The notes beneath the pieces are model-generated. The model searched no databases and had not been told where the DNA came from. It saw only the letters and a program-made list of their open reading frames with translations. DNA of 64,000 nucleotides from Kineosporia mesophila (lineage in GTDB: Bacteria > Actinomycetota > Actinomycetes > Actinomycetales > Kineosporiaceae): the NCBI RefSeq assembly GCF_021129235.1, contig NZ_JAJOMA010000012.1, forward strand, positions 62,001 through 126,000, read 5' to 3'. Every line of letters begins with the position of its first letter. Position 1 is the first letter of the stretch. Position numbers and translations under genes: made by a program. Below, piece by piece: positions 1-64,000 of this stretch.

Positions 1-1
1 G

Positions 2-541
2 CAGCGCGCTCACGTGGACAACGCGTTGCGCCGGATCAGCGATCGCGCGTCGTCGGGGTTGCCGCAGCCGTGGCCGCAGGCCATTCGCCGGGCCGCCACC
101 AGTTCCCAGAACGAGATGCCGGACCTGCTCGATCGAGCCGTGGCCGGCACCGACCTCGGCCTGGGCCGGCGTCCGCACTGGTGGCGGGCGGCTGGAACGG
201 TGCAATGGCTCTTCCTGGCCGCCGCGGTGGCCGGGCTTGTCTGGCTGGGGGTGCTGTTCGTCGTGGCCTGGCTACAGCTGCCGCAGCCTCCGCTGCCGCA
301 CTGGGGTCGGCTCCCCGTGCCGACCCTGCTGCTGGTGCTCGGGCTGGTGAGTGGATTCGTCCTGGCTCAGATCTGCGGGATGTTCGCCCGCACCGGAGCC
401 CGGCGACGGGCCGGGCAGGCACGCCGCCGGCTCAACAGCCGGATCAGTCAGCTCGCTGCCGACACGGTGATCGCGCCGGTCGAGCGTGAACTGTCCACGC
501 ACGTGCTGATCCGCTCGGCGTTGGCACGGATGCGTGGCTGA
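2..541 (+). CDS. YfjP-like membrane GTPase, C-terminal part
   Basis: The reading frame is already open at the left edge, so this is the 3' end of a longer gene. A GTG at 14 exists but is probably internal. The visible part has a conserved-looking helix (NALRRISDRAS), two hydrophobic membrane segments at about residues 65-90 and 100-125 of the visible part, and a basic Arg-rich tail. This pattern matches from memory the C-terminal region of actinobacterial dynamin/Era-like YfjP GTPases, which carry an N-terminal G domain followed by a two-helix membrane anchor. The G domain itself lies outside the window, so nucleotide-binding motifs cannot be checked. A perfect hairpin follows 125 bases downstream. 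Confidence 0.6.
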   Translation, partial: QRAHVDNALRRISDRASSGLPQPWPQAIRRAATSSQNEMPDLLDRAVAGTDLGLGRRPHWWRAAGTVQWLFLAAAVAGLVWLGVLFVVAWLQLPQPPLPHWGRLPVPTLLLVLGLVSGFVLAQICGMFARTGARRRAGQARRRLNSRISQLAADTVIAPVERELSTHVLIRSALARMRG

Positions 542-666
542 CGCCCCACCTTCTCGTATCTCCGCCAGGCCCTGGTGCCGGCGCCCGACCGAGGAGGACG
601 GTCCATCGTCTCGTGACGCAGAAACCGGGACCGGATAAAAACTTCCGGTCCCGGTCCGGTCAGCAG

Positions 667-702
667 CCGGACACCGGGCCTAGGTCACGGCCCGGTGTCC
701 GG
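667..702. terminator. Bidirectional hairpin terminator
   Basis: A perfect 14-bp inverted repeat (667-680 with 689-702, stem CCGGACACCGGGCC) encloses an 8-base loop. It lies between the converging GTPase and PRC-barrel genes and 12 bases beyond the stop codon of the latter. There is no T tract, which is common for actinomycete terminators. Confidence 0.75.
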
Positions 703-713
703 TGCGATCTCTG

Positions 714-1565
714 TCAGCGACGCTTGCGCCCCGTGGTGCCGGTGGTGGTGTCGTCGTCCAGAGAAATGCGCTCCTTGCGCACGTCCTGCTCGACGGTCTG
801 GCTGGACTCCTCCACGGTCTTGTCGAGGCGGACCCGCTCGACCGGGACGGCTTCGACATTGACCACCGGACGTTCGGTGTTGAGCACGACTTCGTGTTCG
901 GCTTCGCTGATGGCCGGGCCGTCGAAGGCATCCCCACGATTGGTGTCGGTGATGGGTTCACTCACCAGCCGCGCCTTCTCGGTCCGGATCGGGACTTCGA
1001 CCTGCTGGGTCTCGGTCTCTACCCACTTGTGCAGACGCGCACGGCCGGCCTGAACCTGCTCGGTGCCCACATTCACGCGCTCCTCCGAGCGGGTCATGCT
1101 CCCCTGATCGCTGCGGTCGCCGTCGTCGTAGGCGGGCCGGTCAGTGGTGTTGCCGTACTGCTCGTCGCTGTACGGCTGCCTGGTGCCACTGGCGGCGGTA
1201 CCGGCCCGGTTTCCCAGACGGCTGACGTCGGCGAAGGTCGAGCCTTCCGTCGTGTACGGCACGCCATAGTGCTCGTAGAGCTTTCGCTCCTCGGCCTCGC
1301 TCAGGTGCTGCTCGGCGCTGACGTTGGGGGCGTCCTTGATGGCGTCCTTGGTGTAAGGGACGCGCAGGCCACCGTCGGTCATGGAGGCTTCCGCGAGCGG
1401 GACGAACGACTCATTCTTGCCGAAAAGGCCGGTGTTCACGGTGACCCACTCGGGCTGGTCGTGGACCTCGTCCACGTACACCTGGCCGATCTTGCCGATC
1501 TTGGTGCCGTCCTCGGCGTACAGGGACTGGCCGATGACACTGGCGATCTGAGACTTGTCGAACAT
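714..1565 (-). CDS. PRC-barrel and DUF2382 (YsnF/AvaK) domain protein
   Basis: A 283-residue soluble protein. Residues 1 to about 110 form a PRC-barrel-like domain (start MFDKSQIASVIG, then GTKIGKIGQVYVDE). After a polar Gly/Asp/Arg linker, residues about 155-270 have the alternating charged strands of DUF2382, with phrases such as EERVNVGTEQVQAGRARL and VRLDKTVEESSQTVEQDVRKE. The tail is basic (TGRKRR). The chosen ATG at 1565 has a GAAGGA ribosome site six bases upstream; an in-frame ATG 30 bases earlier is less well placed. Proteins of this type are general-stress associated in many bacteria, but their biochemical role is not established. It appears monocistronic, ended by the hairpin at 667-702. 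Confidence 0.85.
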   Translation of the reverse strand: MFDKSQIASVIGQSLYAEDGTKIGKIGQVYVDEVHDQPEWVTVNTGLFGKNESFVPLAEASMTDGGLRVPYTKDAIKDAPNVSAEQHLSEAEERKLYEHYGVPYTTEGSTFADVSRLGNRAGTAASGTRQPYSDEQYGNTTDRPAYDDGDRSDQGSMTRSEERVNVGTEQVQAGRARLHKWVETETQQVEVPIRTEKARLVSEPITDTNRGDAFDGPAISEAEHEVVLNTERPVVNVEAVPVERVRLDKTVEESSQTVEQDVRKERISLDDDTTTGTTGRKRR

Positions 1566-2626
1566 GAAGATCCTTCTTCCATTCGTGTTCTTCATTGCGG
1601 GGAAACGTCTTCGGGCAACAAGGCGACGACGAGTGAGCCTTTCTCTTTCAGGAGAAGAGGTTCGGAAAAGGTCGAGGTGCGAACGGTTGCTGACCTCGGA
1701 TATGCAGATGGTCCTTAACCACCTGAAACTCTGTCGCCCACGGGTAGATGCAGATCCGGTGATCGGCTGGACCGCGCTGCCGTCGCTCACGGTCGTCCCT
1801 CACCCACCATCGCTGCTGTCACTGGCAGCGCCATTCGAGATGGGCTCTGATGCAAGGATATCCGTCCGGTGGTCATGCCATCGGACGGTGTTGAGATGGT
1901 AAACGCCGCACGGCCGCGATCACGAGAAGGAAATCCGGCTGGATCGCCGACCCCTGTCCTCCCGTCGATACGACAACCGGAACGGGATCGGCAATCCGTT
2001 CCGTATTGCATTGTGCCACGCACATTATCGCGTTCCACGGGGGTCCCGTCCGCTGATGGTTCCGGACCAGTGATCTGGTTGGAAATGAAACATGTTAATC
2101 AGCAGATCATTTGGCCACGGTCTTCAGGTCGACGAGGCGCCGGTATTGTCCGAAGGTCCTCCGGTTCTCCGGTCGTACCGGACGAGACCGGCAGTGCTCT
2201 GCCGAGGAATCCGCGCAACCGAGGCACGTTCCACCGGGCTCGTCTGCCTCCCGGCACCGGGGGTGCACCGAGCGGGCCGCGAACGGTCCTGTGTTCGTTT
2301 CATCCCGCCGGCACCGACAGCTGCGCCGACCACACCGGCGACGGTGACCAAACAGGCGCAGAGGATGGTGATGGGGATGGTCTTCAAGAGCTTCGGTGTC
2401 CTTTCCTGGACAATGGTGGCGCGGGGGCCGCAGGGAGATCTGGGACGGTTCGCTACGTACACGCACTCACGGGCGGCTCATGACGCATCTTTTTTCGGGC
2501 ACCTCGCCCCGTCCGTCCCACCACGGCCGGGTGCGTGGACTTGCTGAAGCGCGCGAATGGCATTTGATGAGCAAGTCCGCGCTCACGGCTTGTGGTCATG
2601 GTGGTCACCGTCAGGAGGACCAGCGC
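1566..2626. other. Long intergenic region without a convincing gene
   Basis: About 1.06 kb separates the divergent PRC-barrel and sigma genes. It contains AT-richer patches (around 1560-1700 and 2080-2110) that could hold promoters. Open frames exist in all directions but have atypical Arg/Pro/Ser-rich composition. The only suggestive one is a minus-strand frame ending at 2124, with a signal-peptide-like stretch (LLKTIPITILCACLVTVAG) near 2330-2400 preceded by AGGAAAGGA. Its remaining sequence looks non-coding, so I do not call it. Confidence 0.5.
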
Positions 2627-3880
2627 GTGCTCGACCCAGAGGGCCTCGATGGCGAGATCGGCCGCCCCGGTGCGCGAGCGCTCGTGGCGGAGACCGAGAT
2701 CGTGGATCTGATCGATCCGCTGCGCCGTTACGTCATGGCGCACACCCGGCAGCCGGCAGACGCTGATGATGTGGTTCAGGAAGTGTTGCTGAGGATGCTG
2801 GACATCCGCGACCGCCTCGCGCCGGGATCGTCCCTCGCCTATGCGATCGTGACCGCCCGGAACCTGATGACGACGCAGGCCCGGTCCACAGCCACCTTCT
2901 GGCGCAATCGCCACCGCCTGATCGATCTGCGCGAACCGGCCGAGCCTGACAGCGTCGCGATCGGGAGGTCCGAACGAGATGCGCTCCGGGTTGCCTTGGG
3001 GGAACTTCCGCCCGGTCAGCGTGAGGCCCTTCTCTCCCATGTGCTGGAGGAAGAGCCGGTCACGTCGATCGCGGTCCGGGAGAACGTCAGTCCCGGATCG
3101 GTGGCGGCCCAGCTCGGCCGGACCCGGGCCCGGCTGCGCGTCGACTACACGATGACCGCACGCCGGGCCCGTCTGCCGACCGCGCGCTGCCGGCCCGTCC
3201 TGCTGGCCCTTTCAGGAGGCGATCTGCGACGGCAGACGGCACTGCGGGCCGGGAATCATCTACTGAACTGCGAAACCTGCGCTGAACTGGCACCACCCCT
3301 GGTGGAACGTCAGCGGGCCCTGATCGCGTTCCTGCCCTGGCTCGGGCTGGGACCGGCCCTGGGGCTCCTCCGGCGAGCCTTCCGGCATCCGTCGGTCCAG
3401 GTGGGTGTCGCCACCACCGCTGTGGCCGCAGCGGGAGTGGGCGCAGTCGTCTGGGTGTCCGGCCCGGAACCCGTCGCGCCATCGCGGCCGGCGGTTTCCT
3501 CGTCACCCACCCCCATCACCGGAGTCTTCCGGCTGCCCGGCGGCCAGCCATTGCTCCCGGTGCCCACCGACCTGTCGTCCTTGGTGGGGGACCAGGTCGA
3601 GGGTCGAGCGGTCGCCGTCTCTTCCGTCGCGGCGAACGAAGGCTTCTGGGTCGGGGACCACACCCGCGGGCGGATCTGGGTGCAGTTGAAGACCGATGGC
3701 CGGGAGTCCCGGGTAACCGTCGATCCTGGCGACGTCATCAGTTTCACCGGTGCACTCGCCCGCACCGGTACCGGCTTCGCCGAGAAGGTGGGGGTCAGCG
3801 CATCCGACGGGGCACCCCTGCTGGCCCGCGAGGGGGCCCATATCGTAGTGAAGACCGGCGATCTCAAGATCATTCAATAG
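2627..3880 (+). CDS. ECF sigma factor fused to zinc finger, membrane helix and extracytoplasmic domain
   Basis: A 417-residue protein beginning at GTG 2627, eight bases after a strong AGGAGG. Residues about 20-75 form sigma region 2 (ADADDVVQEVLLRMLDIRD). Residues about 120-175 form region 4 (LGELPPGQREALLSHVLEEE, then an SPGSVAAQLGRTRARLR recognition helix). A zinc-binding anti-sigma motif follows at about residues 211-218 (HLLNCETC, H-x3-C-x2-C). A single membrane helix lies at about 258-280 (VGVATTAVAAAGVGAVVWV), then a Pro/Ser linker and a beta-rich extracytoplasmic domain of about 110 residues. Sigma and anti-sigma parts are usually separate proteins. Here one polypeptide could hold the sigma domains at the membrane until processed. 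No separate anti-sigma gene is adjacent. Confidence 0.8.
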   Translation: MLDPEGLDGEIGRPGARALVAETEIVDLIDPLRRYVMAHTRQPADADDVVQEVLLRMLDIRDRLAPGSSLAYAIVTARNLMTTQARSTATFWRNRHRLIDLREPAEPDSVAIGRSERDALRVALGELPPGQREALLSHVLEEEPVTSIAVRENVSPGSVAAQLGRTRARLRVDYTMTARRARLPTARCRPVLLALSGGDLRRQTALRAGNHLLNCETCAELAPPLVERQRALIAFLPWLGLGPALGLLRRAFRHPSVQVGVATTAVAAAGVGAVVWVSGPEPVAPSRPAVSSSPTPITGVFRLPGGQPLLPVPTDLSSLVGDQVEGRAVAVSSVAANEGFWVGDHTRGRIWVQLKTDGRESRVTVDPGDVISFTGALARTGTGFAEKVGVSASDGAPLLAREGAHIVVKTGDLKIIQ

Positions 3881-4000
3881 TTTCCTGCCTCAGGCGCCGG
3901 ATCACCCGGTCGTCGGAGGCACGGTGAGAACCGGCTTCCACCCGTCTCGTCGGCCACGACGTGGAGCGCGAGACGGACGGTGCCGCGGATGGTCCGGGGC

Positions 4001-5092
4001 CTACGGCCGCCGGACGAGGGTGACGTGGGACAGGCCCAGCAGGCCGTCCAGGGGGACTCTGGCGAACGTCTGATCCGGGTCGACGGTGTAACCGTTGTCG
4101 CGGAGCCGGCCGAGGAGCAGGGCGGCCAGCGGCATCACCATGTGCCGGCCCAAGCAGCGTTCCTGAACGTGCCCGAAGGGCAGATAGCCGGGATGGTTGT
4201 CGGGGTCCAGGTGCTTCCAGCGCTGGGGTAGGAAGGTGTCTGGTTCCTCCCACAGCGCAGGGTCTCGCTGGCTGAGGAGGTTGAGGAACAGCAGGTCGTC
4301 GTCGTGATGGATCCGGTCGTCGAGGGCGGGGTACTGCGGCGAGGCGAAGCGGAGCAGGTTCCAGGACGGTGGCAGCAACCGCATGGCCTCGTAAAGGATG
4401 TAGTCGTCGGGTGTGTCGTCGTCGAACGGTGCTCCCATCCACATGGCGCTGGTGACCAAGGTGGAGATCAGCAGGCAGATCGGCGCTGCCAGCCGGCGGT
4501 ACAGCACCATCGCGTGCCGACGGTCGCGATAGGTGACCTTGCCGGTGCTCATGGCGGCCAGCTGGGACATGTCGCCCGGCCCGCTCCGGCCGGTGATCCG
4601 GTGGAAAGGCCCGGGCAATGGTCGCCGGGGGCAGGCAGCCACCACGGTGGCAGCCGATGTCCAGGTCATGTGGGGCAGCAACTGCAGGCTGCGACCGGCG
4701 AACATGCGCAGTAGATAAGGATCCTGACCAAAAACGAGATCACGCAGATAGCGGTGGCCCACCTGGGGCCAGCGTCCTGACAGGTCGGTGGTCCAGGCAT
4801 TTCGGGTCTGGGCCTGAGCGAGTGCGGAACGCACGTCCTGGCCCAGGGCGCGCATGCCCAGTGCGGACTCCTGCTTGCTGATCGACCGGCCGAAGATGGG
4901 CTTGAACGTGGGTCTCTCGGTCGGCCCGGCGGGACGGGCGGCCAGCAGGGTGTTCATCAGAGCCGGGCCGGCCACCCCGATCGTGTCACGCTCCAGGCGG
5001 AACAGATCCTGCCCCCGATGCTCACCCATCAGCCGTTCCAGACGCGAGGCCATGATCGTCGTCCGCTGATGCCGACCTTGGTGGATGAGCAC
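4001..5092 (-). CDS. Atypical cytochrome P450, probable RiPP cross-linking enzyme
   Basis: About 363 residues from the chosen GTG at 5092, which has GGAAGAGG five bases upstream; ATG 5053 or an upstream start at 5170 are alternatives. P450 hallmarks are the K-helix ExxR (E235-A-M-R), a PERF-like segment (DTFLPQRW) and the heme ligand region PFGHVQERCLGRHM with Cys at about 313. The heme loop departs from FGxGxHxCxG (Val and Arg replace Gly and His). The I-helix region (LAAPICLLISTLVTSAMW) lacks the usual AGxxT acid-alcohol motif. The gene directly follows a 26-residue peptide gene ending AWYAWI. By analogy with tryptorubin biosynthesis the enzyme probably cross-links aromatic side chains of that peptide. 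No ferredoxin or reductase gene is adjacent, so redox partners would come from elsewhere. Confidence 0.8.
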   Translation of the reverse strand: MLIHQGRHQRTTIMASRLERLMGEHRGQDLFRLERDTIGVAGPALMNTLLAARPAGPTERPTFKPIFGRSISKQESALGMRALGQDVRSALAQAQTRNAWTTDLSGRWPQVGHRYLRDLVFGQDPYLLRMFAGRSLQLLPHMTWTSAATVVAACPRRPLPGPFHRITGRSGPGDMSQLAAMSTGKVTYRDRRHAMVLYRRLAAPICLLISTLVTSAMWMGAPFDDDTPDDYILYEAMRLLPPSWNLLRFASPQYPALDDRIHHDDDLLFLNLLSQRDPALWEEPDTFLPQRWKHLDPDNHPGYLPFGHVQERCLGRHMVMPLAALLLGRLRDNGYTVDPDQTFARVPLDGLLGLSHVTLVRRP

Positions 5093-5153
5093 ATCAACCT
5101 CTTCCCGCAACGTTTTCCGATGATCACCGGCGGGCGCCGGGTGCCGTCGAGGG

Positions 5154-5187
5154 CCGGTTCCGGCGGGCACCAGCCCGCCGGAACCGG
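5154..5187 (-). promoter_or_regulatory. Hairpin between precursor peptide and P450 genes
   Basis: A perfect 15-bp inverted repeat (5154-5168 with 5173-5187) with a four-base loop begins ten bases beyond the peptide stop codon and precedes the chosen P450 start by about 60 bases. Such a hairpin could act as a partial terminator or 3' stabiliser, giving more precursor mRNA than enzyme mRNA, as seen in other RiPP operons. It also argues against starting the P450 at 5170, inside the stem-loop. Confidence 0.65.
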
Positions 5188-5197
5188 GGAAGCTACC

Positions 5198-5278
5198 TCA
5201 GATCCACGCGTACCAGGCCTTGCTCTTCAAGCTCTTACGGTGAGTGATCTTCTGCGTCATCAGCCGGATCATGGCCAT
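5198..5278 (-). CDS. Atropopeptide-like RiPP precursor peptide, 26 residues
   Basis: The frame reads MAMIRLMTQKITHRK followed by SLKSKAWYAWI and a TGA stop. Start ATG 5278 has GAGAGGG about nine bases upstream; a second ATG lies two codons later. The N-terminal part is basic (Lys, Arg, His) and would be the leader. The C-terminal hexapeptide AWYAWI closely resembles the AWYIWY core of tryptorubin A, a P450-cross-linked atropopeptide (recalled from the literature). The gene is immediately upstream of, and co-directional with, an atypical P450. I infer that the Trp and Tyr residues are cross-linked and the leader removed, giving a small bridged peptide. The closest alternative is a biarylitide-type peptide, but those have an aromatic-x-His/Trp tripeptide core. 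Confidence 0.8.
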   Translation of the reverse strand: MAMIRLMTQKITHRKSLKSKAWYAWI

Positions 5279-5494
5279 GGGACGAAACCCTCTCTTGTGG
5301 ACGCCGATAGCAATGACAACGTTGATCCAGAAAACCGCTTTCCGCAACAAAAACTACCTATGAGATTTTTCGGACATCCCTCAGAAGGCTGTGACCAGGT
5401 GATTTTCGCGATTCTCGCCTGCCCCGGCCTTGACCCCACCGCGGCCCCCGAACGGAGGCCGATCCGCCCCCTGGCCCTGTGCCCGGGGGCGAAT

Positions 5495-6343
5495 TCAGAG
5501 GCGGACGGCTGTTCGCACCAGGTCGGCGACCGCGAGTGAACGGCTGCTGGGCGGCCAGGCGATCACCGTGGTGACTCTCGGCGCGTCCACGAGGGGCACA
5601 GCCACCGTGTCGTCGCGCAGCTGGGACCGGCAGGAGTCCGGCGACACCATCAGCGTGCGGCCCAGGGAGATGAGTTGCAGGAGCTGGGAATGGCTCTGGA
5701 CCTCGGGGCCGGGCCCGGGCGGGTAGGAGCCGTCGGAGGTGGGCCAGCGGGGCCGGGGCAGGTCCGGTACGTCGTCCAGGTCGCTCAGGCGCAGGCTCGG
5801 GTGGGTGCTGAGGACGTGCCCGGCCGGGAGAACCGCGACCTGCCCTTCGGTGAGCAGCTCTTCGGTGTCGAAACCGGTGGTGTCGTCGAACGGCCGGTGC
5901 AGGAGCGCCACGTCCGCCCGGCCGCCGGCCAGCAGGCGTGCCTGCTGGCCGGGCCCGCAGAGCATGACGTCGACCGGGATCGATCCGGGCTCGGCCGCGT
6001 AGGCGTGCAGCAGCTTCGCCAGCAGCTCGCTGGAGGCACCGGCCTTGGTGACCAGGACGATGCTGGGCCGCCCGGCGGCGGCCAGCGCCGCCCGCCGGGT
6101 GCGGTGCTCGGCGGCCTCCATCGCCTCCAGAGCCGCACGGCCCTCGTGCAGCAGCACGGCGCCGGCCGCGGTCAGGCTCACCGAGTGGCTGTCGCGCTGG
6201 AGCAGCTCGACGCCCATCCGGCGTTCGAGTTGGCTGATCGCCCGGGACAGGGGCGGCTGGGCCATACCCAGGCGCTGCGCGGCCCGGCCGAAATGCAACT
6301 CCTCGGCCACGGCGACGAAGTACCGCAGTTCCCGTGTCTCCAC
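5495..6343 (-). CDS. LysR-family transcriptional regulator
   Basis: A 282-residue protein starting at GTG 6343 (VETRELRYFVAVAEELHFGRAA). The N-terminal winged helix-turn-helix (residues about 1-60, AAQRLGMAQPPLSRAISQLE) is typical of LysR. The rest is a periplasmic-binding-protein-like effector domain (PVDVMLCGPGQQARLLAGGRADVALL). It is divergent from the dehydrogenase operon starting at 6448, with about 100 bases between, so that operon is the most likely target. It also lies upstream of and co-directional with the peptide/P450 pair, 216 bases away, so a role there cannot be excluded. Confidence 0.88.
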   Translation of the reverse strand: METRELRYFVAVAEELHFGRAAQRLGMAQPPLSRAISQLERRMGVELLQRDSHSVSLTAAGAVLLHEGRAALEAMEAAEHRTRRAALAAAGRPSIVLVTKAGASSELLAKLLHAYAAEPGSIPVDVMLCGPGQQARLLAGGRADVALLHRPFDDTTGFDTEELLTEGQVAVLPAGHVLSTHPSLRLSDLDDVPDLPRPRWPTSDGSYPPGPGPEVQSHSQLLQLISLGRTLMVSPDSCRSQLRDDTVAVPLVDAPRVTTVIAWPPSSRSLAVADLVRTAVRL

Positions 6344-6447
6344 CGCCCCAGCGTACGCCCGCACCCGCCTGGCCATACCGTGGCGGTATCGCGCCTGACC
6401 GACACGGTGTTGGACCCCCGGTCCGCCCCGGCCGCACGATCGATGGC

Positions 6448-7179
6448 ATGAGCGAAACGAAGACCGCCCTGGTCACCGGCGCGAACAAGGGCATCGGCTA
6501 CGAGATCGCGGCGGGCCTGGGCGCCCTGGGCTGGAGCGTCGGGATCGGCGTCCGGGACCGGACACGCCGGGACGAGGCGGTGGCCCGCCTGCGAGCCACC
6601 GGGGTGGACGCCTTCGCCGTCCCGCTCGACGTCACCGACGACCGCAGCGTCGCCGAGGCCGCCGACCTGATCGCCGACCGGGCCGGCCACCTGGACGCCC
6701 TGGTCAACAACGCCGGGATCACCGGCGGGCACCCGCAGCAGCCGAGCACCGTCGACCCGGACGTCATCCGCGCGGTCGTGGAGACCAACGTCATCGGCGT
6801 CATCCGCGTCACCAACGCCATGCTGCCGCTGCTGCGCCAGGCCCCCTCCCCGCGGATCGTGAACATGTCCAGCAGCGTCGGCTCCCTGACCCGCCAGGCC
6901 GGTCCCGGCAGCGAGACCACCACCGGCCCGGTCGCGGTGGCCTACGCCCCCTCGAAAACCTTCCTCAATGCCGTGACTCTGCAGTACGTGCAGGAACTGG
7001 CCGGCACGAACATCCTCGTCAACTGCGCCTGCCCCGGATTCGTCGCCACCGACCTCAACGGATTCCGCGGCCTGCGCAGCCCCCAGGAAGGGGCCGCGAC
7101 CGCGATTCGCCTGGCCACCCTCCCCGACCACGGACCGACCGGAGGCTTCTTCGAGGACGCCGGCGTCGTCCCCTGGTGA
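6448..7179 (+). CDS. Short-chain dehydrogenase/reductase
   Basis: A 243-residue classical SDR beginning MSETKTALVTGANKGIG. It carries the cofactor motif TGANKGIG (residues about 9-16), the NNAG motif, a catalytic Ser region (NMSSSVGSL) and YAPSK for the YxxxK pair. The PCPGFVATDLNG-like C-terminal segment (here ACPGFVATDLNG) is typical of carbonyl-reductase-like members. It starts a three-gene operon divergent from the LysR regulator. The substrate is unknown, most likely a small ketone or aldehyde, with NADP(H) favoured. Confidence 0.88.
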   Translation: MSETKTALVTGANKGIGYEIAAGLGALGWSVGIGVRDRTRRDEAVARLRATGVDAFAVPLDVTDDRSVAEAADLIADRAGHLDALVNNAGITGGHPQQPSTVDPDVIRAVVETNVIGVIRVTNAMLPLLRQAPSPRIVNMSSSVGSLTRQAGPGSETTTGPVAVAYAPSKTFLNAVTLQYVQELAGTNILVNCACPGFVATDLNGFRGLRSPQEGAATAIRLATLPDHGPTGGFFEDAGVVPW

Positions 7180-7220
7180 TCCCTCCTCCCCGCAGCCAGT
7201 CTCTTCTGGAGAAAAAGTCA

Positions 7221-7841
7221 ATGAAAATAGCAGTTCTCGGCACCGGCAAGGTCGGTACAGCCCTCGGGACCCGGCTCGCCGCCGCCGGCCACCACGTCGT
7301 CCACGGTTCCCGGACCCGCGCCGGTGAAAGGGGAATCCTCACCCAACGCGAGGCCGTCGCCTCCTCCGACGTGGTCGTCACCGCCATCCCCGGCACCGAC
7401 GTCCTCAGTACCCTGGAAGACATCGGCGACGACGTCCTGGACGCCAAAATCGTGCTCGACCCCTCCGCCGCCTTCACCCCGCAGATGACAATGGCCTACC
7501 CCGGCGACAGTGTCGGCCAGCAGATCCAGACCCGATTCCCGCGAGCGCGCGTGGTGAAAACGCTCAACACCATGAACTTCACCGTCATGGTCGACCCCCT
7601 GGCCTCCGTGCCCCAGGCGACCGCGTTCGTCAGCGGCGACGACGCCCAGGCCAAGACCGTCGTCACCGGCCTGCTGGCCGACCTGGGCTGGCCGCACGAC
7701 AGCGTCCTGGATCTGGGCGGTATCAACACCGCCCTGGCCACCGAGCACGCCGCCCCGCTGTTCTTCGCGACCGTGAGGTCCCTGGGGACGGCGACCTTCA
7801 ACATCTCCATCTCCCGCCACCCGTCAGGACAACCGCGATGA
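7221..7841 (+). CDS. NADP/F420-dependent oxidoreductase (NADPH_oxidored, coenzyme-F420 reductase-like)
   Basis: A 206-residue protein with an N-terminal dinucleotide-binding loop GTGKVGTALGTRLAAAGH (residues 7-24) and the fold of F420:NADP oxidoreductase-like proteins. Phrases such as DVVVTAIPGTDV, RVVKTLNTMNFTVMVDP and FVSGDDAQAKTVV are typical of the NADPH-dependent F420 reductase (pfam F420_oxidored) family. GGAG precedes ATG 7221. It follows the SDR by 41 bases and overlaps the next hydrolase gene by four (ATGA), so the three are co-transcribed. Whether it truly uses F420 cannot be read from the sequence. Confidence 0.8.
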   Translation: MKIAVLGTGKVGTALGTRLAAAGHHVVHGSRTRAGERGILTQREAVASSDVVVTAIPGTDVLSTLEDIGDDVLDAKIVLDPSAAFTPQMTMAYPGDSVGQQIQTRFPRARVVKTLNTMNFTVMVDPLASVPQATAFVSGDDAQAKTVVTGLLADLGWPHDSVLDLGGINTALATEHAAPLFFATVRSLGTATFNISISRHPSGQPR

Positions 7842-8809
7842 GTGCCCCTTTCACCGAGGCCGCCGGCCTGCCCGTCAACACCGCCCAGCCCGTCCTCACG
7901 TACAGCCCCGTGACACTGAGCGTCCCCGGCCGCCCCGTCCCCTTGGAGATCAAGGTCTCCGCGCCGGTCCACGGTGAGAACCTTCCCGTCATCCTGCTCT
8001 CCCACGGCCACGGCGCATCCAACTTCCTGGCCTCCCTGCACGGCTACGCACCCCTCGCAAACTTCTGGGCCGCGCACGGTTTCGTCGTCCTGCAGCCCAG
8101 CCACCTGGACTTCACCGGCCTGGGGCTACGCGACGACGCCGCCGGAGGCCCGCTGTTCTGGCGCTCGCGGGTGGAGGACCTGCGCTTCGTCCTCGATCAC
8201 GTCGACGACATCGAAGCGGTGGTGCCGGGGTTGCCAGGGCGCGTGGACCGCAGCAAGATCGCCGCGGTCGGGCACTCCCTGGGTGGTCACACCGTCAGCC
8301 TGCTCGCCGGGATGACCGTAACCGATGCCCGCGACGGGAGCGTCCTGGACCTGCGGGACAAGCGGATCACCGCCAGCGTGATCATGGCGGGTCCGGGCTC
8401 CGGTGACGGCCTGGCCGCCCCGGCCGCCGGGATGTTCCCCGACCTGGCCGGCAGCAGCTTCTCGCAGATGACGGGGCAGGCTCTCGTCGTGGTGGGGGAG
8501 AACGACCACAACCCGGTGTTCAGTGAGCAGGACAACTGGCGGGCCGACGCGTACTACCGGAGTCCGGGCCCGAACAAGACGCTGCTGACCCTGTTCGGGG
8601 CCGAGCACATGTTCGGCGGTGTCTCCGGTTACGACGCGGGCGAGACCACCGACGAGAACCCCGAACGTGTCGCCGCCGTACGGGCCCTGATCTGGGCCTA
8701 CCTACGCAGCGCCCTGGATTCGGACGACCCGGCCTGGGCCGACGCCGTCGCTGCTCTGACCGCGCAGCCCACCCCGTGGGGTCGTGTCGAGGTCGCAGCG
8801 GGGTTGTGA
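7838..8809 (+). CDS. Alpha/beta hydrolase, chlorophyllase/PAF-acetylhydrolase-like
   Basis: A 323-residue cytoplasmic hydrolase. It has the oxyanion region LSHGHGASNFLASLHGY, the nucleophile elbow GHSLGG (about residues 149-154, IAAVGHSLGGHT) and a C-terminal His candidate (FGAEHMFGG). The sequence lacks a signal peptide. The spacing and the SHGHGASN element resemble chlorophyllase- or PAF-acetylhydrolase-like enzymes more than lipases. It ends the LysR-linked operon and is coupled to the preceding reductase by ATGA. The three enzymes could together process one carbonyl/ester substrate; this is inference. Confidence 0.8.
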   Translation: MSAPFTEAAGLPVNTAQPVLTYSPVTLSVPGRPVPLEIKVSAPVHGENLPVILLSHGHGASNFLASLHGYAPLANFWAAHGFVVLQPSHLDFTGLGLRDDAAGGPLFWRSRVEDLRFVLDHVDDIEAVVPGLPGRVDRSKIAAVGHSLGGHTVSLLAGMTVTDARDGSVLDLRDKRITASVIMAGPGSGDGLAAPAAGMFPDLAGSSFSQMTGQALVVVGENDHNPVFSEQDNWRADAYYRSPGPNKTLLTLFGAEHMFGGVSGYDAGETTDENPERVAAVRALIWAYLRSALDSDDPAWADAVAALTAQPTPWGRVEVAAGL

Positions 8810-8883
8810 GGAGTTCCCGGCCCCGGTCTATCGTGCATCCCCTGTCTTGAGATAGGTGCGGTTCGAGAGGATAGGGAAGTTCC

Positions 8884-9525
8884 GTGGAGCGCAAAGATGC
8901 TGTCGCACAGTTTGAATCGATGTACGCGGCCGGGCTGCCACCGTGGGTGGTGGCGCATCCACAACAGGCGATCGTCGACCTGGAGTCGTCGGGGGTAATC
9001 CGCGGCCGGGTGCTTGACGTGGGCACCGGAACCGGTGAGCACACGATCCTGCTGGCCCGGCTGGGGTACGCCGTCATCGGTGTCGACCTGGCTCCCCAGG
9101 CCGTGCAGCTGGCTCAGGACCGCGCCGCCGGGTACGGGGTCACGGCCAGTTTTGAGGTCGCGGACGTGCTCGCCGAACCGGGCGTGCAGGCCCTCGGCGA
9201 ATTCGACACCGTGCTCGACAGCGCCCTGTTCCACAACCTCGACGCTGAGGACCAAGCCCGGTACCTCGACGTGCTTACGCAGATCCTGCGCCCCGGCGGC
9301 ACGCTGGTGATCCTGGCCCTGGCGGTCGGCGGCAACTTCGGCCCGGAGGTGAGCGACCAGGAGATCCGCTCGGCCTTCACCCGACCCGGCTGGTCGGTGG
9401 AAGACATTCGCACGAGCGGGTACACCGGTGCGCTGCGCCCGCAGGCGAGGGCAGATCGTTTCGGGCAACCGCTCGGGTCGGAGGTCACCGTCCCGGCCTG
9501 GCTGGCCCTGATCCGCCGCTCCTGA
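8884..9525 (+). CDS. Class I SAM-dependent methyltransferase
   Basis: A 213-residue protein starting at GTG 8884. SAM motif I is clear (VLDVGTGTGEHTILLARLG, residues about 44-62), followed by motif II (VIGVDLAPQAVQLAQ), an Asp-containing motif (FEVADVLAE) and post-motif III (ILRPGGTLVILAL). The fold is complete and close in size to small-molecule methyltransferases of the UbiE/Tellurite type. There is no close partner gene, and the acceptor is unknown. The leader from 8810 to 8883 contains no obvious RNA element. Confidence 0.85.
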   Translation: MERKDAVAQFESMYAAGLPPWVVAHPQQAIVDLESSGVIRGRVLDVGTGTGEHTILLARLGYAVIGVDLAPQAVQLAQDRAAGYGVTASFEVADVLAEPGVQALGEFDTVLDSALFHNLDAEDQARYLDVLTQILRPGGTLVILALAVGGNFGPEVSDQEIRSAFTRPGWSVEDIRTSGYTGALRPQARADRFGQPLGSEVTVPAWLALIRRS

Positions 9526-9841
9526 CCCTCTCGGGAGAGACGTTCAAGATCAAGCCCCGGCCCGTCGTGCCCGTTTTCAGCGAGCGGACCACGAACTGGG
9601 TTGAGTTGGAGGCCTCCTGGAGGCCGGGGGCACGGGTGACCTCGACCGGTGTGGCCAGGACTGTGTCACCAGCCGACGTCTGAATCTCCGCCCAGACCTC
9701 GGCCGGCATGTCTTCCTGGGGGACGGAGAACACGGTGCCCGAGGAAGCCTTGATACCGGCCACATCGGCGCCGATTGCCAGAATGGCGTACTTCGGCTCC
9801 ACTTCCTCCCGGCCGATGGGCGTCGACTGATGCTGGAACAT
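9485..9841 (-). CDS. Hypothetical protein (uncertain gene)
   Basis: A 118-codon frame starting ATG 9841 and running 41 bases into the 3' end of the convergent methyltransferase gene. The first 95 residues look protein-like, with alternating hydrophobic and charged residues (KYAILAIGADVAGIKASSG, MPAEVWAEIQTSAGDTVL). The C-terminal 25 residues look like antisense of the methyltransferase. I recognise no family. A start or stop error, or an ending lost by truncation, would explain the poor tail. Confidence 0.4.
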   Translation of the reverse strand: MFQHQSTPIGREEVEPKYAILAIGADVAGIKASSGTVFSVPQEDMPAEVWAEIQTSAGDTVLATPVEVTRAPGLQEASNSTQFVVRSLKTGTTGRGLILNVSPERVRSGGSGPARPGR

Positions 9842-9887
9842 CGTCCTCGTGCGGAAACCACACCTCGATCATGGGGGGCCAATAGCA

Positions 9888-10271
9888 ATGAATCACTACT
9901 CCGAGTTCCCGGAATTTGACCAGGTATATTTCGAAAATAGTTGGGTGTTGAACATCGAAGCTACTCCGGGGAAGCTGCGAATCACTCTCGACGTCGTACT
10001 TCGAGAACGTCATCCTATGTTCACGTCCCCAGTCGCCGCGGAACAGTACTGCTATCAAAAGGGCAGCCTGACTTTTGAGGGCGTCTCAGAGATCCACTGG
10101 TCGGGACAGGAAAGTATGGTCGCTGCTCGAGACAACATAGATGGACAATTAGACTTCGGAGGCCTGGACGATTTCGTCATTTCCGGCGAATCGAGTTCGC
10201 TGACAGGTAATTTCGGATTCATCACCGTGATTTCACGGTTTCCAATACTTGAAATGGAAGCGCGGCCGTGA
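9888..10271 (+). CDS. Hypothetical protein of unusual composition
   Basis: A 127-residue protein (start MNHYSEFPEFDQVYFENSW) with GGGGGG upstream of ATG 9888. It is rich in aromatic and acidic residues and predicted to be mainly beta strands, with a conserved-looking WVLNIEATPGKLRITLDVVL opening, a Cys-Tyr pair (EQYCYQKG) and LDFGGLDDFVI later. Its DNA is visibly poorer in GC than its neighbours, with AT-ending codons. That suggests recent acquisition. The size and style resemble immunity or other small accessory proteins, but no toxin gene is adjacent and I assign no function. Confidence 0.7.
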   Translation: MNHYSEFPEFDQVYFENSWVLNIEATPGKLRITLDVVLRERHPMFTSPVAAEQYCYQKGSLTFEGVSEIHWSGQESMVAARDNIDGQLDFGGLDDFVISGESSSLTGNFGFITVISRFPILEMEARP

Positions 10272-10284
10272 TGCTCGCCACCCG

Positions 10285-11142
10285 TCAGCTCGACGGGGAA
10301 GATCCCGGCCGCGCCGACAGTTCCTCGCAGCGGCGCCAGAGCGCATCCACCAGGCCCGCGTCATCCACCTGAGGGTTGGTCCGGCGCCGGCCGGCGGGCT
10401 TGGTGTGGGAGTAGAAGCCGCCGGGCTCCCAGTCACGGCCCGGTTGACCCTCGACGAAATACGCCAGCCGGCGGCCACCTTCGCGCGACGACGTCAGCAC
10501 GATCCGGGCCAGGGGCGTGCGGTACATGACGCGCGAAACAGCGCTGTTCGTCTCCGACGCGAAATTGGTGCGGATGTTGCCCGGGTCGAACGCGACGGCC
10601 GAGATGCCCTGACCCGCGTACCGGGCATCCAGGCCCCGCGCGAGCAGGATGTTGGCGAGCTTGGCGTCCCCGTACGCCCGCAACGGTGAATACCCGTGCT
10701 CGTGCTGAAGGTCTTTCAGGTCGATCTGGCCCACCAGCCGGGCCGAGGCGCTGGAGGTGTTGACGACGACCCCGTCCCCCTGTCGCAGCAGGTCCAGGAC
10801 CAGCGTGGTGAGCAGGAACGGGGCCAGGACATTGACCTGGAAGGTCTTCTCGTGGCCGTCCTCGGTGAGGGCGCGCTCGCCGAGAATGGCACCGGCGTTG
10901 TTGGCCAGGACGTCGATCCTCCCGGTCCGGGAACGAATGTCGGCAGCCAGTTTCCGCACGTCGGCCAGGCGCGCGTAGTCGGCGCCGATGAACTCGCACC
11001 CGAGCTCCTCGGCGACGGCCGCACCCTTGGTCCGTGACCGCCCGACGAGGATGATGCGGTGTCCCTTCCCGGCGATCTGCCGGGCCGCCTGCGCCCCGAT
11101 CCCGTCGGAGCCACCGGTGATGATGATGGTGCGTTGCGTCAT
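10285..11142 (-). CDS. Short-chain dehydrogenase/reductase (retinol dehydrogenase/WW-domain oxidoreductase-like)
   Basis: A 285-residue SDR starting MTQRTIIITGGSDGIGAQAA at ATG 11142. It has the cofactor loop TGGSDGIG, NNAG at about residue 85, the Ser segment VVNTSSASAR and a catalytic Tyr-x3-Lys (YGDAK). Its length and the SDAGLVDALW-like tail match the retinol-dehydrogenase-like subgroup. It is divergent from an XRE-MmyB regulator at 11243 with 100 bases between. That is a recurrent actinobacterial pairing in which the regulator controls the dehydrogenase. The substrate is unknown. Confidence 0.87.
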   Translation of the reverse strand: MTQRTIIITGGSDGIGAQAARQIAGKGHRIILVGRSRTKGAAVAEELGCEFIGADYARLADVRKLAADIRSRTGRIDVLANNAGAILGERALTEDGHEKTFQVNVLAPFLLTTLVLDLLRQGDGVVVNTSSASARLVGQIDLKDLQHEHGYSPLRAYGDAKLANILLARGLDARYAGQGISAVAFDPGNIRTNFASETNSAVSRVMYRTPLARIVLTSSREGGRRLAYFVEGQPGRDWEPGGFYSHTKPAGRRRTNPQVDDAGLVDALWRRCEELSARPGSSPSS

Positions 11143-11242
11143 GCGCCCATCGTCACGGCACGTCCACGACGGCACCACGCCCTCCTGTGGGGGGTGCCGT
11201 CAGGGCTCCCCACGATCCGGCCCCCGGTCGTAAGGTGCCGCC

Positions 11243-12103
11243 GTGGTGAAGAACGTTCTGGGCGAGTACCTGCGGGCCCGCCGCGAGCAGGTCGGGCCCG
11301 AAGACGTCGGCATCCCCGCCAGCAGTTCACGCCGGGTCCCGGGCCTGCGTCGGGACGAGGTCGCGATGCTCGCCGGGATCAGCACGGAGTACTACACCCG
11401 GCTGGAACAGGGCCGCGATCGCCGCCCGTCCGCCCAGGTCCTGGACGCGATCGCCCGCGTCCTGCGCATGGACGCGGCCGCGACGGTGCACCTGCACCGG
11501 CTCGCCGAGGGGACCGGCCGCCCGCGCCGGGCGGCCCGGCGCGTCGAGCGGATCCGGCCGGGGGTGGCCGAACTGGTCGACGCCCTGGCGATGCCGGCCT
11601 GGATCGAGGGCCGCTACCTCGACATCCTCACCGCGAACCCACTGGCCCGTTCGCTGTCTCCGCTGTTCGAGCCCGGCACCAACCTGCTCCGGTCGGTCGT
11701 GCAGGCCGTCGCCGCCGGTGACGACGTGGTCTCGGACGCCAGCGTGCGGGGTCTGCTGGCCCAGTTGCGCGGTACGGCGGGCAGCGACGCCGAGGACCCG
11801 TATCTGGCGGCGCTGGTCGGCGAACTCATCCTGATCAGCGACGACATCGCCCGGGCCTGGTCCCGCCACGAGGTGCAGGCACCTCCCGCCTCGACGACCT
11901 ATCACCTCGACCACCCGCAGGTCGGCCCGCTGGACCTGGTGATCGAGAAGTTCCACCCGGTCGGCGCGACGGATCAACTGCTCGTGATCTGCCGGGGCGC
12001 ACCGGAAACACCGACTGAGCAGTCCCTGTCGCTCCTCGCCTCGATGCACGGCACGGCGGGACAGCCGGTCACCGGCCCGCAACAGGTCGACCTGGAACGG
12101 TGA
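11243..12103 (+). CDS. XRE regulator with MmyB-like ligand-binding domain
   Basis: A 286-residue regulator starting at GTG 11243. The N-terminal helix-turn-helix (residues about 5-75) has the family phrases LGEYLRARREQV, RRVPGLRRDEVAMLAGIS and YYTRLEQGRDRRPS. The remaining two thirds are the MmyB-like ligand-binding domain (AMPAWIEGRYLDILTANPLA). It is divergent from the dehydrogenase at 10285-11142, its likely target. A 17-bp perfect hairpin starts at its stop codon. Confidence 0.88.
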   Translation: MVKNVLGEYLRARREQVGPEDVGIPASSSRRVPGLRRDEVAMLAGISTEYYTRLEQGRDRRPSAQVLDAIARVLRMDAAATVHLHRLAEGTGRPRRAARRVERIRPGVAELVDALAMPAWIEGRYLDILTANPLARSLSPLFEPGTNLLRSVVQAVAAGDDVVSDASVRGLLAQLRGTAGSDAEDPYLAALVGELILISDDIARAWSRHEVQAPPASTTYHLDHPQVGPLDLVIEKFHPVGATDQLLVICRGAPETPTEQSLSLLASMHGTAGQPVTGPQQVDLER

Positions 12104-12140
12104 GATCTCCGTCTGTTCGACCCGAACAGACGGAGATCTC
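12102..12140. terminator. Strong bidirectional hairpin terminator
   Basis: A perfect 17-bp inverted repeat (12102-12118 with 12124-12140, stem starting GAGATCTCCGTCTG) with a five-base loop. It overlaps the stop codon of the XRE gene and sits 34 bases beyond the stop of the convergent PASTA gene, so it probably serves both. Confidence 0.85.
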
Positions 12141-12173
12141 CGGTCCGGACGCTTCAGCCGTCCTGGGGTGCGA

Positions 12174-12551
12174 TCAGGGGCATTGCCACGGCGCCGCCGG
12201 CCGCACGGCGAAGGTCAGGGTCACCACCGCGCCGGGGGCCACTGCGGTCCCCGCCGCCGGGCTCTGCTGGATGACCTGGTATTTGGCGTAGTCGCAAACG
12301 TTGTCGTGGTACTCACGGAATCCGAGGCCGAGACCGGCGGAGATCAGGTCGTTGATCGCGACCCCGACGTTCTTGCCGACCTCGTTCGGCACGATCACGG
12401 TCGCCTGAACCTGAGCGCTCTGAGTGGTCCGAGCGCCTCGGGAGGCTGCGGGTGCGGCGTCGGCGGTCGCGGAGGTGGCCAGCGACAGCGCGAGCACCGC
12501 CGTAGCGGCCGCGGTCAGGCCGAAAAGACGCGTTCGTAAGGGAGTTGGCAT
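12174..12551 (-). CDS. Secreted PASTA-domain protein
   Basis: A 125-residue protein with an N-terminal signal peptide (MPTPLRTRLFGLTAAATAVL, cleavage probably near ADA-AP around residue 32). One PASTA-like domain follows (VIVPNEVGKNVGVAINDLISAGL, then VIQQSPAAGTAVAPGAVVTL). Two Cys residues (NVCDYAKY and the C-terminal QCP) could form a disulfide. ATG 12551 is chosen because GGAG lies seven bases upstream; an in-frame ATG four codons earlier overlaps that site. PASTA domains bind peptidoglycan or serve as adaptors in Ser/Thr kinases and penicillin-binding proteins. Here the domain is alone and exported. Confidence 0.8.
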   Translation of the reverse strand: MPTPLRTRLFGLTAAATAVLALSLATSATADAAPAASRGARTTQSAQVQATVIVPNEVGKNVGVAINDLISAGLGLGFREYHDNVCDYAKYQVIQQSPAAGTAVAPGAVVTLTFAVRPAAPWQCP

Positions 12552-12748
12552 GTCGATCTCCATGGCGGTAGGAAGTGGGTGACACGAGGCAGTCGTGTTC
12601 GGGTGAGCGTGGAACCGGCCCGATCGACCGGTCTCAGAGTGGCGTTCTGGGCTGGAACGGCGCTGAAATGCTGGTCGCCCCAGGGCCCGAAATACCGTGA
12701 ACTATCGTTGCCCGGGCTAAGCATTTTTCGCGATGGGCAGGAGACCGA

Positions 12749-15700
12749 GTGACGAGCAGTGCCGTGCCCACCGGCAGCTGGATCCGGCGCCTGATGACCT
12801 GGGTGATGCGCCACCCCCGGCACGTCTGGCTCTCCCTGGTCGGTGCGGTGGTCGGGGGCGTGTGCCAGACGATCGTGCCGCTGGCCGAGCGCGAGATCGT
12901 CGACCGGGTGAGCTCGGACCGCACGGCGTCGGTGTGGCCGTGGCTGCTGCTCATGGCCGGGGTGGCGGTGCTCGGGTTCGCGATGGCTTATCTGCGGCGC
13001 TACCACGGCGGCCGGGTGGCGCTGGGGGTTCAGTACGACCTGCGCAACGCCATGCACGAGCACCTGCAACGGATGGACGCCCGCACGCTGGAGGGGATGC
13101 CGACCGGTCAGCTGGTGGGACGGGCCAGCTCGGACTCCTCGCTGGTGCAGGCGCTGCTCAACTTCTTCCCGATCATGAGCAGCAACGTGCTGCTGGTGCT
13201 GCTCTCGATCACCGTCATGTTCTTCCTGGCGCCGCTGCTGGCCCTGGTCGTGCTGGTCACCCTGCCGGTGCTGGCGTGGCTGTCCTACCGGATGCGCAGC
13301 CGTGTCTTCCCCGCCAGCTGGGAGGGCCAGCAGCGCGAGGGCGACCTGGTGCAGCTGGTCGACGAGGGCCTGAGTGGGGTCCGGGTGGTGAAGGCGTTCG
13401 GCCAGGAACAGCGGGAGCTGCGCCGGGTGAGCGACGCCGCCCGCACGCTCTACGGCACCCAGATGCGGGTGGTGCGCCTGCAGTCCCGGTTCCAGCCCGT
13501 GCTCGCGGCGGTGCCGCCTCTGGGACAGGTCGCCATCCTCGCGCTGGGTGGCTGGATGGCCATGAACGACCGGATCAGCCTGGGCACCTTCCTGGCGTTC
13601 TCCACGTACATGGCCCAGCTGGTGGCACCCGCGCAGCGACTGTCCAGCATCGTCATCGTCGGCCAGCAGGCCCGCGCCGGCCTCGAGCGGATCTTCCAGC
13701 TCCTCGACCTTCCCCCGGCTATCACCGATCGTCCTGGGGCCATCAAGCTTGAGGACGCGCGCGGCGAGGTTTCTTTCGAGGACGTCGGGTTCGGGTACGA
13801 GGAGGGGGCGCCGGTTCTCGAGGGGTTCGGTCTGCGCGTGGCCGCCGGTGAGCGGGTGGCCCTGGTCGGGCCCAGCGGCTGCGGCAAGTCCACCGCGCTG
13901 CTCCTGCTCAGCCGGTTCCATGACGTGCAGTCCGGCTCGGTGCGGCTGGACGGCCACGACGTCCGCGACCTCACTCTCGGCTCGTTGCGCGCCGCGATCG
14001 GCACCGCCTTCGAGGAGAGCTTCCTGTTCTCGGCGTCGGTCCGGGACAACATCGCCTACTCCCGCCCGGACGCCACGCCCGAACAGATCGAGGCGGCGGC
14101 CCGGGCCGCCGGGGCGCACCACTTCGTCGAACGACTGCCCCAGGGCTACGACACCGTCGTCGGCGAGCGCGGCCTGTCCCTGTCGGGCGGTCAGCGCCAG
14201 CGGGTGGCGCTGGCCCGGGCCCTGCTCTACGACCCGGCCGTGCTGGTGCTCGACGACGCGACCAGCGCCGTGGACGCCACCACCGAGGAGGCCATCCACG
14301 CGTCCCTGCGCGAGGTGATGAGGGGCCGCACGACCATCCTGGTCGCGCACCGCCGCTCCACCCTGCACCTGGCCGACCGGATCGTGGTGATGGACGAGGG
14401 GCGGGTGGCCGATCAGGGCAGCCACGAGGAGCTGATGGCGCGCTGCGAGCTGTACCGCCGCCTGCTCAGCGGGATGGAAGAGGAGGCCGAGGCGGCCGAG
14501 CAGACTCAGGCGATCACCCCGTCAGCCTGGATGGATGACGCGTCGCAGGGCGCCCAGACCGTGAACCGGGGCGGCTTCGGGGCCCCGGGGCTGGGGACCG
14601 GTCTGGGGGGCGGAGGCAACCTGAAGGCAAACCTCGCCCCGACCCCGGGCCTGCTGGCTCAGGTCGAGAAGCTGCCACCGGTGCAGGATTTCGTCACGGT
14701 GGACCTGTCCACCGACGCCCGGCCCGACCCCGCGTTCAGTCTCCCGAGGCTCCTGCTGGAGTTCCGGCGTCCTCTGCTCCTGGGCCTTCTCCTGGTGATT
14801 CTCGATGCCCTGGCCACCCTGGCCGGCCCGGCGCTGGTCAAACTCGGGGTCGACCACGGCGTCCGGGCCGGCTCGCAGGAAGTCCTGTTCGCCGTGGTCG
14901 GCGTCTACCTGGCCCTGACCCTGGCCGACCTGCTCGATCAGATCGGCCAGACCTTCGTGACCGGCCGGGTCGCCCAGCGCGTGATGATGTTCCTGCGGGT
15001 GCGCATCTGGGCTCAGCTGCAACGGCTTTCGATGGACTACTACGAGCGCGAGATGGCCGGTCAGATCATGACCCGGATGACCACCGACGTGGACCAGTTC
15101 GAGTCGCTGGTGCAGAACGGGGCGCTCGCGGCGGTGGTCTCGCTGGTGACGTTCGTCGGTATCGGTGTCACCCTGCTGGTGATCAACCTCGAGCTCGGGC
15201 TGCTCACACTGGTCGTGGTGCTACCCCTGACCGTGGCCACGGTGCTGTTCCGGCGCCGCGCGAACGTGGTCTACAACGAGGCCCGCGACCTTGTCTCGAT
15301 GGTCAACTCCAGTTTCCAGGAAGGGATTTCGGGGGTGCGTGAGGCCCAGGCATTCGGGCACACCGAGACCACCGGGCGCAGCTTCCGGCAGTTGAACCGG
15401 GAGTATCTGGAGTCCCGCTCCGGGGCTCAGCGGCTGTCGGCGATGTACTTCCCGTTCAGCCAGTTCCTGGCCGGGGTCGCCGGGGTGATCGTACTGGGGG
15501 TGGGGTCCGGGATGATCCGCGACGGCCGGCTCAGCACCGGTGCGCTGATCGCCTTCGTCCTCTACATCGACCTGTTCTTCTCACCCATTCAGCAACTGTC
15601 GCAGGTGTTCGACGCCTGGCAGCAGACCACCATCTCGGTCGCCCGGATCGGTGAGCTGATGCGCACGCCGACGCTGACCCCGAACACCGCCACCCCGGTG

Positions 15701-16525
15701 CATCCGGCGCAGGTGTCGGGGCGGGTCGATCTGGAGGAGGTGCACTTCGCCTACCCCCAGCGCGTTGCTCGCCGCACCCGGCGCCGGGGACCGCTGGACG
15801 CGCGGATGACCGGGCCGGAACCAGCGCTCCTCCCACCGCCGGAAGCCTTGCGCGGCCTCGATCTTCGCCTGGCTGCGGGGGAGACCGTGGCGCTGGTGGG
15901 GGAGACCGGCGCGGGGAAGTCGACCCTGGTCAAGCTGCTGGCCCGGTTCTACGACGTGGACTCCGGGCGGGTCGCCCTCGACGGCCACGACCTGCGCGAC
16001 CTGGACATCCACGAGTTCCGCTCCCACCTGGGCTACGTACCCCAGGAAAGCTTCCTGTTCACCGGGACGGTGCGCGACAACATCGCCTACGGACGCCCGG
16101 ACGCGACGGATGCGCAGGTGGAGGCGGCCGCGCGGGCGGTCGGTGCGCACGATTTCGTCGCCGCTCTGCCCGGTGGGTACCGGCATCGCCTGGCCGAACG
16201 GGGCCGATCGCTGTCGGCCGGTCAGCGGCAGCTCCTGGCTCTGGCCCGCGCCCAGCTCGTCGACCCGGCGATCCTGCTGCTGGACGAGGCGACGTCCAAC
16301 CTCGACCTGATCACCGAGGCCCGCGTCAACGCCGCGATGGAAAAGGTCGCCCGGGGCCGCACCACGGTGGTGATCGCCCACCGCCTCCAGACTGCCCGCA
16401 CGGCCGACCGCATCGTGGTGGTCCACGGTGGGCAGATCGCCGAGATCGGCAGTCACGACGAGCTGGTCACCGCCCAGGGACGTTACGCGGCGATGTGGAA
16501 GGCCTTCGAGGTCACCCCGACCTAG
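12749..16525 (+). CDS. Single-chain ABC exporter with two fused half-transporters
   Basis: A 1258-residue protein made of two consecutive membrane-domain/ATPase halves. Half 1 has Walker A GPSGCGKST (about 374-382), signature LSGGQ (478-482) and Walker B LVLDDATS (about 500-507). Half 2 has Walker A GETGAGKST (about 1050), signature LSAGQ (1155-1159) and Walker B LLLDEATS (about 1177-1184). Asp replaces the catalytic Glu after Walker B in half 1 and the half-2 signature is altered, so both changes fall in the same composite site. This is the degenerate-site pattern of heterodimeric exporters such as BmrCD or TmrAB, here in one chain. Both H-loops (VAHRRST, IAHRLQT) are kept. Substrate unknown; multidrug or lipid export is likely. 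GTG start has GCAGGAG upstream. Confidence 0.88.
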   Translation: MTSSAVPTGSWIRRLMTWVMRHPRHVWLSLVGAVVGGVCQTIVPLAEREIVDRVSSDRTASVWPWLLLMAGVAVLGFAMAYLRRYHGGRVALGVQYDLRNAMHEHLQRMDARTLEGMPTGQLVGRASSDSSLVQALLNFFPIMSSNVLLVLLSITVMFFLAPLLALVVLVTLPVLAWLSYRMRSRVFPASWEGQQREGDLVQLVDEGLSGVRVVKAFGQEQRELRRVSDAARTLYGTQMRVVRLQSRFQPVLAAVPPLGQVAILALGGWMAMNDRISLGTFLAFSTYMAQLVAPAQRLSSIVIVGQQARAGLERIFQLLDLPPAITDRPGAIKLEDARGEVSFEDVGFGYEEGAPVLEGFGLRVAAGERVALVGPSGCGKSTALLLLSRFHDVQSGSVRLDGHDVRDLTLGSLRAAIGTAFEESFLFSASVRDNIAYSRPDATPEQIEAAARAAGAHHFVERLPQGYDTVVGERGLSLSGGQRQRVALARALLYDPAVLVLDDATSAVDATTEEAIHASLREVMRGRTTILVAHRRSTLHLADRIVVMDEGRVADQGSHEELMARCELYRRLLSGMEEEAEAAEQTQAITPSAWMDDASQGAQTVNRGGFGAPGLGTGLGGGGNLKANLAPTPGLLAQVEKLPPVQDFVTVDLSTDARPDPAFSLPRLLLEFRRPLLLGLLLVILDALATLAGPALVKLGVDHGVRAGSQEVLFAVVGVYLALTLADLLDQIGQTFVTGRVAQRVMMFLRVRIWAQLQRLSMDYYEREMAGQIMTRMTTDVDQFESLVQNGALAAVVSLVTFVGIGVTLLVINLELGLLTLVVVLPLTVATVLFRRRANVVYNEARDLVSMVNSSFQEGISGVREAQAFGHTETTGRSFRQLNREYLESRSGAQRLSAMYFPFSQFLAGVAGVIVLGVGSGMIRDGRLSTGALIAFVLYIDLFFSPIQQLSQVFDAWQQTTISVARIGELMRTPTLTPNTATPVHPAQVSGRVDLEEVHFAYPQRVARRTRRRGPLDARMTGPEPALLPPPEALRGLDLRLAAGETVALVGETGAGKSTLVKLLARFYDVDSGRVALDGHDLRDLDIHEFRSHLGYVPQESFLFTGTVRDNIAYGRPDATDAQVEAAARAVGAHDFVAALPGGYRHRLAERGRSLSAGQRQLLALARAQLVDPAILLLDEATSNLDLITEARVNAAMEKVARGRTTVVIAHRLQTARTADRIVVVHGGQIAEIGSHDELVTAQGRYAAMWKAFEVTPT

Positions 16526-16562
16526 GGTCGCCGGTCGTGGTCAGTTCTCGTGAACACGTTTT

Positions 16563-16612
16563 CTTCGTGATCAGGCGGACCTTCCCCGGGGCGGATTCGC
16601 ATGATCACGAAG
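16563..16612. repeat. Imperfect 50-bp palindrome, gene-end repeat family
   Basis: Left arm 16563-16587 and right arm 16588-16612 are complementary at 20 of 25 positions, with the outer part (CTTCGTGATCA / TGATCACGAAG) perfect. The core CTTCCCC/GGGG and flanks match the elements at 21750-21787 and 39605-39658. It lies 38 bases after the ABC exporter stop and directly before an AraC remnant. It probably terminates transcription. Confidence 0.7.
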
Positions 16613-16741
16613 GGAAGGGCCCGCGGCAGAGCACCCCTCGCCTCCATCGCCCGTCAGGTGGGCTACTCCAGCGAGTACGCGTTCCCGGCGGCGTTCAGCC
16701 GGGAGTACGGCGTGGCCCCGGGGCGTTTCCGGCGGGCCTGA
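16601..16741 (+). pseudogene. AraC-family regulator remnant (C-terminal helix-turn-helix)
   Basis: An open stretch ends in TGA at 16741 and encodes PLASIARQVGYSSEYAFPAA then FSREYGVAPGRFRRA. That is the last helix-turn-helix of an AraC regulator, including the usual end phrase GxxPGxFR. The first helix-turn-helix and the effector domain are missing, and the coding match begins right after the palindrome at 16563-16612. An in-frame ATG at 16601 lies in that palindrome but is unlikely to be a real start. Confidence 0.7.
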
Positions 16742-16866
16742 CCGAGCGGATCGCGGTGTCCGGTTCGGGCAGGGCGCCTCTGTGGTCCCGGTCTCATTCG
16801 TCGATCTGATGCAGCGTTTCCTCCCCAGCGACCACTACGGCGACAACGGGGGCAGGAAAGGATGTA

Positions 16867-17457
16867 ATGGTGACAGTGGACGAACAGCTTGGCCTCGGCG
16901 CGGCGGCCGATGCCGAGCTTCTGGCGTCGGTCCGGGCGGGGGACCAGGAGGCGTTCACCGAGCTCTTCGAGCGGTACGCGCAGATCGTGTGGAACTACGC
17001 CTACCGGCTCACCGCCTCCTGGGCCGAGGCCGAAGACGTCGCCGGGGCCGTGTATCTCGTGCTGTGGCGACGGCGGGGCGAGGTGCGCATCGTCAACGGC
17101 AGCGCGCTGCCGTGGCTGCTGAAGGTGACGAACACGCTGGTGCGCAACGAGCGGCGCCGACTGGCTCGTTATGTGCGGGCGCTGCCCCGCATCGCCTCGA
17201 ACCACGCCCAGCGCGACCACGCCGAGGAACTCAGCGAGCAGGCCGCGGCCCGGGCCCGGCTCGAGCGGGTGCTGCACGCCGTGCGCCGCCTGCCCCGCGC
17301 CGAACGGGAGGCCGTGGAGTACTGCGCCCTGGGCCGGATGACCACCGCGGACGTCGCCGAACTGCTCGGGATCACCGAGGCCAGCGTGCGGTCGCGGCTC
17401 TCTCGCGCCCGGGCCCGCCTGCACACGATGACCGACGAGAATGATGAGGGACGATGA
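16867..17457 (+). CDS. ECF-family RNA polymerase sigma factor
   Basis: A 196-residue sigma factor. Region 2 spans about residues 25-85 (DQEAFTELFERYAQIVWNYA, SWAEAEDVAGAVYLVLWRRR) and region 4 about 130-185 (VRRLPRAEREAVEYCALG, VAELLGITEASVRSRLSRAR). The AAAGGA at 16856-16861 fits ATG 16867. It overlaps the next gene by four bases (ATGA), so the membrane protein at 17454 is its probable partner or regulator. Sigma-70 regions 1 and 3 are absent, as expected for an ECF factor. Confidence 0.88.
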   Translation: MVTVDEQLGLGAAADAELLASVRAGDQEAFTELFERYAQIVWNYAYRLTASWAEAEDVAGAVYLVLWRRRGEVRIVNGSALPWLLKVTNTLVRNERRRLARYVRALPRIASNHAQRDHAEELSEQAAARARLERVLHAVRRLPRAEREAVEYCALGRMTTADVAELLGITEASVRSRLSRARARLHTMTDENDEGR

Positions 17458-18749
17458 CGAACGACATGAACGAGGCGCTCGACGACGCCGCGCTTGCACC
17501 GGATCGGGTCATGCCCCCCGACGTCCGCCGGCGGCTGCGGGTGCGGAGCTCGACCCGGCCGACCTCGGCCCGTACCCATCTGGTCACGGTGCTGAGCGCG
17601 ACCGCGGTCGCTGGGGTGGTCATGCTGGCGATGCTGGGTGGTGCGCAGTGGCGTGGCGGCGGCAGTGCGGTCCCGGCCGCCGCGAGCGACCCGGCCCTGG
17701 CCGCTCAGGGCGGATGGACGCAGGAGGACATCCGGAAGGGAAACCACTTCTGGACGGCCGCGGAACGCTACTACGCGGTCGCGAACTGGGCCTCGGCCGA
17801 GTCCATCCGGCGGTGCTCGGACGACCGCCCGGGCTGGGAACCCTTGCTGACGGCCTCCGTCCGGGGGGTCACGACGGTTGCCTTCGCCGACGGTGACGAG
17901 CGGATCTTCTGCGAGCTGACCGCCGACACGGTCACCGTGTCCAAGCCCTTCCTCGCGGACCGGGGGGCGGCCGGCGCCTCGATCGACCTGGTCTCGCCCC
18001 TGGGCTCCGTGGCCGGCGTCGTCTCCACCGACGTCACGCAGGTGCTGGTGTCCGCCGGCTCCGACCCGGACCTTGCGGATGCGGCCGTGATCAGCAACGG
18101 GGTGTTCCTGCGTCCCAACTCGGTTCCCGCGGGCAGCGCGTCGTTCGCGGTGAAGGTGAACGGCACGCTCCAGACCCAGCGGCCGTCCTCCGGAATCCAG
18201 AGCCACCCGGCCGCCGCACCCGATCCCGGTTCGCCGACGAACGATCTGGTCGCCTGCGTGCAGGAGACCGACCTGCCGGTGGCTGATCCCGGACGCTGGG
18301 AACGCGGGGCCTCGTCCGACATCGACGGTGAACACCTGCAGCTGTGGAGCTACGACAGGATGCTGGCGATCTGCCGCACCGACGCCTCGGGCGCCGGCTC
18401 GGTACGGGTGGTCTCCGGGGACGACCCCACGGTCACCACCGAGCCAGAACTCGCGGCCACCAGCGATCTTGGCGCCACCCAGGAGATCTTCTACGACTTC
18501 CGGCCCGACTCCGGCGGCGAGTCCAGCGACACGGTGGCCCTGGCCGGTGCCGGCCTGCCGTCCGGGGCGGCCAGCGTCGAGGTGACCCGTCCACGATCAG
18601 GCCTGCTGAGCACCCGGGTCGTCGGGGACACGTTCGTCCTGACCGGGATCCGGCTCAACGAGACCGGCACCGGAACTGATCCATCGACCCTGACGGTCCG
18701 CGACGCCGACGGAGCGGCTCTGGTGAGCATCGACCTGGCCGACCTCTGA
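17454..18749 (+). CDS. Membrane protein linked to ECF sigma factor, possible anti-sigma factor
   Basis: A 431-residue bitopic protein. Residues 1 to about 43 are cytoplasmic and Arg-rich (MPPDVRRRLRVRSSTRPTSA). One membrane helix follows at about 44-65 (VTVLSATAVAGVVMLAMLGG). The remaining 365 residues are extracytoplasmic, beta-rich, with Cys residues (RRCSDD, IFCELT, VACVQE, AICRTD) that could pair as disulfides. There is no HxxxCxxC zinc motif in the short N-terminus. Translational coupling to the sigma gene and the topology suggest a sensor or anti-sigma role, but the sequence does not match an anti-sigma family I recognise. Confidence 0.7.
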   Translation: MTNDMNEALDDAALAPDRVMPPDVRRRLRVRSSTRPTSARTHLVTVLSATAVAGVVMLAMLGGAQWRGGGSAVPAAASDPALAAQGGWTQEDIRKGNHFWTAAERYYAVANWASAESIRRCSDDRPGWEPLLTASVRGVTTVAFADGDERIFCELTADTVTVSKPFLADRGAAGASIDLVSPLGSVAGVVSTDVTQVLVSAGSDPDLADAAVISNGVFLRPNSVPAGSASFAVKVNGTLQTQRPSSGIQSHPAAAPDPGSPTNDLVACVQETDLPVADPGRWERGASSDIDGEHLQLWSYDRMLAICRTDASGAGSVRVVSGDDPTVTTEPELAATSDLGATQEIFYDFRPDSGGESSDTVALAGAGLPSGAASVEVTRPRSGLLSTRVVGDTFVLTGIRLNETGTGTDPSTLTVRDADGAALVSIDLADL

Positions 18750-18807
18750 AGCGGGCGACCCGGCAGTTTGACGCCATCGATGCCGCTGAGCGTTCCGTGG
18801 CCCGTCG

Positions 18808-19785
18808 TCAGTCAGCGGGTGCGGACACGAGCAGGGAGGCGAGCTCGGCGTCCGAGGCGTCCAGCGCGTCCCGGTCGAAGGTCGCTCCGGAGGCCAGGAG
18901 CTCGTGAGCGCCGGTGCGCTCGGCCAGGCCCTCGAGGTGCGCGGCCACGGACTGCCGGGTTCCCCAGATCATTCCGGCCAGATGAGCGTCCACCCGCTCG
19001 GCCAGCCGCCCGGTCATCGGCCGGGACCTGATCGCGGAGACGGGTTCCAGCGCGGGGAACACGCCGGTCTGGCGTGAGCGTGCCATCGCCCAGGCTTCGG
19101 GCAGGGCCAGTTCACGGGCTTGTTCCGGGGTGTCGGCGATGAGGACTTCGGCCGAGATGATGACGGACGCACCCGCGTCACCGCGGAACTGGGTCCGATA
19201 GGTCGTGAGCAGTTCTGGCAGTTCTGGATTCGCGAGGATCGGTCCGCCGATCACGACGGGGAGCCCGAGGGACGCGGCGATGCCGATCCCGGCGCCGGTG
19301 GCCAGGACGAAGACGGCGATCGGTTCCGGGGCGGCCGGGTGGGCCGTGACGTCGGCGGTGCCGCGGAGGTAGGCGAGCGTCTCGGTGATGTCGGCCGCGA
19401 AGGTGTCGGTGCCGGCTTCCTGACGCAGGGCGCGGCGCACCGGGGCGGTGAATCCGAGCGAGCGGCCCAGCCCCAGGTCGACGCGGCCGGGGAAGAGCGC
19501 TGCCAGCATCAGCCACTGCTCGGCGACGACCAGTGGCTGATGATTGGGCAGCATGACGCCGCCCGAGCCGATCCGGATCGTGCTGGTCCGGGCCCCGACC
19601 GCGGCCAGGAGCACAGCCGGTGCCCCGGAGGCGATCCCGGGCACCGCGTGGTGCTCGGCCGCCCAGAAACGCTCGTATCCGTACCGTTCTGCCCTCTGGG
19701 CGCGCTGGATCGAGTGGACGAGAGCGTCGCCCTCGAGGTGCCCGGCCCGGGTGCGGGAGCGGTCGAGCAGCGACAACCGGAGCAT
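18808..19785 (-). CDS. LLM-class flavin-dependent oxidoreductase (MsnO8 type)
   Basis: A 325-residue luciferase-like monooxygenase. Family phrases are RLSLLDRSRTRAGH at the start, RYGYERFWAAEHHAVPGIAS (residues about 35-54), VMLPNHQPLVVAEQWLMLAA and GRVDLGLGRSLG. The start has AAGGAG seven to twelve bases upstream. These enzymes use reduced FMN (or F420) to oxidise small organics. It is monocistronic and divergent from the exporter gene at 20216, separated by 430 bases. Such pairs sometimes modify and export the same compound, but nothing here proves it. Confidence 0.87.
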   Translation of the reverse strand: MLRLSLLDRSRTRAGHLEGDALVHSIQRAQRAERYGYERFWAAEHHAVPGIASGAPAVLLAAVGARTSTIRIGSGGVMLPNHQPLVVAEQWLMLAALFPGRVDLGLGRSLGFTAPVRRALRQEAGTDTFAADITETLAYLRGTADVTAHPAAPEPIAVFVLATGAGIGIAASLGLPVVIGGPILANPELPELLTTYRTQFRGDAGASVIISAEVLIADTPEQARELALPEAWAMARSRQTGVFPALEPVSAIRSRPMTGRLAERVDAHLAGMIWGTRQSVAAHLEGLAERTGAHELLASGATFDRDALDASDAELASLLVSAPAD

Positions 19786-20215
19786 CGGCCTGCTCCTTCC
19801 TGATCTCGGGACGGTTCGCTGGGTCTGGGTGCCGCCAAACTGCGAACCCGGCGGATCCCGTCGTCATTCCTCGCGGGGTCAGCAGAGCGGACACTCGCCC
19901 AGGCCTTCGTTCCGACAAGGCCGCCGCTCCTGAGGCGGGGCTCTGTACGGGCCGGTCCGAGCACGTCCCGGGCCGTTGGGCCGGGTGTGTCAGCGTCACT
20001 CTGTGGAACGGGGTGGTCCGTTACCGCCCGGTTCGCGTCGCCCATCCTGGTGACGCCCCCGGTGCCTCCTGCCAGGACGAGACGTTCGCGTCGACGAACG
20101 GAGCGTCGCTGAAATTCAGCCATGTCCCGGGACCGGAGTCGTTCCTCGGTCGGCCAGCGGGCGCCCGACCCTGATGCATTCCTGACTGCATTCCCGACCC
20201 TCCGGAAGAGACTCG
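19786..20215. other. Divergent intergenic region, no gene seen
   Basis: This 430-base stretch separates the flavin oxidoreductase and the DHA2 exporter. It should hold promoters for both, and perhaps an operator for an unlinked TetR-like regulator. I find no convincing small gene or known riboswitch. Several short GC-rich inverted repeats are present (for example around 19920-19990) but none stands out. Confidence 0.45.
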
Positions 20216-21721
20216 ATGCCCCCGACACCCGAAGCCACCGACCTGAAGGCAGCCGAGGCCGGAACCGCGCCCGGAGAGCACTATTCCACCCGGTGGTGGA
20301 TCCTCGCAGTGGCGTGCCTGGCCCAGTTGATGGTGGTGCTGGACGCCACGATCGTGAACATCGCCCTGCCGACCGCCCAGCAGGACATCGGCTTCTCCAA
20401 CGACAGCCGTCAGTGGGTCGTCACCGGCTACGCGCTGGCCTTCGGGTCGCTGCTGCTGGTCGGTGGACGCCTGGGTGACCTGGTGGGTCGCAAGACGACC
20501 TTCATGGTGGGCCTGGTCGGTTTCGCCGGTGCGTCCGCGCTCGGTGGCACCGCCACGACGTTCGGGCTCCTGGTCGGGGCCCGGGCCGGGCAGGGAGTCT
20601 TCGGGGCGCTGCTGGCTCCCGCGGCCCTGTCGCTGCTCACCACCACGTTCACCGACCCGCACGAGCGGGGCCGGGCCTTCGCCGTGTTCGGTGCACTCTC
20701 GGGGGCCGGTGGCGCGATCGGCCTGATTCTCGGTGGTGCCCTGACCGAGTACCTGTCCTGGCGCTGGTGCCTGTACGTCAACCTGCCCATCGCCGTCATC
20801 GCCCTGGCCGGTGGCTTCCTGCTGCTGCCCCGCCAGCCCCGCGACGATGACGCCGCCGGCCTGGACATCGCCGGATCGGTCCTGAGCGTCGCTGGGCTCG
20901 TCTCCCTGGTCTACGGTCTGGCCAGCGCCGAGACCGACGGCTGGACCAGTGGGAAGACGCTGGGCTTCATCGTCGCCGGTCTCGTGCTGCTGGCGGTCTT
21001 CGCCTGGTCGCAGACCCGGGTCGCGTCGCCGCTGCTGCCCCTGGCCGTTCTGCTCGACCGCAACCGCGGCGGATCGTTCCTGTCCGTCGCGTTCGTCGGC
21101 GCCGGCATGTTCGGGGTGTTCCTGTTCCTCACCTATTACCTGACCATGATCCTGGGCTACGAGCCGCTGCCCACCGGCCTGGCGTTCCTGCCGATGATCG
21201 GCGGCATCATGTTCTCCGCGCAGACCTCGCCCGCCCTGGTCGAGCGCGTCGGGGTGAAGGTCCCGGTCACGGCCGGGTTCCTGATCGCGGCCGTCGGCAT
21301 GCTCTGGTTCTCCCGGTTGGCGCTCGACAGCTCCTACGCCGGTCACGTCCTGCCCGGCCTGATCGTGGTCGGACTGGGCATCGGCCTGATCATCGCCCCG
21401 GCCATGAGCGCGGCCACCGACCGCGTCGACCCCGACCACGCCGGCGTGGCCTCGGCCGCCGTCAACACGTTCCAGCAGATCGGTGGCTCCATCGGCACCG
21501 CGGTGTTCAGCGCCGTGGCCGCCAGCGCCGCGACGGACTATCTGGTGGGAAAGAACCCGGCCGACGCCGCCGTGGTGGCCGGCTCCTACCTGGAGAGCTA
21601 TACCACCGCGTTCCTCTGGGCCGCCTTCGTCTTCGCCGCCGGAGCCGTCATCAGCGGTGTGCTCCTACGGCACGGCGCCCTGGTGCGCGACCCCGATGCG
21701 GCCCCGGTGATGGCTCACTGA
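20216..21721 (+). CDS. MFS drug exporter, DHA2 (14-helix) family
   Basis: A 501-residue polytopic membrane protein with a short polar N-terminus. Motif D1 of the DHA2 family is visible (LDATIVNIALPTAQQDIGFS), as is motif A after helix 2 (GGRLGDLVGRKTTF) and motif C (ALSGAGGAIGLILGGAL). Around 14 hydrophobic segments can be counted. The family exports drugs or dyes by proton antiport. It is divergent from a luciferase-like oxidoreductase and followed by the hairpin at 21750-21787. Start ATG 20216 has GGAAGAG upstream. Confidence 0.88.
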   Translation: MPPTPEATDLKAAEAGTAPGEHYSTRWWILAVACLAQLMVVLDATIVNIALPTAQQDIGFSNDSRQWVVTGYALAFGSLLLVGGRLGDLVGRKTTFMVGLVGFAGASALGGTATTFGLLVGARAGQGVFGALLAPAALSLLTTTFTDPHERGRAFAVFGALSGAGGAIGLILGGALTEYLSWRWCLYVNLPIAVIALAGGFLLLPRQPRDDDAAGLDIAGSVLSVAGLVSLVYGLASAETDGWTSGKTLGFIVAGLVLLAVFAWSQTRVASPLLPLAVLLDRNRGGSFLSVAFVGAGMFGVFLFLTYYLTMILGYEPLPTGLAFLPMIGGIMFSAQTSPALVERVGVKVPVTAGFLIAAVGMLWFSRLALDSSYAGHVLPGLIVVGLGIGLIIAPAMSAATDRVDPDHAGVASAAVNTFQQIGGSIGTAVFSAVAASAATDYLVGKNPADAAVVAGSYLESYTTAFLWAAFVFAAGAVISGVLLRHGALVRDPDAAPVMAH

Positions 21722-21749
21722 CCCACCTCCGCTCCCTTGGCTCGTGATC

Positions 21750-21787
21750 AGGCAGAATCTCCCCAGAGTTCCGGGGAGGTTCTGCCT
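21750..21787. terminator. Hairpin terminator of the gene-end palindrome family
   Basis: Arms AGGCAGAATCTCCCC (21750-21764) and GGGGAGGTTCTGCCT (21773-21787) pair over 15 bases with one G-T wobble and an eight-base loop. The preceding CTCGTGATCA matches the outer part of the palindromes at 16563 and 39605. It lies between the DHA2 exporter and the convergent nuclease gene. Confidence 0.75.
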
Positions 21788-21867
21788 GACCGCGCAGGTG
21801 CGGTGACTGGGCAGTGAGAAGATGCGTTGCCGCCGGCCGCGTGCTGATCGACCTCGATGCGAAAGGC

Positions 21868-22716
21868 TCAGAGGGCCAGGACAACATCTTCCGGTTTCGT
21901 GGCCGCGTTGATCGCCATGACCGCGGCGGCGTCGTCGCCGGTGCGGGCGAGGCGGTCGGCCAGTTCAGGCAGACCGGCCTGATCGCCGAACCGGCTGTGC
22001 AGAAGTGCGAGCAACACCTTGGCCGTGCCTTCCTGGCGGCCGCGTTGCTGGAGTTCGATGCCGAAGTCGATCTCGCTGTAGAAGTCGGCGACGTCGTTGA
22101 CGGTCATGGTGTTCTCCTTCCGGATCCGTTCAATGGTAGAGCGATCCAGGGTGATCGGGGCAAGCGTCATGGCGGCCCAGGCCAGGACCGACCGGCGGTG
22201 TGCGGGCTGCCGGCCGATCAGGTCCAGAGTTGCGGCCAGGTGATGTCCACGTTCTTCCTGGGTTCCGCGGCTGAGCACGGCCAGCGGGGCCAGACCGGGA
22301 CGGGACAGCAGGAGGGCTGGGTCGAGCTCTCTGAGGTAGATGGTGCGTAGTCCCAGACGGAATCCGGCGTCGGGGTCGTCGCGGGACTTCAGGCGTCCGT
22401 TGCCCAGGACGATGGCGACCTGAGTCAGTCGCATCCCTGGATGCTTGAGCATGATCTGCCCGCGGTAACTGGTCATGCGGGCGGCCATGTCGGCTTCGGG
22501 GGTGCGCATGTACTCCATGTGCAGGAGCTGCTCGGGGCCGGTTCGGACAAGGAGGTCGGTCTGCCAGGACTGGTCTTCGAAGGAACCGGGCAGGAACACC
22601 GCCGGTTGGTGGACCGGGATGTCGAGCAGCGTGGCGAAGGCTTCGAAGTCTCCTTCTACGACGGGCCGGATCACCCGGTCGTAGATCGGGCCGGGGCGTT
22701 TCGGGCGTTCTGCCAT
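21868..22716 (-). CDS. Rpn/PDDEXK-like nuclease family protein
   Basis: A 282-residue protein. A candidate PD-(D/E)xK core is visible at about residues 53-75 (QTDLLVRTGPEQLLHMEYMR), where the Asp and the Glu in HMEYM are spaced as in Rpn-type recombination-promoting nuclease/transposase-like proteins. The middle (RLTQVAIVLGNGRLKSRDD) and the C-terminal helical part (ELQQRGRQEGTAKVLLALLHSRFG, LPELADRLART) resemble the DUF4351-like tails of the same families. No inverted repeats or target duplications surround it, so it is not an active insertion sequence here. The gene is convergent with the DHA2 exporter. Confidence 0.6.
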   Translation of the reverse strand: MAERPKRPGPIYDRVIRPVVEGDFEAFATLLDIPVHQPAVFLPGSFEDQSWQTDLLVRTGPEQLLHMEYMRTPEADMAARMTSYRGQIMLKHPGMRLTQVAIVLGNGRLKSRDDPDAGFRLGLRTIYLRELDPALLLSRPGLAPLAVLSRGTQEERGHHLAATLDLIGRQPAHRRSVLAWAAMTLAPITLDRSTIERIRKENTMTVNDVADFYSEIDFGIELQQRGRQEGTAKVLLALLHSRFGDQAGLPELADRLARTGDDAAAVMAINAATKPEDVVLAL

Positions 22717-22877
22717 GCATCACAAGCTGTCGCAGCGCGCGGTCTGCCCGCCCGCACGAGGTGGGGTCTGTGGACAACGGTGGGTTCGTGCCGACCTGGG
22801 GAAGGTATGACGACCGCACGGCCGGGAGGCAAAACCAGAGAGCCTCGGCCCGAAGACCGAGGCTCTGGAGAGACGAG

Positions 22878-23078
22878 CTAGAGCAGGTGGTCGAATTCGT
22901 TCTTCTTGGCGCCGTCGATCCAGGCGTCAAGCTCTCCGGGTGTGAAGCTCAGGACCGCTCCCTCCGGGTTCTTGCTGTCACGGATCTGAATGGCTCCGTC
23001 GTGCCGGCGCATCTCTACGCACTCGCCGCTGTTCGCGGACTTGGCACTCTTGATCCAGTCGGCGTTCGTCACTGCCAC
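22878..23078 (-). CDS. DUF397 protein
   Basis: A 66-residue protein with the DUF397 layout: WIKSAKSANSGECVEMRR, IQIRDSKNPEGAVLSFTPGE, then an acidic-aromatic tail (DAWIDGAKKNEFDHLL). DUF397 genes are almost always next to DUF5753-type XRE regulators in actinomycetes. Here the start overlaps the end of that regulator gene by ten bases. Pairs of this type include the BldB/WhiJ-like developmental regulators. The specific role is unknown. Confidence 0.9.
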   Translation of the reverse strand: MAVTNADWIKSAKSANSGECVEMRRHDGAIQIRDSKNPEGAVLSFTPGELDAWIDGAKKNEFDHLL

Positions 23079-23878
23079 TCCCTGATGTCGCGGGATGCTG
23101 CCATCGCTGACCGCGCAGCTTCCACGTAGCTCTCGATTATCCGGGGCTCCGAGAGTAGCCGACCCCCTTCAATGTGCTCGGTGTAGACCGAGGTCCCGAG
23201 CTCCGTCTGAACCAGGGTGAAGTTGCCTCGCATGCCGCCGTGCGGTGGGCTGCTCGAAGGGACGTACTTGAGGTTCACCCCCTTCCGCTCGGCCAGGGAA
23301 CGGATCCGCCGCAGTTGCTCGTCCATGACGGTCTGAGAACCGACTCGATGTTCCAGTGCCGCCTGGCTCATGATTACGTCCAGGCGCGGGTCGGAACGGT
23401 TCCAGAAGGTCTCTTGCCGTTCCTGTCGCAGTTTGATCTGCTCAGCTTCCGCCGTCGCGGTCTCCAGGGGCCAGGCATCGAGCATGGCGCGGTGATACTC
23501 AGCGGTCTGAAGAAGGCCGTTCATCAGATCGCCCGCAATACTGGTGAGCTGCGTCGACCGCCGCTCCAGAAGCACGTAGAGCCCGAAGCGCGCCGGGTTG
23601 GAATCCACCCACGTACCGTCGGGCTGCTCGGTGGCCCGGGCCATCTCGACGAAGAGCGCTGTGCGGGGCGGTTCGATCCCGTAGAAGGTGCACAGCGCCT
23701 GGATGTGGTCCCACTTGTACGGGCCCTTGCCCGTCTCGATCCTCCAGATTTTCTCTTTTCCGCCCAGGAGAGCGATTTTCACGTCGGCATAGGTGTGGTT
23801 GGCGCGCAGACGCGCCGCCTTGAGCTCGGCACCTAATTCCGCGGCGATGGACCACCGCTGATCCCCCTCGGGTGACAT
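23069..23878 (-). CDS. XRE regulator with DUF5753 domain
   Basis: A 269-residue regulator starting MSPEGDQRWSIAAELGAELK. The helix-turn-helix spans residues about 12-70 (LRANHTYADVKIALLGGKEK, IWRIETGKG). The rest is the DUF5753 domain, marked by FVEMARATEQ, LLERRSTQLTSIAGDLMNGL, QTAEYHRAML and SYVEAARSAM. The gene overlaps the DUF397 gene and forms a WhiJ-like pair with it. Its start is only a few bases from the start of a divergent frame (23882), with no good ribosome site, so the mRNA may be nearly leaderless. An inverted repeat at 23905-23933 lies just upstream. Confidence 0.87.
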   Translation of the reverse strand: MSPEGDQRWSIAAELGAELKAARLRANHTYADVKIALLGGKEKIWRIETGKGPYKWDHIQALCTFYGIEPPRTALFVEMARATEQPDGTWVDSNPARFGLYVLLERRSTQLTSIAGDLMNGLLQTAEYHRAMLDAWPLETATAEAEQIKLRQERQETFWNRSDPRLDVIMSQAALEHRVGSQTVMDEQLRRIRSLAERKGVNLKYVPSSSPPHGGMRGNFTLVQTELGTSVYTEHIEGGRLLSEPRIIESYVEAARSAMAASRDIREWQ

Positions 23879-23881
23879 GTA

Positions 23882-24319
23882 GTGAATGTTCGCATACTTT
23901 CTGCGTTCGATTTGACCCGTTCGGAAATCGAACGTTGGCTCTGGCTGGACCATCCCGGAGAGTGGTTCTTGTTCGGCCGGGTCATTTTCCGCAGGTGCAC
24001 CGAAAGTCGTTTCACGGGGGGCGTGGTGGATTGGAACACCGAAGAGGTGGGAAAGCTCGTGTCTCATCTGCGGCGGCAGGGAATACCGGTTCATCAGGCA
24101 TCTGTGACCCAGGAGAATTGTCTGGCGGTACAGTTCGAGCCCCATCTCGCACAGGCCGAGATCCTGGAAGGGCTGTTGCTGTCGTGGCCGGGGATCGTGG
24201 CCGTGGAGCGGGTGGAGGCCCGCGTCATGTACGCCTACGGGTCGGGTAACGTCCAGGCAATACGGAGGTTTCGGGATGGACGACGGACCTCGCCATCGTG
24301 GTGGCGGTGGTTCCGGTGA
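23882..24319 (+). CDS. Hypothetical protein
   Basis: A 145-residue frame with plausible protein composition: WLWLDHPGEWFLFGRVIF near the start, VVDWNTEEVGKLVSHLRRQG in the middle and LLSWPGIVAVERVEARVMYA later. I recognise no family. GTG 23882 is the earliest start after an in-frame stop at 23873, but it lies almost on the divergent XRE start and places the inverted repeat inside the gene. A TTG at 23911 could be the true start. It overlaps the next small gene by 22 bases. Confidence 0.6.
   Translation: MNVRILSAFDLTRSEIERWLWLDHPGEWFLFGRVIFRRCTESRFTGGVVDWNTEEVGKLVSHLRRQGIPVHQASVTQENCLAVQFEPHLAQAEILEGLLLSWPGIVAVERVEARVMYAYGSGNVQAIRRFRDGRRTSPSWWRWFR
23905..23933. promoter_or_regulatory. Inverted repeat, candidate operator of the XRE/DUF397 pair
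   Basis: Nine-base arms GTTCGATTT (23905-23913) and AAATCGAAC (23925-23933) are perfectly complementary and separated by 11 bases, so their centres are 20 bases apart (about two helical turns). The site is 27 bases upstream of the XRE start. That spacing suits a dimeric helix-turn-helix protein and suggests autoregulation. Confidence 0.55.
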
Positions 24320-24654
24320 GACCGGGCCCGCGTCTTTCGGCACTGGAGCGAGCTCACGCGGGCGTTGCGATGGGTCGTGAGGAGATCCTGGTCGGTGACG
24401 ACGTGACCTGCTCGGTGCTGGCCCTGGAGTTCGTGCTCCGGTCCGAAGACGTCACGGTCTGGTTCGGGAACCGGACGCTGGCGGTGATGGACAGGGGCTT
24501 CTTCGCGCAATGGCTCTGCGAAGGAGGCGATTACGTGGTCGATGACCTGGCCTGGACCGTGGAGGGGCGGTCGGTGCTCCTGACGATCGACGGCAACCGA
24601 ACCTATGCGGTGACCGGCCCGAGCCTGAGGCGACTCGCGCACCGATGCGAGTGA
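24298..24654 (+). CDS. Small hypothetical protein
   Basis: Up to 118 residues from GTG 24298; an internal ATG at 24370 (MGREEILVGDDVTC) would give a 94-residue protein and fits the more protein-like part. It contains LALEFVLRSEDVTVWFGNRT, WLCEGGDYVVDDLAWTVEG and SVLLTIDGNRTYAVTG, suggesting a small beta-rich domain. I recognise no family. It lies in a run of three small plus-strand genes next to the XRE/DUF397 pair; such genes are often lineage specific. Confidence 0.6.
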   Translation: MVAVVPVRPGPRLSALERAHAGVAMGREEILVGDDVTCSVLALEFVLRSEDVTVWFGNRTLAVMDRGFFAQWLCEGGDYVVDDLAWTVEGRSVLLTIDGNRTYAVTGPSLRRLAHRCE

Positions 24655-24706
24655 CTTCGTCCTCAGTGCATGGCCGGTGACTTACCCCACGGGAAAAGGA
24701 ATTTCC

Positions 24707-24988
24707 ATGACGCGACCCAGGCCTGGGCACAGGCACCTCAAGGCACTCCCGCCCGCCCACAGGGCGGCGTCCCCGGTCACCGTGCGGGCGAGCGTGACCA
24801 TCACCCTGACCGCTTCCCAGGTCCGGCTCCTGGGATTCCTCGCCGACCGGTGCGAACCGCCCCGGGCGGTGCGGCACTCGAACTACGCCACCCTGCAGGC
24901 CCAGGGCCTGATCTACCTCCATGGCGATCTGGCCAAGTACCGCGTCACCGCGCTCGGGCAGCGAGCCATCCAGGAACTGGCCCAGTGA
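24707..24988 (+). CDS. Small hypothetical protein, possible winged-helix fold
   Basis: A 93-residue protein. ATG 24707 is chosen because AAAAGGA lies six bases upstream. After a basic, Pro-rich N-terminus, residues about 30-90 look like a small winged helix: VTITLTASQVRLLGFLADR, YATLQAQGLIYLHGDLAKYR, VTALGQRAIQEL. The last phrase is common at the end of MarR- or ArsR-like DNA-binding domains. The assignment is tentative. Confidence 0.6.
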   Translation: MTRPRPGHRHLKALPPAHRAASPVTVRASVTITLTASQVRLLGFLADRCEPPRAVRHSNYATLQAQGLIYLHGDLAKYRVTALGQRAIQELAQ

Positions 24989-24995
24989 CCTCGTC

Positions 24996-25391
24996 CTATC
25001 CGACGACGGCCCCGCTCGCGCGCACGGGGATGTCCTCGGCCCGGTAGTAGACCGGCAGGCCCCGGCGGTGGGCGATGGCCACGTCCTGGTCGGCGCCGTG
25101 GGAGTCTCCGGGCAGACGTAGGACGGCGTCGCAGTGCTCGAGCAGGCGCTGCGCGGTGGGGTACATGACCTTCTCGCTCAGGGGGTCGGTCGGGTCGTGG
25201 GGATCGGCGCCCGCCGAACGCAGGACGGGGAGGGCCACCCATTCCCCGATCATCGGGACGTGGCCCGCCGCGAAGACGGGCCAGGCGGCCGCCTCGAGGC
25301 GGGCGAGGTTGGTGGCCATCTGGTCCGGGTCGTCGCCGGTGCCCGATCGGTAGGGTCCGGCGATCAGGATGAGGAGCGGTCTGTCGGTCAT
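24996..25391 (-). CDS. Nucleoside deoxyribosyltransferase-like (DUF4406-type) protein
   Basis: A 131-residue protein opening LLILIAGPYRSGTGDDPDQM, with the GPYR element and the later CDAVLRLPGDSHGADQDVAIAHR and PVYYRAEDI phrases of DUF4406/nucleoside 2-deoxyribosyltransferase-like Rossmann proteins. The middle part includes AAWPVFAAGHVPMIGEWVAL. It is divergent from a DeoR regulator, with 55 bases between starts. The DeoR regulator may therefore control it, and a role in nucleoside or sugar-phosphate handling would fit. Confidence 0.65.
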   Translation of the reverse strand: MTDRPLLILIAGPYRSGTGDDPDQMATNLARLEAAAWPVFAAGHVPMIGEWVALPVLRSAGADPHDPTDPLSEKVMYPTAQRLLEHCDAVLRLPGDSHGADQDVAIAHRRGLPVYYRAEDIPVRASGAVVG

Positions 25392-25446
25392 GGGAGTTAG
25401 ACTAGGCAGAGCGTGAACAAACGTGCAAGAACGTGAAGGAGTACGA

Positions 25447-26205
25447 ATGCTGGCGGCGGAACGACGAGATCTCCTCCTGGCCCGGCTGCGGACCGACCGC
25501 AAGATCGTCGCCAAGGACCTCGCGGCCGAACTGGGCCTGTCCGAAGACAGCATCCGCCGCGACCTGCGTGAGATGGCCGCGGCCGGGCTGTGCCAGAAGG
25601 TCTACGGGGGAGCGGTTCCCGCCTCGCCGGCGGTGGTCGACTACGGCAGCCGCACCACCGTCGCGCCGGACAGCAAGCAGGCCGTCGCCACCTTCGCCGT
25701 CACCCTCGTCCGGCCCGGGGGCGTCGCCATCCTCGACGGCGGCACCACCACGCTGGCCGTCGCGCGGGCCCTGCCCCGGGATCTGGCGTGCACAATCATC
25801 ACCCACAGCCCGACCATTGCCGTCGAACTGCTGGGTCACCCGTCCGTCGAGGTCATCATGCTCGGGGGAAGGCTTTTCAAGCACTCGGCCGTCACCTGCG
25901 GGGCGGCGGCCGTCGAGGCGGCCGCGGGTGTCTCCGCCGACGTGTTCCTGCTGGGCGTCACCGGCGTGCACCCGGTGCACGGCCTGACCACCGGTGACGC
26001 CGATGAAGCGGCGATGAAACGGGCCCTGTCCCGCCGGGCGGCCGAGACCTACGTGCTGGCCAGCGCCGAGAAGCTGGGCACCGCATCGCGTTACGGCGTC
26101 GTCCCGTTCGACGACATAGCCGGGGTGGTGACCGACGGCGTCCCGGGCGAGACCGTGAGCGAGTTGGTGGCGCAGGGAGTCGGCGTGCTCAACAGCGACC
26201 GGTGA
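25447..26205 (+). CDS. DeoR-family transcriptional regulator
   Basis: A 252-residue regulator starting MLAAERRDLLLARLRTDRKI, with GAAGGAG five bases upstream. The N-terminal winged helix (residues 1-55: VAKDLAAELGLSEDSIRRDL) and the sugar-phosphate isomerase-like effector domain (AILDGGTTTLAVARALP, TCGAAAVEAAAGVSADVFLL) are both intact. The closing ADEAAMKRALSRRA is also typical. It overlaps the TauE/SafE transporter gene by four bases (GTGA), and the two form an operon. Ligands are usually phosphorylated sugars. Confidence 0.88.
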   Translation: MLAAERRDLLLARLRTDRKIVAKDLAAELGLSEDSIRRDLREMAAAGLCQKVYGGAVPASPAVVDYGSRTTVAPDSKQAVATFAVTLVRPGGVAILDGGTTTLAVARALPRDLACTIITHSPTIAVELLGHPSVEVIMLGGRLFKHSAVTCGAAAVEAAAGVSADVFLLGVTGVHPVHGLTTGDADEAAMKRALSRRAAETYVLASAEKLGTASRYGVVPFDDIAGVVTDGVPGETVSELVAQGVGVLNSDR

Positions 26206-26960
26206 GCGTGGTGGCCGCGGCCTTCCTGGTGGTCGTCGGGTTCGTGGCCGGAGTGTCCGCGAGTGCCGGTGCCATCGCCTCGATCATGTCCTACCCGGCG
26301 CTGCTGGCCGTCGGCATACCGCCTCTGGCGGCCAACGTGACGAACTCCGTCGCCGTCATCGGCATCGGGTTCAGTTCGGCGCTGTCCTCCCGGCCGGAGT
26401 TGCGGGGCCGGGCCCGGCGGGTGGGAGTGTGGTCGGTTCCGGTGATCGGTGGAACCGTTGTCGGGGCCGTGCTTCTGCTGGTCACCCCGGGTGATGTCTT
26501 CGCCTGGGTGGCTGCTGCCCTGATCGCGACCTCGGCGACGATGCTGCTGTTCCAGCCCCGGATCGCGGCCTGGCGGGCGCGGCGGGGAGGTCGTGAGCCA
26601 ACGTTCCTGGTGCCGGGGCTCCTGCTGGCGGTCGGGGTCTACAACGGGTACTTCGGGGCCGGTACGGGCATCATGCTGCTCACGATCCTGATGGTGACGG
26701 CCGAGTCCCGGCTCGTGCACGCGAATGCGCTGAAGAACGTGCTCCTGGGGGTGGCCGACGTGGTCGCCGCCGTGCTGTTCGCCGTGTTCGGGCCGGTCGA
26801 CTGGGCGGCGGCGGTGCTGCTCGGGCTCGGATGCCTCGCCGGTGGTGCGGTCGGCCCGGTGATCGCGCGGCGTCTTCCGGCGTCACTGCTGCGGCGGATC
26901 ATCGGCGTGCTGGGTCTGCTCATCGCCGGCTGGCTGCTGGTGGACGCTTCCCGGGGGTAG
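26202..26960 (+). CDS. TauE/SafE-family membrane permease
   Basis: A 252-residue membrane protein with about eight hydrophobic helices in two related halves. Family phrases are AGAIASIMSYPALLAVGIPP and ANVTNSVAVIGIGFSS in the first half and GVYNGYFGAGTGIMLLTIL in the second. Members export sulfite, sulfoacetate or related organic anions. Start is GTG 26202, coupled to the preceding DeoR gene. The substrate cannot be read from the sequence. Confidence 0.87.
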   Translation: MSVVAAAFLVVVGFVAGVSASAGAIASIMSYPALLAVGIPPLAANVTNSVAVIGIGFSSALSSRPELRGRARRVGVWSVPVIGGTVVGAVLLLVTPGDVFAWVAAALIATSATMLLFQPRIAAWRARRGGREPTFLVPGLLLAVGVYNGYFGAGTGIMLLTILMVTAESRLVHANALKNVLLGVADVVAAVLFAVFGPVDWAAAVLLGLGCLAGGAVGPVIARRLPASLLRRIIGVLGLLIAGWLLVDASRG

Positions 26961-27041
26961 GGCGTAGGCGTTGCGTCTCTCACGTACCGGACGCATGGTG
27001 CGAAAGGGCATCATGGTGCCCCGTACGTGGAGGGGGCAGAA

Positions 27042-28562
27042 ATGATGAGACGCAGGTATCGCGGCGAGCGCTTCGACTGGGTCGGGTGGGGCGTGGCGGC
27101 GGTCGTCGTCCTGGTTCTCCTCGTCCTCTTGTTCTGCTGGTGGGCTTTCCACGGCAGCGTTTTCGGGGTGCTGCGCACGGTCTGGGCCTCCAGCATGTGG
27201 AAGGCGCTGATCGTTCTCGTTGTGCTCGCGATCGTGGGTGCAGTCGTCGATGATGGACGACGACGCCGGCGTCTGGGGGTGGGCACCCTGTTCCTGGTGG
27301 GTTTGGTCGTCCTCCCGTCTCTGGGGGTCTGGGGCGGGTACTTCCGGGCGGCGCAGCTGTCGGAGTCGATCACGGTGACCGAGGGCGCCCAGCCGGCCTA
27401 CGCGTGGCGTACGCCGTGGGCGGTGGCGGCCAGCGCGGTGACCAGCCGGGCCGGCAGCGTGGTCGGCACCTTCGAGGAGGACGCGACGACCTTCCTTCCG
27501 GCCACCGGCGGCTACGTGACCCCGGTGCGTGCGAAGGGCTGGGTCAAGGGCTTCGACCAGGTGGTCGTGCAGACGCCGGGTGAGAACGGCGAGAACACCG
27601 TGAAGGTCTGCAATTTCGACGCACAGGTCCCGGTCGCCCGGGGCTGGTTCCAGTACAATCTGCGCCGGGCGCTGTCGTTCGTCGGGGGAGACCTGATGGC
27701 CGACCCGGACGACGTGTGGGTCTACTGCGAGGGGTCGAAGGCGCGTCTGGTCGTTCCCGTCACCCGGTACACCGGCTTTCCCGAGCAGCACGAGGTGCCC
27801 GCCGGGGTGGTCGTCTTCGAAGGTGACAGCGCCGTTCTGGACCAGGACGTCACGGCCGGGGAACTGCCCGGCCCGGTCTACCCGATGTCGCTGGCGGCCA
27901 AGCAGCGGGAGGCCTCGCACGCCGAGAACGGCTTCATGGACCGGCTGTTCCGGCGCAGCGGTTACGAAACGGTCGGCAAGGCGGGCGAAGGACCGGACGC
28001 GGGCAACGAGTCCGAGTTGCTCCTGCGGCGCACCGACAGCTCCCGCTGGGACTTCGTCACCGGCCTGACGCCCCGCGGCACGTCCACGTCCGTGACCGCG
28101 GTCTCCACGATGGCCGCCGACGAGGTGCACGACGGGAAGCTGAACACGCTGACCGTGCACAGCATGAAAGATGCCCGCCAGGGAAATGCTGCTCTGGCCA
28201 ACGCCATCATCGCGGCGTTCCCGCAACTGAACTGGAACGCCAACCAGCTCACGCTCAAGGAGGTCGCGCCGACCTCCAGCGGCACCTGGACCGCCTCGAT
28301 CACCAAGACGACCACGGTGACGCGTCTGGTCGAGATCGCCAAGGACGGCGCCATGTGCCTGACCTACACCAACGGCGACCAGATCGACTGCGTCGACGCG
28401 GGAGGGAACTCCGAGGACGACCCATCGGCCGAGGAGGGGCAGGCCTCGGCCGGTGAGGATCTGAAGGGCCTGAGCAACGAGGAACTGGCCGAACTCCAGC
28501 GACGGGTCGCCGACGAATTCGCCCGCCGCCTCGGGGCCGACGGGGAGACCGCCGGGGAATGA
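27042..28562 (+). CDS. Large membrane protein of unknown function
   Basis: A 506-residue protein (ATG 27042, ribosome site GGAGGGGG five bases upstream). Two or three membrane helices lie within the first 100 residues (VAAVVVLVLLVLLFCWWAFH, LIVLVVLAIVGAVV, VGTLFLVGLVVLPSLGVWGG). A long polar region of about 400 residues follows and is probably extracytoplasmic. The C-terminus is acidic and helical (LKGLSNEELAELQRRVADEFA). No enzymatic motif is visible. Genes of this type in phage- or mobilome-related contexts occur, but nothing mobile surrounds it. A hairpin terminator follows. Confidence 0.75.
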   Translation: MMRRRYRGERFDWVGWGVAAVVVLVLLVLLFCWWAFHGSVFGVLRTVWASSMWKALIVLVVLAIVGAVVDDGRRRRRLGVGTLFLVGLVVLPSLGVWGGYFRAAQLSESITVTEGAQPAYAWRTPWAVAASAVTSRAGSVVGTFEEDATTFLPATGGYVTPVRAKGWVKGFDQVVVQTPGENGENTVKVCNFDAQVPVARGWFQYNLRRALSFVGGDLMADPDDVWVYCEGSKARLVVPVTRYTGFPEQHEVPAGVVVFEGDSAVLDQDVTAGELPGPVYPMSLAAKQREASHAENGFMDRLFRRSGYETVGKAGEGPDAGNESELLLRRTDSSRWDFVTGLTPRGTSTSVTAVSTMAADEVHDGKLNTLTVHSMKDARQGNAALANAIIAAFPQLNWNANQLTLKEVAPTSSGTWTASITKTTTVTRLVEIAKDGAMCLTYTNGDQIDCVDAGGNSEDDPSAEEGQASAGEDLKGLSNEELAELQRRVADEFARRLGADGETAGE

Positions 28563-28570
28563 GACGTGCC

Positions 28571-28605
28571 GTGACTGCCTGGGTGCCGCACACCTAGGCA
28601 GTCAC
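28571..28605 (+). terminator. Hairpin terminator
   Basis: Arms GTGACTGCCTGGGTG (28571-28585) and CACCTAGGCAGTCAC (28591-28605) pair with one wobble around a five-base loop, followed by a T-containing stretch (GTCCTTTC). It starts nine bases after the stop codon of the preceding membrane protein gene. Confidence 0.85.
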
Positions 28606-28684
28606 GTCCTTTCTCGCCGGGGCGGGTCCGGGCAGGCTCGTCGTCATCGAGCAGTCCCGGCGAACGGCGAAAGAGGAAGAACTG

Positions 28685-29041
28685 ATGACGACGACAGCAA
28701 CCGTGACGCAGTGGATCGAGCGCTACGTCGCAGCCTGGACCAGCGCGGCCCCTCAGGACATCAAGGCCCTGTTCACCCCGGCCGCCGAGTACCACGAGCG
28801 CCCGTACGAGACCGACTGGATCGGCCGCGAGGAGATCGTCGAGGGCTGGCTGTCCCGGCAGAACTGGCAGGAGGGCGGGTGGACCTTCGACTGGGAGATC
28901 CTGATGATCACCGGTGACACGGCTGCCGTGCGCGGCACCGGCGTCTACCGGGAACTGGGCACCTTCGAGAACCTCTGGACCGTGACCCTGGACGCGAAGG
29001 GCCGGTGCTCCCTGTTCCGGATGTGGAACAACCAGATCTGA
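28685..29041 (+). CDS. SnoaL-like (NTF2 fold) protein
   Basis: A 118-residue protein of NTF2-like fold: WIERYVAAWTSAAPQDIKAL, FTPAAEYHERPY, WGRE-like element (IGREEIVEGWLSRQ) and the closing beta strands FENLWTVTLDAKGRCSLF. Proteins of this size act as small isomerases or hydrolases, or as ligand binders. ATG 28685 has AGAGGAAGAA upstream. It converges on an XRE regulator whose stop is four bases away. Confidence 0.82.
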   Translation: MTTTATVTQWIERYVAAWTSAAPQDIKALFTPAAEYHERPYETDWIGREEIVEGWLSRQNWQEGGWTFDWEILMITGDTAAVRGTGVYRELGTFENLWTVTLDAKGRCSLFRMWNNQI

Positions 29042-29044
29042 CGC

Positions 29045-29869
29045 TCAGACCGTGTGCAGCGACCCGACGGCGGCCAGCGCGTCCGCACTCGGGGTGCCCG
29101 CAGCGGCCGTCCCGACCAGGAGCTGCTGGCCCGGGGCGTCGTGCACGTCGAACGTCTGATAAGTCAGCTCGATCCGCCCGGCCTCGGGATGCACGAAGAT
29201 CTTGTAGGCGCGCGTCAGCGCACCCACACCCTGGTCGTTCCAGAGCGCCCGGAACTCCTCCGAGGTGGCCAGCATCTCCTCGACCAGGGAACGGATCCCG
29301 GCGTCGTCCGGGAAAAGGCCCGCGTTCAGCCGCAGCGCATGCACGGTGGCCCGCACGACCACGGCCCACTCGATGAACACGGTCGCCGCCGCCGGATCCT
29401 GGAACAGGATCCGGACCATGTTGCGGGTGCCTGTGAACGGTGACAGCAACGCCGTGGCGATCGGATTCGTGGCCAGGATGTCGAACGCCGGGCCCAGCAC
29501 GTACGCGGCGGCCGTCGGGAACGACTCCAGCAGACGCAGCAGATCCGGGTGCACCGTGTCACGCGCACTCCCCTGACCCGGGCGGGGATTGAGCCCGGCC
29601 AGACGGAACAGATGACCCTGCGCATCGGCGCTGAGCCGAAGCGCCCGCCCGATCGCGTCGATGACCTGCGCCGAGGGATTGCGCTCGCGGCCCTGCTCGA
29701 GCCGGGCGTAGTAGTCGGCGCTCACCCCCGCCAGCACGGATACCTCTTCGCGGCGCAGCCCGGCTACCCGTCGGCTCCCGGCGTGCAGCAGGCCGAGCTC
29801 GTCCGGGTCGAGGCGGGCCCGCGCGGCCCGCAGGAAGTCACCGAGCTGGTTGCTGGAGTCCGCGGGCAT
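29045..29869 (-). CDS. XRE regulator with MmyB-like domain
   Basis: A 274-residue regulator of the same type as those at 11243 and 52024. The helix-turn-helix includes LGDFLRAARARLDPDELGLL, RVAGLRREEVSVLAGVS and YYARLEQGRERNPS. The MmyB-like domain follows (AAYVLGPAFDILATNPIATA). It is upstream of, and probably transcribed apart from, the minus-strand SnoaL/glycosidase genes, and has an NTF2-like gene on each side. One of these could be its target. Confidence 0.88.
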   Translation of the reverse strand: MPADSSNQLGDFLRAARARLDPDELGLLHAGSRRVAGLRREEVSVLAGVSADYYARLEQGRERNPSAQVIDAIGRALRLSADAQGHLFRLAGLNPRPGQGSARDTVHPDLLRLLESFPTAAAYVLGPAFDILATNPIATALLSPFTGTRNMVRILFQDPAAATVFIEWAVVVRATVHALRLNAGLFPDDAGIRSLVEEMLATSEEFRALWNDQGVGALTRAYKIFVHPEAGRIELTYQTFDVHDAPGQQLLVGTAAAGTPSADALAAVGSLHTV

Positions 29870-29878
29870 GGCGCCATC

Positions 29879-30316
29879 CTACGAACTGCGCGTGGTGAAG
29901 GTGGCCGCGCCCTGCATCCAGACCACCGACGTACTGGTCTCGCGCAGGCGCCAGCCCGCCGGGGTCCGCACCGCGGTGCAGGCCAGGCGCAGGCCGCTCG
30001 TCAGATAGGGCGCCTGCCCGTCGCGGTAGAAGTACACGAGCGAGTTCGCCGAGGCCGCAGCTTGGTCGCCCCGGACGTCCACCAGCAGATCGGTGGTCAG
30101 GTGCTGGGTGTGTTCCCCCTCGACCTCGGCCTGGCGCATGAAAGCGACGAGGGTGTCGAGGCCGCGGATGTCGCCCGAGCGCGGCGAGCGCCCCACCACG
30201 TCGTCGGTGAAGACGGTGCCGGCGTCGTCCCATCGCTTTTCGTCCAGTAGGAGCGCGAAGCGCGAGAACAGGTCAGCGATCTCGATACGGTCAGCGATCA
30301 GGGTGTCCATGGGCAT
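29879..30316 (-). CDS. SnoaL-like (NTF2 fold) protein
   Basis: A 145-residue protein: IEIADLFSRFALLLDEKRWD, VFTDDVVGRSPRSGDIRG, FMRQAEVEGEHTQHLTTDLL, then SLVYFYRDGQAPY. This is the SnoaL_4-type polyketide-cyclase/dehydratase-like pattern. Two in-frame ATGs (30316 and 30310) compete; AAAGGG is four or ten bases upstream. The gene follows the glycosidase gene by eight bases on the same strand, so the two are probably co-transcribed. Confidence 0.8.
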   Translation of the reverse strand: MPMDTLIADRIEIADLFSRFALLLDEKRWDDAGTVFTDDVVGRSPRSGDIRGLDTLVAFMRQAEVEGEHTQHLTTDLLVDVRGDQAAASANSLVYFYRDGQAPYLTSGLRLACTAVRTPAGWRLRETSTSVVWMQGAATFTTRSS

Positions 30317-30324
30317 GACACCCT

Positions 30325-31257
30325 TTATAGGCCGATCCCGCCCCACAGGCGGGCGTATTCGGCGCCGGCCTTCGGATTGGTGGCGAAGTCGCTGAGCAGG
30401 TACGGCTCCCGGTCGTGGAAATAGGTGTCCAGCAGCACCTTCCCGCCCCGGTCGAGGTGACGACGCAGGAACGTGTGCATCTCGGTGATGTACCGGGGGT
30501 TGTCCCCGCCCTGGTGCCCCGCCCACTGCGTGCCCGCCGCGACACCCCATTCCGGCAGAGCCAGGGGAACCCGGCGCTCGAGGGCGAAGTCCGACCACCA
30601 GGTCAGGCCGTGCGGCATGCTCCAGTGCTTGGTGATCCAGTCCGGGGTGTTGTAGGGCTCGAAACAGTCGTAGGCGTCCACACCCACCCACTCCATGTGC
30701 TCGTCCATCCACACCCGCTGCGCCCAGTCGGCCCGCATGCCGGTCTGGGAGCCGCCGATGTTCGCGTTCAGCCCGACCAGCGCGCGCTCGCCGAGGATGT
30801 CGCGGAAGATACTGGCGTACTGGGCGAATCGCGCCTTCCACTGCGGAAGGTTGGCCTCGGACAGGAACCACGGCCAGTTGTCGATGTTGAATTCCCAGCC
30901 CAGCCGGATCACACAGACGCGCCCGTCGGCCTGCAGGGCAGTGGCCATCTGCCGCAGCGGCCCGGACAGGTCGTCGTCGAGCGAACCCCCGTCGTAGGCC
31001 ATGGGCACGCCCACGCTGATCAGGTCGCCGAGGTCGGCCGGGGGCAGCCACCACATGTCGGCCAGCCCGGCCGGCCCGGCGTCACGACTCGGGAACGCGG
31101 CGAAGTGCCCGATCGGCCGGCCCCGCTGCCGGGCGAAGGCCCGGGCCTCGTCGACGGAGTGGCCCGTGGTGTGCACGCCCGAGGACCAGGTGATCAGATC
31201 TGGTTCAGCGGGCTCGGGCGAGGGGCAGATCCGTCGTGCCAGGTCCCGCCAGCTCAT
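30325..31257 (-). CDS. GH26-like glycoside hydrolase
   Basis: A 310-residue protein starting MSWRDLARRICPSPEPAEPD. The phrase IRLGWEFNIDNWPWF carries a Glu in the position of the GH26 acid/base, and LALPEWGVA provides a candidate nucleophile Glu near the C-terminal third. WVGVDAYDCFEPYNTPDWI and DNPRYITEMHTFLRR are also typical of these TIM-barrel beta-mannanase-like enzymes. No signal peptide is visible, which is unusual for a polysaccharide-degrading enzyme; either the start is wrong or the enzyme acts inside the cell. It leads a two-gene operon with the SnoaL-like gene. Confidence 0.7.
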   Translation of the reverse strand: MSWRDLARRICPSPEPAEPDLITWSSGVHTTGHSVDEARAFARQRGRPIGHFAAFPSRDAGPAGLADMWWLPPADLGDLISVGVPMAYDGGSLDDDLSGPLRQMATALQADGRVCVIRLGWEFNIDNWPWFLSEANLPQWKARFAQYASIFRDILGERALVGLNANIGGSQTGMRADWAQRVWMDEHMEWVGVDAYDCFEPYNTPDWITKHWSMPHGLTWWSDFALERRVPLALPEWGVAAGTQWAGHQGGDNPRYITEMHTFLRRHLDRGGKVLLDTYFHDREPYLLSDFATNPKAGAEYARLWGGIGL

Positions 31258-31315
31258 CGCCGAAATATGACAGACCGGGCCAACCACGGCAAGCACATCA
31301 GTCTCATCAGTCTCA

Positions 31316-31717
31316 TCAGCGGAGCTGGGAACCGCGGTGCAGATGATCGAAGACGACTTGGTCGACCGGGGCGACCCGGTCCCGGTCGGAATAGGCCAGC
31401 CAGACCAGCTCCGCGATCTCGCTACTGGCCACCGGCGTCCCCTCGTAATCGGCGGTGTAGCACGTCATCCGCACCATCGTCCCCTCCGGGTGCCCGTCCG
31501 CCTGGGCCTCGAAAGTGCCGACGTGAACGGCAGTCCCGGGGTGGACGACAACCGCCAGCTCCTCGCTGACCTCCCGCACCAGGGTGTCGAGGTCGCTCTC
31601 ACCGGCCTCGCGCTTGCCGCCCGGCAGGTGGTACACGTCCTTCCCGCGCGAGCGGGTACTGAGGATCTGGCCGTCCCTCACGTGGATCAGGGCGATCTTG
31701 TCGATGAGCGTCGTCAT
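31316..31717 (-). CDS. Nudix hydrolase
   Basis: A 133-residue protein with a complete Nudix box, from GGKREAGESDLDTLVREV to SEELAV (residues about 33-56). It starts MTTLIDKIALIHVRDGQIL and hydrolyses nucleoside-diphosphate-linked compounds. It is divergent from a second Nudix gene at 31748; only 30 bases separate the two starts, so both promoters must be very compact or the mRNAs short-leadered. Confidence 0.87.
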   Translation of the reverse strand: MTTLIDKIALIHVRDGQILSTRSRGKDVYHLPGGKREAGESDLDTLVREVSEELAVVVHPGTAVHVGTFEAQADGHPEGTMVRMTCYTADYEGTPVASSEIAELVWLAYSDRDRVAPVDQVVFDHLHRGSQLR

Positions 31718-31747
31718 ACTGGCATCGTGCCGTAGCGGGGAGAGTGC

Positions 31748-32512
31748 ATGACGACGTTCGGGCTGGTGCCGGGGGCGATCGAGTTTTTGGACGACGATGC
31801 TGCGGTCGGTTTCGTGGAGACCGCGGCACCGGAGCTGTCCGCCGAGCACCGCACCGCGATGAACGCGCACTGGCACGAGGCGGCGCAGGCCAATGCGGCG
31901 CTGTTCGACGGGCCGGTGGCGGCCGTCACCGGGGTCAGGGACGACGTCGGCGGCCGGATCGAGGTGTCCTGGGCCCGCACGACGTACCGACGCCATGCCC
32001 TGCGTCGGGTGCCGGGTGCCCCGACGCTGTCGTGGTTGTTCGCGGCCGTGGTCCAGCCGACTCCCGCCGGTGTGCTGCTGGGGCGGATGGCGGCCTGGAC
32101 GGCGTCGGGGCCGGGGCAGTGGGTGCTGCCCGGCGGCTCGATGGAACCGCCGGAGGCGGGGCAGGCGATGAACGAGGAGCTGATCCGCCGGCATGCGGCG
32201 CGGGAACTTCGCGAGGAGACCGGGCTGACGGTCGAGCCCGGCCACCTCGAACGATGGGCACTCGTGCGCAGCGCCCAGGGCAACGTCGGATTCGTCTACC
32301 ACGCCCCGCCCCAGCCGGAAGCAATTGTCCGTCGGTGCTTTTCCGGGCACATCCGACGGGAGCGGGAGCACGGTGAACAAGCGGAACTGACCGGTGTCGC
32401 GTTCGTCGGCGGCCCGCAGCAACTGGAGGAACTCGACGGCCCGGCGGCGGTGAGTGTGCCGCCGCTGCTGAGTCGTTACTGGCAGCGGGCCCAGCCGGAC
32501 AGTTCTCCGTGA
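31748..32512 (+). CDS. Nudix hydrolase with N-terminal extension
   Basis: A 254-residue protein. The Nudix box is intact (GQAMNEELIRRHAARELREE then TGL, residues about 137-159), preceded by a 12-residue insertion rich in Pro/Glu after LPGG. The first 90 residues form an extension not found in minimal Nudix proteins (PGAIEFLDDDAAVGFVE, HWHEAAQANAALFDGP). Similar N-terminal extensions occur in NUDT-type CoA or sugar-nucleotide hydrolases, but the substrate is not clear. It is divergent from the smaller Nudix gene. Confidence 0.85.
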   Translation: MTTFGLVPGAIEFLDDDAAVGFVETAAPELSAEHRTAMNAHWHEAAQANAALFDGPVAAVTGVRDDVGGRIEVSWARTTYRRHALRRVPGAPTLSWLFAAVVQPTPAGVLLGRMAAWTASGPGQWVLPGGSMEPPEAGQAMNEELIRRHAARELREETGLTVEPGHLERWALVRSAQGNVGFVYHAPPQPEAIVRRCFSGHIRREREHGEQAELTGVAFVGGPQQLEELDGPAAVSVPPLLSRYWQRAQPDSSP

Positions 32513-32583
32513 CCGGTTTCCCGGAGCGCTCTTTCGGACGTCGCCCACAGGCGCGCGGCCGCCTCGGGAAAGAAGAGCGCACG

Positions 32584-33379
32584 GTGGGGTGGGCGCAGCC
32601 GGTCATTGCCGTAGAAGCCACCGGTGCTGAGTTCTCCGGCCGGGGCGGTGACATCTCCACCGTGGCCTTCCGGGACGGCACACTGGTGGTGCTGGTCTCG
32701 GCCACCCACGCCGACGGCGGCTCGGCCGACTCGGATGAACGGGATTTGCGCCGTCACATCGTGCAGTTCAACGGTGAGGACGCCGCGCAGAAGACGGCCT
32801 GGCGGGCCGGGGCGGACGGGTGCCGGCGCTGGATCAACGACGGCTCGACCTTCAACTGCCTCAAGTACGACGCCGGGATGCAGGGCCCGGACGACCTGCC
32901 GGGCGGTGCCCTGACAAGTACATCAACCTCGAGCACGTCTGGGCCGTCTGCGGGGCCTACACCATGGGCAACCGCAGTCAGCTGGAGGTCGGCACGTACC
33001 TGAAGTCCGGTGGCAACGCCCGCCTGACCCTGACCTCCGATGGGCTACGGGCTGTCGACTCGCTCGGAGTCACCCGATATTCCACGGGTAAGGGTGACCG
33101 GCTGGTCCCGCAGGAGGACCGGAACCTGTTGCTGTACGCAGGATCCCACGCAGTGTGGGCCAGCAACACGTTCGGCTCCGGTGCCGCCTGGCTGCCAGTG
33201 CGCGACGACGTCGCGTTCGCCTCCTGCAGAGCGACGGCAACCTGGTTCTGTACGACAGGCAGGGCGCCGCCACCTGGGCCACCGGCACCTTCGGCAAGAG
33301 CGCCGGATGGCTGGTGCGGGGCACGGACGGATCGCTACGTCTGTACGACGTCGCCGGCAAGCAGATCTGGACCCGCTGA
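32584..33379 (+). pseudogene. Frameshifted B-type lectin-like protein gene
   Basis: One protein appears spread over three frames. Frame 1 from about 32584 encodes GWAQPVIAVEATGAEFSGRG up to CLKYDAGMQGPDDLPGG. The match continues in another frame near 32911 with DKYINLEHVWAVCGAYTMGN, then ARLTLTSDGLRAVDSLG and EDRNLLLYAGSHAVWAS. It returns in the third frame near 33220 with LQSDGNLVLYDRQGAATWAT and GSLRLYDVAGKQIWTR, ending at 33379. The LxxDGNLVLYD repeats are those of bulb-type mannose-binding lectins. Both shifts correspond to loss of one base. It could be real decay or two sequencing errors. It follows the Nudix gene closely. Confidence 0.75.
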
Positions 33380-33704
33380 GAAGCCCTGACGGTGCAGAGT
33401 TGTTGCCCGGCACGACGGGTGCAGGTGTTCGGCTCGGGTGGAGTCCGGCAGGCCTTTTCGCTCGAAGGCGCAACGCCTCACCGGAGCCGGGCCGCCAGTT
33501 CGGCGCTCAACACCGGGTGTCAAGGGGCGAAGATCAGAATGCGGTGACGCGGGGGTGGCCTACATTTTCCTTGGCTGCGCGGACAAAACCGCCGGTTGCT
33601 ACAAACCCCGATGTTGATGGCGTTGCGCTACGCCGGGGTTCCCGGCTCCATCGTTGCCCTGTCCCGCAGGCAGTGACGCTGTTCCAGTGCTGATCGGAGA
33701 ACAC
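33380..33704. other. Intergenic leader upstream of the cation exchanger
   Basis: This 325-base stretch has no convincing gene. A hairpin with arms AACCCCG (near 33602) and CGGGGTT (near 33636) lies about 65-100 bases before the exchanger start and could be a leader RNA structure. I do not recognise a known riboswitch in it. Confidence 0.4.
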
Positions 33705-34766
33705 GTGTCCTCGCTGCCCTCAGCGGTCCTTCTTCTGATTTTCGTGGTCTCGGCCGCGGTGATCTGGGGTGCGGGGATCAAGCTGTCCGCCTACACGGAT
33801 GTCCTGGCCCAGCGTCTGCATCTGGGAGCTGCCCTCGGTGGGGTGGTCCTGCTGGCGATCGCGACCAACTTGCCCGAGATCGCGATCACCGTCAGCGCGG
33901 CACTGTCGGGGGAGACGGAGATCGCGGTCGGTAACCTGCTCGGCGGTATCGCCCTGCAGACCGTGGTCCTGGTCGCGCTGGACGCGTTCGGGGTGCGTGA
34001 GCGCAAGCCGCTGACCTACATGGCCGCCAGCTTGACCCTGGTCCTGGAAGCCGCCCTCGTGGTGGCCGTGCTGCTGGTCGTCGTGGCCGGCACCCAACTA
34101 CCCGCCGATCTGATCTTTGCCCGGTTCACGCCGGCACCCGTGCTGATCGTCGTGCTGTGGGTGCTGGGCCTGGCGCTCATCGGCGGCCCCGGTAGCCGTC
34201 TGCCCTGGCAGGACAACGGTGAAGCACCCCAGGGGCAGGAACACCCCCGCGGCCACGCCCGTGAACAGACCGAGAAACAGGCCAGCGACCGGGGAACCAG
34301 CACCACCCGGGCGGTCCTGGTCTTCACCACCGCCGCACTGGCCACCCTCGTCGCCGGGGTCACCATCGAGACCAGCGGCGAAACATTCTTCGGCAACCTC
34401 GGACTGTCCGGTGTCCTGTTCGGCGCCACCGTGCTGGCCGCGGCCACCTCCCTGCCGGAACTGTCCACCGGGCTGAGTGCTGCCCGGGCCGGGGACTACA
34501 AGCTGGCCATGGGTGACATCTTCGGCGGCAACGCTTTCCTGCCCGTGCTTTTCCTGCTCATCACCCTGATCAGCGGCGAGGCCATCCTTCCCCACGCCCA
34601 GGCCAGCGACATCTACCTCACCGGCCTCGGGGCACTCCTCACCACCGTCTATCTGGTGGGGCTGGTCGTGCGCCCCCAGCGTCAGATCCTGCGCATGGGC
34701 ATCGATTCCATCGCCGTCCTCATTCTGTACGTCATCGGCGTTCTGGGGCTCATCGCCCTGTCATAG
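33705..34766 (+). CDS. Ca2+/cation antiporter (CaCA) family protein
   Basis: A 353-residue membrane protein with about ten helices. Both alpha repeats of the family are visible: ATNLPEIAITVSAALSGETE followed by IAVGNLLGGIA, and AATSLPELSTGLSAARAGDY followed by KLAMGDIFGGNAF. The acidic residues that line the cation path are retained. A hydrophilic loop rich in Glu, Gln and Arg (EAPQGQEHPRGHAREQTEKQ) divides the halves. Start GTG 33705 has GGAGA six bases upstream. The transported ion (Ca2+, Na+, or other) is not fixed by the sequence. Confidence 0.85.
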   Translation: MSSLPSAVLLLIFVVSAAVIWGAGIKLSAYTDVLAQRLHLGAALGGVVLLAIATNLPEIAITVSAALSGETEIAVGNLLGGIALQTVVLVALDAFGVRERKPLTYMAASLTLVLEAALVVAVLLVVVAGTQLPADLIFARFTPAPVLIVVLWVLGLALIGGPGSRLPWQDNGEAPQGQEHPRGHAREQTEKQASDRGTSTTRAVLVFTTAALATLVAGVTIETSGETFFGNLGLSGVLFGATVLAAATSLPELSTGLSAARAGDYKLAMGDIFGGNAFLPVLFLLITLISGEAILPHAQASDIYLTGLGALLTTVYLVGLVVRPQRQILRMGIDSIAVLILYVIGVLGLIALS

Positions 34767-34824
34767 CCAGACCTCGCAGCAAGGGTCACCGCACCCCCTG
34801 GTGCTGTAGGAGCACTCTCTTCCC

Positions 34825-34944
34825 ATGCATGGCGTGGACTTCGACGCCTTCTACGCGGCGTCGTCGCGGCGTGTCCCCGCGCACATCAGCGCCATGGTGG
34901 ACAGCCAGGCCGACGCTGAGGACGCCGTTGCCGAAGCGTTTCCA
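34825..34944 (+). pseudogene. ECF sigma factor remnant (N-terminal part of region 2)
   Basis: ATG 34825 opens MHGVDFDAFYAASSRRVPAH, then ISAMVDSQADAEDAVAEAF. This is the beginning of sigma region 2 of a SigE/SigL-like ECF factor, including the DAEDAVAEAF core. After about 40 codons the similarity stops abruptly (PRGQFEQF) and no region 4 follows. The 270 bases to 35213 hold no recognisable gene. They end in three tandem copies of a 10-bp unit (GGACGGCTCG) at 35187-35216, reaching the end of the GGDEF gene. Confidence 0.65.
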
Positions 34945-35186
34945 AGGGGCCAGTTCGAACAATTTGCTGAGCGCGAAGTTGATGTCCGGCCAGGCGCAAT
35001 GTCTTTTGTTCGCTCGTCTGTTTCGAGGCATGCAGAAGCGGCCGGGTCGCCACGACCCACGACCAGGCCGCTTTTGTGGTGCCGGCCAGGAGCCGTCGGT
35101 TATCGGGTGGGGAGGTGCCTCGGCCGGACGAGGGTCGCCGGTGACGGCGGTTGCGGAAGTTCCCGAACGGCCGAGAACGGGCACCC

Positions 35187-35216
35187 GGACGGCTCGGGAC
35201 GGCTCGGGACGGCTCA
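35187..35216. repeat. Short tandem repeat, 3 x 10 bp
   Basis: The unit GGACGGCTCG occurs at 35187-35196, 35197-35206 and 35207-35216 (last base changed). It overlaps the stop codon of the GGDEF-EAL gene. It is probably a slippage product without function. Confidence 0.7.
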
Positions 35217-37469
35217 GGCCGGTGCGGCCGCGTGCGGCCCGGTCTCCGCGGTGACGTTGGGCGCCGGGGCCGGGCGACCCAGGTAGTAGCCCTGGGCGGA
35301 CTCGCAGCCGATGGCGGCCAGACGGTCGAGCTGCTCCTGGTTCTCGACACCCTCGGCGACCACGTCCAGCCCGAAGGCATGGGCGGCGGTGATCATCAGC
35401 TGGACCAGGGCGGCGGTGCCCGGGTCGGGCGAGTGCAGGAAGCTCTGGTCGATCTTCAGGGTGTCGACCTGGAGCTTCTGGAGCTGGCCGATGGAGGTGT
35501 AGCCGGTGCCGAAGTCGTCGAGGCTGACCGTCACGCCGATCTGGCGCAGTGCCCGCAGGTGGGCGTCGGCGGCCGGCTCCTCCATCAGGACGGTCTCGGT
35601 GATCTCCAGGATGAGGCGCTTGGGGGTCAGGCCGCTGTCGGTCAGCGCCTGGCGGACCTCGTCGATCAGGGAGCGGGTGGCCAGGTGCCGCCCGGAGATG
35701 TTCACGGCCATGGTGGCGTCGGCGTGCCCGGCCGGGTCCTGCTCGGTCCAGGCCACCAGCTGGCGGGTCGCGTGGTTCAGCGTCCACCGGCCGATCGCGC
35801 AGATCAGGGTGGACTGCTCGGCGGTGGGCAGGAAGGCGTCGGGCGGGACCATGCCGCGCTCGGGGTGACGCCAGCGGATCAGGGCCTCGTACCCCCGCAG
35901 CCGGCCGGTGGCCACGTCCATGACCGGCTGGTAGTGCAGCTCGAACTGGTCCTGGGTCAGGCCGAGCTGAATGTCGGCCTCCAGCTGGGCCCGGGCCGCC
36001 AGCTCCGCGCGCAGGTCCGCGTCGAACATCTCGGCCCGCCCGCGTCCGTTGGTCTTGGCCCGGTAGGCCGCCATGTCGGCGTCCTGCAGCAACTGGTCGG
36101 CATCGACCTGGGCGTCACGGGCCAGGGCGATACCGACGCTGGCCCCGATGACGGCGTGCGACCCGGCCACGTTGATGGGCTCGCTGACGGCTGCGACCAG
36201 ACGGCCGGCGATCTCCATCAGCTCGGCGGGCGCGGGCACCGGGTCGATCAGGACGACGAACTCGTCACCGCCCTGGCGCCCGAGGGTGTCACCCACCCGC
36301 AGGACCGAGCGCATCCGGCCGGCCGTCACCTGGAGCACCTCGTCGCCCGCGGCGTGGCCCAGGGTGTCGTTGACCCGTTTGAAGTAGTCGAGGTCGACGA
36401 ACAGCACCGCGACCTCGTTGCCACCACGCCGGGCCCGGTGCAGGGCGGCCGTGGTCAGCTCCAGCAGATAGGCGCGGTTGGGCAGGTTGGTGAGTGCGTC
36501 GTGCGCGGCCTGGTGCTGAAGGTCGTCACTGAGGCGCTCGCGCTGCGCCGTGGAGGCCTCCAGCTCACCCATGGCCACCCACATCCGGGCCGGCACGAGC
36601 ACGGCCAGCAGGACGGACGCGGCGATGGTCGCCCACCCGTCCACATTCATGTCGGCGGTGCGGTCGACCAGCTCGACGGCGGGGATCACCAGCAGCGCCG
36701 CGTACATCGTCATCAGCCGGGCCGGTGACATCCGCCGGAACGCGGCGGGCTGCGTGGCGGCCGTCGTCCGCGCCGCGAGCAGGGCGGCCAGGCCCCAGGA
36801 GGTGTACATCACCAGGTACGCGCTCTCGAACGGCCGGTCCTGGGTGTTCAGGGCGCCGTCGGTGAGTCCGTAGACCGTGTCGCCCACCAGCGCCACACAA
36901 GCGCCCAGGAGCACCAGCCGGGTCGTGGCCCGGGGCAGGGTGGTGGCGGGGTTCAGCCATACCCGCACCACACAGCCCAGCAGCACGATGTCGGTGATCG
37001 GATAGGCGGCGCCGACGATCTCCCGCAGGCCGAGGTCACCGTTCAGAGGGACCGCCAAGGCCACCCACAGAACCAGCCCGCCGGCGGCGGTCAGCACGGC
37101 GCTGTCCAGGAACCCGGCGATGTCACCGCGCCGGCCGCCGTGCAGCCGGCTCAGCGACAGCGCCACGACCCAGTAGGCGCTCAGGTTGAAACCGTCCATC
37201 AGGGAAGGGAACGGGATGCTCTGCCCGGTCGACAGGTACCAGGCGGCGGTCGAGTCCCCGGCCACCGACAGCGCGACGCCGAGGGCGAAGAGCGTCCACC
37301 CGGTGCGGTGCGCCCGGTCGGCGCGGGCAGCGGTGAGCACCGCCACCACCGCGCACAGGCCGACCAGCAACTGCGCGGTGACCCGGACCGGGCCGTCCGG
37401 GGCCAGCCAGTAGACCACGACGAGGACGCCGACCAGCACGAGGTACCTGCGACCGCTCTGCACAAGCAT
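35214..37469 (-). CDS. Membrane-bound GGDEF-EAL cyclic-di-GMP protein
   Basis: A 751-residue protein. About eight membrane helices fill residues 1-310 (LVLVGVLVVVYWLAP, TAQLLVGLCAVVAVLTAARA). A short linker leads to a GGDEF domain (GGDEF at about 400) whose inhibitory RxxD site (RVGD) is in the normal place, five residues upstream. The EAL domain starts near 520 (GYEALIRWRHPERG) and keeps its metal and catalytic residues: NISGRHL, LEITETVLM, DDFGTGYTS, KIDQSFL and EGVENQEQL. Both activities therefore look possible. The layout resembles the streptomycete CdgA/RmdB-type proteins that control development. It is divergent from an AraC gene at 37600. Confidence 0.9.
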   Translation of the reverse strand: MLVQSGRRYLVLVGVLVVVYWLAPDGPVRVTAQLLVGLCAVVAVLTAARADRAHRTGWTLFALGVALSVAGDSTAAWYLSTGQSIPFPSLMDGFNLSAYWVVALSLSRLHGGRRGDIAGFLDSAVLTAAGGLVLWVALAVPLNGDLGLREIVGAAYPITDIVLLGCVVRVWLNPATTLPRATTRLVLLGACVALVGDTVYGLTDGALNTQDRPFESAYLVMYTSWGLAALLAARTTAATQPAAFRRMSPARLMTMYAALLVIPAVELVDRTADMNVDGWATIAASVLLAVLVPARMWVAMGELEASTAQRERLSDDLQHQAAHDALTNLPNRAYLLELTTAALHRARRGGNEVAVLFVDLDYFKRVNDTLGHAAGDEVLQVTAGRMRSVLRVGDTLGRQGGDEFVVLIDPVPAPAELMEIAGRLVAAVSEPINVAGSHAVIGASVGIALARDAQVDADQLLQDADMAAYRAKTNGRGRAEMFDADLRAELAARAQLEADIQLGLTQDQFELHYQPVMDVATGRLRGYEALIRWRHPERGMVPPDAFLPTAEQSTLICAIGRWTLNHATRQLVAWTEQDPAGHADATMAVNISGRHLATRSLIDEVRQALTDSGLTPKRLILEITETVLMEEPAADAHLRALRQIGVTVSLDDFGTGYTSIGQLQKLQVDTLKIDQSFLHSPDPGTAALVQLMITAAHAFGLDVVAEGVENQEQLDRLAAIGCESAQGYYLGRPAPAPNVTAETGPHAAAPA

Positions 37470-37599
37470 GCAGCCCTTTCGACGGGGCGGACGCCGCGGT
37501 CAAGGCTCCGGTGGCCGGTTACTCCCAACGGCGGTGTCAGCCGGCCAGGAGCAATGGGGCACGGAAGATCGCCGTCGGCAGGCGGTACATTGACCACCG

Positions 37600-38367
37600 A
37601 TGCCGCGAAACCACCTGCCCGACCACGACGCGCCCACCCGCGGCGGTGGCTGGATCCCGCACGGCTACCACCTCGAAACCCATTCCCACGCCGACGGTCA
37701 GCTCGTCTACGCGGCCGTCGGCGCGGTGGCCACCACCACCGCCCGGGGCACCTGGGTCGCCCCCGCCGGGCGCGTCACCTGGACCCCTCCCGGCTTCGGG
37801 CACTCGCACCGCTTCTACGGGCGCACCGACATCCGGCTGTTCACCGTCCCCGCCGCCCTGTGTCCCGAACTTGCGCCCGTCCCGTCCGTTTTCGCCGTCA
37901 ACGCCCTGCTCCGCGAGGCGCTGCTGGCCCTGACCGGCGACCGGGAACCACGACCGGGCGCCGACGACCGGCTGCGCGCGGTGGTGGTCGACGAGCTGGC
38001 CGCCGCCCCCGACGACCAGTCCCTGCACCTGCCCGAACCCCACGACGACCGGCTGCGGGCTGTGACCGGCCTGGTGCACGCCGACCCCGGCATCGACGCC
38101 ACCCTTTCCGAGCTGGGCCGCCGGGCCGGCGCCAGCGAGCGCACCCTCAGCCGCCTGTTCCAGGCCGAGCTGGGCATGGGCTTCCACCGCTGGCGCACGA
38201 TCCTGCGCGTGCACTACGCCCTGGCCCTGCTCACCGACGGCCGCTCGGTCACCGACACCGCGATCGAGTGCGGCTGGTCCAACCCCTCGACCTTCATCGA
38301 CGCCTTCACCGAGATCGTCGGCCAGACCCCCGGCCGCTACCAGGCCGGGTTCCGCGACCGGCCCTGA
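37600..38367 (+). CDS. AraC-family regulator with N-terminal cupin
   Basis: A 255-residue regulator. The cupin effector domain is at residues about 20-110 (HGYHLETHSHADGQLVYAA, WVAPAGRVTWTPPGFGHSH). Two helix-turn-helices follow (LSELGRRAGASERTLSRLFQ and VTDTAIECGWSNPSTFIDAF, ending GQTPGRYQAGF). It is a paralogue of the protein at 48737-49489. It is co-directional with the monooxygenase at 38443, and a 26-bp motif shared with the other AraC locus lies between them. Confidence 0.9.
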   Translation: MPRNHLPDHDAPTRGGGWIPHGYHLETHSHADGQLVYAAVGAVATTTARGTWVAPAGRVTWTPPGFGHSHRFYGRTDIRLFTVPAALCPELAPVPSVFAVNALLREALLALTGDREPRPGADDRLRAVVVDELAAAPDDQSLHLPEPHDDRLRAVTGLVHADPGIDATLSELGRRAGASERTLSRLFQAELGMGFHRWRTILRVHYALALLTDGRSVTDTAIECGWSNPSTFIDAFTEIVGQTPGRYQAGFRDRP

Positions 38368-38371
38368 GAAT

Positions 38372-38397
38372 CTGGCGGGTTATCGGTACCGGGTGTC
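38372..38397 (+). promoter_or_regulatory. Candidate AraC-type operator upstream of the monooxygenase
   Basis: The pattern CTGGCGGGTT-n3-GGTA-n5-TGTC begins four bases after the AraC stop codon and ends 45 bases before the monooxygenase start. The same pattern, with the same spacing, lies at 49499-49524 after the paralogous AraC gene. This suggests a binding site for these regulators. Confidence 0.6.
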
Positions 38398-38442
38398 CGC
38401 CCGTCGGTGGGCGCGCAGCGACCCCGCAGCCACGCTGAAGGC

Positions 38443-39579
38443 ATGACAGAACACACCACCGTGATCGTCGTCGGCGCCGGGGTCGCCGGCCTGACCCTCG
38501 GCAACATGTTGCAGCGCAACAATATCGATTGCATCATCCTGGAACGACGCAGCCGCGAGTACGTGGAGCAGAGGCAGCGGGCCGGAACCGTCGACACCCG
38601 GGGCGTCCGGATGTTCCGGGAGTGGGGCCTGGGGCAGATGGTGGACGCGGGTGGGCACCCGGAGGTGGAGGGCGGCTTCTTCATCGACGGGCACGCGATG
38701 CCCATCGAGGTCGACGACGACAACGAGAGCATCTTCATCCCGCAACAGACCCTCGTCCACCAGCTCACCGATCGGTTCCTCGAAGGCGGGGGAGACCTGC
38801 GGTACGAGATCGACATCACCCTGGAGAACCTCGAAAAGCCGCTCGTGCGCTATCAGGACACCGTCATCGCGGGCGACTACCTGGCCGGCTGCGACGGCGA
38901 CCGGGGCGTCACCCGGGCCTCCGTCCCCGAGGGGGCTCTCACCCGCTACTCCCGCGAATACCCCTACTCCTGGGTGAGTGCGCTCGCGGCGGTACCGGCG
39001 AGGACCTCCGGCATGGGCATTCATGAGCGCGGCCTGGCCGGACTGATCCCGCGCGGCACCGAGAACAGCCGCCTCTACCTGCAGTGCCCGGTCGGTGACA
39101 CCCCGGACGACTGGCCCGACGAGCGGATCTGGAGCGAGATCGAGGCGCGTTTCGGCACGGCGGTCGCCACCGGCCCGATCATCGACAAGCAGATCGTGCC
39201 GCTGCGCAGCGTTGTGCACGAGCCAATGAGTCACGAAAGGCTCTATCTGCTGGGCGATGCCGCGCACATCGTGCCGCCGATGAGCGCGAAGGGCATCCAT
39301 CTGGCGCTGTTCGACGCGGAGACGTTCGCCCGGGGTGTGATCCGGCAGGTGCGGGAGGGTGACGGGAGCCTGCTGGAGCAGTACTCGCAGACCTGTCTGC
39401 ACCATGTGTGGAACTACCAGGCGTTCGCCGCGTGGATCACCGATCTGATGCACGACGCCGGTGATCCGTCGTACACCGGTGAGTTCCGCAAGCAGACCGC
39501 GCGGGCGGAGCTGCAGCGGCAGTTCGAGTCGGAGGCCGCGAACCGGGTGTTCAGCGAGCTCACGTCCGGGGTGATGTAG
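38443..39579 (+). CDS. FAD-dependent aromatic hydroxylase, PobA-like
   Basis: A 378-residue flavoprotein. The Rossmann motif VVGAGVAGLTLGN is at residues 8-20, the DG motif as LAGCDGDRG at about 148-156, and the GD motif LLGDAAHIVPPMSAKGIHLA at about 268-287. Overall size and these phrases match 4-hydroxybenzoate 3-monooxygenase (PobA) better than larger phenol hydroxylases. The enzyme would use NAD(P)H and O2 to hydroxylate an aromatic acid. It follows the AraC regulator, its likely activator, and is followed by the 54-bp palindrome. Confidence 0.83.
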   Translation: MTEHTTVIVVGAGVAGLTLGNMLQRNNIDCIILERRSREYVEQRQRAGTVDTRGVRMFREWGLGQMVDAGGHPEVEGGFFIDGHAMPIEVDDDNESIFIPQQTLVHQLTDRFLEGGGDLRYEIDITLENLEKPLVRYQDTVIAGDYLAGCDGDRGVTRASVPEGALTRYSREYPYSWVSALAAVPARTSGMGIHERGLAGLIPRGTENSRLYLQCPVGDTPDDWPDERIWSEIEARFGTAVATGPIIDKQIVPLRSVVHEPMSHERLYLLGDAAHIVPPMSAKGIHLALFDAETFARGVIRQVREGDGSLLEQYSQTCLHHVWNYQAFAAWITDLMHDAGDPSYTGEFRKQTARAELQRQFESEAANRVFSELTSGVM

Positions 39580-39604
39580 AGGCCGGCGGGCCGGGGGCGC
39601 AGTT

Positions 39605-39658
39605 CTGTTCGTGATCATGCAAAACCTCCCCGGGGAGGTTTTGCATGATCACGAACAG
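39605..39658. repeat. Perfect 54-bp palindrome between convergent genes
   Basis: Left arm 39605-39631 and right arm 39632-39658 are exact reverse complements over 27 bases with no loop; the arm starts CTGTTCGTGATCATGCAAAA and ends ACCTCCCC. The element lies between the monooxygenase stop (39579) and the Lrp stop (39668), so it can terminate both. The elements at 16563-16612 and 21750-21787 are degenerate relatives. Confidence 0.85.
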
Positions 39659-39667
39659 GGGGGTGGG

Positions 39668-40126
39668 CTAGGCGGGCGTGAGGTGGCGGTGCGGGAGCGG
39701 GCTGGAATACACGACGCTGGTGGTGATCCCGCCCAGCGTCGCGAGTTTGCCGGTGATGCGCTCCAGATCGCGCATCGACCGGGCCAGTACCTTGAGCACG
39801 AAGCAGTCGTCGCCCGTCACATGGTGGGCCTCCACCACCTCGGGCGTGGTGTCGAGCACGGCGTAGAAGGGCTTGTAATTGCCCGTGGGATAGGCCAGGC
39901 GCACGAACGCCGTGACCGTGTACCCCAGCGCCTCCGGATCGAGGGTGACGCTGAAACCGGTGATGACACCGGCATCGGTGAGGCGTCGCAGCCGGTCGGC
40001 CGTGGAACTGGCCGACAGGCTGATGGCCCGGCCCAGGTCGGCGACGCTGATCCGTCCGTCACGCTGGAGCTGGTCGAGAATGGCGTGATCGGTCGCATCG
40101 AGCGGCGGCCGTGGATTCGTCGGCAT
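39668..40126 (-). CDS. Lrp/AsnC-family regulator
   Basis: A 152-residue regulator starting MPTNPRPPLDATDHAILDQL. The helix-turn-helix (residues about 25-55, VADLGRAISLSASSTADRLR) is followed by the RAM ligand domain (TAFVRLAYPTGNYKPFYAVL, VVEAHHVTGDDCFVLKVLA). It is divergent from the rhodanese gene at 40212 with 85 bases between; that gene is a plausible target. Ligands are usually amino acids. Confidence 0.9.
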   Translation of the reverse strand: MPTNPRPPLDATDHAILDQLQRDGRISVADLGRAISLSASSTADRLRRLTDAGVITGFSVTLDPEALGYTVTAFVRLAYPTGNYKPFYAVLDTTPEVVEAHHVTGDDCFVLKVLARSMRDLERITGKLATLGGITTSVVYSSPLPHRHLTPA

Positions 40127-40211
40127 GACGGCGAAAGTACCAGCGGATCCACGGACCGAAGGCGACAGGACCCGCGAACACCCCTGGTTCGTCCGTTGCC
40201 GGCCGCCTTGA

Positions 40212-40658
40212 ATGGTGGACATGCAGAACCCGATCTCCGCAGCGGATTTCTTCGCCGCCAAGCTGGCTCACCAGACCGACCCGGCCGACCTCGCGGCCGC
40301 CCGCGCGAGCGGCATGGCCCCGCTGATCCTCGACGTGCGCTCCGAGGCGGGGTGGAGGCAGGGGCGCATCCCCGGCGCGGTGCACCTGCCCGGCCCGCAG
40401 GTGGCCGGGCGTATCCACGAGTTCGCCCCGGACCGGGACGCCCCGATCGTCACCTATTGCTGGGGGCCGGGCTGCAACGGCAGCACCCGCGCCGCTTTCG
40501 CGCTCGCCTCGATGGGGTACACGCGGGTGCAGGAGATGATCGGCGGGGTCGAGTACTGGGCCCGGGAAGGGCTGGCCGTGGTCACCGACGCCGGGCGCTC
40601 CCGCCGGGCCCCGGACGACCTCGTCGCCCCGGTCCGCGGGGGTGTGAGCGCAGGGTAG
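40212..40658 (+). CDS. Rhodanese-like sulfurtransferase
   Basis: A 148-residue single rhodanese domain. The first half has LILDVRSEAGWRQGRIPGAVHLPGP (CDC25-like box), and the active loop is CWGPGCNGSTRAA with the catalytic Cys at about residue 90. It moves sulfane sulfur between thiols. Start ATG 40212 is used; an in-frame ATG three codons later is possible. It lies opposite the Lrp gene. Confidence 0.87.
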   Translation: MVDMQNPISAADFFAAKLAHQTDPADLAAARASGMAPLILDVRSEAGWRQGRIPGAVHLPGPQVAGRIHEFAPDRDAPIVTYCWGPGCNGSTRAAFALASMGYTRVQEMIGGVEYWAREGLAVVTDAGRSRRAPDDLVAPVRGGVSAG

Positions 40659-40876
40659 GCAGGCTGCGCCCCCGACACCCGTTCGGGCCTCGTCGCCCGG
40701 CCCGAACGGCTCCCTGGGGATGGCCCCGATTGAGGACGAAGTGCTCACCCCGCGCGGTCGGCTCCCCTCGATCGGGGGGCCCTGGACTCCGGTCGGGTAG
40801 TTGCGGGCCCGAAACGGGCCGTGAGTCGTTCATCGGTGCCGCATCCCGGACGACGCCTCCTCGGATTATCTGAGAG

Positions 40877-43800
40877 ATGTTTCGAGCGGGGGCCTTCGGG
40901 ATGCGGCGAGTTTCGAGATGGGGTGTGGCCGGGGCGATCCTCGTCCTGGCCGGGCTGGTCGGGCTGGTGCTGGTCGCCGTGCCCGCGCAGGCCGTCATGA
41001 ACCGGTCCTTCGCCATTCGCTACCAGGCCAATGACAAGGGCGACATCCTGCTGCGGGGCAACAGTCTGGTCACCTGTCCGTCGGCGGCCACCAACTGCCC
41101 CCAGGCGCGGGACAATTCAGCCACCGGAACCGCTCTGAACAACAACTCGTACAACATGGAATTCGTCAACACCGACACGGACCCGGCCACGGCGTCCAGT
41201 TCCACGGCGAGACTCACGCTGCCGGCCAACGGTTCGGTCATGTTCGCGGGGCTCTACTGGTCCGCCTACACCGGTGGCAGCGGCCGTACCGCCCCTCCGA
41301 GCACCACGGACAAGAACAAGCTGCAGTTCATGGCCCCCGGTGACACCGCCTACCGGACAATCACCGCCGGCCCGAGCACACCCACCAACCCGGTCGACGG
41401 AACCGCCGACGGCACTCCCTACGTGGCCTTCGCGGACGTCACCAGCATCGTGCAGGGGGCCGGCACGGGCGACTACACGGGCGCGAACATCTACGCGGCC
41501 ACCGGCCCGGACTCGTACGCCGCCTGGTCGCTGGTGGTCGTCGTGCGTGATCCCAGCCTCCCGCGCCGCGACCTGATCGTCTTCGACGGCTTCGGCACGA
41601 TCCAGAGCAGCCCCTCCACCGATGCCACGCTGGACATCCCGCTGACCGGCCTCTCGACGCCGGCGTCGGGCAACGTCGATGTGCGCCTCGGTGCCGTGGT
41701 GTTCGAGGGTGACGCCGGGCTGACCGGTGACCAGTTCCAGATCATCGCCCCCGACAACACCACCACATCGCTGTCCGACGCCCTGAATCCGGTGACCAAC
41801 GTCTTCAATTCCACGAACTCGGACAACGGCGTGGACGTGCCCGGCCGCAACCCGACCGGGAACCTCTTCGGGTTCGACGCCGATGTGTTCAACTCATCCG
41901 TCGCACTGGGAAATTCGGCCACCACGGCGACCCTGCGGATGACCACCACCGGGGAGAGATTCTTCCCGGCGGTGGCGACCTTCGTCTCCAACAGTTATGC
42001 GCCCCTTCTCGACATCACCCGCACCGCAACGGTGAACGACACCGTCGCGGACGGACGCACACGCACGGGCGACCGGATCACCTACACCATCGACGTCGCC
42101 AACGACGGCAACGCCAACTCCGTCAACACCAAGATCACCGACTCGATCCCGGCCGGCACCACCTACGTGCCCGGTTCGCTCACCGTCGACGGGAACCCCG
42201 TCAGCGACGCGGCCAACGCCGATGCCGGCGAGGTGTCCGCGGGCACCGTGTCGGTCCGCCTGGGGTCCGGGGCCGGGGGCTCCGCAGGAACGGGCGGCAC
42301 CCTCACCACGGCGCCCGCAGCCGGTTCCACCACCCGGATCACCTACACCGTGGAGATCACCGACCCGTACACCGCCGGCGGCTCGGTGAGCGGTGGCGCC
42401 ACCCAGGCCACCTACGCCGACATGGCCGGCCGGGCGTTCGCCGCCACGTCGAACACCTCACCCGCCACACCGGTCGCCCCGGCGCGCGCCGACCTCGCCG
42501 TCACCCAGACGACCAGCCCGGCCGTGATCCAGCGAGGGACGCCGGCCGGCGTCACCTGGACCGCCACCGTGACCAACAACGGTCCCGACACCGAGACCGC
42601 GCCCCGACTGGTCGAGACCCTGCCGGCCGGGGTCACCGGCGTGAGCGTCGTCGGCGCGACCTGCACCAACTCCGGCACCACCTACACCTGCTCGGTCGTC
42701 GGCCTGGCGAGCGGGGCCTCGAAGTCCGTCGCCTTCACCGCCACGGTGCCCGCCACCGGGGCCGACCCGACCCTGGCCGGTGCGGTCGTCTCCGGCGCGG
42801 GCACCGACCCCACCAGCGGGAACAACACCGACTCGACCGGCGTCGGGGTGAACTCCGCCCCGACCCCGACCGCCGACTTCGCACCCCTGAACTCGCCGGA
42901 CTTCTCCACCGACATCAACGTCCTGGCCAACGACACCGACCCGGACACCGGCGACACCCTGAGCCTCTCGTCCGTCACCGCACCGACCCACGGCACGGCG
43001 ACGATCGTCGGGGGGAAGATCCGCTACACCCTGACCGACCAGACCTTCATCGGCACCGACACCTTCACCTACACGGCCTGCGACAACCGCGGCGGCTGCT
43101 CCACCCCGACCACCGTCAGCGTCGCGGTCAACGACCACCGCCGGGCCGACCTGAAGGTGACCCAGACGGCATCGCCCCAGGTCGTGCAGCAGGCCGGGAA
43201 CCGCACGGTGACCTGGACCGCGGTCCTCACGAACCAGGGCCCGCAGGCCGAGCCCAGTCCTGTTCTGGTGGAGAAGCTCCCGGCCGACGTCAGCGCGGTC
43301 ACCTATACCGGCGCGACCTGCACCGTCTCCGGCATCACGCTCACCTGCGCGCCGGGTGCGCTGGCCACCGGCGCCTCGGCGACCGTGAAGTTCACGGCGA
43401 CGCTGCCCTCGACGGCGCCCGACCCGTCGTCCGCGACCGCGACACTGTCCGGGTCGCTGCCGGACCCGGACCCGTCCAACAACACGGCCGTCGCCGTGGT
43501 CGGTGTCAACCGCCCGCCGCTGGCCAAGGCCGACACCGCGACCCTGGCCGCCGACGTGCTCAGCCTCGACCTGCCCGTGGCCGCGAACGACAGCGACCCG
43601 GACTCCGACCCGCTGACGGTCACCGCCGTGACCAAGCCCGCGCACGGCACCGCGACGATCGTCGACGGGAAGATCCGGTACACGCTGACCGACAACACCT
43701 TCAGTGGGGACGAGACCCTCACCTACACCGTCTGCGACAACCGGGGCGGATGCTCCGACGCGACGGTCACCCTCGCCGTGGCCGACCACGAGGTCGCCGA

Positions 43801-45154
43801 CCTCGTGGTGACGCAGACGGCCGACCCGAAACTGGTGCAGCGCGACGGGCCCCGGGTGGCCACCTGGATCGTGTCAGTGAACAACGCCGGACCCGAACGA
43901 GCGCTGAAGCCCGTTCTCGTGCAGACCCTTCCGGCCGGCGTGACCGCCATCAGCTCGTCCCTGGCCGCCTGCACCGTCACCGGGGTGGTCGTCACCTGCC
44001 CGCTGGACACCCTGGCCGACGGTGACACGGCGAAGATCACCTTCACCGCGACACTTCCCGCCGACGGGAGCGATCCGGCCACGGCCAGCGCGAGCGTCAC
44101 CTCCGGCTCCCCGGACCCGAAGTCGTCGAACAACACCGGGGCCGTGTCCATCGCGCTGAACACCGCCCCGGTCGCCGACGACGACGCGGTCTCCCTGCCC
44201 TCGACCGCCGTGAAGGTGACGATCCCCGCCCTGTTCGGCGACCAGGACGCCGACGGTGACCCCCTCGTCCTCCATTCGGTCGAGAAGCCGAAGCACGGCA
44301 CCGCGACCATCGTGAAGGGCAAGATCGTCTACGAGCTCACCGATCTCACCTTCAGCGGCGACGAGACCTTCAGCTACGAGGTCTGCGACGAGCGTTCCGG
44401 ATGCGACACCGCCCAGATCACCGTGCACGTGGCCGGCCACCAGCACGCGCCCGTCGCCGTGGCCGACAAGGTCAGCGTGGTGGCCGGCAACCCGGTGACG
44501 ATCGACGTCGGGGCCAATGACCACGACGCCGACGGCGGCCCCCTGACCGTCAGCAAGATCACCAAGGCGGCCCGACACGGGACGGCCGTCCTGGTCAAGG
44601 GCAAGATCGTCTACATCCCGGACGACGGCTTCGTGGGAACCGACACGGTGTCCTACGAGGTCTGCGACTCCACCGACCTGTGCGCCCAGGCCACCGCCAC
44701 CGTTCAGGTCACCGCCGCACCGCCGGTCGTGAAGCCGGACACCGCCACGGTACGACCCGGCGGCACCACGGTCATCGACGTGCTGGGCAACGACACCGAC
44801 CCGGCCGGGTACCCACTGGGCAGCCTCAAGATCCTCGGGCAGCCCGCCGGCGGCACCGCGACGGTCAAGGGCGACACGATCCACTACACGGCCCCGAAAT
44901 CGGCCCGGGCGGGGATCGTCACCATCCGGTACCAGGTCTGCAACAAGACCGGCGCCTGCTCGGAAGGCGTTGTCGCCCTGACGATCGCGGGGGACCCGGT
45001 GAAGGATTCGGGCACCGGTTCCGCCCTGGCGTACACCGGCAGCCGGGTCCTTCCCCCGCTGGTACTGACCGCCGTGGTACTCCTGCTCGGCGGCCTGATG
45101 ACCCGAGGACTGCTCGCCCGCGGCCGGAGCCCCCGTGGCCGGCACAAGGCATAG
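40877..45154 (+). CDS. Sortase-anchored multi-repeat surface protein
   Basis: A 1425-residue exported protein. An N-terminal signal peptide (MRRVSRWGVAGAILVLAGLV, cleavage near AQA-V) leads to a beta-rich head of about 350 residues (MFAGLYWSAYTGGSGRTAPP, LVVVVRDPSLPRRDLIVFDG). Then come DUF11-type domains (DITRTATVNDTVADGRTRTG, ADLAVTQTTSP) alternating with cadherin-like Big_9 domains (NVLANDTDPDTGDTLSLSS, HGTATIV). The C-terminus has LAYTGS, a hydrophobic helix and a basic tail (RGRSPRGRHKA): a class E (LAxTG) sorting signal. A sortase gene overlaps its end. ATG 40901 is an alternative start. It is likely an adhesin or stalk-like wall protein. Confidence 0.9.
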   Translation: MFRAGAFGMRRVSRWGVAGAILVLAGLVGLVLVAVPAQAVMNRSFAIRYQANDKGDILLRGNSLVTCPSAATNCPQARDNSATGTALNNNSYNMEFVNTDTDPATASSSTARLTLPANGSVMFAGLYWSAYTGGSGRTAPPSTTDKNKLQFMAPGDTAYRTITAGPSTPTNPVDGTADGTPYVAFADVTSIVQGAGTGDYTGANIYAATGPDSYAAWSLVVVVRDPSLPRRDLIVFDGFGTIQSSPSTDATLDIPLTGLSTPASGNVDVRLGAVVFEGDAGLTGDQFQIIAPDNTTTSLSDALNPVTNVFNSTNSDNGVDVPGRNPTGNLFGFDADVFNSSVALGNSATTATLRMTTTGERFFPAVATFVSNSYAPLLDITRTATVNDTVADGRTRTGDRITYTIDVANDGNANSVNTKITDSIPAGTTYVPGSLTVDGNPVSDAANADAGEVSAGTVSVRLGSGAGGSAGTGGTLTTAPAAGSTTRITYTVEITDPYTAGGSVSGGATQATYADMAGRAFAATSNTSPATPVAPARADLAVTQTTSPAVIQRGTPAGVTWTATVTNNGPDTETAPRLVETLPAGVTGVSVVGATCTNSGTTYTCSVVGLASGASKSVAFTATVPATGADPTLAGAVVSGAGTDPTSGNNTDSTGVGVNSAPTPTADFAPLNSPDFSTDINVLANDTDPDTGDTLSLSSVTAPTHGTATIVGGKIRYTLTDQTFIGTDTFTYTACDNRGGCSTPTTVSVAVNDHRRADLKVTQTASPQVVQQAGNRTVTWTAVLTNQGPQAEPSPVLVEKLPADVSAVTYTGATCTVSGITLTCAPGALATGASATVKFTATLPSTAPDPSSATATLSGSLPDPDPSNNTAVAVVGVNRPPLAKADTATLAADVLSLDLPVAANDSDPDSDPLTVTAVTKPAHGTATIVDGKIRYTLTDNTFSGDETLTYTVCDNRGGCSDATVTLAVADHEVADLVVTQTADPKLVQRDGPRVATWIVSVNNAGPERALKPVLVQTLPAGVTAISSSLAACTVTGVVVTCPLDTLADGDTAKITFTATLPADGSDPATASASVTSGSPDPKSSNNTGAVSIALNTAPVADDDAVSLPSTAVKVTIPALFGDQDADGDPLVLHSVEKPKHGTATIVKGKIVYELTDLTFSGDETFSYEVCDERSGCDTAQITVHVAGHQHAPVAVADKVSVVAGNPVTIDVGANDHDADGGPLTVSKITKAARHGTAVLVKGKIVYIPDDGFVGTDTVSYEVCDSTDLCAQATATVQVTAAPPVVKPDTATVRPGGTTVIDVLGNDTDPAGYPLGSLKILGQPAGGTATVKGDTIHYTAPKSARAGIVTIRYQVCNKTGACSEGVVALTIAGDPVKDSGTGSALAYTGSRVLPPLVLTAVVLLLGGLMTRGLLARGRSPRGRHKA
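42485..44443 (+). repeat. Three tandem DUF11 + Big_9 coding repeats of about 650 bp
   Basis: Units run at about 42485-43141, 43142-43792 and 43793-44443 (217-219 codons each). Each starts ADLxVTQTxxP, includes the TxxPxGVxxVS/CTV segment, then a Big_9 part with HGTATIVxGKIRYxLTD and FTYxxCDxRGGC. Two further Big_9 domains follow. The units differ enough at codon level to be old duplications. Confidence 0.85.
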
Positions 45155-45833
45155 GGCGGTGACGCGCCGCCGGGGCCCGGCGGCGCGTCAGGTGGTGGCC
45201 GCGCTCGCCAGTATGGCCATCGTGACGGGGCTTCTCGGTCTGATGGGTGCCGGTGGCTGGTTCTTCTGGACCCGGCACACCGGCAGCCAGAAGGCCTCGA
45301 ACACCGTCGAGGCGCTGCGGCAGGAATGGAGTCAGGCGCCACCGGTGGCCCGGGCCGTGACCGGGGTCTCCCGAAAAGCCGCCGTATCGGTACCGATCCA
45401 TGGCCGGGCCTTCGCGATCATGACCGTGCCGCGGTTCGGTGCGCACTGGCAGATGCCGGTGTTCGAGGGCACCGGGACGAACGTGTTGCGCGGCGGGGTC
45501 GGGCACTACGCGAGAACGGCGTTGCCCGGCGAGATCGGCAACTTCGCGGTGGCCGGTCACCGCACCACCTGGGCCCGTCCCTTCCGCGATGTGGATCATC
45601 TGAAGACCGGCGACCGGGTGATCGTGCAGACCCGGCAGGCGCGTCTCACCTATCGGGTCACCGGGCACGAGATCGTCCGGCCGGGGGACACCGACGTGCT
45701 CGAGCCGGTCCCCGGGCAGCCGGGCGCGGTGCCCGACCAGGCCCGGCTGACCCTGACCACCTGCCACCCGGAGTACTCGGCCTGGGAGCGCTGGGTGGTC
45801 CACGCTGTGCTGGTGCAGACCGAACCCCAGTAA
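45135..45833 (+). CDS. Class E sortase
   Basis: A 232-residue sortase. An N-terminal membrane anchor (VVAALASMAIVTGLLGLMGA) leads to the catalytic domain: substrate-loop region WQMPVFEGTGTNVLRGGVGH, catalytic His in VAGHRTTWARPF, Cys in LTLTTCHPEYSAWERWVV and the Arg in ERWVV. GTG 45135 has GGAG five bases upstream and overlaps the surface-protein gene by 20 bases; GTG 45159 is possible. The neighbouring protein ends in LAYTGS, the recognition type used by class E sortases. Together they form a dedicated enzyme-substrate pair. Confidence 0.9.
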   Translation: MAGTRHRAVTRRRGPAARQVVAALASMAIVTGLLGLMGAGGWFFWTRHTGSQKASNTVEALRQEWSQAPPVARAVTGVSRKAAVSVPIHGRAFAIMTVPRFGAHWQMPVFEGTGTNVLRGGVGHYARTALPGEIGNFAVAGHRTTWARPFRDVDHLKTGDRVIVQTRQARLTYRVTGHEIVRPGDTDVLEPVPGQPGAVPDQARLTLTTCHPEYSAWERWVVHAVLVQTEPQ

Positions 45834-45894
45834 CGCTCATGGCCTTTCCCACGATGGTCCAGCTGTGGCCCAGCCGGGCCGGGGGAGGTCAAAG

Positions 45895-47115
45895 ATGTCC
45901 GTTCAAAGTTCATTTCGCCTGGTCCAGGTTCTGGCCGTCACCACCGCGGTAGGGATGGGGGCCCTGGGGACCCCGCCGTCCGCGTCCGCCATTGATCGGA
46001 CCACAGTGACGACGGCCTGTCCGCCCGGCTGGCTCGGTACCACCACGAACGCCGAACCCCAGATCAGCGCCGACGGACGGTACGTCGTCTTCACCGGGTA
46101 CGCGCCGGACACCGAGAGCGGCGACCGGACGATCTTCCTGCGCGACCTGAAGCTGCGGCGCACCACCGTGGCCAGCGACCCGGTCAAGGGCGGCTACAAC
46201 TTCCTGCCGAGCATCAGCGCCGACGGCACCCGGGTCAGCTACCTGAACCTCGGTGGCGACAGCCCGGCCAACGAGGCCGGAATCTGGGTCTACGACCGGC
46301 GCACCGGTGAGCGCACCTCCGAGGGCGGGGGGCACGTCTGGACCTCACCCATGCTGGACGCCCACGGCCGGCACCTGACCTACACCCATCTCGAGAACGG
46401 CAATACCAACCACGCCTCCGTCTTCGTCCGCGACGTCGACACCGACCGCGTCACCCTGGCCAGCGCCAACCTGGAGGGAAAGACGGCGAACGACACCTCG
46501 ATCGAGCCGGAGATCAGCGCGAACGGCCGCCTCGTGCTGTTCAAGTCGTCAGCCACCGATCTGACCAAAAATGCCTCCACCGCAACCGTTCAGGGGGCGC
46601 TGTACGTGCGTGACCTGCGCGCGAACAAGACCAGCCTGATCCCCGACCGGTTCGGGAAGCCGGCCTCGGTGTTCCGGTTCAACCAGCGCCTGAGCCCCGA
46701 CGGCCGGTTCGTGCTCTACACCGACACCGACGGGGTGTGGCGTTACGACCGCCAGACCCGGCGCACCGCAGCGGCAGCTGTGCCGCGTCGCGTCGAGTTC
46801 GACTCCTCCGCCGACATCGGCAGGGGTGGGCGACTCGTGCTGCTGCAGACACCCGGCAGCCTCGTCCTCCGGCATGTCGGCACCGGCAAGGAAACAGGTG
46901 TCGACGCGCTGCCGGACGGCTCCTTCGACCTGGGCCAGCCGGGCTACCCCGGGGCGATGACCCCCGACGGCCGGTACGTGGTCTATTACACGAGCGGGAT
47001 CGACCGCGACCGTGCGGAGAAGGCCGAGGGCGTGCTCAACATCTATCGGCGGGATCTGCGGACCAGGACGACGCGTTTGGTGAGCACGAGCGATGCCGGT
47101 GGGGCGTGTGAATAG
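45895..47115 (+). CDS. Secreted WD40-like (PD40) beta-propeller protein
   Basis: A 406-residue protein with a clear signal peptide (MSVQSSFRLVQVLAVTTAVG, cleavage near ASA-ID). About six PD40 repeats follow, each with an (I/L)SxDGRxVxF-type core: PQISADGRYVVFTGYA, PSISADGTRVSYLNLG, PEISANGRLVLFKSSA, RLSPDGRFVLYTD, MTPDGRYVVYYTS. This is the TolB-like propeller. ATG 45895 has GGGGGAGG six bases upstream. It follows the sortase gene by 61 bases and probably belongs to the same surface module. Confidence 0.85.
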   Translation: MSVQSSFRLVQVLAVTTAVGMGALGTPPSASAIDRTTVTTACPPGWLGTTTNAEPQISADGRYVVFTGYAPDTESGDRTIFLRDLKLRRTTVASDPVKGGYNFLPSISADGTRVSYLNLGGDSPANEAGIWVYDRRTGERTSEGGGHVWTSPMLDAHGRHLTYTHLENGNTNHASVFVRDVDTDRVTLASANLEGKTANDTSIEPEISANGRLVLFKSSATDLTKNASTATVQGALYVRDLRANKTSLIPDRFGKPASVFRFNQRLSPDGRFVLYTDTDGVWRYDRQTRRTAAAAVPRRVEFDSSADIGRGGRLVLLQTPGSLVLRHVGTGKETGVDALPDGSFDLGQPGYPGAMTPDGRYVVYYTSGIDRDRAEKAEGVLNIYRRDLRTRTTRLVSTSDAGGACE

Positions 47116-47144
47116 GCGTCGATCGAAGTGAAAACGGCATCTCC

Positions 47145-47702
47145 CTACCAGGGGGCCGTCCCTATTCGCTCTGCTGCTGACGCCAGTTCGTCCACATCAA
47201 TCGAGGTCCACGGCGCCGATATCCCGAGGGCCGACCAGCGACAACTAAGAGCGAGGGACCTATCTGCGGGGAGGGGAGAGAGCCACCAGTGCGACTGGCC
47301 TCCCGCCGGCTCTCCATGGCCCCCGTTGTACGAGATGTGCAGTGCTGACGTTCGGTTCAGCACCTGTGCGGGTGAGCACCAGACCGGCGCCTTCGTATCG
47401 ACGCGTACGCCAACCTCGAAGCCGTCGAAAGCCGGCGTCGGAGTGTGCTCCACGCCCGGACCGAATACCACCTGGTTCGAACAAGAGGGTTCGTCACCCC
47501 GGCTTCCCCTGAGCCAGGACGGCATCGGGTCTGCCTGCTGCAGCTCTGGACCCAGACGCACGGAGACCGAGAACAGGACTCCGTTCGGCCAAACCGGAAA
47601 GGGGCCTACACCGGCGAAAATCGGGTTCTCGGCGTACAGGACGTAACTTTGCGCGGAGATGCCCGGGAACGTATCTACCGGCGGCCGTGACTCGACAGGC
47701 AT
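47145..47702 (-). CDS. Hypothetical protein
   Basis: A 185-residue protein. Sequence features are SAQSYVLYAENPIFAGVGPF, WPNGVLFSVSVRLGPELQQ and a Trp/Gly-rich C-terminal part (HISYNGGHGEPAGGQSHWW, LSCRWSALGISAPWTSIDVD). The composition is that of a genuine beta-rich protein, and I have seen similar uncharacterised actinomycete sequences, but I know no function. It follows the gene at 47711-48166 by eight bases on the same strand, so the two are co-transcribed. Confidence 0.7.
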   Translation of the reverse strand: MPVESRPPVDTFPGISAQSYVLYAENPIFAGVGPFPVWPNGVLFSVSVRLGPELQQADPMPSWLRGSRGDEPSCSNQVVFGPGVEHTPTPAFDGFEVGVRVDTKAPVWCSPAQVLNRTSALHISYNGGHGEPAGGQSHWWLSPLPADRSLALSCRWSALGISAPWTSIDVDELASAAERIGTAPW

Positions 47703-47710
47703 CTTCGACC

Positions 47711-48166
47711 CTACTGTTCAGCGAACCGAGGAGAGTGAGTGTAGGGCTTGCAGGGGTCCTCGTCCGGGTGGGCGCTCTCTTCCTGCATCGCCGCCTGGTG
47801 GCGGGGTTCGACCTCTTGCAGGTAGGCCTGCCGTTCGGCCTCGGTGTCGAAGTAGAGGCTGATCCCTTGGCAGGCCAATTCACGATTATTGACGCTGTAG
47901 TGAGCTTTTCCCTCGATTTCGAGCTGCTCGAGGTCGGTGATCGTGCGTCGATGCCCCTCGTAGACGGGGCTGAGGACCGAGGCGTCGATGCCGACGTTGC
48001 CCGTCTCGTCCCGGAAGACACCTTTGCCGGCAGCGACGGCCGTTCCGGCACCGGCCAGAGCGATCACGGCCGCGAAGGACGCCACGAGGAATCCGGTTCG
48101 GGGGCGTCGCCGGTGTGCGTGCTGCTGGACCTGTGAGTCGGGCTCGTGCGTGAGGTTCCCGGTCAT
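47711..48166 (-). CDS. Small membrane or secreted protein
   Basis: A 151-residue protein. GAGGAG lies six bases before ATG 48166. A basic N-terminus (HAHRRRPRTG) precedes one hydrophobic segment (FLVASFAAVIALAGAGTAVA, residues about 26-46). The exterior part has IDASVLSPVYEGHRRTITDL, two Cys (ELACQG and DEDPCK) and an acidic C-terminal region. The helix could be a signal anchor or a cleaved signal peptide. No family recognised. Confidence 0.75.
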   Translation of the reverse strand: MTGNLTHEPDSQVQQHAHRRRPRTGFLVASFAAVIALAGAGTAVAAGKGVFRDETGNVGIDASVLSPVYEGHRRTITDLEQLEIEGKAHYSVNNRELACQGISLYFDTEAERQAYLQEVEPRHQAAMQEESAHPDEDPCKPYTHSPRFAEQ

Positions 48167-48307
48167 GAGGTGCTCCTCGCGGTGGGCCAGCCGGCGGCTG
48201 TCCGGGACGGGCCGAATCGCTGTGGTTGTTCCCTTGGGATCGGCCTCAAGCGCAGTCGTGTTGAGAACAATGAACCGGCGCTCTGGTGCTGACTGCGCGC
48301 GAAGGGG

Positions 48308-48631
48308 ATGTCCCACCAGTTTCCCCGCCTCGAGCAGCGGGTACCAGGCGGCACCGGCCACTTCGAGGCACTGGAGGACAAGCACGAACTCATCGCCGCC
48401 GGGCAGGCCGTGGCCATCGGCCCGCCCCTCGACGCCGCCACCGGTCTGCACCCCGGCCTGACCACCGTCCCCCTGCGTGGTGTCGAACCCGGCCAGGTGG
48501 CCCTGGCCACCCGTACCGGAGACCGCAACCGGCTCTTCACCAGTTTCCGCAAGATCGCCGAGGCCGTCCTCACCAGTGCCGCTCAGCCACCCGGCCGAGT
48601 CGACCACCCGGCGGACCCGGCGCGGGCATGA
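48308..48631 (+). pseudogene. LysR-type regulator remnant (C-terminal effector domain)
   Basis: The frame ending in TGA at 48631 encodes AAGQAVAIGPPLDAATGLHP, GLTTVPLRGVEPGQVALATR and TGDRNRLFTSFRKIAEAVL. That is the last part of a LysR effector domain, where GLxxVPLxG...LATRxGDR is typical. The DNA-binding half and most of the effector domain are missing upstream. It lies between the divergent gene at 48166 and the AraC gene at 48737. Confidence 0.55.
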
Positions 48632-48736
48632 CCCTCGACCGGGAACGGGGCCACCCGGGGGAGCCCAGGTGGTTCCTAGACGGACGATAAGGCCGGTGCG
48701 CACCCTCGTTTCCGCCCGCGTGGCAGTATCGCGGCG

Positions 48737-49489
48737 GTGAGTTCCGTGCAGCGGGTGGCCAAGAGCCAGGCATCGATGACGCACGGCCAGGGGGTTGCCC
48801 CCCACCGGCATGAGAACGGCCTGCTGCTCTATCCGGCGGCGGGCGTCCTGACCACCACCACCGACCGGGGCACGTGGGTGGCTCCGGCCAATCGGGTGAC
48901 GTGGACGCCGCCGGATTTCGAGCATCATCACCGGGCCTACGGTGACACCGAGGTGCGGATGCTCGAGGTCCCGGCCGGACTGGGTGATCGGCTGCCGGGG
49001 GAGCCGGCCGTGTTCGCGGTGTCCGCGCTGCTGCGGGAGGCTCTGCTGGTGCTGACGGGGGAGCGGGAACTGCGAGCGGCCTACCGCGAGGCCCTGCGGC
49101 AGGTGGTCGTGGAGGAGCTGATCGACAGCCCATCCCAGGATCTCTATCTGCCCCGGCCCGTCGACGATCGCCTGCGGGCCGTCACCGACCTGCTCCATGC
49201 CGATCCGGCCGACTCCTCGACCCTGGCCCAGCTCGGCCGGGCCGTGGGGGCCAGCGAGCGCACGCTCAGCCGCTTGTTCCAGACCGAGCTCGGCATGAGC
49301 TTCCATCAGTGGCGCAGCCTCTTGCGCGTGCAGCATGCGCTGGTGCGGCTGGTGGAGGGCGAGGCCGTCATCGATACTGCGGCCCGCCTGGGCTGGTCCA
49401 ACCCGACCAGTTTCATCGAGGCGTTCACCGCCGTGGTCGGGCAGACGCCGGGTCGATACCGGGCGGAACTGCGCCACGCCTCGGACTAG
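48737..49489 (+). CDS. AraC-family regulator with N-terminal cupin
   Basis: A 250-residue regulator closely related to the one at 37600: WVAPANRVTWTPPDFEHHH in the cupin, GASERTLSRLFQTELGMSFH in the first helix-turn-helix and LGWSNPTSFIEAF with GQTPGRYRAEL in the second. It starts at GTG 48737. It precedes an MFS exporter by 104 bases, and the shared 26-bp motif lies ten bases after its stop. Control of the exporter is likely. Confidence 0.9.
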   Translation: MSSVQRVAKSQASMTHGQGVAPHRHENGLLLYPAAGVLTTTTDRGTWVAPANRVTWTPPDFEHHHRAYGDTEVRMLEVPAGLGDRLPGEPAVFAVSALLREALLVLTGERELRAAYREALRQVVVEELIDSPSQDLYLPRPVDDRLRAVTDLLHADPADSSTLAQLGRAVGASERTLSRLFQTELGMSFHQWRSLLRVQHALVRLVEGEAVIDTAARLGWSNPTSFIEAFTAVVGQTPGRYRAELRHASD

Positions 49490-49498
49490 ATCGGCTAC

Positions 49499-49524
49499 CT
49501 GGCGGGTTTCTGGTATTTCCTGTC
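49499..49524 (+). promoter_or_regulatory. Candidate AraC-type operator upstream of the MFS exporter
   Basis: CTGGCGGGTT-n3-GGTA-n5-TGTC, identical in pattern and spacing to the site at 38372-38397 (18 of 26 positions equal). It lies 68 bases before the exporter start. A further half-motif CTGGTGCC follows at about 49531. Confidence 0.6.
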
Positions 49525-49592
49525 GCAGTACTGGTGCCATGCAGGGTCGTGTTCTCGGCAGGGTGTCTGTGTACCCAGCGAAAGGAACACCG

Positions 49593-51047
49593 GTGTCACA
49601 GACCGTTCTGACTGACGTGCGGACCCATCCCCGGGCCTGGCTGATCCTCGCGCTGATTCTCTGCGCGGAGATCATGGATCTGCTCGACAGCACCATCGTG
49701 AACGTGGCCGCGCCGAGCATCGCGCGCGACCTGAACTCGAGCACCACTGCACTGCAATGGATCACAGGAGGTTACTCGCTGACCTTCGCCGTCTTCCTCA
49801 TCACCGGGGCCCGGCTGGGTGACCGGTTCGGGCGCCGGACGCTGTTTCTCGTCGGGGCCTGGGGTTTCGTCGTCTGCTCGGCGGTCTGCGCCGTCGCCCC
49901 CAGCACCTCCGTGCTGCTGTCCGGGCGTCTGCTCCAAGGGGCTGCGGCCGCGCTGTTGATCCCGCAGGGCCTGGGCCTGATGCAGGCGGTCTTCAGCCCC
50001 TCGGACCAGGGCCGGGCGTTCTCGGTCTTCGGTCCGGTGGTGGGGCTGGCCGCCGTCGCCGGGCCGGTGCTCGGTGGGGTTCTGGTCGGCGCCGACCTGT
50101 TCGGGACCGGCTGGCGGCTGGTCTTCCTCATCAACCTGCCCGTCGGCCTGGTCGCCGCCATCGGCGCGATGCGGACCTTCCCGCCGGCGCGGCCGGACTG
50201 CGCGCCTCGCCTGGACCTGGTCGGAACCGTGCTGGTCGGCGTCGCGATGGCCCTGCTCACGTACCCGCTGATGCAGGGCCGGGAGGCGGGCTGGCCGGCC
50301 TGGATCTTCGTCCTCCTGGCCGCGGCGGCCGTGGTTCTGGGTCTGCTGGTGCTCTGGACCCGTGCCCGTCTGGCGGCGGGACGCGAGCCGCTGGTGAAGC
50401 CGTCCGTGTTCACCCACCGCGGTTTCTCCGCCGGTGTCGTCGTCACGCTGGTCTTCTTCGGGGGGTCCTTCGGCGTCGGACTCGTCCTCACGCTGTTCCT
50501 CCAGCTCGGACTGGGCTTCTCGGCCGCCCACGCGGGTCTCACCGCCCTGCCGTACGCGCTGGGTTCCACGATCGGCGCCTTCGTCGGGGCCGGCGTCCTG
50601 GCTCCCCGGATCGGTCGCACCACCCTCCTGCTCGGCAGTGCCCTGCAGGCCGTCGGCCTGGCGCTGCTGCTGGTGGTGCTCGGGCAGGCACAGATGCAGG
50701 TCGGCGGTGGGGAACTGGCCGGGCCGCTGCTGGTGTGGGGCCTGGGCCTGGGTCTGGTGATCGCGCCACTGTTCGACTTCGTGCTCGCGGCGCTGGACCC
50801 GGACGAGGTGGGTTCGGGCTCCGGTGTTCTCAACGCCCTGCAGCAGCTGGGAAGTGCGATCGGGGTGGCGGTGCTGGGCACGGTGTTCTTCTCCTCGGCG
50901 GGCGTCGAATCCGGCGGGAACCCGCACTACGTGCAGGGTTTCGAACGAGCGATCCAGGCCGGGATCGGTATCGCCGCGGTGGTGTGCCTGCTCACCCTGC
51001 TGTTGCCGAGAACATCGCGGGAGCCATCTGCTGACGTTGAGGTCTGA
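49593..51047 (+). CDS. MFS drug exporter, DHA2 (14-helix) family
   Basis: A 484-residue membrane protein starting at GTG 49593 with AAAGGAA upstream. DHA2 motif D1 is LLDSTIVNVAAPSIARDLN, motif A GARLGDRFGRRTLFLVG and motif C LAAVAGPVLGGVL. About 14 helices can be counted. It belongs to a cluster with the upstream AraC regulator and the downstream NmrA-like gene. It probably exports a toxic compound that triggers its own efflux through the AraC protein. Confidence 0.88.
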   Translation: MSQTVLTDVRTHPRAWLILALILCAEIMDLLDSTIVNVAAPSIARDLNSSTTALQWITGGYSLTFAVFLITGARLGDRFGRRTLFLVGAWGFVVCSAVCAVAPSTSVLLSGRLLQGAAAALLIPQGLGLMQAVFSPSDQGRAFSVFGPVVGLAAVAGPVLGGVLVGADLFGTGWRLVFLINLPVGLVAAIGAMRTFPPARPDCAPRLDLVGTVLVGVAMALLTYPLMQGREAGWPAWIFVLLAAAAVVLGLLVLWTRARLAAGREPLVKPSVFTHRGFSAGVVVTLVFFGGSFGVGLVLTLFLQLGLGFSAAHAGLTALPYALGSTIGAFVGAGVLAPRIGRTTLLLGSALQAVGLALLLVVLGQAQMQVGGGELAGPLLVWGLGLGLVIAPLFDFVLAALDPDEVGSGSGVLNALQQLGSAIGVAVLGTVFFSSAGVESGGNPHYVQGFERAIQAGIGIAAVVCLLTLLLPRTSREPSADVEV

Positions 51048-51137
51048 GGGGGGCTCGACTTGGGCCACTCTCCCGCCCGGGCCTGCGGCGAGACTTGTTC
51101 CAGCAAGCATCACGGAACATCGCGAAAGGCCACAGCC

Positions 51138-51986
51138 ATGACATACCTCATCATCGGAGCCACCGGGAACGTCGGCGGCGCTCTGGTCAGCGACCTGCAC
51201 CGTCAGGGGCACAGCGTCCGGGCCCTGGTGCGTGATCCCCAGCGGGCCCGCCACCTCCCGGTCGACGTGGACCTGGTCGTCGGCGACCTGGACGACACCG
51301 AGGCGCTGACCAAGGCCGTCCAGGGGGTCGAGGGCGTCTTCTACATGCAGGCGCACCCGAGCATCGAGCAGGCCGGGAAGTACGTGGAGATCGCCGGGAC
51401 GGCAGGGGTGTCCCGCACCGTGCTGCTGTCCTCGTTCGGGACCGTCGCCTACCCCCGGCCGATCATCGGCGAGATGATCGCGGCTCGCGACGAGGTCTTC
51501 CGGACGTCCTCGCCGGCCGTCACCTACCTCAAGGCCAACACCCTGATGACGAACGCGCTGTGGTGGGTGCCGACGATCCGGGCCGAGGGCCGGGTGTACG
51601 ACGCGACCGACCCGGGCAAGACCGTGCCGATCGACACCGTCGACGTCGCCCGGGTGGCCGCCGTGGCCCTGACCCAGGACGGGCACGCGGGCCGGTCGTA
51701 CATCCTGAACGGCCCCGACGCGCTCTCGTCGCGGGAGCAGGTCGACATCCTCAACGAGACGCTGGGCCTGGACATCGAGCTGGTGCACCTGACCCCGGCG
51801 CAGCTCGCCGAGAAGAACATCGCCTCCGGGATGCCCGAGCGCGCAGCCCGGGGACTGGAGAATCTGCACACGCTGTTCGCCACGGGACGCTCCTCGGTCT
51901 ACGCCGAGGACGCCCTCTGGCTGACCGGCCGGCCGCTGACCACCTTCGGCGCCTGGTGCGAGCGCAACGCCGCCTCGTTCCGCTGA
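51138..51986 (+). CDS. NmrA-like NAD(P)-binding protein
   Basis: A 282-residue atypical SDR. The cofactor loop is IIGATGNVGGALV (residues 4-16), followed by RALVRDPQRA, GDLDDTEALTKAV and the LLSSFGT segment. There is no canonical YxxxK, as in NmrA/NAD(P)H-binding sensor proteins. C-terminal part: SYILNGPDALSSREQVDILN. It may act as a redox sensor or azoreductase-like enzyme. It sits between an exporter and an XRE regulator on the same strand. Confidence 0.83.
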   Translation: MTYLIIGATGNVGGALVSDLHRQGHSVRALVRDPQRARHLPVDVDLVVGDLDDTEALTKAVQGVEGVFYMQAHPSIEQAGKYVEIAGTAGVSRTVLLSSFGTVAYPRPIIGEMIAARDEVFRTSSPAVTYLKANTLMTNALWWVPTIRAEGRVYDATDPGKTVPIDTVDVARVAAVALTQDGHAGRSYILNGPDALSSREQVDILNETLGLDIELVHLTPAQLAEKNIASGMPERAARGLENLHTLFATGRSSVYAEDALWLTGRPLTTFGAWCERNAASFR

Positions 51987-52023
51987 CCCGGCGCGCAACG
52001 ATCACGAGGAAGACAATGGTGGA

Positions 52024-52890
52024 ATGAGCGAGGCACCGAATCTGGCGGAACTCCTGCGGTCCTGGCGCACCCAGGTCAGCCCGGCCGACGTCGGGCTGCC
52101 GTTCCGTCCGGATTCACGCCGCACGCCCGGGCTGCGCCGCGAGGAGGTCGCCTGGCTGGCCGGCATCTCCCCGGACTACGTCAAACGGCTGGAGCAGGGG
52201 CGGGCACATCCCAGTAGTTCCGTACTGAGAGCGCTTGCCCGCACCCTGCGCATCTCTGGCGCGGAGTACGAGATGGCTTGCCGTATCGCCGGGTACGCGG
52301 TGCAGGCCGGCGGGCAGGTGCCGCAGACGATCGGCCCGAGCGTGCAGCGGCTCCTGGACCGCTTCGCCGACACGCCCGTCGCCGTGTTCGACGCGGCCTG
52401 GACCCTGCTGGAGCACAACGACATCTGGGCCGCGATGAGCGGCGACAGGCGCAATCCCCGCCCGGGCCGGGCGGAGAACCTGGTGTGGCGCTCGTTCCTG
52501 GGTGATCCGGGCCGGATGCGGCACCTCGATCTGGCCGGCTACCGGGCCTCGCTGATCGCCGACCTGCGGGCCGTGGCCGCGCGCTATCCCGCCGACCGTG
52601 AGCTGGCCGGCCTGATTGGCGAACTACGGCGCTCCAGCGACGAATTCGCACGGCTGTGGTCGATCACGGCGGCGGCCCACTACGGCAACGGGAACGAGAG
52701 CAAGACCCTTGACCATCCCGTGGTCGGCGAACTGCACCTGGACTGCGACGTGCTGTCGGTGCACGGCGCCGACCTGCGGATCATCGTGTTCAGTGCCGTG
52801 CCCGGCAGCGAATCATCCGAGCGGCTGAAGCTGTTGAGCGTGCTCGGGGTCCAGGACATGACCGTTCCGGCAGCGCCACCGACGCCGTGA
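52024..52890 (+). CDS. XRE regulator with MmyB-like domain
   Basis: A 288-residue regulator: helix-turn-helix with LAELLRSWRTQVSPADVGLP, RTPGLRREEVAWLAGIS and YVKRLEQGRAHPSS, then an MmyB-like domain (TPVAVFDAAWTLLEHNDIWA). It starts 37 bases after the NmrA-like gene on the same strand and probably shares its transcript, controlling that gene and perhaps the exporter. A wobble hairpin terminator follows at 53006. Confidence 0.88.
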   Translation: MSEAPNLAELLRSWRTQVSPADVGLPFRPDSRRTPGLRREEVAWLAGISPDYVKRLEQGRAHPSSSVLRALARTLRISGAEYEMACRIAGYAVQAGGQVPQTIGPSVQRLLDRFADTPVAVFDAAWTLLEHNDIWAAMSGDRRNPRPGRAENLVWRSFLGDPGRMRHLDLAGYRASLIADLRAVAARYPADRELAGLIGELRRSSDEFARLWSITAAAHYGNGNESKTLDHPVVGELHLDCDVLSVHGADLRIIVFSAVPGSESSERLKLLSVLGVQDMTVPAAPPTP

Positions 52891-53005
52891 CCAGGAGGGC
52901 GATCCACACCGCCCTGAGCTCAGGGGAATCTCGCCGACCAGGCGCGTTTCCGGCCCAAGACGTTCCAGCGGCCGGAGACAGCCCGCGGCGGGTGAGATGC
53001 CAGGC

Positions 53006-53055
53006 CCGATCGCTCCGTAACCGGCTGCCCTCGCAACCGGTTACGGAGTGATCGG
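53006..53055. terminator. Bidirectional hairpin terminator
   Basis: Arms CCGATCGCTCCGTAACCGG (53006-53024) and CCGGTTACGGAGTGATCGG (53037-53055) pair over 19 bases with one G-T wobble around a 12-base loop. It lies between the XRE stop (52890) and the convergent fasciclin stop (53081). Confidence 0.85.
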
Positions 53056-53080
53056 CTGGGACGGCAGCCGGAAGCCGTCG

Positions 53081-53788
53081 TCAGGGCAGGTCGACCGGGC
53101 GCAGCACGCGGTTGATGACGTGGCCGATCTGCTTGTTGCCCTTGTTGACGTCCACCTTGATGACCTGAGGGTTGGCGTCGCTCTTGTCGGCGTCCACGAG
53201 GCGGAAGGTCACGCAGGGGTACTTCAGTGCGACCTTCAGTTTCACGGTGCCGCCCTGGGCGGTCTTGAGCACGGCACCGTCGGACTTGAGCGCGGCCTTA
53301 CCGGTAATGGTGCTGCCCGGCACGACGTGGTAAAGCAGCACTTCCTCGATGGTGTCGGTGCCCAGGCCGGCCAGAGCACGGAAGGCTGCCTTCTCACTGG
53401 GCAGCTTCTTGGCCTTGGTGATGTCCTTGACCAGGAGCTCGAAGGCCCGATCGGTGGGCAGGAAAGCGGTCACGGGCGTCTTTCCGTCGGTCAGGACGCT
53501 GACCGAGGACTTGGGCTTGGCCTTCAGAACGGTGACGACGGCCGTCCGCAGGATGTCGAAATCCTTTCCGTTGTGGTCGAAGCGATGCTTGTCGGCCAGG
53601 AGCACCGACGCCAGGGACCGGTTGCCGGCCGGAGAGGTCGCGGCCTGGGCGATCGAGGTCGTGGCGTTCTGCCCGGTGGACACCGCGCTGGCCGACGCAG
53701 TGGCAGGTAGCAGCACCGCCGACGTCAGTCCGACAGCGGTACCGGCAGCAGCAGCGAGCGTGATCACGGGGCGTGAAAGGCGCATCAT
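53081..53788 (-). CDS. Secreted fasciclin (FAS1) domain protein, MPT70/MPT83-like
   Basis: A 235-residue exported protein with a signal peptide (SRPVITLAAAAGTAVGLTSA). One fasciclin domain spans residues about 55-232: VTAFLPTDRAFELLVKDITK, EEVLLYHVVPGSTITGKAAL and the closing IGHVINRVLRPVDLP. GGAAGGG precedes the double ATG. It lies divergently from a sigma/anti-sigma pair. In mycobacteria the secreted fasciclin proteins MPT70 and MPT83 are controlled by SigK and RskA, so this protein is probably the target of the adjacent sigma factor. It may act in adhesion. Confidence 0.88.
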   Translation of the reverse strand: MMRLSRPVITLAAAAGTAVGLTSAVLLPATASASAVSTGQNATTSIAQAATSPAGNRSLASVLLADKHRFDHNGKDFDILRTAVVTVLKAKPKSSVSVLTDGKTPVTAFLPTDRAFELLVKDITKAKKLPSEKAAFRALAGLGTDTIEEVLLYHVVPGSTITGKAALKSDGAVLKTAQGGTVKLKVALKYPCVTFRLVDADKSDANPQVIKVDVNKGNKQIGHVINRVLRPVDLP

Positions 53789-53829
53789 GATTCCCTTCCG
53801 GGGGTCGTGGCGGGTGGTGTCGTTCTGGG

Positions 53830-53857
53830 ATTCGCTTCCGGGCCCGCGTACGGATGC
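53830..53857 (-). promoter_or_regulatory. Putative SigK-type promoter of the fasciclin gene
   Basis: On the minus strand, GCATCC (53857-53852) and GCGAAT (53835-53830) are separated by 16 bases, with the start codon about 42 bases downstream. I recall the mycobacterial SigK promoter as CCATCC and CCGAAT at about this spacing; five of six bases match in each box. Confidence 0.5.
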
Positions 53858-53954
53858 ACCTGAGCCCAGAAACTTGCGCCGAGTTCCCGGCTGCGCCGGT
53901 CATGGTGCGAAATGGGTTAGGTTCAGACGTGCTTGATCGAGGACGGCGACCACG

Positions 53955-54527
53955 ATGAGTGACGTTGGTCATCCGGTGGGCGGGAGTGACGAGGAGATCC
54001 GCAAGGGTTTCCAGGCCGACGACGAAGGCTCACTCAGGCTGCTCTACGACTGTTATGGCCCAGCTGTTCTGCACCTGGCCAGAACCGTGGTGGGTAACCA
54101 CGCCGACGCCGAGGACGTCGTGCAGGCGACCTTCGTCGCGGCCTGGCACAACCGCGACAGTTATCAGCCCGAACTCGGCAGCCTCCTCGGCTGGCTCCTG
54201 GGAATCGCCCGGCGCAAGGCTGTCGACCTGATCCGGGTGCGCTCGCGGCAGGATCGGGTGACCGACTCTCTTCGTCGGGTAGCGTCGCCGCCGTCATCGG
54301 TCGAGCATGATACGGAGACCGTCCTGGAGCAGCTCGTCATCGCCGACGAGCTGACGGTTCTGGAACCGCAACAGCGCCGCGTCCTCGAGCTGGCGCTGTA
54401 CGACGACCTGACCCACAGTCAGATCGCCGCCGTGACAGGCTTGGCGCTCGGCACGGTCAAGAGTCATCTGCGCCGTGGCGTGGCCCGCCTGCGCAAGCGA
54501 AGGGAGCTGGACCGTGGCGCATATTGA
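53955..54527 (+). CDS. ECF sigma factor, SigK-like by context
   Basis: A 190-residue sigma factor. Region 2 at residues about 22-85 (YGPAVLHLARTVVGNHADAE, DVVQATFVAAWHN) and region 4 at about 125-182 (LEPQQRRVLELALYDDLTHS, IAAVTGLALGTVKSHLRRG). Its end overlaps the anti-sigma gene by 14 bases, so the two are translationally coupled. The divergent fasciclin gene supports a SigK-like role rather than a generic ECF role. Confidence 0.88.
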   Translation: MSDVGHPVGGSDEEIRKGFQADDEGSLRLLYDCYGPAVLHLARTVVGNHADAEDVVQATFVAAWHNRDSYQPELGSLLGWLLGIARRKAVDLIRVRSRQDRVTDSLRRVASPPSSVEHDTETVLEQLVIADELTVLEPQQRRVLELALYDDLTHSQIAAVTGLALGTVKSHLRRGVARLRKRRELDRGAY

Positions 54528-55218
54528 TTCTGAGCGTCTTACCCTTGTCGCAGTCGGCGAGCAGCACATGTCTACCCAGGAGACCGGGCATCTGGAGCAG
54601 TGCCGGACGTGCGCCGACAGCCTGTCGGACCTGTGCACGGTCATCGGCGTGGCGCGGGACGCGGAACCGGTTCGCGAGCTCCCGGCCATGCCCGGTGACC
54701 TGTGGCAGCGCATTTCCCAGGAGGTTTTCGCCCAGCCGCCGACCGTGCTGGAGGTGGCGCCGGGAAGCGACCGTCCGGGGCGCCGGCGACAGGGCCGGAC
54801 AGCCTGGCGGGCCGCCCTGCTGGCCGTGGCGGCCGCCCTCGTGGGCATCGCCGGGACCCTGGGTGTACAGACGCTGGTGGAAAGGCCTCCTACAATTGTT
54901 GCCGAGGCCAGCCTGGGGTCCAAGAACGCGGTCACGCGGGCGGTTCGGGGCACCGTCACGATCGTCGACACCGGACACGGGTTGCAGATGAAGGTCGATG
55001 TTTCCGATATGCCCTCCACCACGGGCTATTACGCGGTGTGGCTGTATGACGGCGCGGACACGATGATTCCGCTGGGGACGCTCGGTCCGGCTCCGCTGAA
55101 CCTGCCGGCCTCGGTCAGCGACCTGGAGAGATTTCCTCTTGTCGACATTTCCGCCCAGCAGCTCGGTCAGCAGGCGCACGGGGTGTCCCTGCTGCAAGGC
55201 GCGCTCCGGACGGAGTAA
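54514..55218 (+). CDS. RskA-like anti-sigma factor
   Basis: A 234-residue bitopic protein starting at GTG 54514. The N-terminal anti-sigma domain has the zinc motif HLEQCRTC (residues about 27-34). One membrane helix lies at about 90-112 (AALLAVAAALVGIAGTLGV). The extracytoplasmic part ends in an RskA-like beta domain (GYYAVWLYDGADTMIPLGTL). It should hold the upstream sigma factor inactive until cleaved by site-1 and site-2 proteases. Confidence 0.87.
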   Translation: MAHIDSERLTLVAVGEQHMSTQETGHLEQCRTCADSLSDLCTVIGVARDAEPVRELPAMPGDLWQRISQEVFAQPPTVLEVAPGSDRPGRRRQGRTAWRAALLAVAAALVGIAGTLGVQTLVERPPTIVAEASLGSKNAVTRAVRGTVTIVDTGHGLQMKVDVSDMPSTTGYYAVWLYDGADTMIPLGTLGPAPLNLPASVSDLERFPLVDISAQQLGQQAHGVSLLQGALRTE

Positions 55219-55355
55219 CCCGGCGGGCTCCGTCACCGGGCCTCGCCGGGCCCGGCCGACCGCCTGAAATGCCGCATCCAGTCATCCCCACTACCGTGGC
55301 CGGACCTGCCGCAGACCGGGCGGCAGGAGAACCGGAACCTGGAGGAGTGGTGCCG

Positions 55356-55877
55356 ATGAGGATCGACAGTCAGGTGGAGCCGCTCGTGCGCGAGGCCCTG
55401 GCGGCCGTGGTCGCGCGGGATCCGGCGCGATCGGTGGTGGCCACCCAGACCCTCGTCGACCAGGGAGATCAGACCTTCGCCGACGCCGTCGACCTGTGCC
55501 TCGCCGTCGACAACCACGTGCTGCTCGACCTCTACGACGGGCCCCCGAACCTCGACAGCATCGCGTCCCTGGCCGATTCCGTCGTGCACATGGAGGCCTG
55601 GGCCGATATCGACCGGCCGACCGCGCAGACCTTCCTCACCGCTCTGGTCGAGCAGGAAGACCCGGCCCTGCTGCTTCCTCCCGCCGACGCGGTGGAGGCC
55701 GGATTCGTCGTCGGGGGCTGGCTGCTCTCGGCATTCGTGCCCGAGAGCGCCTCCTGGGAGAGCGCCCTGGACCATGCGCTCGACGCCCTCGGATCCGACG
55801 ACTGGACGGCCGAGAGCCTGGCCGTCGGAGCCGGCGGGTTCGCCGGCACCATCCGGAGGGTCAGCCCCAGTCGCTGA
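55356..55877 (+). CDS. Hypothetical protein
   Basis: A 173-residue acidic, mostly helical protein (ATG 55356, GGAGGAG eight bases upstream). Sequence includes VEPLVREALAAVVARDPARS, DQGDQTFADAVDLCLAVDNH, EAWADIDRPTAQTFLTALV and WESALDHALDALGSDDW. There is no membrane segment or known motif. It lies alone between the anti-sigma gene and the LuxR gene; a link to either is unproven. Confidence 0.7.
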   Translation: MRIDSQVEPLVREALAAVVARDPARSVVATQTLVDQGDQTFADAVDLCLAVDNHVLLDLYDGPPNLDSIASLADSVVHMEAWADIDRPTAQTFLTALVEQEDPALLLPPADAVEAGFVVGGWLLSAFVPESASWESALDHALDALGSDDWTAESLAVGAGGFAGTIRRVSPSR

Positions 55878-56017
55878 CCGGGCGGCATCAGTGAACAGCT
55901 CCCCACCCGACGTTCACAGTTCGTCCACAACGCTCCGATTAGTGTCCGTCCGGTCAGCGAGTGCTGACCGTCCGGACCGCTGATCGGCCCGGACGCGCGG
56001 GTGAAGGAGAGCTGCCA

Positions 56018-56827
56018 GTGTCAGCCAGTGTGCTGTTCGAACTCCGCGGACCGGAAGTGGTCCCTGAACAGGTGAACGACCGCCCGGAGCTCGCGGTGCT
56101 GAGTTCCCGGCTGGCCCGCCCGGAAAACGGCCCGTCCAGCACGGTGCTGCGCGGCGCCCCGGGCACCGGCAGGTCCGCCCTGCTGGACGCGCTCGCAGCC
56201 CAGGCCCCCACTCACGGTCTGCGGGTACTGCGGGCCTGCGGCGCCGAGGCCGAGGCGGAACTGCCGTTCTCCGGACTGCACCAGCTGCTGTACCCGCTGC
56301 GGGAGTACATCGCCCGGCTACCGGGCACCCAGCGCCAGGCCCTGAACCGGGCCTTCGGCCTGACCGACGGCCCGGAACCCTCCCGCTTCGTCATCTCGGC
56401 GGCGGCACTCGCCCTGGTCGACACCGCCGCCACCGCCCAAGGACCGCTCCTGCTCCTGGTGGACGACGTCGTCGGGATCGACCCCTCCAGCGCCGAAGTC
56501 CTCGGCTTCATCGCTCGCCGGCTGTCCGGCCGCCCGGTGCTGTTCCTGGCCGCGGCCACCGACGACGACCCCGCCACCCTCACCGCCGGATTACCCGAAC
56601 TACGCTTGCGCGACACCGGATCCGGGACCCAGAGCGCCTCCTCGTCCGATCTCACCGCCCAGGAACTGCGGATCGCCGACCTGGCCGCCCAGGGCCTCAC
56701 CAACAAGCAGATCGGCGAACGTCTCTTCCTCTCCCACCGCACGGTCAGCACCCATCTGTACAGGATCTTCCCGAAACTCGGCATCAGCTCCCGGGCGGCC
56801 CTACGGGACGCGCTCGCCGCACACTGA
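56018..56827 (+). CDS. Short LuxR regulator with AAA ATPase domain
   Basis: A 269-residue protein starting at GTG 56018 (AAGGAG eight bases upstream). Walker A GAPGTGRSALL is at about residues 46-56, Walker B LLLLVDDVVG near 145-154, and the LuxR helix-turn-helix at the C-terminus (LTAQELRIADLAAQGLTNKQ, IGERLFLSHRTVSTHLY). Regulators of this ATPase-LuxR type are normally about 900 residues with a long TPR middle. Here the ATPase is followed almost directly by the DNA-binding domain. It is convergent with the injection-system operon, with two bases between the stops. Confidence 0.83.
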   Translation: MSASVLFELRGPEVVPEQVNDRPELAVLSSRLARPENGPSSTVLRGAPGTGRSALLDALAAQAPTHGLRVLRACGAEAEAELPFSGLHQLLYPLREYIARLPGTQRQALNRAFGLTDGPEPSRFVISAAALALVDTAATAQGPLLLLVDDVVGIDPSSAEVLGFIARRLSGRPVLFLAAATDDDPATLTAGLPELRLRDTGSGTQSASSSDLTAQELRIADLAAQGLTNKQIGERLFLSHRTVSTHLYRIFPKLGISSRAALRDALAAH

Positions 56828-56829
56828 GC

Positions 56830-57891
56830 TCAATACCGGTACAGCTCCACCTCGGCAATGGCGATCTCCTTGCCGTCCGAGGTGCCGAAGCCCTCACCCA
56901 GCACCAGCACCACCTGCACGGCACCGTCGACCCGGATTCGCACCAGTTCTGGCGTGTAGTCTTTCAGCGTAACCTGTTTCGTGGTGCGCCGGCCCTGCTG
57001 GTCGAATACCACCAGGGTCAGGGTGTGTGGACGGGCCTGCTGGTCGCGCAGTTCCGGCCGGGGGGAGACCCCGGGCGTGATCCGGACCGCTCTCAGGTCG
57101 GTCGGGTTGATCACCGCCCGCAGGAACTGGCCGCGGGAGTCACCCGAGAAGCCCGGCCCCCACCAGGTGTTCGACCCGCCGTCGAAGGCCGAGGTCGCAG
57201 GATGCTGCGGATCGCTGTTCGACGCGTCCACCGAGATCGGTACGACGGCCACCGGAGTGCTGACCCGGTCCTGGTAGCGGTAGAACAGCGGTCTGGCCAG
57301 CAGTACACCGGCCAGGAAGATGAGCATCGTCAGCAGGCCGGCCCCGACCGCGAACCACGGCACGTCGTTCAGGCGGTCCCGGAATCGTTTCCACCACGAG
57401 GGTTCCGGCGGCGAGGCGGCCACCGGCACCCGGCTCAGCTCGACCCCGCAGTTGCGGCAGAAGATCCGGTCGCTGCGGTTCTCCACCGAGCAGTTCCAGC
57501 AGAGGACGCCCCTCTCCCGTACCGGTTCGGGTGTCCGGGTCACGGGTCGCACCGGATCGGGCCGGCCCGGCGCCACCTCGCCCACTCCCGGAAGCGATTC
57601 CGGCACGGGGAGTAGCAGGGCCCGGGCCCGCTCGAGTTCGGGATCCGCCGGGCCGTCCTCTCGCGGAGGCGACGACGGACCGGGCCGCGACGGCCCGGGG
57701 CGGGAGACTCCGGGTTGAGTGGGGCCAGGCTGGGAAGGGGCAGGTCGCGCCGGTCCCGGCTGGGAAGGCGAGGGCTGGGAAGGCCCCGGCCGGACCGAAC
57801 CGGGTTGTGCGGGAGCGGGATACGCCGGCCCCGGCGGGCGGCGACGCGGTTCGCTGCTTTCGTTCGGCATCGGTTGCTCAGTTCCTCTCAT
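56830..57891 (-). CDS. Membrane zinc-ribbon protein of the injection-system operon, CisA-like
   Basis: A 353-residue protein. Residues 1 to about 90 are disordered and proline rich (repeats of QPGP/RPGP). A zinc ribbon follows (LCWNCSVENRSDRIFCRNCG, about residues 130-150). One membrane helix lies at about 180-203 (VGAGLLTMLIFLAGVLLA). The C-terminal 150 residues form a discoidin/NADase-type glycan-binding-like domain (HPATSAFDGGSNTWWGPGFS). ATG 57891 overlaps the tail gene stop as ATGA; ATG 57870 is an alternative. In streptomycetes a membrane protein called CisA tethers the cytoplasmic injection system to the membrane. This protein has a matching place and layout, recalled rather than compared. 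Confidence 0.75.
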   Translation of the reverse strand: MRGTEQPMPNESSEPRRRPPGPAYPAPAQPGSVRPGPSQPSPSQPGPARPAPSQPGPTQPGVSRPGPSRPGPSSPPREDGPADPELERARALLLPVPESLPGVGEVAPGRPDPVRPVTRTPEPVRERGVLCWNCSVENRSDRIFCRNCGVELSRVPVAASPPEPSWWKRFRDRLNDVPWFAVGAGLLTMLIFLAGVLLARPLFYRYQDRVSTPVAVVPISVDASNSDPQHPATSAFDGGSNTWWGPGFSGDSRGQFLRAVINPTDLRAVRITPGVSPRPELRDQQARPHTLTLVVFDQQGRRTTKQVTLKDYTPELVRIRVDGAVQVVLVLGEGFGTSDGKEIAIAEVELYRY

Positions 57892-58448
57892 CGGGAGCCG
57901 GGGCCGGGCCGCAGACCCAGCACCTCGACGGTGTACGGAATGTGGGCCGGACGCGCTCCGGCGACAACCTCGTCCAGACGCTGGCGATCGACGGACGACG
58001 GGTCGGCGACCCGCAGGGTGACCCGCAACCACGGGCCCTGGTCACCCGGGAACGGGCCCAGCGGGCCGGAAGACCAGATCGCGCCACCGCTCTCGGTGAT
58101 CTCCGGGTCGACCCCGAACATCAGCCGGATCGCGATCGCCAGCCCCCGGGGCGTTCCCCGGGAACGGTGCAGGAGACCGGCCGCCGCGACCGCCGCCCGC
58201 CGCACCGACGCGTCCTCGTCCCCGTCCAGCTCGGCCCCCACCCAGCGCCCGAGCCAGTCGACGAAGTCCATCGGCGCCAGCAGGGGGTCGAAATAGAACG
58301 GCAGGCAGTCCAGAACGGTCAGCAACGGCGCGAAGACACTGTCCAGGCCGGTGCTGAACCGCTGCCCGAACTCGTCGTCGGCGTACACGGCGGGCAGCCG
58401 TTCACCCAGAGGATGAGGACTCGTCAGCTCGGGCAGGGCGCCTCTCAC
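57888..58448 (-). CDS. Contractile injection system tail protein I (gpI-like)
   Basis: A 186-residue baseplate protein: LGERLPAVYADDEFGQRFSTG, FAPLLTVLDCLPFYFDPLLA, MDFVDWLGRWVGAELDGDED and LLHRSRGTPRGLAIAIRLMF. These are the phrases of phage P2 gpI/Afp12-like tail proteins. It overlaps the baseplate J gene by four bases (ATGA). It joins the baseplate wedge to the outer components. Confidence 0.85.
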   Translation of the reverse strand: MRGALPELTSPHPLGERLPAVYADDEFGQRFSTGLDSVFAPLLTVLDCLPFYFDPLLAPMDFVDWLGRWVGAELDGDEDASVRRAAVAAAGLLHRSRGTPRGLAIAIRLMFGVDPEITESGGAIWSSGPLGPFPGDQGPWLRVTLRVADPSSVDRQRLDEVVAGARPAHIPYTVEVLGLRPGPGSR

Positions 58449-60403
58449 GACGGCCCGATCACGTCGACGTCGTGCTCGAACGAGAAGAACAACGACGAAG
58501 AGGACAGCGTGAGGACGTCGGTGGCATCGCCCCGTCGTCGGGTCAGGGGATCGGAGGGGTGGAGCAGCACCTCGTCCACCAGTTCCACCCCCGGAAGACG
58601 TTGCAGGGCGGCGAACAGATCACCTGAACGCAGAGGACGACCGAACGGCCAGCCGGTCCGGTCGGGTCCTCCGGTCATCGGGTCGAGGAAGTCGTACAGG
58701 GCGTCCAGGGCGCGGGCGCGCACCTGGCCGACCTGGGCCGCACGATAGGAGTGCAGCGTGGCCTTTACCGAGACACCCTGATAGAAGGGCGGTCCCACAG
58801 CCAGCCGGGTACCCAGGGGGCGCCGCTGGTCGAGATAGCGGGTGATCTTGTCCAGCAGCAGGTCACCGGGCACCAGCTGCTCGAACCGCAACCGGCCGCC
58901 CCGGTCCGTGACGGCCTGCGGCACCACGAGAATGCGGACCGCGTTCTCACCGTGATCGGTGGCGGACATCCCCACGCAGGTGATCCGGGCCGTCTCCGGC
59001 GCCGCCCGCCGGGCGAGCTCCTCGTAGTCCCGCACGGTGACCGCGCGGTCCTGGGCCCGCAAGGTGATCGGGGCCCGCACCGACGCCTCGTCCACCGTCT
59101 CGCCGTTCACCCCGCCCCGGGCCGCCTCGCGGTTCTCCACCCGGGCCACGAACGGGATCGAGCTGCGCAGCACCTGCAACGTGCCCCGCGAGACGTTCCC
59201 GGCCCGCCCACCGCCGGCCCGGTACCGCGCGGCGCGAATCATTCCTCCGCGCAGCGGAACCGCGCCGTACTGACGCAGACTGCCGTCCGGTTCCCGCACC
59301 GCCGGGCCGAACGAGATCTCCCCGGTGGCCGGCTCCAGGGTGACGTGCCGGTCGTCCGGCCCGGATTCGGAGAAGTCGTCCACCACCTGCCAGGGCCGCC
59401 AGCCCGCGTCCTGTGCTACCTCCAGCAGCAGCGGCGGATCGTCGGCCAGCACCGGGACGCCGGCCACCCGGACCCGTTGTCCCGGAGTGCCGGTGGCCTC
59501 CCCGAGCAGCTCGTTGTGCACCACCTGGGCGTGCACCGCCGACACCGTCCCGCCGATGGTGAACGCGTCGGCGGCCCGCACGGTCGGTGAGGTGGTGAAG
59601 AACGGCTGGTCCGGGAACGGGGCCACCACCAGGCAGCGCAGCCAGCCCGCGTCCCGGTCACCGAACCGGCTGGGTGCGTGAGTGGCCGGGACGTGCAGCA
59701 CCACGTTCCCGGCCCGGTTCAGCCCGCCGGTGCCGTCCTCCTCGAGTTCGCAGTCCTGCCAGCCGTTCGGGGTCCAGGCCTGCCAGCGCAGCGGTGGCTG
59801 ACGGGGGTCCACGCCGACTCCGTCCACCGTGCTCTCCAACGTCAGCATCACCGCGCAGCCGGGCACGGCCGCGGACAGCCCGAACAGCAGGGCGTCACCG
59901 GCCTGGGGCGGATTACCGAACACCGGGACGTCCCGCCCGGAGCGCACCTGAGGAGTCAGATCGATTACGCCCGAGCCGTTCTGGGTCTCGCGGGCGACGT
60001 ATTCCAGGGTGCCCGGGGGGATTAGCAGATCGCGTTCGGTGGCGAAGATCAGGGCTTCGTCGGTCTCGGTGCGCAGGGTCGCCACCTCGGTGTCGGCCGG
60101 CAACGTCACGGTGTCCGGCTGCGGCGCCGAGAGCCAGAAGATCACGTCGGCCCGGGCCGCGGCCGGCGCGAAGAGCTTCACCCCGAGCAGGTTGAGGAAG
60201 GCCAGGTAGTTCTTGTCCGGCACCCGGTTCAGCCGGTACACTAGCTGGTCGGCCAGGTGGGCCACGGCTTCGATCAGGGTGACGCCCGGGTCGGAGACGT
60301 TGTGGTCGGTCCATTCCGGGTTGTGCTGCTGCACATGTCGTTTGGCGTCGTCCACGAACTGCTGAAAACGCCGGTCGTCGAGATCGGGGGAGGGCAGTCC
60401 CAT
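58445..60403 (-). CDS. Contractile injection system baseplate J-like protein
   Basis: A 652-residue protein of the putative baseplate assembly family: LDDRRFQQFVDDAKRHVQQH, WTDHNVSDPGVTLIEAVAHL and ADQLVYRLNRVPDKNYLAFL at the N-terminus. The later VRAPITLRAQDRAVTVRDYE, LARRAAPETARITCV and DLLLDKITRYLDQRRPLGTR phrases are characteristic of P2 gpJ. It corresponds to Afp11. Stop and start overlap neighbours on both sides by one to four bases. Confidence 0.9.
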   Translation of the reverse strand: MGLPSPDLDDRRFQQFVDDAKRHVQQHNPEWTDHNVSDPGVTLIEAVAHLADQLVYRLNRVPDKNYLAFLNLLGVKLFAPAAARADVIFWLSAPQPDTVTLPADTEVATLRTETDEALIFATERDLLIPPGTLEYVARETQNGSGVIDLTPQVRSGRDVPVFGNPPQAGDALLFGLSAAVPGCAVMLTLESTVDGVGVDPRQPPLRWQAWTPNGWQDCELEEDGTGGLNRAGNVVLHVPATHAPSRFGDRDAGWLRCLVVAPFPDQPFFTTSPTVRAADAFTIGGTVSAVHAQVVHNELLGEATGTPGQRVRVAGVPVLADDPPLLLEVAQDAGWRPWQVVDDFSESGPDDRHVTLEPATGEISFGPAVREPDGSLRQYGAVPLRGGMIRAARYRAGGGRAGNVSRGTLQVLRSSIPFVARVENREAARGGVNGETVDEASVRAPITLRAQDRAVTVRDYEELARRAAPETARITCVGMSATDHGENAVRILVVPQAVTDRGGRLRFEQLVPGDLLLDKITRYLDQRRPLGTRLAVGPPFYQGVSVKATLHSYRAAQVGQVRARALDALYDFLDPMTGGPDRTGWPFGRPLRSGDLFAALQRLPGVELVDEVLLHPSDPLTRRRGDATDVLTLSSSSLFFSFEHDVDVIGPS

Positions 60404-60819
60404 CAGGCACCACCTGTCGAGGGCTCGTCGGAAGGGATCGTGTAGAACGGGAAGACCAGGTTGCGGGGGCTGTTCGTGCCGCGGATCGCGTACCGCACGT
60501 CGATCAGGACCACGCCGTCGTCGTCGTTGTCCTCCAGCACGTTGACCTCGGCGACCTCGATGCGTGGTTCCCAGCGGTCCAGCGAGCTGCGCACCTCGTA
60601 CCGGATCCGCCCGGCCGTCGCCTCGTTCACCGGGGCGAACACCAGGTCATGGATGGCACAACCGAATTCCGGACGCATCGGGCGTTCGCCCGGCGCGGTG
60701 GCCAGCACCAGCCGGATCGCCTGCTCGATCTCGCGCTGACCGCGGGCCAGCGCGACCGAGCCGGACGCGTCCACCCGCATCGGGAAGGCCCAGCCGGAAC
60801 CGATGAACTGCTCGGCCAT
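60403..60819 (-). CDS. gp25/GPW-like baseplate protein
   Basis: A 138-residue protein with the gp25 wedge fold: FIGSGWAFPMRVDASGSVAL, GQREIEQAIRLVLATAPGER, PMRPEFGCAIHDLVFAPVNE. It corresponds to Afp9. It overlaps the VgrG-like gene start side and the baseplate J gene by one base each. No PAAR gene lies between it and the J protein. Confidence 0.9.
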   Translation of the reverse strand: MAEQFIGSGWAFPMRVDASGSVALARGQREIEQAIRLVLATAPGERPMRPEFGCAIHDLVFAPVNEATAGRIRYEVRSSLDRWEPRIEVAEVNVLEDNDDDGVVLIDVRYAIRGTNSPRNLVFPFYTIPSDEPSTGGA

Positions 60820-62726
60820 CAGAAGGGGATCCCGTTCCGGATCGGGATCCCGGTCAGGACCACGGACAGGGCGGTGATGTTCGCGTTGCCCACCGCCCGG
60901 ATGCCGACGGCGGCCCCGGCCTGGATGCTGGCTGTACCGGCCGCGTTGATGGTGGCGGCCGCCCCGGCGTTGATCGTGGCCGCCGCTCCCGCACTCAGGT
61001 TCATCGCCCCGGCGGTGTTCATCGCGATCCGGCCCGCGGCGTTGACGTTGACGGCCGCGCCGGCCTGGATGTTGACCGCGCGCCCGGCCCGCAGGGTCAG
61101 ATCGCCCTCGCTGGCCACCTCGACGCTGCGCGAGCCGTGGATCCGCACCGTGCCCCGGCTGTCGATGCTCAGACTGGTCCTGCCCCGGTCCAGGTGCACC
61201 GTCAGCGCCCCGTCGCCCGAGCGCAGCCGCACACCCCGGTTGCCCGCGCGGGTGTCCATCAGTTCCAGCATGTTTCCGCTGCGGTCGGACAGGCTGCGCC
61301 AGTTGACATCCCCGCTGCGCAGATTCACGGCATCGGTGCGGTCCGGATCGGGAGTCGGCCTGTCCACGCCGTTGTACAGCCCGGCCAGCACGTACGGGTG
61401 TTCCAGGTTGCCCCGGTCGAACGCGACCAGTACCTCGTCCCGCACGTCCGGCAGCATCAGCCCGCCGCCGGCGACCCCGCCGAACTGCGCCACGCGGGCC
61501 CAGTCGCTCTCGTAACTGTCCGACAGCCAGGGAAACTGGAGCTTGACGCGTCCCATTTTGAGCGGGTCCTGGACGTTGCTGACCAGGGCGACGACCACTC
61601 CGTTCATCGCCGGGGCCGGTTCCCCGCCGGAAGCCAGGCCGTACAGTGAGCGGAACTGCCGCCCGGTCACGCTGACCTGGGTGGTGTACGGCCGGCCGGA
61701 GGCGAACACGTGCCGCACCCCGGTCACGGTGTACTTGCCCTCGAACGGGTACCCGGCGTTCTTCAGCGCCACGGGCGTGCCCGGCTGCAACTCCGGGTCG
61801 CCGGTCACGGTCAGCTCGACCTCGGCGAAGGAGCCGGCCAGATCACCGGCCAGGGCCGTCGCGGCGTGCCGGACCTGCGACTGGGTGCCGTACGGCACGC
61901 TCGCGTCCACCACCTCCGAGGCGCCGAACTTACTGATCAGCTCGCCCGGGGTGATGTCGGCCTGGATGTCGTCGGTGCGTGTGGCCGATGCGTCCTGCAC
62001 CAGGGGTTTACGGGTCTTCACGTCCCAGCCCCGCACCGAGACCGTCTTCACCTGCCCGCCCGCGGTCACCCCGGCCCGGCCGTTGAGGGTGTTCGCGCCG
62101 AACTCCAGCACGTAGGGACTCCGCCTGGCCGGGGTGCTCCCCGCCGGCGCGCCCGAAGCGGCCCGCAGGGCGGTGAACTGAAGCTTGCCGAGCCGATCGA
62201 AGTACAGGTTGACGTCGTTCTCCCGGGCCAGCCGGGCCAGGAACTCCCAGTCGGTGACGTTCGGCTGGGTCGCGAGCGCGTACACCGTCCTCGTTGCGTC
62301 GATCGTGCCCAGGTTCAGCCCGTTCTGCCGAGCCACCCGCCGCACGATCTCCGAGGCCGTCTGGTTCGGGTAGCCGGCCACCCGGCGGTTTCGCAGCAGG
62401 CGGTGTCCCGGGTCGTAGCCGCGCACCACCACCGAGCGCCCGGCGGCGTCCACATCCATCTCCACCCCGGTGATCTCCCCGGTCAGGAGTGGCTTTCCGG
62501 GCCGGCCGTCGGTGACCGGGATCAGCTCGGCCTTCGCGCCCACGGCCAGCACGGAAAATGTGCCGAACATGTCGCCACCGGGGTTGGAGAAAGCCAGCCG
62601 GAAGGCCGCCGGAACGTTCACGCTCGCGTCCACCCACGCGTCCACCATCAGACCGGCCAGCCGCGGCGGCAGTTCCGTGCCACCGACCCGGACCTGGAGC
62701 ACACTGGTGTAGGTTTTCTGGCTCAT
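60819..62726 (-). CDS. VgrG-like spike protein
   Basis: A 635-residue protein. The N-terminal gp27-like part includes TSVLQVRVGGTELPPRLAGL, VDAWVDASVNVPAAFRLAFS and LARENDVNLYFDRLGKLQF. An OB-fold part follows (VALVSNVQDPLKMGRVKLQF, PWLSDSYESDWARVAQFGG). The last 120 residues are Ala/Gly/Ile/Asn-rich short repeats (about 60850-61110; units like AGAAATINAGAA), which suit a beta-helix spike. It overlaps the LysM gene by four bases (ATGA) and corresponds to Afp8. Confidence 0.9.
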   Translation of the reverse strand: MSQKTYTSVLQVRVGGTELPPRLAGLMVDAWVDASVNVPAAFRLAFSNPGGDMFGTFSVLAVGAKAELIPVTDGRPGKPLLTGEITGVEMDVDAAGRSVVVRGYDPGHRLLRNRRVAGYPNQTASEIVRRVARQNGLNLGTIDATRTVYALATQPNVTDWEFLARLARENDVNLYFDRLGKLQFTALRAASGAPAGSTPARRSPYVLEFGANTLNGRAGVTAGGQVKTVSVRGWDVKTRKPLVQDASATRTDDIQADITPGELISKFGASEVVDASVPYGTQSQVRHAATALAGDLAGSFAEVELTVTGDPELQPGTPVALKNAGYPFEGKYTVTGVRHVFASGRPYTTQVSVTGRQFRSLYGLASGGEPAPAMNGVVVALVSNVQDPLKMGRVKLQFPWLSDSYESDWARVAQFGGVAGGGLMLPDVRDEVLVAFDRGNLEHPYVLAGLYNGVDRPTPDPDRTDAVNLRSGDVNWRSLSDRSGNMLELMDTRAGNRGVRLRSGDGALTVHLDRGRTSLSIDSRGTVRIHGSRSVEVASEGDLTLRAGRAVNIQAGAAVNVNAAGRIAMNTAGAMNLSAGAAATINAGAAATINAAGTASIQAGAAVGIRAVGNANITALSVVLTGIPIRNGIPF

Positions 62727-63442
62727 CCTCGGGCCACCTCCTCGGTCGCCGGAAGCAGCAGCTCCCGGCCGGTTTCCAGACGCATCGGGTCATCGATCGC
62801 GTTCGCCTCGGCAATCGCGCGCCACCGGGTCGCATCGCCGTACTCCAGCCAGGCCAGCGATTCCAGCGAGTCGCCGGAGACGACCCGGTGCACGCGCTGC
62901 GCGGCCAGGGTTCCCGAGGTCGGGTTCTGGCCCTTGGTCGGCAGCGGGACCTCGGTCAGGGACAGCTGGCAGTTCGCGCGCAGCGGGTCGCCCGTGGCTG
63001 TGAACAGGGTGTACGTCGCGCTGACGCTCTCCACGTAGGCGACGAACTGCACCGTGCTGAACGAGCCCCAGGCGAACCGAACCCAGGGTGGGGACGGACG
63101 TTGGGTCGGCAGGCTCTGCGGGTCCACCTCGCAGCACGACAGCAGCTGTTCGACGTCTTCGCGCACCTTGCTCGCGCTCGGTTTGGCCGAGCCGTCGAGG
63201 AACACCTCGACCTGCAACGAGGCCGGGTTGGCCCCGGAGAACTCCGGTGAGGCGCCGCGGGCGAAACCCACTGACGGCTGGGTGTTCCACGACGCCGATC
63301 GGGACAACTGCAGCTGGTTGGGGTTGAACTGGAAGCGCACCTGCCCGATCTGGCCGCCCAGACCGCCGGTCAGGGTCGAAGGCGGATGATGGATCGACAG
63401 GGTCGCCCGCACCAGGCTGGCGCCATTTTTCACGCCGGCCAT
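62723..63442 (-). CDS. LysM/tube-initiator protein of the injection system
   Basis: A 239-residue protein starting MAGVKNGASLVRATLSIHHP. The first two thirds resemble tube-initiator proteins (RFQFNPNQLQLSRSASWNTQ, LQVEVFLDGSAKPSASKVRE, VQFVAYVESVSATYTLF). The C-terminal LysM-like domain is HRVVSGDSLESLAWLEYGDA, TRWRAIAEANAIDDPMRL. It corresponds to Afp7. It is coupled by ATGA to both neighbours. Confidence 0.88.
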   Translation of the reverse strand: MAGVKNGASLVRATLSIHHPPSTLTGGLGGQIGQVRFQFNPNQLQLSRSASWNTQPSVGFARGASPEFSGANPASLQVEVFLDGSAKPSASKVREDVEQLLSCCEVDPQSLPTQRPSPPWVRFAWGSFSTVQFVAYVESVSATYTLFTATGDPLRANCQLSLTEVPLPTKGQNPTSGTLAAQRVHRVVSGDSLESLAWLEYGDATRWRAIAEANAIDDPMRLETGRELLLPATEEVARG

Positions 63443-63879
63443 CACCGGCCTCCCGCATCGGTGAAGCCGTGATGAGCGATCTCCAGCTCTTCCTCGGCCA
63501 CTCCGGCCTGGCCGGGATTCAGGCTCGGCCCGGTCCAGCGCACCGGGAGCACCTCGACCAGGCCCCACTGCGCGACCACGGACAGATCCGCCCGCAGCGC
63601 GGCGATCTGAGCCGTGGGCCGCTGAATCCCGGTGGCGATGGACGAGATCCACGACGCCACCTTCACGGTGTCGGCCGTCAGGGGACGTGTCAGCCGGATG
63701 TTCGAGAACGTCACCCGGGTCGGCAGTTGCCAGACGAAGCTGTTGTTCCCGCCCTCCTCGTGCTGCTCGACCTGGACCTCGGAGGCCAGACCGTCACAAC
63801 CGTGGAACAACCCGAGATCCCGGCCGTCGATGGACAGCCGGAAGAACACGGTGGCGGCGGGATCTGCGGTGGACGGCAT
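63442..63879 (-). CDS. Contractile injection system tube protein (gp19-like)
   Basis: A 145-residue tube protein: VFFRLSIDGRDLGLFHGCDG, LASEVQVEQHEEGGNNSFVW, QLPTRVTFSNIRLTRPLTAD, and a C-terminal HGFTD-like element. This is the Afp1/Afp5-type inner tube fold. GGAAAC lies before ATG 63879. The stop overlaps the LysM start. Confidence 0.9.
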   Translation of the reverse strand: MPSTADPAATVFFRLSIDGRDLGLFHGCDGLASEVQVEQHEEGGNNSFVWQLPTRVTFSNIRLTRPLTADTVKVASWISSIATGIQRPTAQIAALRADLSVVAQWGLVEVLPVRWTGPSLNPGQAGVAEEELEIAHHGFTDAGGR

Positions 63880-63921
63880 GGGGTTTCCTCTGTCGATGGT
63901 TCGGGGGCGGATTATTTGGCA

Positions 63922-64000
63922 TCACGGTCGGCTGTCGCGCACCCGGCCGAGACGTTCACGGTCGGCACGTAGTTCGGCCCGCAGCAGGCGGGCGATGGGG
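63922..64000 (-). CDS. C-terminal end of the next injection-system gene
   Basis: The minus frame is open from the right edge and ends in TGA at 63922. The visible part reads PIARLLRAELRADRERLGRV then RDSRP. It is basic and helical; too little remains to name it. The gap to the tube gene start is 42 bases, so it belongs to the same operon. Confidence 0.55.
   Translation of the reverse strand, partial: PIARLLRAELRADRERLGRVRDSRP

Follow-up and report, generated by a model that had tools for sequence, protein, structure and literature searches.

The analysed stretch of DNA, the 64,000 nucleotides from Kineosporia mesophila referred to here as the window, holds on its minus strand (5278-5198) a reading frame that translates to MAMIRLMTQKITHRKSLKSKAWYAWI, followed by a TGA stop. 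It was assigned as the precursor gene (26 aa) of an atropopeptide of the tryptorubin family on the basis of its translation and its match to the model NF038372. A KSLK motif occupies residues 15-18, and the putative core AWYAWI, whose boundary is set by analogy, residues 21-26. Nine nucleotides 5' of the ATG lies GAGAGGG (5288-5294, minus strand), which is likely the ribosome-binding site. Translation and the Pfam p450 match reproduced the arrangement described in the initial annotation, namely a 26-codon gene with a ribosome-site-like sequence and a C-terminal AWYAWI, followed by a P450 gene on the same strand. The precursor gene has a G+C content of 54% and the 142 nt preceding it 49% (5198-5420), as opposed to 69% for the window.

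In hmmscan, the peptide matched NCBIfam NF038372 (tryptorubin family RiPP precursor) with 33.9 bits over positions 1-26 of 26, the curated cut-off being 33 bits, and the profile check suggested for the peptide was thus positive. The six-frame genome search gave 31.4 bits for the same gene (E 3.0e-6 genome-wide), so that a score above the cut-off by one method and below it by the other appears borderline. None of 14 control genomes contained a match in the six-frame search. The earlier statement that the gene would be missed holds as far as this borderline score is concerned, but not in so far as NCBI has a model for the precursor family. The DNA pattern of the core plus stop occurs once in the 7.78-Mb genome and its reversed control not at all. 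In pairwise comparisons among the three precursors known from the genus, pN was 0.20-0.25 and pS 0.36-0.43 (26 codons only, no significance test), which agrees with the selection expected on a translated peptide and suggests mild constraint over these few codons. The positions S16-L17-K18, K20, W22, Y23, W25 and I26 are among those invariant across the three.

The P450 frame lies 3' of the precursor on the same strand and ends at 4001. In the open reading frame list it starts at GTG 5170 (389 aa), and Pfam PF00067 (p450) matches this version with E 4.1e-10. This start is probably too early: GTG 5092 is preferred because four relatives align only from residue 33-36 on (389-aa numbering) and because AAGAGG, the likely ribosome-binding site of the P450 (5098-5103, minus strand), is located 5 nt upstream of it. 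The resulting protein of 363 aa (4001-5092, minus strand) agrees in its start with the sister sequences and is, according to Pfam, its identity to relatives and its position in the tree, a predicted peptide cross-linking enzyme. It keeps the haem loop PFGHVQERCLGRHM with Cys 313 and, starting at residue 235, the ExxR motif as EAMR; among solved chains, the closest in sequence is likewise a P450 (9ulw, E 2.5e-10).

The region separating the stop of the precursor from the start of the P450 contains a perfect 15-bp inverted repeat with a 4-nt loop (5154-5187, minus strand), and folding of the intergenic stretch gave a z of -3.61 relative to shuffles. In both sister genomes of the genus, a stem of 13 bp occupies the corresponding position; it differs in its letters yet remains complementary, so the pairing has been kept. 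We infer that the hairpin tunes the ratio of peptide to enzyme in favour of the peptide, either as a leaky terminator or by stabilising the mRNA. A ribosome site added before the varsorubin P450 raised the product about 100-fold according to the published account (PMC11450843), an effect that points to the P450 as a potentially limiting component. Stems with a score of at least 9 were found at 19 of 38 loci. A control of 56 gene ends from the window, L020 and L021 gave 12, with two palindromes each entering twice, once from either side (Fisher p 0.007, without correction for relatedness). The hairpin was ruled out as a family-wide signal, since at this stem score it is common but not universal (half of the loci). 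No Rfam family reached its gathering score in window positions 3800-5700, and no match to a sigma-70 promoter or a U-tailed terminator was found in 3800-5600. At a gene end elsewhere in the window (39605-39658) there is a 25-bp perfect palindrome with arms CTGTTCGTGATCATGCAAAACCTCC and a 4-nt loop. The arm has 11 exact matches on 8 contigs of the genome, two of which are the arms of this site, and a 21-nt segment of it is matched 15 times in the genus member G005 and not at all in G001-G004, so that it looks like a dispersed repeat.

Co-conservation of the peptide with its P450

With the P450 as bait (E <= 1e-50), 47 places in 46 of 392 genomes of the genus g55 were found; the precursor model (E <= 0.001), run on as many g55 genomes, returned 45 places in 44 genomes, 42 of them over the cut-off. 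Genus g55 is presumably Streptomyces, because its locus L026 is 89-96% identical at the DNA level to L004, a named Streptomyces. An upstream precursor is present at all 47 P450 places: at 45 of them, pairing by coordinates places a same-strand match to the precursor model 74-235 nt upstream, and the remaining two (G805, G761) have upstream PSLK-type precursors, which were found by a motif script. All six loci found via the P450 itself also have an upstream precursor, the four named ones being Streptomyces noursei (AWYGWI), Streptomyces sp. SID10853 (AWYIWY) and two Xanthomonas.

In a class sample of 394 genomes, the P450 and precursor searches hit the same three genomes, two belonging to g55 and one being that of the window; in an order sample of 99 genomes (E <= 1e-30) a match was obtained in the window's own genome only, G002 and G003 lying outside this sample. 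Among six genomes of the window's genus, three have a full-length P450 match (G000, G002, G003), and all three have the peptide, with the cores AWYAWI in the window and VWYAWI and AWYGWI in the sisters. The precursor model recovered two of these three precursors and missed that of G002 in the six-frame search. Together with the two sister genomes, the 47 places bear out the prediction that homologous P450 genes carry such a peptide upstream. Within stretches of 18-19 kb, no frame apart from that of the P450 and its antisense frame has a match in the two sister genomes (tblastn E 1e-10), and the pair thus appears as a conserved, seemingly free-standing unit. A LysR regulator, a short-chain dehydrogenase, a sigma factor and other genes near the pair were considered as tailoring genes and rejected, as none has a match in the sister genomes at this threshold.

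A phylogenetic tree was constructed with 38 P450 sequences, consisting of the window's, those of the six loci found via the P450 and those of the 31 best-scoring precursor-model loci, and was rooted at the midpoint. In this tree, the three P450s of the genus group in a single clade (100/100), which a branch of 0.71 separates from the remaining 35 sequences. The window P450 is 50.8-67.1% identical to the P450s beside the 37 related precursors (L005 over 214 residues only). The C-terminal hexamers of these precursors, which are not tested cleavage sites, are AWYIWY (15), AWYLWY (5), AWYGWI, AWYFWY and AWYHWY (4 each), and SWGLYM, AWSNYM, VWYAWI, SWYIWY and AWYIWF (once each); AWYGWI is found in two separate P450 clades. 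The precursor of G002 (L007, 2603-2683, minus strand), MAIINSVKRRIARRTSLKNKVWYAWI, contains TSLK instead of KSLK and reaches 26.0 bits with NF038372, below the cut-off. Two further loci deviate in other ways. The precursor of L043 (G812) has KNLK for KSLK, and a second precursor-P450 pair is located elsewhere in that genome. In L005 (Xanthomonas axonopodis), the P450 beside the core AWSNYM is broken: the stretch translates with four stops, and the best tblastn segment covers query residues 148-361 only.

Predicted product and competing explanations

The best explanation of the locus, which we hold with high confidence, is a minimal two-gene atropopeptide cluster of the xWxxWx or 'bitryptide' subfamily, whose P450 would cross-link the core AWYAWI. 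The assignment to the atropopeptides had already been proposed in the initial annotation, and the NF038372 match, the P450 identities, the tree and the co-conservation all uphold it. In published members, the P450 is recruited by the leader, in which KSLK serves as an anchor according to the authors' model; a single P450 forms the bridges, and the core is released by a host protease (PMC11450843). Efficient cyclisation also requires the leader portion that precedes KSLK (PMC12352619). By analogy, the ribosome would make the 26-residue precursor, whose basic leader would dock with its KSLK anchor on the partner P450, and the enzyme would oxidatively couple aromatic side chains of the core. In tryptorubin and varsorubin B1 the corresponding bridges are Trp2-Trp5 (C-C), Trp2-Tyr3 (C-N) and Trp5 to the backbone (C-N), which here would remove 4 H in total. 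The hexapeptide would then be released by a host protease encoded outside the cluster, and a peptidase may trim the Ala to give WYAWI. The most likely product is accordingly predicted as a tryptorubin-like bridged AWYAWI or WYAWI, for which the computed [M+H]+ with three bridges is 805.3668 or 734.3297, respectively.

The number of bridges is the point at which an alternative deserves some weight. It had been proposed that the terminal Ile would force a different or smaller set of bridges, but the literature speaks against this: of the core residues, only the sixth is not part of the bicyclic ring system, and the core SWYQWL yields varsorubin B1 with three bridges (M minus 4 H) (PMC11450843). 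The same three bridges should therefore be feasible on AWYAWI. A one-bridge product, a monocycle like scabrirubin or varsorubin B2a, from what would still be an atropopeptide cluster is nevertheless conceivable, if unlikely; its computed ions would be 807.3824 for AWYAWI and 736.3453 for WYAWI. Varsorubin B2a (M minus 2 H) is made by the same P450 as the three-bridge product, and scabrirubin is another one-bridge product of a family P450 (PMC11450843), so the bridge set is not readable from the sequence; the window P450 also belongs to a clade apart from all others sampled. On the other side, most of the characterised members described have three bridges (PMC11450843), and the bridge residues W2, Y3 and W5 are all present in AWYAWI. 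A further-reaching proposal, which we regard as quite improbable, is that of a separate atropopeptide enzyme lineage, found here only in the window's genus, with WY[A/G]WI cores, relaxed TSLK leaders and bridges unlike those of tryptorubin, while AWYGWI would have arisen independently in another P450 lineage.

Decay of the cluster, with a P450 that no longer works, was weighed because of substitutions in the enzyme, and is considered very unlikely. Residue 314, directly after the haem Cys, is Leu in the window P450 and Trp in all 37 other aligned P450s, and at near-invariant columns the window P450 departs nine times from the 37 other rows. Held against the others in the same manner, the sisters depart five and six times, and the other full-length rows depart 0 to 6 times from a set lacking the three genus members; the broken L005 piece is not comparable in this respect. 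When the other two genus members are set aside, however, the departures number 17 of 133 for the window P450 and 16 and 17 for the sisters, and its terminal branch of 0.35, although flagged among the long rows, stands against 0.28 and 0.25 in the sisters. The open frame is also full-length, and the haem Cys, ExxR, KSLK and the core W2 are intact. We attribute the departures to divergence of the lineage and give a small chance to a change in function, an altered activity being possible in view of Leu314 and the nine departures. That the peptide is a chance small frame 5' of an ordinary catabolic P450 is extremely improbable: its shortness and the NF038372 scores just above and just below the cut-off would fit such a reading, but it is contradicted by the co-occurrence of P450 and upstream peptide at every one of the g55 places and by the near-identical cores at the same place in the sister genomes.

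Comparison with known atropopeptide systems

Atropopeptides are defined by a class P450 beside the precursor, a KSLK-type leader motif, located at residues 17-20 of the precursor alignment, and a Trp at core position 2; more than 650 such clusters have already been mined (PMC11450843). The window pair shows these three features and is therefore filed as an atropopeptide cluster, with P450-made aryl cross-links predicted for its product; Trp at core positions 2 and 5 together with the KSLK leader also places it among the bitryptides. Biarylitides, which have a five-residue precursor from an 18-bp gene (PMC13417212), were considered and rejected, the window precursor comprising 26 residues.

The closest relatives are the sisters L007 (G002, VWYAWI) and L008 (G003, AWYGWI) of the same genus, with P450s 66.5 and 67.1% identical to that of the window and the same layout including the stem, although L007 differs in its TSLK leader and low model score. 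The mining-tool motifs given in PMC11450843 are KSLK, RSLK, ESLK, KSRK, KPLK and PSLK; since TSLK is absent from them and the L007 precursor stays below the NF038372 cut-off, the sister suggests that the published list and the NCBI model would each overlook some real members. Outside the genus, the AWYGWI loci L002 (Streptomyces noursei), L045 and L048 (g55) are one core residue apart, with Gly for Ala. Their P450s are only 50.8-52.4% identical to the window P450 and sit in another clade, so cores of the type WY[A/G]WI are associated with two distinct lineages of P450. AWYAWI, AWYGWI, VWYAWI, WYAWI and WYGWI were not found in the main text of the literature searched, the supplementary core lists lying outside this search. 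The new points are modest, consisting of a core unprinted in these main texts, the TSLK leader in a sister and the strong intergenic hairpin.

The tryptorubin A cluster (core AWYIWY) has the same two genes in the same order, the precursor followed by the P450, and shares KSLK, W2, Y3 and W5, whereas the window core has Ala for Ile at position 4 and Ile for Tyr at position 6. The window P450 is 51.7-57.2% identical to those beside 15 AWYIWY cores, a comparison that does not include the tryptorubin P450 itself (WP_007820080.1). The best chemical analogue is the varsorubin cluster of Streptomyces varsoviensis (PMC11450843), whose core SWYQWL shares the pattern xWYxWx and an aliphatic last residue but differs at residues 1, 4 and 6; this comparison is by core. 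The pair thus looks like a new atropopeptide member with an unusual core rather than a new kind of system, and it leaves the understanding of how atropopeptides are made unchanged. The family is of interest for its compact peptide macrocyclases, and the pair contributes a core and a divergent clade of P450s to it; with one short gene plus one enzyme, the pair is easily tested.
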